From NCBI GenBank assembly GCA_023261805.1, contig JAGDXV010000012.1, positions 1 through 36,150 on the forward strand: DNA of 36,150 nucleotides, in the 5' to 3' direction. This DNA comes from Candidatus Parvarchaeota archaeon. GTDB lineage: Archaea > Nanobdellota > Nanobdellia > Parvarchaeales > Parvarchaeaceae. The notes under the pieces are model-generated. The model did not search any database and had not been told where the DNA came from. It worked only from the letters and a program-made list of their open reading frames with translations. Position numbers and translations under genes: made by a program. Of the stretch, positions 1 to 36,150 are shown one piece after another; position 1 is the first letter of the stretch; each line of letters starts with the position of its first letter.

Positions 1-664
1 CGGGGGTGCCTATCTTAATGATCTTCCCATGGTCTATTATAGCAATTCTATCACACAATGAATCGGCTTCCTCAAGATAATGCGTCGTAAGAAACAAGGT
101 CATCCTGTACTGCTTCTTCATGCTTCTTATGTATTTCCACATCACACTTCTAGTTTGTACATCCAATCCTAAGGTGGGCTCATCCAAAAATAGTAGCTTT
201 GGATGATTCACAAGACCCATTGCCAATTCCAGCCTTCTCCTCATTCCGCCCGAGTATGTATTGACTTTTCTCTTTGCTGCCTGGACGAGCTCGACCATCG
301 AAAGAAGATCAGCTATTCTTTTCTTTGATACACTTCGCGGAAGGCCATACATGTCCGCCATCAGAAGCATGTTATCATACCCTGTTAAATCCTCATCGGC
401 TGTATACTCCTGCGGGACTACGCCTATCAATGACCTCACAGTATTCTGTTCTTTGGAGATATCATGCCCTAATATCTTTGCTTTTCCTTCGGAAGGAGAC
501 AGCAAGGTCGTCAACATCTTTATGGTCGTACTTTTACCCGCGCCATTAGGACCCAGAAATCCGAATATTTCTCCTTCATAAACATCAAAGCGTATATGGT
601 CCACCGCAGTAAAGTTACCAAATTTCTTCGTTAACCCATCTACATTGATGACCGAATTTTGCAT
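1..664 (-). CDS. ABC transporter ATP-binding protein (C-terminus truncated by window edge)
   Basis: Reverse translation from ATG at 664: MQNSVINVDGLTKKFGNFTAVDHIRFDVYEGEIFGFLGPNGAGKSTTIKMLTT; Walker A GPNGAGKST. Frame stays open to the window edge, so it is absent from the ORF track. Confidence 0.93.
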   Translation of the reverse strand, partial: MQNSVINVDGLTKKFGNFTAVDHIRFDVYEGEIFGFLGPNGAGKSTTIKMLTTLLSPSEGKAKILGHDISKEQNTVRSLIGVVPQEYTADEDLTGYDNMLLMADMYGLPRSVSKKRIADLLSMVELVQAAKRKVNTYSGGMRRRLELAMGLVNHPKLLFLDEPTLGLDVQTRSVMWKYIRSMKKQYRMTLFLTTHYLEEADSLCDRIAIIDHGKIIKIGTP

Positions 665-694
665 TTAATTTATAATCATCTCTTATTTATAAAT

Positions 695-715
695 ATATCG
701 TTTTTCGATATCGAA
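695..715. promoter_or_regulatory. Overlapping palindromes in the divergent promoter region (ATATCG-N5-CGATAT and TTCGATATCGAA) next to TATA-like TTTATAAATA
   Basis: Perfect inverted repeat at 695-700/706-711 and perfect 12-bp palindrome at 704-715, between divergent genes starting at 664 (-) and 760 (+). Confidence 0.4.
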
Positions 716-759
716 TAAGAACATAATTATTAAAAGCAAAGAAGTAAATAAATAAAGAA

Positions 760-1680
760 ATGACAACCTCGTTACTTTTTTGCGAAGACAGAGAAAGCAG
801 ATTGAATGATCTGAAATCAAAGCTTATAGAAAGTATTGGAGGAATGAACGTATACTTGTGGAAAGACAAAAATGAAATTATCCTCACAGCAGAAGATTAT
901 CCAAAGACTATCAATACCGTGCTTAAGATATTGTCAATTTCCGAAAATGCAATACTGTATTTAAATGGGTTATCTGCTTACACCGCCGAGTTGGCTATAG
1001 CATTGGAATATAGTGATGTAAAGAACAAAGTGATCGTATATGATGATGAGGATGTTCTTAAGAAATTCAGAGAATTCTTCAAAAAATACAAGATAAGCCA
1101 GGCCAATTGTATAAATATCAATGAGAAGAACGTGTATGAACCCATAAAACGCGAAGAGAAAGGAGAAAAGGCTGTTATGTCTATAGACAAGAATTTTGTC
1201 GTCAAAGGGATAGGAGACGTAGCTATAGGTTTCATCGTTAATGGTTCAATCAAAAAAGGCGACCGTCTGTCCTTACTCCCATCAAAGGATAAAATTGTGA
1301 TCAAGAATATTCAAATCATGGATGTCGATGTAAATGATGCTAGAGCAGGAGAGTATGTAGGATTAGCTCTAGGAGGAACGAACGAAATGAAGGTGAAGAA
1401 TAGCTATTTCATATCAAGTGATGATGTGATTGCCAAGTCTTTTGAAGTTAAAACGGATGTGTGCGAACTGTACGGACAAGACATCTTCAACAAGCAGTTC
1501 TCCTGTGCAGTTTTTGGACAAAATCTAAAAGCGATACTGACCACAGAAAACGGTAAAACAAAAATCAACTTCGATTATTTTGTACCCGAATTTTCAAGTC
1601 TTACACTAGCTGATTCAAGCTTACAGCCTGGAAAAAACAGAATAGTTGGAAAGGTCACCACAAACAAAAACCATCTATAA
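760..1680 (+). CDS. EF-Tu/SelB-like translation-factor paralog with degenerate G domain (pseudo-GTPase)
   Basis: EF-Tu domain 2-like segment (VVKGIGDVAIGFIVNGSIKKGDRLSLLPSKDKIVIKNIQIMDVDVNDARAGEYVGLALGG); no GxxxxGK[ST], DxxG or NKxD in the N-terminal half. Confidence 0.75.
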   Translation: MTTSLLFCEDRESRLNDLKSKLIESIGGMNVYLWKDKNEIILTAEDYPKTINTVLKILSISENAILYLNGLSAYTAELAIALEYSDVKNKVIVYDDEDVLKKFREFFKKYKISQANCININEKNVYEPIKREEKGEKAVMSIDKNFVVKGIGDVAIGFIVNGSIKKGDRLSLLPSKDKIVIKNIQIMDVDVNDARAGEYVGLALGGTNEMKVKNSYFISSDDVIAKSFEVKTDVCELYGQDIFNKQFSCAVFGQNLKAILTTENGKTKINFDYFVPEFSSLTLADSSLQPGKNRIVGKVTTNKNHL

Positions 1681-1704
1681 ATAAAAGAAAAATGAAATAA
1701 GTAT

Positions 1705-1794
1705 ATGCATCATATTACTATTGAAGAAGAGATGAAACCAGTATTAAAAGAATCCTTCGCCGATCAAATTCAGTTAAAATTATCAATTGAATGA
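1705..1794 (+). CDS. Possible 29-aa microprotein MHHITIEEEMKPVLKESFADQIQLKLSIE, ATGA-overlapping the next gene
   Basis: ATG at 1705; stop TGA 1792-1794 overlaps ATG at 1791. Below the size cutoff of the ORF track. Confidence 0.3.
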   Translation: MHHITIEEEMKPVLKESFADQIQLKLSIE

Positions 1795-2303
1795 GTATGC
1801 AACTTACAATCTGTGGTGTTGATGCAGGAAAAAACACTGCTATAGCGGTGCTTGGAATGGACGGAAAACTGCTGCATCTGGAGAGCTTCAAGAACAAAAA
1901 ATATGAGGAAGTAGCCCGTGTGATAAGTACATACGGGAAAACATTGATCGTCGCGACAGATGTAAATCCTCCTCCGAAAACAGTCAGAAAAATTGCCTCT
2001 TCACTAAACTCTAAGCTTTTCTATCCAGCCAAACAGTTTAAAAAGAAACAGAAATACAATGTCACACAAGCTTATAATGAAATCATATCAAACTCGCATG
2101 AAAGGGATGCGCTTGCATCTGCTATGAAGGCATATAAAAAGTATACAGGCTTGATCATGAAAATTGAGCGGTTTGTTGGTTATTCCGATGAAGAATACAA
2201 AGAAGAAATAATATATGATATAATAAGACATCTTTATCCGAACATCAAAAGCGCCCTGGGAAAAACAAAGGTCATAAATAACAATCAGCAAATTAACTCC
2301 TAA
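1791..2303 (+). CDS. DUF460/COG2433-like RNase H/RuvC-fold protein, short stand-alone form
   Basis: CGVDAGKNTAIAVLGMDGKLLHLESFKN... ATDVNPPPKTVRKIASSLN ... HERDALASAMKAYKKY, typical of the DUF460 nuclease-like domain. Confidence 0.72.
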   Translation: MSMQLTICGVDAGKNTAIAVLGMDGKLLHLESFKNKKYEEVARVISTYGKTLIVATDVNPPPKTVRKIASSLNSKLFYPAKQFKKKQKYNVTQAYNEIISNSHERDALASAMKAYKKYTGLIMKIERFVGYSDEEYKEEIIYDIIRHLYPNIKSALGKTKVINNNQQINS

Positions 2304-2352
2304 GAAAGTTTATATATATCTATGGCTGATTCTATAGTAAGGTGAAATAAAG

Positions 2353-3135
2353 ATGCCTACAAATGTAAAAGATCTTTTTGATTTAAGTGGCAAATCGGCT
2401 ATAGTCACCGGAGCATCCAGCGGCTTAGGGATAAGCTTTACCGAAGCGATGGCTGAGGCGGGGGCAGATGTACTAATCTGCGCAAGAAGAGAGGAAAAGC
2501 TCATAGAAAATGCAAATAGGATCGCTTCCTATACCAAAAGGCAGGTAATTCCATTGAAAGCAGATCTCACAAAAGAAGAAGACATCATAAATGTCGTTAA
2601 AACTGCTGAAGAGAAGTTCGGAAAAATTGATATACTCATAAACAATGCGGGTGTTGCCGTAGCCGGTCCCTCCGTGCAATTAACTAAAGAGGACTGGCAG
2701 AAAGTGATAGATGTTGATATATCAGCTGTCTTCCTTCTTTCTAAGCAAGTGATAATGAGCATGATAAACCACAATGTAAAAGGAAGAATAATAAATATAG
2801 CATCAATATACGGTTTGTTTGGGGACATAGTTCCTGCAGCACCTTATTACGCGAGCAAGGGAGCAGTCGTTAATCTGACTAGAGCCCTGGCTGTTGAGTT
2901 TGCACCACAAAATATACGTGTGAACGCGATAGCACCAGGGTATTTCCCAAGCGAGATGACACAGGACATACTTAAGGACAAAATTTTACTGGAGCACATT
3001 GAGCAGAGAACACCTATGGGAAGAGTGGGAGACCCAAACGAGCTTAAAGGTGCCGCAGTATTCCTGGCCTCAGATGCCTCCTCATACATCACCGGACATA
3101 TATTGGCCGTAGATGGTGGATGGAGCTCAGTCTGA
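2353..3135 (+). CDS. Short-chain dehydrogenase/reductase (3-oxoacyl-ACP reductase/gluconate dehydrogenase-like)
   Basis: TGASSGLG cofactor motif, NNAG, YxxxK (YYASK), C-terminal GHILAVDGGW; SD-like GGTGA upstream. Confidence 0.95.
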   Translation: MPTNVKDLFDLSGKSAIVTGASSGLGISFTEAMAEAGADVLICARREEKLIENANRIASYTKRQVIPLKADLTKEEDIINVVKTAEEKFGKIDILINNAGVAVAGPSVQLTKEDWQKVIDVDISAVFLLSKQVIMSMINHNVKGRIINIASIYGLFGDIVPAAPYYASKGAVVNLTRALAVEFAPQNIRVNAIAPGYFPSEMTQDILKDKILLEHIEQRTPMGRVGDPNELKGAAVFLASDASSYITGHILAVDGGWSSV

Positions 3136-3139
3136 AAAG

Positions 3140-3670
3140 ATGAAAATTCAATACGAAATTGATCCAGAAGAACTGAAAAGAAAAACGCTGGAGCGATTAC
3201 TTTTAGAGGAATATTTTTGGGGTGAATATGAGGACTGGGCAGGAAGAACCGTTTATCTGAAATATACCCAAAAAGGGATGAGTATAGAATGGCCAGACAG
3301 AAAACCTAAAAATAAATATTACGACCCAAGAGACACAGCTAGTGCGAATGCTGATGCTTCTAGATTTGATCCGCGCATTCCGCTTGGGAAATACAATTTA
3401 ATATTAAGAAATTTTTACGAAGAAAACGGAGTTAAAGTTCTATCTATGGAGTCTCCATACAATTTGTTGTACACTTTTTACATAAAGGAAGAGGGTGAAA
3501 AACCCATACTGAAAAGATTCAGTACGAAAAGCAGCAGGAATTTCTATTCAAATTACTCAGCTCCTAGGGATATCAGCATTAGAATAATACTTAATAAAAA
3601 CAACAATATAAGCACCGACACAGCAACGAAAAGAATAAATATGCTTGCTGATATTAAAAATCTATGGTAG
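3140..3670 (+). CDS. Hypothetical protein, first member of a tandem paralog pair
   Basis: Continuous ORF, likely ATG at 3140 (MKIQYEIDPEEL); aligns by eye with the next gene. Confidence 0.8.
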   Translation: MKIQYEIDPEELKRKTLERLLLEEYFWGEYEDWAGRTVYLKYTQKGMSIEWPDRKPKNKYYDPRDTASANADASRFDPRIPLGKYNLILRNFYEENGVKVLSMESPYNLLYTFYIKEEGEKPILKRFSTKSSRNFYSNYSAPRDISIRIILNKNNNISTDTATKRINMLADIKNLW

Positions 3671-4131
3671 CAAATATGAATTTAGCGTATCAAGTCGAAG
3701 GATATGAAGTAAAAAACAAAGCTCTTGATGAATTACTTGAAAGAGACTATACGGTGGGCCAAAATGTTAATCCAAACAACAAGGGGTTTTATACAACATA
3801 TGAATACATGTCAAATAGAATCAAAGTAATTTGGGAAACAAGAGAATCAACTGAAATATACAATCTCAAAGACATGAATGACTTAAAGAATTCGGTAGGA
3901 AGATGGTATTTTAATCGGGACCCGAGGATATACTTTAGACTTGATAAAGTAAAGCTTGTTGACGTGAACAAACGCATCGCTCCAAATTCCATCACCTATG
4001 AACTGGAATTCAATTTTGAGCCTAGAGGAATCGGAGGAAAACTTAACATTAAAAACAGCCATATAACTGATTTCTCCATACAAAACCCTTACAAAAAGGA
4101 GTACTGGAGCCACATTAAATTGTTCTTGTAG
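3664..4131 (+). CDS. Hypothetical protein, second member of a tandem paralog pair
   Basis: Continuous ORF overlapping the previous stop (alternative ATG at 3676). Confidence 0.78.
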   Translation: MVANMNLAYQVEGYEVKNKALDELLERDYTVGQNVNPNNKGFYTTYEYMSNRIKVIWETRESTEIYNLKDMNDLKNSVGRWYFNRDPRIYFRLDKVKLVDVNKRIAPNSITYELEFNFEPRGIGGKLNIKNSHITDFSIQNPYKKEYWSHIKLFL

Positions 4132-4147
4132 AAAGAAAAAACAAAGA

Positions 4148-5344
4148 TCACAAAGACGACTCGCTTACTTTCTTCTCTTCTTTCGTTTTAAGATCTCTAA
4201 TGGTGACTTTACCCTCAGCTAGGTCTTTATTTCCGACAATTACGGCATAGCGTATCCTTTTTGCATTACAGTAGTCTAATGCTTTCTTCAATGATTCACC
4301 AAGAATCAAATCTGTACTAACCATACTATCCCTGAGTCTCATAGCTATCTCTGTTGCTTTTTTATCATTGTCAACAGAAATTATACAGTATTTCTCTGAG
4401 AAGTCTATTTTGTTCCTCTGACCTAATATCTCCATCGCCCTGTCAAAGCCTAAAGTTCCGCCGACGACAGGTATTTCCACATCAAATTTCTTTCCAAGGC
4501 CGTCGTATCTTCCACCACCAGATACGGTTCCCTTGTACTCCTTCGCATAAGATATAAATTCAAAGATATTTCCATCGTAATAATCCAACCCACGAACAAG
4601 AGAATTATCTATTTTTACATTTGTTATACTGTAATCCTTCAGATAATCGACCAGCTTAAATATTTCATCTCTCCCCTGTCCTTCAGCAGGTTCGTCTGAG
4701 GAGATATATTCAAGAAGTCCTTTAGCCTTTTCTGAGCCTATAAGCTTGTCTAGAAGTTCCTTCACTCCCTTTTCGCCTATTTTGTCCAGTTTATCTACTG
4801 TCCTCATGACCTCAAGACCAGTTAAAAATGGTATTCCTAATTCATCTATCTTTGACTGAAGAGCTTTCCTGTTGTTGATGTGTATATCGTACTCTTTTAT
4901 CCCTATTGCCTGAAAAGCAGAATGTATACAGGCTATAACTTCTGCATCATAAAAAATAGACTTGCTTCCATATATATCAACATCTGCTTGAATAAATTCT
5001 CTGTATCTTCCTTTTGAAACGTCCTCGTATCTCCAGACAGGTCCAACAGAGTAAGCCTTTATCGGTTTGGGTATACTTTTATTTTCTATGACTGCCTTAA
5101 GCTTCGAGATGGTATGCTCCGGACGGAGAGCCAGTTTTTCGCCCTTCTTGTCGCTGAAAGTATACATCTGAGATTCTATCTCCGGCCCCGACTTCTGCGA
5201 AAACAGGGAAAAGTACTCCAAAGCCGGTGTTTCTATCGGCTCAAAGTTGAATGCCTTATAAACATCGACTATCGTCTGAAGAACTTTCTGCCTAAGTATG
5301 GCTTCTTCCCCTACAAAGTACTTTACTCCCTTCACTGTTTCCAT
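4148..5344 (-). CDS. hisS: Histidyl-tRNA synthetase
   Basis: LRPEHT, VWRYEDVSKGRYREFIQADVDIYG, VRGLDYYDG, GGGRYDGLG, C-terminal anticodon-binding domain. ORF-track start at 5350 is TTG; ATG at 5344 preferred. Confidence 0.95.
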   Translation of the reverse strand: METVKGVKYFVGEEAILRQKVLQTIVDVYKAFNFEPIETPALEYFSLFSQKSGPEIESQMYTFSDKKGEKLALRPEHTISKLKAVIENKSIPKPIKAYSVGPVWRYEDVSKGRYREFIQADVDIYGSKSIFYDAEVIACIHSAFQAIGIKEYDIHINNRKALQSKIDELGIPFLTGLEVMRTVDKLDKIGEKGVKELLDKLIGSEKAKGLLEYISSDEPAEGQGRDEIFKLVDYLKDYSITNVKIDNSLVRGLDYYDGNIFEFISYAKEYKGTVSGGGRYDGLGKKFDVEIPVVGGTLGFDRAMEILGQRNKIDFSEKYCIISVDNDKKATEIAMRLRDSMVSTDLILGESLKKALDYCNAKRIRYAVIVGNKDLAEGKVTIRDLKTKEEKKVSESSL

Positions 5345-5414
5345 CCTCAAAAACCTTAAAGAATTATCTATTCTTATAGATTAATTTATAAATTAATATA
5401 ACATTGTTATAATT

Positions 5415-6623
5415 ATGTTTGATCCATACAAGGTAAGAGAAGACTTTCCAATACTTGGAAGGAAGATAAACGGACATAATTTAATATACTTTGATAATGC
5501 AGCGACAACGCAAAAGCCAAACAAAGTTATAGAAGGCATTTCTTATTTCTACAGGGAACTCAATGCAAATCCATTGAGGAGCGTTCATTCTCTCGCTCAA
5601 AATGCTACAAAAGCTTACAATGAAGCCAGAGAAAAGATTGCAAAGTTCATAAATGCTGAACCCGAGGAAATAATATTCGTAAGAAATGCAACAGAAGCTA
5701 TAAACCTTGTATCATTCAGCTTGCCATTCAGGAAAGGAGACAGCGTCGTGACAACATACTTGGAACATCACTCGAACCTTCTCCCTTGGCTTAGACTCAA
5801 GAAAAACGGGATAAATGTAAAAATGGTAGACATAGATGAAAACTATGAGCTTAAAATGGATGATTTCGAGCATCTTCCGCGCAATACAAAGCTGGTTACC
5901 TTCACACATGCTTCAAATGTAACAGGGACGATAACAAATGCAAAAAAGATAATAAAACTCGCACATGAAGCGAGAAGCCTAACACTTGTGGACGCCGCCC
6001 AATCAGTTCCACATATGAAGGTTGATGTGAAAGAGCTGGACTGTGATTTCCTTGCTTTTTCCGGACATAAGATGCTTGGACCCCTTGGTATCGGAGTGCT
6101 ATATATCAAAAAGGACGTGCAAAGGCAGTTATCGACATTTATGGAAGGGGGAGAGATGATTCAAAGCGTCGAGATAAACAAAATAATATATGCTGAACCG
6201 CCTTTGCTGTTCGAAGCTGGAACGCAAAATATAGAAGGGGCGTACGGTCTCGGACTAGCAGTTGATTATCTGAACTCGATAGGTATGAAGAATATCGAAA
6301 GATATGAGGAAAAATTAACAAAATATTTGTATCAAAAAGCCAAAGAAATCAACGGGATAGAGATACTTAGCGGAAAAAGCAAACAATTTGGGCCAATACT
6401 CTCTTTCAATATCCCTGGATTACACTCGCATGACGTCGCTTTCCTATTAGATAAAAAGGGGATAGAGATACGTTCAGGCTTCCACTGCGCCCAGCCACTG
6501 ATAGAGGATAAACTAAAAGCGAATGGAGCCGCAAGGGCAAGTTTATATCTATACAATACAAAAGAGGAGATAGATGCCTTCACAGCAGAATTGAAGGAGA
6601 TCACAAAGCATTTGCATGGATGA
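5415..6623 (+). CDS. sufS: Cysteine desulfurase, SufS type
   Basis: YFDNAATTQKP, LEHHSNLLPW, FSGHKMLGPLGIGVLY (PLP Lys), RSGFHCAQPL (active Cys). Confidence 0.97.
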   Translation: MFDPYKVREDFPILGRKINGHNLIYFDNAATTQKPNKVIEGISYFYRELNANPLRSVHSLAQNATKAYNEAREKIAKFINAEPEEIIFVRNATEAINLVSFSLPFRKGDSVVTTYLEHHSNLLPWLRLKKNGINVKMVDIDENYELKMDDFEHLPRNTKLVTFTHASNVTGTITNAKKIIKLAHEARSLTLVDAAQSVPHMKVDVKELDCDFLAFSGHKMLGPLGIGVLYIKKDVQRQLSTFMEGGEMIQSVEINKIIYAEPPLLFEAGTQNIEGAYGLGLAVDYLNSIGMKNIERYEEKLTKYLYQKAKEINGIEILSGKSKQFGPILSFNIPGLHSHDVAFLLDKKGIEIRSGFHCAQPLIEDKLKANGAARASLYLYNTKEEIDAFTAELKEITKHLHG

Positions 6624-6999
6624 GGATAGATTTTACGAGTTATCTGAACTGTATAAGAATCCTAAGCACAAAGGAAAAATTGAGAATGCCGACTATAAAT
6701 ATGAGGACTTTTCAATATCCTGTGGGGATAGATTCAGCGTTTATCTAAAGACAGAAGGAAAAAAGATAAAAGATGCCTCTTTTGATGGAAATGGATGTGT
6801 CATATCAACCGTTGCTGTATCAAAATTGTGTGACTTTCTCATAGGAAAAGATATCAGTACAATCGAAAAGATGGATCTGAAGGATATAGAAAATCTGCTA
6901 GGAATAGGAAAAATAAGCTCAAGCAGGATCGACTGCGCACTGGTTGGCTTGAAAGCCTTCAAAAGGGCCATAGAATCAAAAAACTCAAATATTTATTGA
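6616..6999 (+). CDS. sufU: Fe-S cluster scaffold, SufU/IscU family
   Basis: Conserved Cys contexts SCGD, GNGCVIS, RIDCALVGL; overlaps sufS by 8 bp. Confidence 0.92.
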   Translation: MDEDRFYELSELYKNPKHKGKIENADYKYEDFSISCGDRFSVYLKTEGKKIKDASFDGNGCVISTVAVSKLCDFLIGKDISTIEKMDLKDIENLLGIGKISSSRIDCALVGLKAFKRAIESKNSNIY

Positions 7000-7019
7000 T
7001 AAAGGCGCTCTAATGAAGT

Positions 7020-7361
7020 ATGAGAGCGCAGGAGTTGCCTACATCAACGATTTTACTCATAGTCTTAGCTATAATTGTCCTTGTTTTAGTTTTTATTTTT
7101 GTCCTGCATCCGGTCTCGCTGTTCAGTCTTCCCTCTCCAAGCTTAAACCTTACCTCATTCGTGCATAACTGCCAGATAGACTGCGATACAGCTACATCCA
7201 ACAATCCAGCCAATACAGCTTACTGCAAAGATACGATGATTTATCAAGGCAATCTAATACATTGCTATAACATAACTTCATCCGGAAACATTGGAAAAGG
7301 CTCCTGTACATATACAGCAAATAACGGGAGCTTGATCACAGCAAATTCTTCGACTTGCTAG
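7020..7361 (+). CDS. Small membrane-anchored/secreted Cys-containing protein with pilin-like N-terminus
   Basis: MRAQELPTSTILLIVLAIIVLVLVFIFVL hydrophobic N-terminus; extracellular-looking remainder with six cysteines and several NxS/T sequons. Confidence 0.75.
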   Translation: MRAQELPTSTILLIVLAIIVLVLVFIFVLHPVSLFSLPSPSLNLTSFVHNCQIDCDTATSNNPANTAYCKDTMIYQGNLIHCYNITSSGNIGKGSCTYTANNGSLITANSSTC

Positions 7362-7367
7362 CTGAAA

Positions 7368-8342
7368 ATGGAATTACAGATAGAAAATGAGATCAGAAGG
7401 GATTATAGAACGGGGAAGTTCGCCATAATGGCTCCAAATAGAGGAAAAAGGCCAGAAGATTTTTCTGTATCAAAAGAAGTTGTAACTTCCGATGTCTCCA
7501 AATGCCCTTTCGAGTACGGAAAAGAGTACATGAGTAAAGAGATAATGCATGTTGGAGACCCATGGAAGATAAGAGTGATAGAAAACAAATTTCCTGAACT
7601 GATGAGTACGATCCCACTTATGTTCTCTAAAGGAAACTTCAAGAAAATCTCTGGTTATGGATACAATGAAGTTGTAGTGGATTCGCCTGATCACAATACG
7701 CCGTTTGAGCTGCTCGATGATTCACAATTAAAATTATGGCTCGATACAGTAATTGAACGCGAGATTTCGCTCTATGATAGAAACTACATAAAATATGTCT
7801 TAATTTTTAAAAACTCCGGGGAGTCTGCCGGGGAAAGCCTCTCGCATCCACATACACAAATTATGGCATGGCCGGTGATCATAGGGACAATCAAAAGAGA
7901 GCTTAGATTAGCCAGAAAGTATAAACAAGAAAAAGGAAAATGCTTGTACGAGGATGTGCTTGATGAAGAACGAGTTAGACTTCTCTATGAGGACAATTAC
8001 TTCATTGCAATAGCACCATTTGCTTCCAGATTCGCCGGTGAATCAATGATACTTCCAAAGAGACATGTCAATTTCTTTGCTGATTTGAATGAAAATGAAA
8101 AATTTGATCTAGTCAAAACTCTGAAACTAATCTTAGCAACAAATCGAAAGATATTTGGAAATTATTCTTACAATTTCGCATTTAAAGAATTAAAGAACTA
8201 TCCAGAATTCCACGCGCATATAGATATTTATCCAAGGCTGACAATTGAGGCTGGTGTAGAATTAGGAAATGATGTCTTTGTGAATCAATTGACACCCGAA
8301 GATTATTCAAAAAAATTTAGATCAGTATTGTCTCTAACCTAA
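7368..8342 (+). CDS. galT: Galactose-1-phosphate uridylyltransferase
   Basis: SLSHPHTQIMAWP (HxH active site), FAFKELKNYPEFHAHIDIYPRL. Confidence 0.92.
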   Translation: MELQIENEIRRDYRTGKFAIMAPNRGKRPEDFSVSKEVVTSDVSKCPFEYGKEYMSKEIMHVGDPWKIRVIENKFPELMSTIPLMFSKGNFKKISGYGYNEVVVDSPDHNTPFELLDDSQLKLWLDTVIEREISLYDRNYIKYVLIFKNSGESAGESLSHPHTQIMAWPVIIGTIKRELRLARKYKQEKGKCLYEDVLDEERVRLLYEDNYFIAIAPFASRFAGESMILPKRHVNFFADLNENEKFDLVKTLKLILATNRKIFGNYSYNFAFKELKNYPEFHAHIDIYPRLTIEAGVELGNDVFVNQLTPEDYSKKFRSVLSLT

Positions 8343-9254
8343 ATTTTTGGATGCTAAAAACTTGTCAGCATCTATAGCTGCCATTGCTCCCCAACCAGCT
8401 GCTATCACCGCCTGCTTATACTTTCTATCCTGAACGTCACCAGCTGCAAAAACACCATCTTTGCTTGTCTTTACAAAATCGTGGGTTATTATATATCCTT
8501 GCTCATCCATATCCAGCTGCCCCTTAAACAATCCCGTATTAGGGTCATGACCTATAGCTATGAATACTCCGTCGGTCTTGATTTCTTTAATTTCTCCGGT
8601 GACTGTATCACGAATTCTAACCCCTTCGACATGGTCCTTTCCGAGTATATCATCAATTATGCTGTTCCAAATGATCTTTATCTTAGGATTTTTGAAAACT
8701 TTGTCCTGCATGATCTTACTTGCCCTAAATTCGTTCCTGCGATGTATTATTGTGACATCAGATGCAAATTTAGTCAGATAATTAGCATCCTCCATAGCAC
8801 TGTCTCCTCCTCCAACAACCACCACGGATTTATTCTTAAAGAAGGCGCCATCGCAGGTAGCACAACCCGAAACCCCGTGTCCTATTAAGCGCTTCTCATT
8901 CGGTAATCCAAGCCATCTCGCACTTGCGCCTGTGGCTATTATCAAACTGTATGTATCGTACTCTTCATCCTCCACAAAAATCTTGTATGGGTAAACGCTC
9001 AGATCCACTTTAGTTGCATCTTTCTCTATGATCTTTTTAACAAACTTCTTAGCATGAGCTTTCATTTTTTCCATCAATTCTGGGCCCAATATTGATTCAA
9101 ATCCGGGAAAATTCTCAACCTCGGAAGTTAGTGTAAGCTGCCCGCCTGTTTGATATCCACTTATCAATAGCGGATCTAAATCATTTCTCGCTGCATAGAT
9201 TGCAGCAGTATATCCGGCCGGACCAGAACCCAAAATTATAACTTTCTCAGTCAT
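8334..9254 (-). CDS. trxB: Thioredoxin reductase
   Basis: GSGPAGYTAAIYAAR, redox motif CATCDG, VVGGGDSAMEDA, FAAGDVQDRKYKQAVIAAGWG. Confidence 0.95.
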   Translation of the reverse strand: MTEKVIILGSGPAGYTAAIYAARNDLDPLLISGYQTGGQLTLTSEVENFPGFESILGPELMEKMKAHAKKFVKKIIEKDATKVDLSVYPYKIFVEDEEYDTYSLIIATGASARWLGLPNEKRLIGHGVSGCATCDGAFFKNKSVVVVGGGDSAMEDANYLTKFASDVTIIHRRNEFRASKIMQDKVFKNPKIKIIWNSIIDDILGKDHVEGVRIRDTVTGEIKEIKTDGVFIAIGHDPNTGLFKGQLDMDEQGYIITHDFVKTSKDGVFAAGDVQDRKYKQAVIAAGWGAMAAIDADKFLASKNLG

Positions 9255-9325
9255 CTATGATGTGAATGACTCCAATAATTTAAATACTTTGCCATGTTCC
9301 TATAATATGAGGAGAAAATAGGTTT

Positions 9326-11086
9326 ATGCAATACTTTCTTGTTGAGATATCATACGAAGCCGGAAATAAAGTTGGTGGTATATGGACCGTTCTAACATCA
9401 AAATCCAGGGTTATGAAAGCGAAATTCGGCGACAACTATTTGGCTATAGGTTTCTATAACCCGTCCCAAGCTGCCATAGAGATGATAGAAGAGGAACCAT
9501 CAGGGTACATACTCAATGCGATCAAGGATATGCAACTGCCGGGGATAAAGTTCCACTATGGAAGTTGGGCACAGGGAAACAATGTAAAGTTACTTCTGCT
9601 GGATACAAGCGAATTCAAACAGAATAATGTAAATCAGATAAAAGGTATGTTTTGGGACAAATTCAAGATAGATTCATTAAATGCACCAGAAGATTATAAT
9701 GAACCTCTTGCATGGTCATATGCGGTGGGCGCATTCGTTGAATCGCTTGCAAAATTCATAAATATGAAGATAGTTTGCCAGGTTCACGAATGGCTATCAG
9801 CAGGGGCAATACTGTACTTAAAGATGAAGAATTCGAGGATACCGACGGTGTTCACAATACATGCCACGGTTCTTGGTAGGGCGATCTCTTACGGAGGAAA
9901 CGACATTCAAGCCCTACTCAAACAAAAGAGCATAGACGACAAAGTTGCATACGACTATGGCGTACAAGCAAAACATCTGACTGAAAAAGCCGGCGCCTTC
10001 AATGCGACCGTGTTTACAGCAGTTAGCGAAACTGTTGCGGATGAAGCACAGGTCATGTTAGGAAAGCGTCCTGATGTGATTACAATAAATGGAATAGACA
10101 TCACTGGACTTCCATCGATGGATGATCTAGAAGCTATGAGAAAAACTGCACAGGATAAATTATACAACTTTTTGAACGCTTACTTTTTACCGTACTATGA
10201 TACCGAATGGATAATGTCGCCACTGATATTCACGAGTGGAAGGTACGAATTCTATGATAAAGGATTTGATTTATTTATAGATGCACTTGGAAGACTTGAC
10301 AAGATGTTGCCAGATGGAAAATACGTAATTGCCCTTATAGCCGTACCGACAGGTACGCTATCAACCAAAAATGAGGTGGCAGCAAACTATTTGACATATC
10401 TAAGCGTTAAGGCGCAACTAAGCAGAGACATTAAAGGATTTGAGGAAACCGCTTCAATGTTACCAACAGCAAACTATTCTTCCCTAGACAAAGCATACAA
10501 TAGAATAATCACCGATGCGAGACTTGTGATATCCGAGCTGAGAAGGCCAAGACCAACAAACCCTCCAATATGTCCATTCGTTTTATCTTATCCAGAAGAA
10601 AATGATCAGATATTATCTGCTCTCAAAAGAAATGGGCTTGTTAATTCAAAAGACAACAAGGTTAAAGTGATTTTCTATCCTAAATATCTGATGATCGGGG
10701 ACGAATTGTTGAATTTGACATACAATGAACTTCTTTCAATCTCAACAGCAGGGGTGTTTCTGTCTAAATATGAACCATTTGGATACACACCGCTTGAAGC
10801 CGCCGCTTACGGTTCCCTGAGCTTTACTACTGACCGTTCCGGCTTCGGAAAGTACCTTCAAACCTACAAATTCACTAACCAAGGCATCTTTATCGAAAGC
10901 CTCAGTGACGAGCGTGACAACGTAGTTAAGAAAGTGGCCTATGACATACTTCAAATAGTCTCCCTGGAGCAAGATGATATATTTGCACTGAGGACATCAG
11001 CGAGAAAAACCGCAGAGCTATTTGATTGGGAAGGTTTGATAACTAATTATCTTCAGGCATATGAGCTGGCACTGTCCCGTCCATAA
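9326..11086 (+). CDS. Glycogen(starch) synthase, eukaryote-type GT3 family
   Basis: EISYEAGNKVGGIWTVLTSKS, HEWLSAGAILYLKM, TIHATVLGRAISYGG, RYEFYDKGFDLFIDALGRL, RPRPTNPPICPF, VKVIFYPKYL, KYEPFGYTPLEAAAYG, SGFGKYL: collinear with animal/fungal GYS motifs. Confidence 0.9.
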   Translation: MQYFLVEISYEAGNKVGGIWTVLTSKSRVMKAKFGDNYLAIGFYNPSQAAIEMIEEEPSGYILNAIKDMQLPGIKFHYGSWAQGNNVKLLLLDTSEFKQNNVNQIKGMFWDKFKIDSLNAPEDYNEPLAWSYAVGAFVESLAKFINMKIVCQVHEWLSAGAILYLKMKNSRIPTVFTIHATVLGRAISYGGNDIQALLKQKSIDDKVAYDYGVQAKHLTEKAGAFNATVFTAVSETVADEAQVMLGKRPDVITINGIDITGLPSMDDLEAMRKTAQDKLYNFLNAYFLPYYDTEWIMSPLIFTSGRYEFYDKGFDLFIDALGRLDKMLPDGKYVIALIAVPTGTLSTKNEVAANYLTYLSVKAQLSRDIKGFEETASMLPTANYSSLDKAYNRIITDARLVISELRRPRPTNPPICPFVLSYPEENDQILSALKRNGLVNSKDNKVKVIFYPKYLMIGDELLNLTYNELLSISTAGVFLSKYEPFGYTPLEAAAYGSLSFTTDRSGFGKYLQTYKFTNQGIFIESLSDERDNVVKKVAYDILQIVSLEQDDIFALRTSARKTAELFDWEGLITNYLQAYELALSRP

Positions 11087-12233
11087 GCGAATCACCCAAT
11101 GACTTTAATATATTCATAAAATTGATGTACGCAATATAAGGTGAATCATAAGCATTGAAGTATTTGTGAATGTCTCCGTCCGAAAACCATTTCGTACACA
11201 TATAATAAAAGTTGTCTGACGTCTGAAGATACCTCCAAACTTTCAATAGATTCTCGTCTTTCGTTTTCTTTATTTTCTCTCCTAGAACCTTAAGCTGCTC
11301 GAATGCTGCGATTTGCATTGAATTTCCTAGCCATGCTGATAGATCCCTGTCTACATCTGCCCAAGAAAGAATGTCGTTGATATCTATAACACCGACAGGC
11401 TTAAGCTCCGCCGTTTCTGTGACGGTGTTGAAACCGACCCCCTCCTTAAGAAGAGAGGGAATAAGTTTTCTCATAAATTCAAAGATGCCTGTCTCCTTCC
11501 ATTGATGTTCTCCAAAGGTCTCGTAATCCATAAAAAGATTCACTGTATCGCCCTCGTTTGAAGCAACCCATCTAGCGTATTTATCAGCCGTCAAAGGAAA
11601 TTCTTTCCAGTCTCTAGAAGAAAACCTAAAAGAAATGTCATCGCTAAGCCTATAATTTCTAAGTTCAACGCTTATGCTTGAACCAGGAGGAGAATAAACG
11701 TAATTCGGGGATCTCCAGCCTAATACTTTATCCCATCCTTCGGCAAGTATGCCTTTATATCCCATTTCTGCCGCTATTTCCGCGATACCGTTTGAATACA
11801 TCGCCTCAGTATTTCTGAAGATCTTCGGAGAATAGTTAAAATACTTTTTGATCATTTCCCTGTGCATCCTTATCTGCTCTTCATACTCATCTTTACTCAT
11901 AAGATAGGCAAGAGAATGATAATAAGTCTCATCGAGAATGTCTACATTTCCGGTATCAAATAGCTCTTGAAAAAGGGAAATTACATCCTTTCTGAACAAT
12001 TCTGCCTGTTCGAAAAATGTTCCAGTGAATGAAAAGCTTAATTTCAGCTCTGGATAACTCTTAATCAAATCGATAAACATCTTTGTAGCGGGAATATAAC
12101 ACTTATCTGATACGCGATTAAATATCTGCTTATTTCTTTCCCAATCGATAACATCCGGTGTCCCATCGAAATAAAGTTTCCTTCTAAGCCTCATTGGCTG
12201 GTGAACTTCAAAATAAAAAGTAACATTAGGCAT
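11043..12233 (-). CDS. GH57 family glycoside hydrolase (alpha-amylase/4-alpha-glucanotransferase-like)
   Basis: YFEVHQPMRLRR, FSFTGTFFEQ, IFRNTEAMYSN (catalytic Glu region), MDYETFGEHQ (catalytic Asp region). Confidence 0.9.
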   Translation of the reverse strand: MPNVTFYFEVHQPMRLRRKLYFDGTPDVIDWERNKQIFNRVSDKCYIPATKMFIDLIKSYPELKLSFSFTGTFFEQAELFRKDVISLFQELFDTGNVDILDETYYHSLAYLMSKDEYEEQIRMHREMIKKYFNYSPKIFRNTEAMYSNGIAEIAAEMGYKGILAEGWDKVLGWRSPNYVYSPPGSSISVELRNYRLSDDISFRFSSRDWKEFPLTADKYARWVASNEGDTVNLFMDYETFGEHQWKETGIFEFMRKLIPSLLKEGVGFNTVTETAELKPVGVIDINDILSWADVDRDLSAWLGNSMQIAAFEQLKVLGEKIKKTKDENLLKVWRYLQTSDNFYYMCTKWFSDGDIHKYFNAYDSPYIAYINFMNILKSLGDSLMDGTVPAHMPEDN

Positions 12234-12323
12234 ATACTATTTTTGATTCAATAAAGTATATAAACATGAGCCAATTAGCAATGAACCAAAAAGGGTTAAA
12301 TTAAGGTATAGATATCAAATTTT

Positions 12324-13595
12324 ATGAAGAAAGAGGCCGATATAGGCTACACGGTAGAGATTTTCTTTAATGGGCTGAACTTACATGGTACTATAATAAA
12401 CGAAGAAGAGGGAAATATCTTTCTAAAATTAAAATCAGGGTATGATGTTGTTATACCCAAAAATAAAATCAAAAAATTAAAAATCTTGCAAAGGGGAGAG
12501 AAAAAAGAGGCAGAGATAGAAAATAAAATAGGCGATAAAAACTTTGACATAAAGATCCTAACCACAGGTGGAACCATAGACTCAAAGATAGATTACATTA
12601 CCGGTGGTGTGTCCCCTGGTCTGTCTGCTTCCGATTACATAAAACTTGCCCCAGAAATCATGAACTATGGAAAAATATCGATAGAAAAGATAATGAGCAT
12701 ACTTTCAGAAAATATACAAGTTAAAGATTGGATTAAAATCGCTAAAAAAGTGAATGAAGCAATAAGTGCCGGCGGAAAAGGAGTCGTCGTGACTATGGGC
12801 ACAGACACTATGCATTACACTGCTTCGATGCTTTCTTTCATGCTAAATCCTCTTTCAGTTCCTCTGATCTTCACAGGGGCACAAAGAAGTTCTGATAGGG
12901 GCTCCAGTGACGCTAGTATGAATCTTCTGACGTCTGTTATAGCCGCCTCGAAGGTGAGTGCAGGTGAATCCATGATATGCATGCATGCAACCATGAATGA
13001 TTCATACAACTTTCTTTTAAGAGGAAACAGAACGAGAAAAATGCATACCGAGAGAAGAGACGCATTCAGACCCATAAATTCAAGACCAATAGCTAAAGTC
13101 TTTCCAAATGGAAATATAGAGATGATCTCCCAGCCGATAAAACCAGGTGAGAAAACACACCTTGACACAAAGATTGATGAAAACGTTAAAATGATACTTA
13201 CATATCCCGGATTCAATGCAGATGATCTTGATTTCTACCTAAAGAAAAAGGTCTCGGGAATAGTAATACAGGGGACGGGATTTGGAAATATACCTATGGG
13301 TAACAAATCAGTTTACAATTCAATCGTCAAAGCGCATGAAAAGGGGATACCTATAGTTATCACATCACAAACAATATACGGAAGAACAAACAGGTTCGTT
13401 TACAGCACACTCAGAGAAATCTCCAAATTCGAAAATATAATCTATGTAGAAGATATGCTGCCGGAGACCGCCTTCACAAAGCTGATGTTCGTGCTTGGGC
13501 ACACACATAAAATAGAAAAGGTAAAAGAGCTGATGGAAAGACCGCTCGCCGGCGAGATGAGTGAAAGAAGCGAAATAGACACCTTTTTAATATGA
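12324..13595 (+). CDS. gatD: Glutamyl-tRNA(Gln) amidotransferase subunit D
   Basis: L-asparaginase-like motifs TTGGTIDSKIDY and VVTMGTDTMHYTASMLSF with N-terminal GatD domain; adjacent gatE. Confidence 0.96.
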   Translation: MKKEADIGYTVEIFFNGLNLHGTIINEEEGNIFLKLKSGYDVVIPKNKIKKLKILQRGEKKEAEIENKIGDKNFDIKILTTGGTIDSKIDYITGGVSPGLSASDYIKLAPEIMNYGKISIEKIMSILSENIQVKDWIKIAKKVNEAISAGGKGVVVTMGTDTMHYTASMLSFMLNPLSVPLIFTGAQRSSDRGSSDASMNLLTSVIAASKVSAGESMICMHATMNDSYNFLLRGNRTRKMHTERRDAFRPINSRPIAKVFPNGNIEMISQPIKPGEKTHLDTKIDENVKMILTYPGFNADDLDFYLKKKVSGIVIQGTGFGNIPMGNKSVYNSIVKAHEKGIPIVITSQTIYGRTNRFVYSTLREISKFENIIYVEDMLPETAFTKLMFVLGHTHKIEKVKELMERPLAGEMSERSEIDTFLI

Positions 13596-15409
13596 AAGTA
13601 AGATGTGGATTTGAATGGCATGTACAGCTGGATACATCAAAGCTCTTTTGCGGCTGTGACAGCAAGATAAGTGATAAAATAGATTATACAATAGAAAGAG
13701 TCCTAAGAGCCTCAGCCGGAGAAAGTGGAGTCAAGGACGTAAGTGCTTCTTTTGAGGAAGAAAGACACAGAAAAGTATTTTATTTGGGCTCAAGAGATTC
13801 CTCCTGCCTGGTCGAAGCCGACGAAGAACCGCCTCATAAATTAAATGAGGAAGCTCTGCAGATTGCAGTGAATATTGCAACTGCATTGAAAATGAAAATA
13901 TTTGAAAATATAATATTCATGAGAAAGACGATAGTGGACGGGTCAAACACATCAGGTTTCCAAAGGACCGCACTCCTCGGAATGGATGGAGAATTCAGGG
14001 ATAAAAAGAAGAATATAAAGATCAAAACTCTTATGCTTGAGGAGGATTCAGCAAGAAAAGAAAAAGAAGATCAAAACAGCATCTCTTACAAACTTGACAG
14101 ATTGGGCGTTCCGCTGGTCGAAATATCGACAGATGTAATAGACACAGATGAAAACGAGGCGAAGGAAATAGCACTTGAGTTTGGCACATTCACGCGATTA
14201 TTTAAGGTCAAGAGGGGCATCGGGACGATAAGGCAAGATATAAACTTGTCGGTAGAAGGCGGAAGCCGGGTTGAGCTGAAGGGTTTCCAAAACTTAAGAC
14301 AGATGGAAAAAGTTATACTTAATGAGGGGCAAAGACAACAAAACCTCCTCAAAATAATAAAAGAAAAGGGACACCTTAAATCGTTACTAAATGAAAATCA
14401 GATTACTGAAATATCTGGACTTCTAAAGGGCACAGAATCTAGAATAATAAAAGAGGCAATAGCCAACAAAAATAAAATCCTTGCGGTAAAATTGCCTGAA
14501 ATGAAAGGATTGCTTGGATCGCTAATTCAAATGAATAAGACTTTTGGAGCTGAAATCAGTGATTACCTTAAGATAAGAAATGGAGCAGGCATTATACACT
14601 CGGATGAGCTTCCCGGCTATGGAATATCTGAAATTGAAAAGCTATCCATAGAAAAGGCATTGGGCTGCGAAACTGGAGATGCATTCATGTTTTCTATAGT
14701 TAAAGATGAAGAAAGTGGAAAAGAGGTTGTCAAAAATGCAATATGTAGATTAAAGGAGCTTCTGACAGAAGTGCCATCAGAAGTCAGGGTAGTTAATGAC
14801 GACGGCACAAATAGCTTTTTAAGACCTATCGGTGGAGAAGCCAGACTTTATGTAGAGACAGACCTTCCGCTGATCAGAATAAATAAGCAGATCTTTGAAA
14901 AAGCGAAGATCTACAAAGATATCAGCATAGAAAAGCTTGGAAAAGAATACGGAATGGATGAGGAAACGGTAAATTTACTCATAAAGGAAAACAAACTTAA
15001 TCTTGCAATAAAATTGAGAGAAGATCTAAAAGTCAGTCCCAAAGACATAATAAAAGTAATGATAAACGATGCAAAGTACATTAAAAATAAATTTGGAGTT
15101 GAGATAAACGATGAAACACTGATCTATCTCCTTAAAAAGATATCAAGAAATGAAATCTCGAGGGATTCATCCAGATTCATACTTGAAGCCCTGGCATCTG
15201 GTGATTGCAAGACAGTCGATGAATGCATTAGTAAACATAAGCTTCAGAGAGTGCCGGAGGGAACACTTAGAAAAGAGGTTAAAAATATAGAAACTAGCTT
15301 AAAGACAAAGGATCCTGTGAAAATTATAACTTCACTTCGCGAAAAATTCGGTTTTTCATTCGATGCAAGTGATGTAGTTAAAATACTGAAAGAAGATGAT
15401 ACCAAATAA
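13592..15409 (+). CDS. gatE: Glutamyl-tRNA(Gln) amidotransferase subunit E
   Basis: CGFEWHVQLDTSKLFCGCDS, LVEISTDVI, GIGTIRQDINLSVEGGSRVELKGFQNL; 4-bp overlap with gatD. Confidence 0.96.
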   Translation: MKVRCGFEWHVQLDTSKLFCGCDSKISDKIDYTIERVLRASAGESGVKDVSASFEEERHRKVFYLGSRDSSCLVEADEEPPHKLNEEALQIAVNIATALKMKIFENIIFMRKTIVDGSNTSGFQRTALLGMDGEFRDKKKNIKIKTLMLEEDSARKEKEDQNSISYKLDRLGVPLVEISTDVIDTDENEAKEIALEFGTFTRLFKVKRGIGTIRQDINLSVEGGSRVELKGFQNLRQMEKVILNEGQRQQNLLKIIKEKGHLKSLLNENQITEISGLLKGTESRIIKEAIANKNKILAVKLPEMKGLLGSLIQMNKTFGAEISDYLKIRNGAGIIHSDELPGYGISEIEKLSIEKALGCETGDAFMFSIVKDEESGKEVVKNAICRLKELLTEVPSEVRVVNDDGTNSFLRPIGGEARLYVETDLPLIRINKQIFEKAKIYKDISIEKLGKEYGMDEETVNLLIKENKLNLAIKLREDLKVSPKDIIKVMINDAKYIKNKFGVEINDETLIYLLKKISRNEISRDSSRFILEALASGDCKTVDECISKHKLQRVPEGTLRKEVKNIETSLKTKDPVKIITSLREKFGFSFDASDVVKILKEDDTK

Positions 15410-15989
15410 AAAACAACTATCGATAGAACTCAGCAAGATAAACGAAGTGGAACACAAAAATGTTTCCCTAGAGCAGTATCAAACAGATCTGAAGACAGCT
15501 GTAGACTTTCTATATTTTTCCTATGAAAATGGTGGTATATACAACAAAACAGTTGCTGATCTTGGATGCGGAAATGGCATTCTTGGTATAGGCGCAAAAC
15601 TTCTTGGGGCAAAGACTGTAGATTTTTATGATATAGACCAAAAGGCTGTCGATGTATGCAGAGAAAATCTCCTTAATTTAAAAATAAAATCAGATGTTTA
15701 CAGATCTGATTTTTTTGATATAACTAAAAATTATGACACAATTATATCCAATCCTCCTTTCGGAATCAGAACAAGCTTTGATCCTGTCCTTTTTATAGAA
15801 AAAATAAAGACACTCTCTTCAAACTTTTTCATAATTTTGCCAGAAAACAAGAGAACATTAGAGATATCAGAGAGACAGGGCACGCTTCTACATAAACTTG
15901 GAGACATTTCCATACCTGCTTTTGCGAGCGGCCACAAAAAAGAAATATTTAAAGTTCCAGTTGTAATTGTATATAGTATTAAAATATGA
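15396..15989 (+). CDS. METTL5-like/COG2263 SAM-dependent RNA methyltransferase
   Basis: VADLGCGNGILGIGAKLLGA, DIDQKAVDVCREN, NPPFGIRT. Confidence 0.85.
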   Translation: MIPNKKQLSIELSKINEVEHKNVSLEQYQTDLKTAVDFLYFSYENGGIYNKTVADLGCGNGILGIGAKLLGAKTVDFYDIDQKAVDVCRENLLNLKIKSDVYRSDFFDITKNYDTIISNPPFGIRTSFDPVLFIEKIKTLSSNFFIILPENKRTLEISERQGTLLHKLGDISIPAFASGHKKEIFKVPVVIVYSIKI

Positions 15990-18900
15990 TAAATGACAAA
16001 GCGCAGTCAATTCAGATATGGACATTGATAGTTGCGGTTATAGTCATAGCCTTGTTTTTAATTCTGACATATCTTTACAAAGCTGGTATCCTCTCTAACT
16101 TTAGCCTGGTCGGATCTATAATTAGTCAATTCATAACAGGTAACAAGGGAATATCAAAATTCGTGCAAGTACAGACATCATTCACACCATACAACTGTAG
16201 TTCAAGCGGCTGCATCCCCTTCAGTCAGCAATATAGCTCCTCATTCTGGTGGGCCGATTATGATGGGAATAACCAGTCAAATAGTTTGAACCAACCAATA
16301 AACTTCACAACAACTAGCGGAAACTTCTATCTTGTCATGTACCCTGCTGATGCAAATAACATGTTTTATTGCCCAACTCAAAGCATACAGAAATATCAAA
16401 CTGGTGAAAATTACAAGGTTAATTATGAAATCTGCGGAGTCACCTTCAGTGAAATTGGTCTGCCAAGCGGATATACCTGGATCGCAAGTTATAACAATAA
16501 AAATTACTCTTCGAATACTCCGTATATTCCTGTGATCGCAAACGCACCTGGTTACTATCATGTCTGGAATTTATCAAATACGTCCTTTAATCAGCAATTA
16601 ATGGAAGCTTGCACAACAACTTATAAAGCGGGAAGTAATGCTGTTGGAGTATTAGATTCAGCTGGATCAACAATAACTGTGCCATTCACATCCCAAACAA
16701 AATGCGAGAAGATAATTACTACCTTTACTGAAAGAGGATTACCACCGGGATATGAATGGCGTGTCAATTACACGTACTGGAATTCATCCTCAGGAAATAC
16801 AATAACTTTTTCCTCATTAAGTGGTCCGCATAACGTTAAAATCCCTGCTTTATCGAATTCTTCTAATAACTGCGTGAGTGTATACACGCCGCAAAATGTT
16901 CCGACAAGTGTACAGGCGGGAACACAGGTTTCAATAAACTTCAAAGAGGAGACATACTGCCTCACAACGTTTTACGAACAGAACCTTCCACCGGGATACA
17001 AATGGATGGTTAAATATGATAATCAGATGAATCAAACTGAAACCTCAGCCACTGGAAGCAAATTAACATTAAACGCTTCGGAGCCGTCCTCCTCGCTCAC
17101 AGCGAACGCATCAGTATCTGGCTTATACTGTGGAACATCCCCTTCCCAGACAGATGTCACAGTTCAGCCAGGTGGGACGTATACATTCAACTCATGGCTT
17201 TGTAACTCTACTTTCAACGAAACCGGTCTGCCGAGTGGAACAGAATGGAACATCACATATAACGGAATATACCAAACTTCAACTAGCCACATCATAAAAT
17301 TTGTTAACATGCCTTCTTCATCATCAAAACTTGAATTCACTGCTTATCCAATTACAGTATCGACCGGAACTACAAATGTAGCCACATTTTCAATAGTTGG
17401 CTATGGTGGACAGACGGGAGGAAATTCCGCCTCTTATAGCCTGCCATCGGGCGCCTCTCTGTACCTGTGCAATGGAGGGGACGGAAACGGCGCTTTATCC
17501 TCTTATTCCTGGTCTGCTGACACGACAACATTTTCATCGTATGCAAGCATTGGACATCAATCAGGCAATGTGTGCTCTGACTCTTCTTTATCTTCAGATA
17601 TAGCTGTTGGAGGAGCAGCGATAGATACGAACACTCAGTACTCATTACAAACCCAAACATTCAGTGGGAATTCGTTCTCATATACATATTCTGAAAGTCA
17701 AAGCGCAGATGTTATAATATCCATTTCATGTGGCTGGTATGAATGCAATTCAATTACAGTGCCAAGTGGATGTCAACAATTATTCTACCAAAATGGAGGA
17801 GACTACTATGAGACAACTTATATGGCAGTATGTTACAATCAGGGGGCCGGCTCATATAGATTAAGCGGCGGATTAAATGGAAATGGTTACGTCGCAGTTG
17901 GGGTATACTCATTTCCAATCTCAGCAAACACAATATCTAGTGCATATTACTATTATCCGAAGCCCTCTTCTGGTTACAATTACACCGGCCTAAACGAAAC
18001 AATCAATTATTCATTATCTGTAAAGCTCCCGCCAAATGTAGTATATTATGTTCCAATAACAATAACAAACAATCAAAACACTCCTACGCCATCCCCATTC
18101 CAGCAAGAGATATCTGTACCTTCATGGGTGATAAATGCATATGCCTCATCAAACATGCAAAACACAATCTTCTTTTATAAAAATGGACAGGTGATTCCTT
18201 CTTGGTTGGAAACATATTCCTATCCAAACAGCGCGACATACTGGGTCAAGTTAAGCAATAGCATACCTGCTGATTCATCTATAACAATATACATGGGCTT
18301 TGGATACACCTCCACTAATCTGTTTAATAATGTGAATGATGGAGAGGCGCCTCAATTATCGCCGGTGTATGGAGAATACAACGACATAGCTAATGTAATG
18401 AACAGCGGTTTAGAATATCAAATATATTATGATCCAAGCGGGGAATGCGACAGTCAAAATTATCAGAATCAGGTATATGCAGCTACATTAAATAATGGAG
18501 TAACAATAGAATCTTGCGCACCAATGTCCTCTTCAACAAATCCGTTTTATACAAACCTTGTAGGAAGCTCACAAGTTGTGAACGGGATGAACGAGAACAA
18601 TGTGATCTTTAACTATCAGGAAGACTATAAAAGTGGTGCTCCTTATCCAGATCCTCCAATTCCACCATTGGACACAACAAATTCCTGGATAATAAAGGCC
18701 ATAGGCTGGGCACAAGTCAACTCGCCAGTTACATTTTATGTAGGAACTGATGATGGAATTGCGCTTGGATACTCTACCTCTTCGTATTCTGGCAACGGCG
18801 CATACTGGCTTGGTGGAAGTTCAAATCCAAACAATATAATTTCCCAATGGCATGAACAAAGCTTCAGCGTGTTTTCAGGAGCAGAAAACACGATTGGTAC

Positions 18901-19744
18901 AGTTAGATTAGAAATGGATTATTATGAGGGACCCACACAGGCTTACACCGCTCTCTGGTCAAGTGCACCAGTTTATTATTATTCACCAACTGCCCCGCCA
19001 AATGGTGTTATGCCCTCTGTACAATTTGTTTATTCAGGCACTTTAACTACATTTACAGAGTCGGGTTTACCTTCAGGAGCGGGTTGGTGGGTTGATTATG
19101 ACGGTATCAATGAATCATCAACATCCACTTCAATATCTTTTAAAATTCCTCCTGGAACTTACTCTTTCTCAACAGGTGCATTTCAGGTTAGTAATAGCCC
19201 TACTTACACTCCGTCGCCGGCTTCAGGGAGCCTAGCAGCAGGAAACACCCAATCTATATCCTTCTCATCAGTTAACTACCCAGGAATACCTGCTTTTACT
19301 GCTTCCGGTAGCTGGGATGTGGACTCGACCAACACCCAAACCGATCCAGGAAACACAATAGTGCCTGATGGAAATTATGGTTATATAGAGACGAATGACC
19401 CTTGGACTGGACAGTGGGAAGAAGCACAATGGGAATGGACTTTTCCCTCTTCCTTAACTGGAACCTTTTATACTAAATGGTATGCCTATGATGCTTTAAA
19501 TGGCGGATGCCAGCCATTTGGAACTGATGTGACTCTCACGTGGGCGGCATCAAATGATGGTAGTACTTGGACTACTTTCTATACACACACGTTTACTTCC
19601 GCCGGCGGAGTAGGCTCCTCAACCTCTCCTGAGATCACAGACATCACCGGAACTTATAAGTACATAAGAGTTACACAGTACTCTAATACAGCAAATATGG
19701 CTTGCCCAATGATAACTTGGGTGGATGGGGTATGGGAAGATTAA
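15986..19744 (+). CDS. Giant N-terminally anchored surface protein with five 'FxExGLPxGxxWxVxY' repeats, DUF2341-like and PA14-like regions
   Basis: N-terminal hydrophobic helix (KAQSIQIWTLIVAVIVIALFLILTYL); five repeat units; DUF2341-like YYVPITITNNQ...SWLETYSYPNSATYWVKLSNSIPADSSITIYMGFG; PA14-like FYVGTDDGIALGY. Confidence 0.88.
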   Translation: MINDKAQSIQIWTLIVAVIVIALFLILTYLYKAGILSNFSLVGSIISQFITGNKGISKFVQVQTSFTPYNCSSSGCIPFSQQYSSSFWWADYDGNNQSNSLNQPINFTTTSGNFYLVMYPADANNMFYCPTQSIQKYQTGENYKVNYEICGVTFSEIGLPSGYTWIASYNNKNYSSNTPYIPVIANAPGYYHVWNLSNTSFNQQLMEACTTTYKAGSNAVGVLDSAGSTITVPFTSQTKCEKIITTFTERGLPPGYEWRVNYTYWNSSSGNTITFSSLSGPHNVKIPALSNSSNNCVSVYTPQNVPTSVQAGTQVSINFKEETYCLTTFYEQNLPPGYKWMVKYDNQMNQTETSATGSKLTLNASEPSSSLTANASVSGLYCGTSPSQTDVTVQPGGTYTFNSWLCNSTFNETGLPSGTEWNITYNGIYQTSTSHIIKFVNMPSSSSKLEFTAYPITVSTGTTNVATFSIVGYGGQTGGNSASYSLPSGASLYLCNGGDGNGALSSYSWSADTTTFSSYASIGHQSGNVCSDSSLSSDIAVGGAAIDTNTQYSLQTQTFSGNSFSYTYSESQSADVIISISCGWYECNSITVPSGCQQLFYQNGGDYYETTYMAVCYNQGAGSYRLSGGLNGNGYVAVGVYSFPISANTISSAYYYYPKPSSGYNYTGLNETINYSLSVKLPPNVVYYVPITITNNQNTPTPSPFQQEISVPSWVINAYASSNMQNTIFFYKNGQVIPSWLETYSYPNSATYWVKLSNSIPADSSITIYMGFGYTSTNLFNNVNDGEAPQLSPVYGEYNDIANVMNSGLEYQIYYDPSGECDSQNYQNQVYAATLNNGVTIESCAPMSSSTNPFYTNLVGSSQVVNGMNENNVIFNYQEDYKSGAPYPDPPIPPLDTTNSWIIKAIGWAQVNSPVTFYVGTDDGIALGYSTSSYSGNGAYWLGGSSNPNNIISQWHEQSFSVFSGAENTIGTVRLEMDYYEGPTQAYTALWSSAPVYYYSPTAPPNGVMPSVQFVYSGTLTTFTESGLPSGAGWWVDYDGINESSTSTSISFKIPPGTYSFSTGAFQVSNSPTYTPSPASGSLAAGNTQSISFSSVNYPGIPAFTASGSWDVDSTNTQTDPGNTIVPDGNYGYIETNDPWTGQWEEAQWEWTFPSSLTGTFYTKWYAYDALNGGCQPFGTDVTLTWAASNDGSTWTTFYTHTFTSAGGVGSSTSPEITDITGTYKYIRVTQYSNTANMACPMITWVDGVWED
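16440..19091 (+). repeat. Five degenerate protein-level repeats FxExGLPxGxxW within the surface protein
   Basis: FSEIGLPSGYTW (~16445), FTERGLPPGYEW (~16723), FYEQNLPPGYKW (~16970), FNETGLPSGTEW (~17214), FTESGLPSGAGW (~19055). Confidence 0.85.
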
Positions 19745-20382
19745 AATATATAAAGATAATGACTTTGTTCATCGCTGCGATATCAATATTATCATTCTCC
19801 GTCGCATCTGCACCTTCTTATTCCCTTATACCAACTGATTTTGTAAATGTTGGAAATGTTACAAACATATACCATGAGTTTCCGACAATAGGAAGAGGCG
19901 TGGTTACTGCCTATGAATATGATCTTCCAAATTATGATAATTTTTCACTAGTTTACAGACTTGTAAACTATGCGAACTTTTCATCAGCTTCCGCTGCATT
20001 TTCATACATGTATAATATAAGCAACTACACTCGCTTTCCGGATCAAACGTTTGGGTTATCAAAAGTACCTGGATTTCATTCCTATGGCCTTCTTTTATCT
20101 CCAGCTGATAATAGCGCCTCGCTATTACTGTTCGTTAATGATTCTGTCGCAGAACTCGATGTTTTTGGAAACACTAGCAAAGCATCATACTATACTGTAC
20201 TCTCAGGATTTTCAAACAACTTTTTCGCATTAAGTATTCCACCAGGGCAGTTCGGTGCACCCAGCCAGAAAAGCGGTCTTAGCCAAAGTAGCATACTCTA
20301 TATAGGAATAATACTATCAGTAGTGATTATCGTAATATTCTTAGTGTATCTACGCTACAAAGGCAAGAGCCGCCCAAAGTGA
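19732..20382 (+). CDS. Membrane protein with signal peptide and C-terminal TM helix, coupled to the surface protein gene
   Basis: MGRLKYIKIMTLFIAAISILSFSVASAPS signal; ILYIGIILSVVIIVIFLVYLRYKGKSRPK C-terminal TM and basic tail. ATG at 19732 overlaps the upstream stop by 13 bp. Confidence 0.82.
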   Translation: MGRLKYIKIMTLFIAAISILSFSVASAPSYSLIPTDFVNVGNVTNIYHEFPTIGRGVVTAYEYDLPNYDNFSLVYRLVNYANFSSASAAFSYMYNISNYTRFPDQTFGLSKVPGFHSYGLLLSPADNSASLLLFVNDSVAELDVFGNTSKASYYTVLSGFSNNFFALSIPPGQFGAPSQKSGLSQSSILYIGIILSVVIIVIFLVYLRYKGKSRPK

Positions 20383-20564
20383 CATCCTTCCATAAATGAA
20401 TCCATAGGCTTCCGATTCTATTGAAATCTTACAGAAAAATGAGCAAGAAAGCTTCGACCTTGAGTATGTCAGAATTCCCCATAGCGTTTAGTTCCTGCTT
20501 CTTATGATCATGGCTCATAGACGAAGGATTTAATATAAGAAAAATTATACTTACTGGTGGAACG

Positions 20565-21305
20565 ATGGACAACAAAAAATATATAGAATCCGCAAAAAAG
20601 AGCATTAAGAAGGGATTATCGGTAGATGATCTAATAAAAAGGCAAATAGATGCTTTTGATGCACTAAATAAATCAGAAAATTTGCTCTTCAAAACCGCCT
20701 ATGATCTTCTGTTTCTTTATTTTCCAGAGGCAGCATCGCTCATCAAAGGTAAGGATCAATTTATAAATATGACGAAAAAAATAAACGAAATCTCATACGA
20801 CGAGATAGCAAGTATCCTTAAGATAGATAGCGAAAGCATGGGATATGATTTACCAAAAGAAGGAAAAGATACATTAAGCGCACTTATAAAAGAGATAGAT
20901 GAAATTGAAAAAACGAAGGCAGTGATCGAAGAAAAAATTGAAAATATAATGCAAAAAGAGTACCCGAATCTTCTTTCGATCGGTGAACCGATCCTTATAG
21001 CCAGATTGATAAGATTAAGCAACGGGGTTAGAAAACTCAGCATGATGCCATCATCAAAAATACAGGTACTCGGCGCGGAGAAGAACCTATTCTCAAAGGG
21101 CAGGAGACCAAAATATGGAGTAATATTTTCCCACCCTCTCGTATCAAACTCAAAAAATCCGGGTAAAGCGGCAAAAACTTTGGCTTCCACAATCAGCATA
21201 GCCGCAAGGGCTGATGTGATATCCAAAAAGGATATCAAAGATGAATTAATGAAAAGAATCTCAAAGATATCTAAGGAGAATCAAAATGGAAATTACAAGG
21301 GTTAG
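20565..21305 (+). CDS. nop5: Nop5 (Nop56/58-like) C/D box RNP core protein, N-terminally short
   Basis: NOSIC/Nop domain: QKEYPNLLSIGEPILIARLIRLSNGVRKLSMMPSSKIQVLGAEKNLF...PKYGVIFSHPLV; adjacent fibrillarin. Confidence 0.92.
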   Translation: MDNKKYIESAKKSIKKGLSVDDLIKRQIDAFDALNKSENLLFKTAYDLLFLYFPEAASLIKGKDQFINMTKKINEISYDEIASILKIDSESMGYDLPKEGKDTLSALIKEIDEIEKTKAVIEEKIENIMQKEYPNLLSIGEPILIARLIRLSNGVRKLSMMPSSKIQVLGAEKNLFSKGRRPKYGVIFSHPLVSNSKNPGKAAKTLASTISIAARADVISKKDIKDELMKRISKISKENQNGNYKG

Positions 21306-21960
21306 TGACTCAATATTTTGGATTAAAAATAAAAACAGGATCCTTGCAACTGTCAATCTTACCCCAGGAACATCTGTATATGGGGAAAGGCTCATCAAGC
21401 ATGGAAACAAAGAATATAGGGAATGGAACCCAAATAGGAGCAAGATAGCCGCTGCGATCTATAAAGGCTATAAAAATATTGAAATTCATTCAGGTTCTTC
21501 TGTACTCTATCTGGGGGCTTCCACCGGGACCACAGTTTCCCATGTATCGGATATAATTGGGGAGAAAGGAGTTGTATACGCTGTGGAAATATCAGAAGAG
21601 GTGGGAATTCCCCTCGTTTTACTGGCGGAAAAAAGAAAGAACATATTTCCTATAATTTATGACGCTGCAAAATTGGAAGACAAAAAGAACGATATAGAAA
21701 AGGTCGATTTCATATATCAGGACATAGCCCAGAAGAATCAGATAGAAATATTCATACGGAACGCCAATCTATTTCTCAAAAGCAATGGAAGAGGTGCAAT
21801 AGCAATAAAGGCAAGAAGTATAGATGTGCTCAAGAACCCAAATGAGATAATATATGAATCAATAAAGATACTCGAAAAGAGATTTAAGATAGAAGGATCT
21901 GTAAGACTTGATCCTTTCCAGAAAGATCATGCTATTATATTTGTATCAAATAAAAGATAA
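21286..21960 (+). CDS. flpA: Fibrillarin-like rRNA/tRNA 2'-O-methyltransferase
   Basis: REWNPNRSKIAAAIYKG, VLYLGASTGTTVSHVSDIIG, DFIYQDIAQKNQIEIF. Confidence 0.96.
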   Translation: MEITRVSDSIFWIKNKNRILATVNLTPGTSVYGERLIKHGNKEYREWNPNRSKIAAAIYKGYKNIEIHSGSSVLYLGASTGTTVSHVSDIIGEKGVVYAVEISEEVGIPLVLLAEKRKNIFPIIYDAAKLEDKKNDIEKVDFIYQDIAQKNQIEIFIRNANLFLKSNGRGAIAIKARSIDVLKNPNEIIYESIKILEKRFKIEGSVRLDPFQKDHAIIFVSNKR

Positions 21961-21970
21961 TATCTAAAAT

Positions 21971-22342
21971 TCATTGACTGATTATTCCTGCAATCTCATC
22001 GGCAGCTTTCTTTGCTTCAAGGAGTATTAAACCATAGTTTGAACTTGGATCGAGCATTATTGAAAGAATTGCATTTTCACCAGCTTTTATTGCAACAACT
22101 CTGGTATCACTTGATTCTGCAATAACTCTTTCAAAAGATTTTGACCCTAATGATTTAAGCGCCGTCTCTGCAGATCCAACCATTGAAGCAAGCATCGCAG
22201 CAAATGTATTTTCATTGATTCCGCTTGGAATAAGTGAGACCATCGGAATACCATCGGCCGATATAATAGATGAAGCCTTAATTCCGCCGATCGTTCCTAA
22301 ACGCTCCAAAACTGCTTTTAATGTTTCGACCTTTGTACTCAT
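21971..22342 (-). CDS. Roadblock/LC7 domain protein
   Basis: 123 aa: LERLGTIGGIKASSIISADGIPMVSLIPSGINENTFAAMLASMVGSAETALKSLG, typical roadblock fold pattern. Confidence 0.88.
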   Translation of the reverse strand: MSTKVETLKAVLERLGTIGGIKASSIISADGIPMVSLIPSGINENTFAAMLASMVGSAETALKSLGSKSFERVIAESSDTRVVAIKAGENAILSIMLDPSSNYGLILLEAKKAADEIAGIISQ

Positions 22343-22373
22343 ATCAATTTTAAACTTCTTTTACTATTTAAAT

Positions 22374-23576
22374 TTATCTTAACTGCTCAAATAGTAAAGA
22401 CAGTGCTTTTTCCACCTCCTCTCTCTTTAACTGGGTTGGCTGATTCGGATCTATTCTGGACAAATCAACCGCTGTAGTCTGTGTTATCGGAGCGTCCTTT
22501 CCAAGATGCAATTTATCCTTTATCTCATCCAAAGACAACGCCCCTGGCAAATCAAATTTATTGGCGACGACGACTATTGGTAATCCATAAGCCTCTGTCT
22601 TCCTGAGCATCTCGATCGCCCTCGGAAAGCCTTCTGGTCTTGTAGCATCAACAACTAAAATAACACCTATTGCCTCACCACCTAATAGTTTAAGAAGCGG
22701 ATCAAAACGCTCCTGACCAGGAGTACCAAACATATCAGCTATATATCCCCTGAAATCTAGCGTCCCATGATCAAGGGCTATGGTTCCTCCTAATCTATCC
22801 ACACTGACTGCATTGGGACACGCTGAATGAATAAAGGAACTTTTCCCCGCGTCTGTAGGACCTGTGACAAGGATCTTTGGTATATATAACTTTATACCCC
22901 CAGGTTTCAAGGCTTTGAACAATGCGGAGGTCATCGCACGCTGTTCCTTTATCCAATCGCACTTTATAACTGCGAAATATTGACCAAAAATTACGCGCTT
23001 CTCAACACCTTTTATATCTATAACTGCATTCGCTCTGGTGAAAATGCTATTGACGCCGTTTCTGTCGTAATCCCACTCTGTGAACAGCAAAACACCGGTT
23101 CCTTTCTTTTGATTGATCTTTGATGAAATCAGATCAATAAGTTTAGCGGCAGTATCAAAATCGAACTGGTCGACTATTAATGACAATGAATCGACTACAA
23201 CCAAATCGTAGCCCTTCTCGATCTCATTTCCAACCTTTGAAAAGATCTCCTCCTTATCAGCAGGATTCTGAATAACAACAACATTTTCCGAGCCACTTTG
23301 CTGTATCCCCGTTATATTGCTGTACGCATCAAGTATTTTTAGGTCATCCGAAACTGTAAAATCGTATTCTTTCATCTCAGTAAGATAAGAGGAAGGAGAT
23401 GTACGATTAAGCAAAAGAAGAACCTTTTTCTTGTTCAAAAGATTGTTGTGAATTATCTGATAACCGAAGACTTCATTTCCAACCGCAGGGGAAGCGGAGA
23501 AAACCACAATCTTCTTATCCGGTAAGCCCCTCAAATCCTCATCCAATCTTTCAATCCCAAAAACCGGATCCGCCAT
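22374..23576 (-). CDS. Fusion: N-terminal KaiC/RecA-like domain (degenerate Walker A) plus C-terminal Ras/Arf-like small GTPase
   Basis: N-term: FSASPAVGNEVFGYQ in the Walker A position and Walker B-like DLVVVDSLS. C-term: GPTDAGKSS (G1), GGTI (G2), DMFGTPGQERF (G3), NKFD (G4). Confidence 0.88.
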   Translation of the reverse strand: MADPVFGIERLDEDLRGLPDKKIVVFSASPAVGNEVFGYQIIHNNLLNKKKVLLLLNRTSPSSYLTEMKEYDFTVSDDLKILDAYSNITGIQQSGSENVVVIQNPADKEEIFSKVGNEIEKGYDLVVVDSLSLIVDQFDFDTAAKLIDLISSKINQKKGTGVLLFTEWDYDRNGVNSIFTRANAVIDIKGVEKRVIFGQYFAVIKCDWIKEQRAMTSALFKALKPGGIKLYIPKILVTGPTDAGKSSFIHSACPNAVSVDRLGGTIALDHGTLDFRGYIADMFGTPGQERFDPLLKLLGGEAIGVILVVDATRPEGFPRAIEMLRKTEAYGLPIVVVANKFDLPGALSLDEIKDKLHLGKDAPITQTTAVDLSRIDPNQPTQLKREEVEKALSLLFEQLR

Positions 23577-23610
23577 AAAAATTACACATGCTCCTCAAAT
23601 TTAAAGGTTT

Positions 23611-24288
23611 TTACAGGGGAGACCACGATAACACCTCCTTTTCTGTCCCAGTCACTGTGAAATATCTCTTTGCATCGTCTCCAAGTTTGAGTTTGATTAT
23701 CGCATCCATCAATGATTTCGCTGTCTCGCTGACGTCTGGGGAATGCATGCTTTCGTCCAGAGAGAAGAAACCGGTTACACCGCTTAATTTCGATCTACCA
23801 CAGACAAACTGCAAGAATCTGAAAAGAGTAGCATTGTTATTGTACAGGAGCAGAGCCGATACAGAATCCATTATGTTTATCACCGTGTAGCCATCCTTGA
23901 CAAAATCACTATTTATCGTGGACATCGCTACAGATAACCCTGTCAAATCCAAAGGACCATTCAAAACTTTTATGTAAGGGGTATCCGATGTCTGTGCCAT
24001 TATGTTTCTGCTGAAATCATCTATCAGTTTAAAAGAAGAACCTAATGAGGAAGACACACTAGGAAAAGACTTTGTGATGCTTGATACCACTTCTTCCGCT
24101 GATTTAGAGATGCTGATATAAAGTACAGCTGCATTACCTTTCAATGCATTCGCCGCCAAGCTATAAAGAAACTGATCTTTTCCACTCTCTTTATCGCCGA
24201 GAACGAGATAGTTTTTCCTAGTGCTTAATCCGCCTGTCAGGCTATCAAATGATTGAAAACCTGTTAAAATGTTTGACATAATTATCAC
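23611..24288 (-). CDS. KaiC/RecA-superfamily ATPase-like protein with altered Walker A
   Basis: TGFQSFDSLTGGLSTRKNYLVLGDKESGKDQFLYSLAANAL (GKD in place of GK[ST]), TVINIMDSVSALL (Walker B-like). Start GTG 24288 or ATG 24279. Confidence 0.8.
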   Translation of the reverse strand: MIIMSNILTGFQSFDSLTGGLSTRKNYLVLGDKESGKDQFLYSLAANALKGNAAVLYISISKSAEEVVSSITKSFPSVSSSLGSSFKLIDDFSRNIMAQTSDTPYIKVLNGPLDLTGLSVAMSTINSDFVKDGYTVINIMDSVSALLLYNNNATLFRFLQFVCGRSKLSGVTGFFSLDESMHSPDVSETAKSLMDAIIKLKLGDDAKRYFTVTGTEKEVLSWSPL

Positions 24289-24905
24289 AAAATTTTAACT
24301 TTTATTGACTTTATACCGAGCATAACTCCATCTACAACTGGTGAAACATCAACAACTATTTCCCCCTCATTATCTTTCTGAAATGAAATATCCATCTTTG
24401 CACTGCTCTCGACGGAGATCGTTATTATTGGAAATAAATATGTAACTAGACTCTTGAAGAACGCCTTCGAATTTCCTTTCTTCACAATTATGTTGATATC
24501 ATCCCCTGTCCCTTCAGGCGTCTCCACGATCTTGAAAGCCTCAGTGTCGATGACTATATCTATAATTCTATCATGAGGAAGACCTAAAAGATCCTCTATA
24601 ATTTCATCTATATCCTCATTAGTTCCAAATCTTTTTGAAACATTCTTCTGCTGGTCTCCTTGTGTAAAATCTATCCTTAAATCAACATATTGGACAAAGT
24701 TCAGCCTAAGAAGTATATTGTATATGTCCTTTGCATAGATCCTTATTGGATGAACCGTCTTTATCTTAATGCTTCCATCTTCTGACCTCTCCATGCTTAT
24801 ACTGAGTTTCTTGTAATCGAGAAGGCTCTGAAGAGCTTTTAATTTTCCTGTGTGATCGTACAAGTTCTTTATATCCGCTGCAACATCAAAAGCACTAACA
24901 TCCAT
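24285..24905 (-). CDS. Hypothetical protein, first gene of the roadblock/GTPase cassette
   Basis: 206-aa ORF with ATG at 24905 and 4-bp overlap with the KaiC-like gene; no family recognised. Confidence 0.8.
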   Translation of the reverse strand: MDVSAFDVAADIKNLYDHTGKLKALQSLLDYKKLSISMERSEDGSIKIKTVHPIRIYAKDIYNILLRLNFVQYVDLRIDFTQGDQQKNVSKRFGTNEDIDEIIEDLLGLPHDRIIDIVIDTEAFKIVETPEGTGDDINIIVKKGNSKAFFKSLVTYLFPIITISVESSAKMDISFQKDNEGEIVVDVSPVVDGVMLGIKSIKVKIL

Positions 24906-24969
24906 AATGATCCTAAATTATATCAATATTTAAACACACTGTCCTAATTTATAACTTTTGTGAGCCAAT

Positions 24970-25269
24970 TCAAACGCCACTCAGAAGCTTGTCTATATTG
25001 TAGCCTTTTGCTCTCAGTCTTCCCCAATCATTTTTCTCATACTTATACATGACGTCTCCCTTTTTATCTTTCTCTATATCCCAGGGCTTAACAATGACTA
25101 TGTCTCCCTCATTGATCCAAAGGTATCTGCTTAGACTTCCTTTTACAACGCATAATCTTATCTTATCGTCCATACACTTAACATACATCCTTCCAAAACC
25201 AAGAAGCTGGGTGATCACTCCTAATACTTCGTCATTCGACGGAAATCTGAATGTAGGTGGCTTTGTCAT
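24970..25269 (-). CDS. eif1A: Translation initiation factor aIF1A
   Basis: PSNDEVLGVITQLLGFGRMYVKCMDDKIRLCVVKGSLSRYLWINEGDIVIVKPWD. Confidence 0.95.
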   Translation of the reverse strand: MTKPPTFRFPSNDEVLGVITQLLGFGRMYVKCMDDKIRLCVVKGSLSRYLWINEGDIVIVKPWDIEKDKKGDVMYKYEKNDWGRLRAKGYNIDKLLSGV

Positions 25270-25305
25270 GAATAAAAACTAAGAAATTTATCAATAAATG
25301 CTTAT

Positions 25306-26115
25306 TCAAAGCAGTTTTCTGGCTAGATCGCTTTTCATGCCAACGAATATTCCTATGTCATCAAAAGCATTCAGATCATCGTTCGGAACAAGATTATACG
25401 GTACCTGTATCCTTTCCCCACTTCGCGAAACAATCGCAGGGAATTGATACTCTGGTTTACCATTGTTATAAAGAACAATAGGAACGATTTCACCTGGGTT
25501 CACACGCGGAAAACGGCTTTTGGTGATGTCATCAACAACTTCCTGTGGGACAAAGCCATAATTTCCAAAACCGATAGAATAGTGGAGCTTATAATGAGAA
25601 CGAGTGGTAAACTTTCCTTTTATCGCATCCAAAATTGACTCTGGTTTGTATTTATCATTCAGCCCGTTCGTAAGATATCCAACTATCAGACCTCCTTTTA
25701 TCTTTATAAATTCTTCTGAATCTACAATAGCAAGATCCCTCTGCTTTGAATCTACCGGCCTGTACAGGGAGTCATTCAAATAAACAACACCATTTTGTAA
25801 ACCTAAATTCTTTGCTTGGTTATCTGGAATCGAAATAACAATAACAGGACCAAGAACCCTATAATAATCCTTTTCTTGATGTTCTATTCTTCTTATAATA
25901 TAAACTGCTTTATCTGCAAAGAGAGTCTTTCCACGGACGTATGCATAGCCTTCATCCACAAAGTCTTTGTAATCAACAGGAGTTCTGGAAAGTGAATGAG
26001 ACATCAGGTATTCGTTGTACAAATCATTATTATAACCATTCGTGACTAATCCTACAGCACGACTTCCCAAGTTATTTAAACCTGAAGATAACACGTCTTC
26101 TAACTTTCTAAGCAT
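25306..26115 (-). CDS. Hypothetical protein (ORFan candidate)
   Basis: 269-aa ORF preceded by SD-like AGGAGGTG; overlaps the upstream gene by 8 bp; no family recognised. Confidence 0.82.
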   Translation of the reverse strand: MLRKLEDVLSSGLNNLGSRAVGLVTNGYNNDLYNEYLMSHSLSRTPVDYKDFVDEGYAYVRGKTLFADKAVYIIRRIEHQEKDYYRVLGPVIVISIPDNQAKNLGLQNGVVYLNDSLYRPVDSKQRDLAIVDSEEFIKIKGGLIVGYLTNGLNDKYKPESILDAIKGKFTTRSHYKLHYSIGFGNYGFVPQEVVDDITKSRFPRVNPGEIVPIVLYNNGKPEYQFPAIVSRSGERIQVPYNLVPNDDLNAFDDIGIFVGMKSDLARKLL

Positions 26116-26968
26116 AAAGCACCTCCTCTAGCCTCTTCTTAGCACCCTCTCCTGACATCGCCGCTTCTATCCCCAAAACACGCTCCTCTGTGGTTGGGCC
26201 GACAAGCACATCAAGTCTCGGACCAAAAATTAATCCCTTTAAGAATTCGTACGCGCCTAAAACAAACCTTTTAGCTGCTGACATGTATTGAGGTACTGTT
26301 TCCATACCATGGAAAGAATTATAGTAATAATCACCTGTATTTCGCAACGCAGTTAAGGCACGAATTTGAAGATCATCCTCATAAACCATCGCATTAGAAG
26401 GATTTATCTCATTACGCTTGAAATTTCCCAGATGAAAGCCCTGTGAACGCGCACGATTATATATTTCAGCTAAAACATTATACATGTTTATCTTATAGTT
26501 CTTCCTCTCAAAGAATCTAAAACCGTATTTTGCCTTCAATATATACAAAGGTTTATTGTCTTTATTAAATACTATCCTTCCATTTTTCATGTACGGCTCT
26601 ATCTTATAATCTAAAAGGGGGAGACCAGCGACATTTGGAGGCACGAGAAGTGACAGTGCTTGAAGCCTATTAAATCTCCATTGCTCCAGCAGTTGCTCCT
26701 CTTCACCAGCGATCCTCGCCCTGCCTCTCTGTGTTTCCTGATAAACAGAAGCTATGGCCTCATTACTGTATATATCACCGATTCCCCTCTCTCCTTCTAA
26801 TTCTTTTTCTATCGAATCAACATAACTGTCTAGTCTTTCAGAGGTTCCGCCTGGACTGGGAAAATTTCCAGCCGCACGTCTCTGCTCTATTCTATCTGAT
26901 ATCTCTCCTATATCTGCTACTGCATCCGCAGGTGTTTTGAAAGTATTCGTCACAGTCTTCATGCTCAT
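26108..26968 (-). CDS. Hypothetical protein (ORFan candidate)
   Basis: 286-aa ORF; TATA-like TATTTATATTA about 22-25 nt upstream of ATG; no family recognised. Confidence 0.82.
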   Translation of the reverse strand: MSMKTVTNTFKTPADAVADIGEISDRIEQRRAAGNFPSPGGTSERLDSYVDSIEKELEGERGIGDIYSNEAIASVYQETQRGRARIAGEEEQLLEQWRFNRLQALSLLVPPNVAGLPLLDYKIEPYMKNGRIVFNKDNKPLYILKAKYGFRFFERKNYKINMYNVLAEIYNRARSQGFHLGNFKRNEINPSNAMVYEDDLQIRALTALRNTGDYYYNSFHGMETVPQYMSAAKRFVLGAYEFLKGLIFGPRLDVLVGPTTEERVLGIEAAMSGEGAKKRLEEVLYA

Positions 26969-27075
26969 ATTTAGAATTAAACTAATATAAATACTTTACT
27001 ATCACTCTAAAATAGTTATTTTAATTAGATACGAATCACTGCCTTTTTAAGTGCACTTTTACAATGAGGTTTCAA

Positions 27076-27687
27076 TTAAGCATAAACATCTTTGTATTTC
27101 ATGTAACGATCATTTATCTTCTTCCAATCAAGATTGGCAAAGAAAGGCTCAAGGTACCTAGCCCTGTCTGGTCCATAATCGACATAATACGCATGTTCAT
27201 ATACATCGAGAGCTATTAAGGGAATCGCACCCCATACTGCTCCATCATTATGCGCATCAGCCAAGAATACACGCAGCTTGTTATCGGTCGGATCGATGCA
27301 AAGCACAGCCCAGCCTCTTGCTGACTTGGCTGTTGCAACCATCTCCGCTTTGAATGCATCAAAACTACCGAAATCCTCCTTTATTTTCTTTATCACATCC
27401 ATGTCATCGGAGAACTTTCCATCTCCTCCGAACATGTCAAAATATAGTTCATGCAGTAATTGACCGCTCGCATTGAAGGTTTCCTCTTTTTTCAGGGCCC
27501 TGTATTCACTGTAATTGGCATTGGCAGAAGATTTATCAATACTCTTGAGTTTAAGATGAACCTCATTTCTTTTGTTGACATACCCAGCGTAATGCACGTC
27601 GTGATGAAAGCTTATCTGCTTCTCAGAGAAACCATTCAAGCTCTTGTATCTCAATTGTTTCACATCATACTTACTGTCGTAATTCAT
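27076..27687 (-). CDS. sod: Fe/Mn superoxide dismutase
   Basis: HHDVHYAGYV, GGDGKFSDD, GWAVLC, DVYEHAYYVDYG. ATG at 27687 preferred over the track GTG at 27699 because SD AGGAGGTG lies 9 nt before it. Confidence 0.95.
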   Translation of the reverse strand: MNYDSKYDVKQLRYKSLNGFSEKQISFHHDVHYAGYVNKRNEVHLKLKSIDKSSANANYSEYRALKKEETFNASGQLLHELYFDMFGGDGKFSDDMDVIKKIKEDFGSFDAFKAEMVATAKSARGWAVLCIDPTDNKLRVFLADAHNDGAVWGAIPLIALDVYEHAYYVDYGPDRARYLEPFFANLDWKKINDRYMKYKDVYA

Positions 27688-27841
27688 ATCACCTAACACC
27701 TCCTGATAGAAATTTCAGCACAAAAAGTGTGCCTACTCAAAATAAATAAGACATTTCGACATATAAATAGATTCGCACATCAGGATGTAACTCCAAAATC
27801 AATGAGAAATGTTTAATAATAATAGGTGCATTTAACTAAGA

Positions 27842-30265
27842 ATGCAAACTATCGATGTAAATTACTGGAAAAACCTCAAGATAAAAGATGCACTTTCTGA
27901 ATTATCAACAACCGAAAATGGCTTATCGTCTTCGGAAGCACAAAAAAGACTGTCAAAATATGGATACAATGAGATACCGGAAAAGAAACAGCGCCCTATA
28001 ATCAAATTTCTCAAGACATTCTATGGACCTATACCTTTCATGCTTATAGCGGTCATAGTGATATCGTTTTTTCTGTCCAAAGATATAGACGCCTATATAG
28101 TTATAGGGCTGCTTCTATTCAATTCAATAGCCGCTTTTGCTGAGGAATATAAAGCTGACAATACATTGGAGCTGCTCAAGAAGAAGCTTTCTGTCAGCGC
28201 AAATGTCATAAGGGATGGAAAGTGGCAGACGATCGCGGCAAGGGAATTAGTGCCTGGGGACATCATAAGGATAAGGATGGGGAGCATCGTTCCAGCGGAT
28301 GCCAAGATAATAGAGAGCAATTATCTTTCAGTTGATCAATCCGCACTAACTGGAGAATCTTTGCCTATCACAGCCAAAGAAGGTGATGTGATTTATTCCT
28401 CCTCTATAATAAAAGGAGGAGAAGCGACAGCTCTGGTCATATCAACGGGGCAGAATACTTTCTTCGGAAAAACTGCAAATCTTGTAAGTGTAGCCAGGAG
28501 CAAAACACACCTAGAATCAGCGATAATGAGATTGATAAGATATTTGATAATAATAGACGTTGGACTGGTTGCCGCCGTCATTATCTATGCGCTGACTATA
28601 AACGAAGGGATACTCACCATAATTCCTTTTGCCTTGCTTATATTACTGGCATCCGTCCCTGTCGCTCTTCCGGCTGCATTCACTGTAGCTATGGCCTATG
28701 GAACGGAGAGACTTTCATCAAAGAACATCCTTATCACAAAACTTGAATCGATAGAGGAAGCTTCCACAATGAACGTTGTTTGTCTTGATAAGACGGGAAC
28801 AATAACAAAGAACCAATTAGCGATAGAAGATCCAATACCTATGACGGAAAAAACTGTGGAGGAAGTCATAAAGTATGCAGCCTTTGCATCAAGAAAGGAA
28901 GATCAAGATCAGATAGACCTTGCGGTCCTTGAAGGGGTTCAAAAATACAAGGTAGATTTAGGTGATTTTAAGGTTCTGAATTTTGTGCCTTTTGACCCTA
29001 ATAAGAAGCTTTCAAGTGCAACGGTTTCCATAGAAGGTACTATAATAGAAGCGACAAAAGGGGAGCCAAATACAATAATGTCGATGTGCAATCTAAATGA
29101 GCAACAGAAGTTATATTTCAAAGATAAATTGCTTGAACTTTCAAAAAGGGGCTTCAGAACGGTCGCTGTAGCCTACAAGAGGGGTGATGATAAAGCATGG
29201 AATTTTGTTGGATTAATACCGCTTAATGATGAACCCAGAGAAGACAGTAAGGAATTGATATCCGAGCTTAAAAATCTCGGGCTAAAAGTGAAAATGCTTA
29301 CTGGGGACAACGAAGCGATCGCAAAGGAGATTGCGACAAGAGTCGGAATAGGTGATAAGATACTTAACGTTGATTCGCTCAAAGGAAAAAGTGAAGACGA
29401 GATATCGGACCTTGTGATAGAAAATGATGGGTTCGCTGGTGTTTTCCCTGAAGACAAATACATGATTGTAAAGGCACTGCAAAGAAAAGGATACCATGTT
29501 GGAATGACTGGAGACGGGGTGAATGATGCTCCCGCACTCAAGCAGGCTGAAGTAGGAATAGCGGTATACAATGCCACCGATGTCGCTAAGAATGCAGCTG
29601 ACATAGTGCTCACCTCCTTTGGAGTTAAGGCTATAGTCGACGCTGTAAAGGAAAGCCGATCTATCTTTGAAAGGATGATAAGCTACACATTAATGAAAAT
29701 TGCAAAGATAATGCAAATTGCCTTCTTCCTTTCCGGTGCCTTTCTTGTACTTGGATTCCTTCCAATCAGTACGCTTCAGCTGATACTGATGATCTTTTTA
29801 AATGACATCGGAAGCATAACATTATCCACTGACAACGAACAATACTCAAATGGGCCAGACACGTGGGATGTCAAATCGATCTTCACCGCTTCATTCATAT
29901 TCAGTATATTTTTGATCGTAGAGGCTGCGATTCTGACTTTCGTTGGACTTAATATATTTAAGTTGAATCACCTAGAATTCGAAACATTTTTGTTCGTAAT
30001 ATTTGCAGTCTCGATAGAAATAATCAAACTATCAATTAGAGAAAGAAAGACAATGTGGAATTCATGGCCAAGCATCTGGGTTTCCTCTGGATTAGTAGTA
30101 AGTGTGATCATCTCACTGCTTCTTGCCTATTTCGGAATACTTATGACACCTATAAGCTTGGAACTGATCCTGATGATAGTTGGCATCTCGATGGCATTCT
30201 TGCTACTAACAGATATAACAAAGGTCCTCGCCTATAAACATTTCGCTGAATTCAAGGACCTATAA
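27842..30265 (+). CDS. P-type ATPase, plasma-membrane H+-ATPase-like (P3A type)
   Basis: DQSALTGESLP, CLDKTGTITKNQL, GMTGDGVNDAPALKQAEVGIAV, multiple TM helices; 807 aa. Confidence 0.93.
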   Translation: MQTIDVNYWKNLKIKDALSELSTTENGLSSSEAQKRLSKYGYNEIPEKKQRPIIKFLKTFYGPIPFMLIAVIVISFFLSKDIDAYIVIGLLLFNSIAAFAEEYKADNTLELLKKKLSVSANVIRDGKWQTIAARELVPGDIIRIRMGSIVPADAKIIESNYLSVDQSALTGESLPITAKEGDVIYSSSIIKGGEATALVISTGQNTFFGKTANLVSVARSKTHLESAIMRLIRYLIIIDVGLVAAVIIYALTINEGILTIIPFALLILLASVPVALPAAFTVAMAYGTERLSSKNILITKLESIEEASTMNVVCLDKTGTITKNQLAIEDPIPMTEKTVEEVIKYAAFASRKEDQDQIDLAVLEGVQKYKVDLGDFKVLNFVPFDPNKKLSSATVSIEGTIIEATKGEPNTIMSMCNLNEQQKLYFKDKLLELSKRGFRTVAVAYKRGDDKAWNFVGLIPLNDEPREDSKELISELKNLGLKVKMLTGDNEAIAKEIATRVGIGDKILNVDSLKGKSEDEISDLVIENDGFAGVFPEDKYMIVKALQRKGYHVGMTGDGVNDAPALKQAEVGIAVYNATDVAKNAADIVLTSFGVKAIVDAVKESRSIFERMISYTLMKIAKIMQIAFFLSGAFLVLGFLPISTLQLILMIFLNDIGSITLSTDNEQYSNGPDTWDVKSIFTASFIFSIFLIVEAAILTFVGLNIFKLNHLEFETFLFVIFAVSIEIIKLSIRERKTMWNSWPSIWVSSGLVVSVIISLLLAYFGILMTPISLELILMIVGISMAFLLLTDITKVLAYKHFAEFKDL

Positions 30266-30370
30266 AGTTGATTTAACTAATTAGCCGAGTCCTTTTTCGT
30301 AAGATAGGGAATGAAAGACGATAGGGATACGTATTTATGAAAAAACGATAAAACAAAAAGTATGATGTTG

Positions 30371-30410
30371 AAGCGAGAAGCCCCGTGCGGAAGCTCGGGG
30401 TAGTTCGCTT
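30371..30410 (+). ncRNA. Strong nested hairpin resembling an IS200/IS605 right end/omegaRNA remnant, or an intergenic terminator/3' UTR structure
   Basis: AAGCGA-GA-AG-CCCCG-T-GC-GGAA-GC-T-CGGGG-TAGT-TCGCTT: outer AAGCGA/TCGCTT, inner CCCCG/CGGGG, GC/GC closing a GGAA (GNRA) tetraloop. Confidence 0.45.
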
Positions 30411-30443
30411 TTGCTTGTTTATGAGGCCGCTAAGAAAAGCGCT

Positions 30444-31286
30444 TCAATGCTGCCCAAGAAGAGCAGCAAGAGAAAGCACTTCTCTATCAGGGACTCCCGA
30501 TAGGTCTCCAAAGGCACCCGCATTCACAGAGTCTAATGATTTGTTGAACTCCTCTTCATGTAGCTTGTAAACGTCTGCAGCAAGCATCCTTTTATCCTTC
30601 AGACTCATTCCTGATAGGATGCCCGCATAATTAGCTTTAAGACTGTTTACGACTTTATTCGCTTCCTCAGGCGTGTGGTTTTGTTTTTCGTAAGCCTTAA
30701 TGAACTCTATTGATTTTCTGTTGTACCAGTGGCTAAGAACATATTCAGGGTTCTTTTCCAAATTTTCCTTATAATCGTTCAGTATCAGCGCATAATTCCT
30801 TACTGAGTTCAATGCAGGATGCTGAGATAGCGATGGAAAATACTTCGAATTTGTAGATACCGCTGCCGCTATCCTACGAGCAGTTGAATCATCCATCGTC
30901 TTAAGGGAGCCTCTGATCAGATCAGCATAAGGCTTTGCTAAAATATCTAATGTGTTCAGTCCATACTCAACATCTTTTTCTGTAGCATCGCCGTTTTGAC
31001 TTTTAACAGATAACGCTTTTACTGTAGGCTCAACTAAAGGACGGTAAATTTTTACTCTTGGCTCCCGACTTACACTGTCTAAAGCGTTTATTAAGGTGTT
31101 CATATCCCCGGGTTTAGGATCATAAGGACTAGTCTTACCACTAAATTTAGCGTATGTTGCACCCAGGATACTTAATACATCGCCCTCTTCATCAAGCACT
31201 TCATCCAATGTAGCTTTTCCAATAGGATTTGCAGCATTAGCCATTGCTTTTCCAGGATTTACATTCCCTGCCTTTACGTTTGCCAT
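30444..31286 (-). CDS. Hypothetical, probably alpha-helical protein (ORFan candidate)
   Basis: About 280-aa ORF; SD GGAGGT 9 nt upstream of ATG 31286 (track start 31292 is GTG); no family recognised. Confidence 0.8.
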   Translation of the reverse strand: MANVKAGNVNPGKAMANAANPIGKATLDEVLDEEGDVLSILGATYAKFSGKTSPYDPKPGDMNTLINALDSVSREPRVKIYRPLVEPTVKALSVKSQNGDATEKDVEYGLNTLDILAKPYADLIRGSLKTMDDSTARRIAAAVSTNSKYFPSLSQHPALNSVRNYALILNDYKENLEKNPEYVLSHWYNRKSIEFIKAYEKQNHTPEEANKVVNSLKANYAGILSGMSLKDKRMLAADVYKLHEEEFNKSLDSVNAGAFGDLSGVPDREVLSLAALLGQH

Positions 31287-31483
31287 ATTCACAATACCTC
31301 CATTATTTTACTACTCAATAATTATGATAATTACTTATATTTAAGCTTTTCGGTTGTATGCTTTGCAGATATAAAACAATTAAAATCTATGATCACTTTA
31401 AAATGATTACATATTCTAAAAATACCGGCCACTAAGTCATTTTAACCTTTTTATATGAAATGCCTTCATAATAAAAGGTATAG

Positions 31484-32818
31484 ATGGAAGAAACAAGCAT
31501 ATTCAGAGCGTACGACATTAGAGGAATATACGGAAAGGATCTAAATGAAGACTTGGCCGAGAAGATCGGAAAGTCGATAGGTACCTTCTTCCAGGGAAAG
31601 ATAGGCATCGGAAGAGATGTAAGAGCAAGCAGCGATTCACTACACAATTCACTTGTCAAAGGAATACTATCGACAGGCAGTGATGTTGTTGATTTTGGTG
31701 TAATACCGACGCCAACCTTGTATTTCGCAGTTAGACGCTTGAAATTGAACGGAGGAGTTATAGTTACCGCGTCCCATCTTCCTCCTGAATGGAATGGATT
31801 CAAAACATGTGCAAGCGATGGAACGATAATTTCTGAGGGCTTCGGACTTGAAAGGATCAAGGAGATCTATGAAAATAAAAGATATGCAAGCGGATCTGGA
31901 TCAATAACCAAAAAGTCTGTAATCGAGGATTATATTGAGGAGATCTCAAGTAAGATAAACATCAACAGAAGGATAAGAGCGGTGTTTGATTTTGCTAATA
32001 GCGTCACCTCTTTGGTTGTACCACAAATAGCAAAAAACCTGGGGATAGATGCTTACTTCATAAATGACGATATTAAAACATTACCGAACAGACCATACGA
32101 ACCTGATCAAAACTCCCTCTCTCAGTTAAGTGAGGAAGTGATCAAAAGGAAGGCTGATGTTGGCATCGCATATGATGGAGACGGGGACAGGGTTGGCTTT
32201 GTGGATGAAAAAGGGAGAATATTCGCCTCTGGAAACATTACAATACCCTTGTTCGCGATGAATTATCTTAAAAACAAAAAAGGGAAGGTAGTCTTTGATA
32301 TAACCTGCTCGTCAGCTGTTTCTGATTTCATAGAAAAGTTAGGGGGAGAACCTGTGCAGGTCAGAGTTGGTCATGCATATTGCGTTTCAGAGGTTAAAAA
32401 ACAGGGAGCTATATTCGGTGGACAATATTCAGGCCACCTTGTTTTCCCAGAGATGAACTATTCTGATGACGCTATGTTTCCGAGCATGAAACTTATAGAG
32501 ATGCTCTCAAGCGGAAACAAGAAACTATCTGAATATGTGGACATGATACCTGTATATCCTACAACAGAAATAAAACAGATCGAATGCGATGACAACAAAA
32601 AGTTTGAAGTGATAGAGAAAGTCAAGGAAGAAGTTAAAAAGAGAAATTATAAATTTATAGACATAGATGGTGTAAAAATAATCGATACTGATGGATGGGT
32701 TCTTATAAGGGCTTCAAATACCTCCCCAATAATTAGGGTGAATGCGGAGGGAAAAACAATGGAAAAAGCACAAGCTTTACTTAAGCTTGGAGAAGAGCTT
32801 GTGAGAGGTGAAATATGA
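31484..32818 (+). CDS. Phosphohexomutase (phosphomannomutase/phosphoglucosamine mutase family)
   Basis: AYDIRGIYGKDL, VIVTASHLPPEWNGFK (phosphoserine loop), AYDGDGDRVGFVDE (metal loop), RASNTSPIIRVNAEG. Confidence 0.94.
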   Translation: MEETSIFRAYDIRGIYGKDLNEDLAEKIGKSIGTFFQGKIGIGRDVRASSDSLHNSLVKGILSTGSDVVDFGVIPTPTLYFAVRRLKLNGGVIVTASHLPPEWNGFKTCASDGTIISEGFGLERIKEIYENKRYASGSGSITKKSVIEDYIEEISSKININRRIRAVFDFANSVTSLVVPQIAKNLGIDAYFINDDIKTLPNRPYEPDQNSLSQLSEEVIKRKADVGIAYDGDGDRVGFVDEKGRIFASGNITIPLFAMNYLKNKKGKVVFDITCSSAVSDFIEKLGGEPVQVRVGHAYCVSEVKKQGAIFGGQYSGHLVFPEMNYSDDAMFPSMKLIEMLSSGNKKLSEYVDMIPVYPTTEIKQIECDDNKKFEVIEKVKEEVKKRNYKFIDIDGVKIIDTDGWVLIRASNTSPIIRVNAEGKTMEKAQALLKLGEELVRGEI

Positions 32819-33516
32819 TAGAACAGGCGGTGATACTTGCAGCTGGAAAAGGAAAAAGAATGAAAAAGAACACGACGGATCCTGTACTTCTCAACACGCC
32901 GAAACCTTTGCTCAAAGTTAAAGGTATCTCCCTTATAGAAAACAAGATCAAACCACTCATAGAAAAAGGAGTGGATGTAGTGGTTGTGATAAATAAAGAC
33001 GATGAAAAGGCTTTCAAGGAGGCTCTGAAAGACTATCCTATCAAGTTTGTATATCAAGGAAACGAGACAGGGACAGCAGCAAGCCTTTATTCATCAAAGG
33101 AACTTATAAACAAAGACATGTTTTTGGTCTTGATGGGAGATGATCTGATTGACTATGACACTGATAATGTTCTCAATCTCAATGAACCGACGGTCTTTGC
33201 AGCAAAAGTTGAGGATGTAAGCAATTACGGGGCAATAGTCACAAACGAAGAGAATGAGGTAATAGACATACTGGAAAAGAAAAAGAGCGGAGAGGGCCTC
33301 GCCAACACAGGAATATATGTAATGCCAAAAGAATTTTTTGAAATATACAATGAAATTCCTGTGGACGAAAAAAGCGGTGAAAAATTCTTAACCGAGGCGA
33401 TCTGGCTGCTTAGAAAAAAAGGCATAAAATTCAAGGTTAAAACAATAAAAAGGTGGATCGGTATAAACACGCCAGAAGAACTTAAAAAAGCGGAGGAAAC
33501 GTGGAATCCAAAATAA
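32815..33516 (+). CDS. Sugar-phosphate nucleotidyltransferase (GlmU N-domain/RmlA-like, no beta-helix domain)
   Basis: AVILAAGKGKRMKKNTTDPVLLNTPKPLLKVKG; GDDLIDYD; 233 aa only. Confidence 0.92.
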   Translation: MIEQAVILAAGKGKRMKKNTTDPVLLNTPKPLLKVKGISLIENKIKPLIEKGVDVVVVINKDDEKAFKEALKDYPIKFVYQGNETGTAASLYSSKELINKDMFLVLMGDDLIDYDTDNVLNLNEPTVFAAKVEDVSNYGAIVTNEENEVIDILEKKKSGEGLANTGIYVMPKEFFEIYNEIPVDEKSGEKFLTEAIWLLRKKGIKFKVKTIKRWIGINTPEELKKAEETWNPK

Positions 33517-33935
33517 GACCTGCTGAAAAAAGAGATTTGCCAAGTCTGCTTGACCTGATGAACCAGCTTAGTCCGTACAGTTCACAAATAGACTATACAA
33601 AGATTAGCGAGACTTTTTCAAGCATTCTAGAGGATAAATTCTATCGACTTATCGTTTATGAAACCGATGACAAGATTGTGGGCACTGCCCTTCTTCTAGT
33701 ACAGAAGAACCTTTCCCACGGCGGTAGACCATATGGACACATAGAAAATGTAGTTGTCGATTCCAGCTACCGAGGAAAAGGGATAGGGAAGGAAATGCTA
33801 GAATATCTGATAAATGAAGCAAGAAAATACAATTGCTATAAAGTAATACTCAATGGAAGAAAGGGAACCGAAGGCTTCTATGAAAGTGCCGGCTTCAAGA
33901 GAACAGATGAGACAGAAATGAGAATTGATCTATAG
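33501..33935 (+). CDS. GNAT acetyltransferase resembling glucosamine-6-phosphate N-acetyltransferase (GNA1)
   Basis: YGHIENVVVDSSYRGKGIGKEMLEYLINEARKYNCYKVILNGRKGTEGFYESAGFKR closely matches the GNA1 pattern GHIEDVVVDSSYRGKGLGK...CYKVILDC...FYEKCGFK. GTG start at 33501. Confidence 0.85.
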   Translation: MESKIRPAEKRDLPSLLDLMNQLSPYSSQIDYTKISETFSSILEDKFYRLIVYETDDKIVGTALLLVQKNLSHGGRPYGHIENVVVDSSYRGKGIGKEMLEYLINEARKYNCYKVILNGRKGTEGFYESAGFKRTDETEMRIDL

Positions 33936-34424
33936 AAATTGTATCAAAAGCTGTATAGCAAATCCTATAGCACCGACGATAAGCGTACCGATGGCCACCA
34001 TTATGGAAAGTTCTTTGTACTCCTGTTTTGTTGGTTTTCTAGTAAGCAGGAGAACACGCCTGTACTCAGACCAGTAATGATTCAACATCAAATTTATTCG
34101 TTTTGGGGATAGAACTGAAAGCGCACGTCTCACCTGACTAAATTTCTTGGAAAAATTTATCCCTTTTCTTGTTTGCACAGCTTTGTTGGCTTGTTGTTCA
34201 GTCCTCACAGTTTGCTGATTTACCTCCGGCTTTGCTGTAATCTCTGTCTTTTTCTCTTCTTTTTTTGGTGTTGTCACCTGCTGAACAGTGACCGGTGCTT
34301 TTTCCTGCTTCTGCGTAGCACTCTGAACCTCACCAACCTCTTCTTTTGTTTCCGATACTTTCTCACTCACAGCAGAATCACTATTTACAGTGGAATTTGC
34401 ATCGGCAAGACTTCCTTTTTCCAT
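33930..34424 (-). CDS. secE: SecE/Sec61-gamma homolog with long low-complexity N-terminal extension
   Basis: C-term YRRVLLLTRKPTKQEYKELSIMVAIGTLIVGAIGFAIQLLIQFL typical of archaeal SecE; directly downstream of ftsZ. Confidence 0.85.
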   Translation of the reverse strand: MEKGSLADANSTVNSDSAVSEKVSETKEEVGEVQSATQKQEKAPVTVQQVTTPKKEEKKTEITAKPEVNQQTVRTEQQANKAVQTRKGINFSKKFSQVRRALSVLSPKRINLMLNHYWSEYRRVLLLTRKPTKQEYKELSIMVAIGTLIVGAIGFAIQLLIQFL

Positions 34425-34425
34425 C

Positions 34426-35556
34426 TTACCCCAAGAATTTTATCCCTAACTCTTCTTCTACTTGCTCTTTTTCCTTAAGCTCTTTCTCTTCGCCAATAGA
34501 TTTACCGGTTATTTGCTTCGATGATACCCCTGTTATTATAGCCATAACTCTCACCGTGCTCTTAAGATCAGGAAATATGTGAGCCCCCCAGATTATCCTC
34601 GCGTCTTCAGGAAGATGCCTTTCCAATAATTCTACAACAGTATTGGCCTCTTCAAGCGTCAAGGACGGCCCACCGCTCACATCAACTAGCATCCCTTTCG
34701 CGGTTGAAACATCAACATCTACTAAAGGATTGTTCAATATTTTATCGACAACAGTTTCGAGCTTCTTGTCCTTTGCATCGCTTTCTGCGGATCCTATCAG
34801 AGCTACACCGCCGTTCGACATTATCATCCTAACATCAGCGAAATCAACATTGATCAGACCGGGCTTGGTTATTAGCTCCGTGATCCCTTTGACCGCGCTT
34901 GTAAGAACATCATCGGCTATCTTGAAAGATATAGGCAACGGTAAATTCGGAGCTATCGCCCTGAGCTTCTCATTCGGTATGACGATCAGCGTGTCAACCA
35001 CCTCTTTCAGCCTTTCTATCCCCTGAAGAGCAGAATTGTATCTCTGTTTGCCTTCCATTTTAAAGGGAGTTGTGACAACAGCAATGGTAAGCGCATTAAG
35101 CTTTTTGGCTATCTTCGCAACCACTGGAGCCCCGCCAGTACCTGTACCTCCTCCCATTCCCGCACATATAAAAACCATGTCAGCCCCCTGAAGGGCTTCT
35201 TTAATCTCTTCCTCCTGCTCCTTTGCGGCAGCTTCCCCAATCGACGGATCAGAACCCGCACCAAGGCCTTTCGTTAATTCCTTTCCTATCAGTATCTTCT
35301 TGTCAGCTGGAGTACACAAAAGATCCGCTGCATCTGTATTTATTGCGATCAATTCGGCTCCCTTTATACCGACCTCAAACATCCTGTTAAGAGTATTATT
35401 ACCTGAACCGCCTACACCAACGACTTTGATACTTGCCCTTTTACTTACAACTAAATCTTCAAGCGCTTTATCAAACTCCTTTGTCCTGCTTATCTCGAAA
35501 TTTGGCGCCTTTATTCCCTCATCAGATATGCTTCCCCTTAAATTATCGCCATCCAT
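34426..35556 (-). CDS. ftsZ: Cell division protein FtsZ
   Basis: [43 protein letters not shown] tubulin signature, [11 protein letters not shown]. Confidence 0.97.
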
Positions 35557-35557
35557 A

Positions 35558-36150
35558 TTACGATGAACTAATTTGTACTTTATATTCTTTATTCACATAC
35601 TTATTTATATCCTCTATTATTGCATTTCTAAGATACTCGGCCAAATCTCCTTTCATTGTTATCACTACATCTTTTTCCGTAATATTGACAGACTCCGGTT
35701 CTTTGTTCGCATAGTGCTTGAATATAGCGGCACATTTCTCTTTATCATCATTTAGTACTTTAACTATTTCAATTTCATAAATCACGTCTTTTCCAGCTAA
35801 GATATTATTAAAATTCACAAGTACTCTTCCACCGCTCACAGACATAACATACGCTGGAACACCGTCTAGTGTGACAACGTCTCCAACGCTTGGCTGTATG
35901 CCGTTCTCCGTGAAAACACCTAAACCTACAGTCTTGACTAATTTAGGATTGTATTCCCCGAAAGCTTCCTTAGCCTTAAGTTCTAATGTATATTTATCCC
36001 CAACATTCTTTCCTATCAGTGATTTACTGATAGCAGGGAGAGTATAGTTTGCACTTGGGATCACCAAAACCGGAGAAAAATCCATTTTCTTTGTGTCGAA
36101 TCCTTCTTTTTCTGCTAGATCCTTGTATGTCAAATCAAAGATCGAGCCTG
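35558..36150 (-). CDS. FKBP-type peptidyl-prolyl isomerase, SlyD-like (5' end beyond window)
   Basis: Frame stays open upstream of the track TTG 'start' (GSIFDLTYKDLAEKEGF), matching the FKBP N-terminal pattern; ISKSLIGKNVGDKYTLELKAKEAFGEYNP. Confidence 0.87.
   Translation of the reverse strand, partial: GSIFDLTYKDLAEKEGFDTKKMDFSPVLVIPSANYTLPAISKSLIGKNVGDKYTLELKAKEAFGEYNPKLVKTVGLGVFTENGIQPSVGDVVTLDGVPAYVMSVSGGRVLVNFNNILAGKDVIYEIEIVKVLNDDKEKCAAIFKHYANKEPESVNITEKDVVITMKGDLAEYLRNAIIEDINKYVNKEYKVQISSS

Follow-up and report, generated by a model that had tools for sequence, protein, structure and literature searches.

The function of roadblock proteins and of MglA-type small GTPases in archaea is, to our knowledge, largely unknown. 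The nearest points of comparison are MglA and MglB of Myxococcus and Thermus, the conservons of Actinobacteria, the KaiC-like protein ArlH (FlaH) and the roadblock and small GTPase proteins of Asgard archaea. The motif GTPGQ in G3 defines MglA groups 2-5, where the Ras superfamily has DxxGQ, and a conserved DG pair was reported in the roadblock partners of the same groups; for archaeal MglA group 4 no conserved neighbours were described, and KaiC is not mentioned (Wuichet & Sogaard-Andersen, PMC4316618). Links to filament motors are known on both sides. In Myxococcus, MglA together with SgmX recruits PilB (PMC11580455), and ArlH, which is KaiC-like, regulates the ArlI motor to which it binds (PMC8978795). 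According to Makarova et al. (2016), the roadblock family arCOG02603 and KaiC arCOGs are frequent in archaeal type IV pilus (T4P) loci (PMC4858521).

Here, we focus on a locus in a Candidatus Parvarchaeota genome of 547 kb and 33 contigs, of which the window (the whole stretch of 36,150 nucleotides that was analysed) is contig 18. Positions 21971-24905 of its minus strand hold the four consecutive genes named in a preliminary description, all of them intact and tightly spaced: U206 (24285-24905), the first of the operon, then Kai2 (23611-24288), KaiG (22374-23576) and a roadblock/LC7 gene (21971-22342). Pfam and NCBIfam bore out the domain types that had been read from the sequence, namely a 206-aa protein without a match, a KaiC-like protein, a KaiC-like protein fused to a small GTPase, and a roadblock/LC7 protein. 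The spacing was also as described, with a 4-bp overlap of U206 and Kai2 followed by gaps of 34 and 31 nt where about 30 nt had been given. Kai2 starts with GTG. If it began instead at an ATG four codons further in, the two genes would be 5 nt apart, but in several relatives the 4-bp overlap is seen together with an ATG start. Tight spacing and an order of genes that is the same in every family locus with KaiG that was read agree with the proposal of a single operon. Upstream on the same strand, 64 nt away, lies the gene for eIF1A, and downstream are fibrillarin and Nop genes in convergent orientation. The statement that no archaellum or pilus motor gene is visible is correct for the window, but a T4P motor operon with the order ATPase-TadC-TadC is encoded elsewhere in the genome (locus L150 on contig 9).

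KaiG, a protein of 400 aa, combines a pseudo-KaiC and an MglA-type small GTPase according to Pfam, NCBIfam, an AF2 model and a fold search. Its KaiC-like half (aa 1-228, 22893-23576, minus strand) matches Pfam KaiC (PF06745) over aa 7-215 with 27.5 bits against a cut-off of 26.6, and in profile searches its best structures are KaiC and archaeal KaiC-like proteins. The AF2 model of KaiG has a pLDDT of 88.3 and matches KaiC, PH0284 and FlaH in the fold search. Within this half, the Walker A is degenerate: in FSASPAVGNEVF (23466-23501, minus strand) the lysine is absent, as it is in all of the approximately 90 aligned fusions. An identity as ArlH was ruled out by score, as the NCBIfam ArlH/FlaH models gave 25.7 bits against 215 and 31 against 194; the KaiC half is closer to general archaeal KaiC.

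The small GTPase domain (aa 233-400, 22377-22880, minus strand) is recognised by NCBIfam small_GTP (TIGR00231, aa 232-376, E=2.2e-14, above the cut-off) and by the Arf/Ras models PF00025 and PF00071. Its motifs, all read on the minus strand, are a G1 P-loop GPTDAGKSS (22836-22862) with G, K and S/T conserved in the fusions, a G3 motif GTPGQ (22713-22727) and a G4 motif NKFD (22551-22562). Arf/Ras proteins are the top PDB matches, and they were rejected as the GTPase family because G3 reads GTPGQ and not DxxGQ. In the alignment, most fusions have GPxxAGKS/T in G1, GTPGQERF in G3 and NKxD in G4; among relatives, G3 departs to GAPGDD in L029/L143 and to GIPGQ or GLPGL in the clade of L193. Beside the Thr of G2, where the Arg of MglA group 1 has become Thr in groups 2-5, the alignment shows GTT in most other archaea and GGT in Parvarchaeota. 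MglA is by criterion a single-domain protein shorter than 240 aa; since the domain in question makes up the C-terminal part, about half, of a fusion of 400 aa, we refer to it as an MglA-type GTPase domain and do not file it as MglA. From these motifs, KaiG is a conserved pseudo-NTPase joined to a GTPase that is probably active.

Of the two KaiC-like proteins, the term pseudo-KaiC used in the preliminary description clearly fits only the one that is fused to the GTPase, with its dead Walker A; in Kai2, GK is kept in most lineages. Kai2 is a single-domain KaiC-like protein of 225 aa that matches Pfam DUF7504 (6e-11) and KaiC (6.8e-8, 32.6 bits against a cut-off of 26.6). Its Walker-A-like loop is GDKESGKD (24175-24198, minus strand), and S35, G36 and K37 are invariant within the family. 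A phosphate-binding Ser or Thr is usual at the Walker A position after GK; in Kai2 homologues, this position is mostly D or E in the motif table. The roadblock protein (123 aa, MglB-like) matches Robl_LC7 (PF03259, E=1.9e-10, 40.8 bits against a cut-off of 23), its best structure matches by profile are archaeal roadblocks, CvnB5 and MglB, and its gene is the sole roadblock gene found in the genome. In its DG pair, the G is kept in 31/31 sequences and the D in 24/31.

U206 stands apart from the other three. It has no Pfam or NCBIfam match, it is conserved in 21 family members at 23-52% identity, and in the phylum sample no relatives were found outside the Parvarchaeota family. Its AF2 model (pLDDT 90.5, pTM 0.84) found no convincing match in the PDB fold search. 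Weak matches, to Ragulator roadblock subunits (probability 0.3-0.47) and to CYTH/mRNA-triphosphatase folds, were both rejected at TM-scores of at most about 0.3.

Within the family, KaiG is present in 27 of 31 relatives, and the neighbourhood search that had been proposed as a check found the order U206-Kai2-KaiG-roadblock in all 27 family loci. Identity of KaiG within the family is 61-71%, falling to 48% in the most distant genus; among the matches listed, KaiG is 62-65% identical in Candidatus Parvarchaeota/Nanoarchaeota MAGs. Nineteen of the 22 family genomes searched have KaiG and exactly one roadblock gene, and the other three (G002, G015 and G017) have neither; as these are 74-91% complete, loss and missing assembly look alike. 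The four-gene set that had been taken as the unit holds in every family locus read that has KaiG, but U206 was found in this family only, and the wider unit is Kai2-KaiG-roadblock. This three-gene core is the natural unit, an archaeal module that extends far outside DPANN. A scan with two peptide patterns found the fusion in at least ANME-2, Methanoperedens, Methanosarcinaceae, Archaeoglobaceae, Methanobacteriaceae, Aenigmatarchaeota and Micrarchaeota, and the module is also found in complete methanobacterial genomes. A census of sampled genomes per phylum, using a profile of 36 rows and a cut-off of E <= 1e-60, counted the fusion in 48/298 genomes for the phylum of an Archaeoglobaceae locus, 34/246 for that of locus L057, 18/149 for that of a Methanobacteriaceae locus, 3/146 for that of a Micrarchaeota locus and 1/29 for that of locus L068; it is sporadic in DPANN. 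In most loci, Kai2-like and roadblock genes adjoin KaiG in several gene orders, the Kai2 homologue doing so in most lineages. The clade of L180-L190 (phylum of L038) and a few other loci have no adjacent roadblock gene. That the genes form a conserved functional module is, to our minds, close to certain.

What the module may act upon is suggested by its neighbours in other archaea. In the phylum of L057, four loci (L193, L199, L204 and L205) have the order ATPase-TadC-TadC-roadblock-KaiG-Kai2, two (L206 and L211) have roadblock-KaiG-Kai2 followed by one or more secreted or pilin-like genes and then ATPase-TadC, and in L197 the core lies beside a convergent T4P motor. A same-strand T4P motor was thus found within 6 kb of the core in 6/24 loci of this phylum, where chance would give about 0.7%, an estimate from about 3.4 TadC matches, hence about 1.7 loci, per genome of about 2 Mb. 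Genomes G757 and G793 each have two TadC matches, both inside the core-linked operon. The DPANN locus L142 (genome G195) has the order pilin-like genes-ATPase-TadC-TadC-KaiG-x-roadblock, in which the ATPase (PF00437, 7.3e-30) and the two TadC (PF00482) are accompanied by small, N-terminally hydrophobic pilin-like proteins. L142, the L193 clade, L206 and L211 fall at separate places in the KaiG tree. Given its mixed deep support and the long branches of L206 and L211, we count at least two independent events of core-motor linkage, and probably more. A point against is that G3 departs from GTPGQ in the T4P-linked L193 clade.

Signs of the same kind are found elsewhere. At Parvarchaeota loci outside the window, 15/16 have a pilin-like gene directly upstream of U206, with the gene for a membrane-anchored protein beside it. 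The short upstream protein, of the form xxKAQGLPINTIILIAIGLLILVLFI, is called pilin-like as judged by eye, and it fails the Pfam pilin and class III models. The operon in the window has no such adjoining pair, and a homologue of the pilin-like protein is encoded at 7020-7361 (tblastn E ~1e-8). L143 has a class III signal protein by KaiG and Kai2, and in methanobacterial loci two small proteins with a hydrophobic N-terminus, neither of them named by Pfam, are encoded upstream of roadblock-KaiG. A motor gene adjoins the cassette in 0/18 Parvarchaeota loci, and in the phylum of L038 a motor link was seen in 0/32 loci read, the neighbours being housekeeping or sensor genes. T4P-type ATPases are present in nearly every relative, so their co-occurrence with KaiG is uninformative.

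We consider it very likely that the locus is a GTPase-roadblock switch, as had been suggested; a G3 motif diagnostic of MglA groups 2-5 and a genetically coupled roadblock both point in this direction. The preliminary description went on to a membrane or cell-polarity switch. Operon context in several lineages points instead to the T4P motor, which is probably the output of the core. Our preferred reading, held with moderate confidence, is a GTP-driven switch that controls the T4P machinery of the cell, and for the Parvarchaeota lineage itself a T4P output seems to us somewhat better than an even bet. Since KaiG joins relatives of the MglA kind and of the ArlH kind, we propose the following model. 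The roadblock dimer would bind the GTPase domain and set its GTP/GDP state, by GAP or exchange activity, in the way that MglB acts on MglA. A single KaiC-type ring may be built from the dead KaiC half together with Kai2, a step whose chances we see as even. This ring would dock on the PilB/ArlI-type motor ATPase by analogy with ArlH on ArlI, and the GTP state would gate the engagement of ring and motor and with it filament assembly, the direction of control being presumed. In the organism of the window, the switch would act on the motor ATPase-TadC-TadC from another contig, and U206 might be a lineage-specific adaptor or input subunit, which is a guess. A stronger version is put forward tentatively and is in our judgement rather doubtful. 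In it, archaea would share a widespread, dedicated class of pilus-motor switch made of an MglA-type GTPase and a catalytically dead KaiC subunit in one protein, and the binding of roadblock and the GTP state would together govern a ring of mixed KaiC subunits on the motor ATPase of T4P.

A broader role was also considered, with the module serving as a general signalling hub that passes sensory input to various outputs across archaea, of which T4P would be one, with a different output in Parvarchaeota. Several neighbourhoods would fit this arrangement. In Archaeoglobaceae and relatives, the roadblock gene is followed by genes for V4R and protoglobin; in L142, extra roadblocks are interspersed with HAMP and substrate-binding proteins; L047 has a histidine kinase downstream; in L199, Kai2 has a receiver-domain gene next to it, with similar genes in L204 and L205; and the ANME/Methanosarcinales loci sit in a housekeeping context. 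Yet the effector-like neighbours that recur across separate lineages are T4P motor and pilin-like genes, and among the loci read no further output gene turns up repeatedly in different phyla, so that a hub of this kind appears unlikely. The same sensor-type genes, V4R and protoglobin in Archaeoglobi and the HAMP and substrate-binding genes interleaved with roadblocks in L142, suggest that it is the roadblock side that receives input.

The switch may also have been thought to act on cell polarity, division or membrane organisation with no direct link to pili, as MglA and MglB also set polarity and the cassette in the window lacks a motor neighbour. As no division, cytoskeletal or membrane-remodelling gene was seen repeatedly beside the core and T4P genes were, we regard this as improbable. 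It is harder still to defend a KaiC-type clock, or an autokinase relay, with the GTPase in a subordinate role. Two KaiC-like domains are indeed present and the best matches to known structures come from the KaiC half, but a Walker A without its lysine in every copy of the fused half, a Kai2 loop with mostly D or E at the usual Ser/Thr position, and the lack of any recognised KaiA or KaiB gene nearby leave it barely credible.

The finding places a roadblock protein, an MglA-type GTPase and KaiC-like proteins together in one fixed module, and operons in separate lineages name the T4P motor as its probable output; its presence in complete methanobacterial genomes makes this link testable. The ultra-small Parvarchaeota, with genomes below 1 Mb, keep the operon, and control over a surface filament may matter for their attachment to hosts. 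Should the archaea-wide version hold true, small-GTPase control of T4P would be common to bacteria and archaea. The parts of the module are already known; within the open literature searched, no paper describing the KaiC-GTPase fusion, the module or the combination was found, which agrees with the earlier statement that no such system was known.

Among the known systems, the roadblock and small GTPase proteins of Asgard archaea (PMC10933270) offer archaeal roadblock homodimers related to MglB, one of which (7yh1) is a close profile match to the roadblock protein described here; in contrast, the GTPases there are Rab/Rag-like and KaiC is not mentioned. The actinobacterial conservons (CvnA-D) share an operon of about four genes, an MglB-type roadblock and a GTPase with GTPGQ, and CvnB5 ranks with the structures that match the roadblock protein best. 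Unlike them, the present operon has neither a CvnA-type histidine kinase nor a recognised CvnC homologue, and has KaiC-like proteins instead. ArlH/FlaH is likewise a KaiC-like protein tied to a T4P-type motor ATPase, and the fold of the KaiC half matches 4yds (TMt 0.76), but KaiG falls below the ArlH/FlaH cut-offs, lacks the Walker-A lysine and carries a GTPase. KaiC and roadblock families occur in T4P loci in PMC4858521, and the passages found there do not mention the GTPase fusion or the three-gene module. The likeness to MglA and MglB of groups 2-5 is found in the GTPGQ motif with intact G1 and G4, and in a single genetically coupled roadblock with the conserved DG pair, the coupling being seen in 27/27 family loci and most other loci. 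MglA is a lone protein of less than 240 aa, whereas the GTPase of KaiG is fused to a dead KaiC and a second KaiC-like gene usually adjoins it. Finally, MglA is itself a known controller of T4P, the very role that is proposed for this module.

The genome of the window carries a type IV pilus motor operon on another contig (C9, locus L150:5605-9073), with the gene order ATPase-TadC-TadC. The same order is found in the DPANN genome G195, where the gene for KaiG, the fusion of a pseudo-KaiC with an MglA-type GTPase, comes directly after it. Downstream of KaiG in G195 (L142:1431-6336, minus strand), three roadblock genes alternate with genes whose products are HAMP proteins, one substrate-binding protein and one protein with a metallo-beta-lactamase fold, an arrangement that looks like a sensor array.

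Within the window, a 113-aa protein with a hydrophobic pilin-like N-terminus (7020-7361, plus strand) is homologous (27-33%, E ~1e-8) to the product of the gene preceding the U206 operon in relatives, which was judged pilin-like by eye and received no Pfam call. This homologue lies ~15 kb from the operon in the window; in relatives the gene precedes it. Also on the plus strand, 15986-19744 encodes a surface protein of 1252 aa whose N-terminus is pilin-like and which contains repeated segments of the 'TFTESGLPSG' type. Fragments of its family (cluster c7) occur close to the cassette in several relatives. Two neighbouring minus-strand proteins of 269 and 286 aa (25306-26968) gave zero matches in the Pfam search, and convergent genes for a glycogen synthase (plus) and a GH57 protein (minus) overlap by 44 nt at 11043-11086.

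A clade of KaiG-like fusions at L180-L190 is missing an adjacent roadblock gene, and its Kai2, the KaiC-like partner, has lost the Walker A GK; one member, L184, adjoins FeoB and a tetrapyrrole-methylase-family gene. The KaiG homologue of genome G053 (L029/L143) has a degenerate G3 motif, GAPGDD, and is a candidate pseudo-GTPase; class III signal-peptide proteins adjoin it. At L195, L203, L208 and L216, at least two KaiG-profile proteins are consecutive, which suggests duplicated or stand-alone KaiC paralogues adjoining the core of Kai2, KaiG and roadblock.
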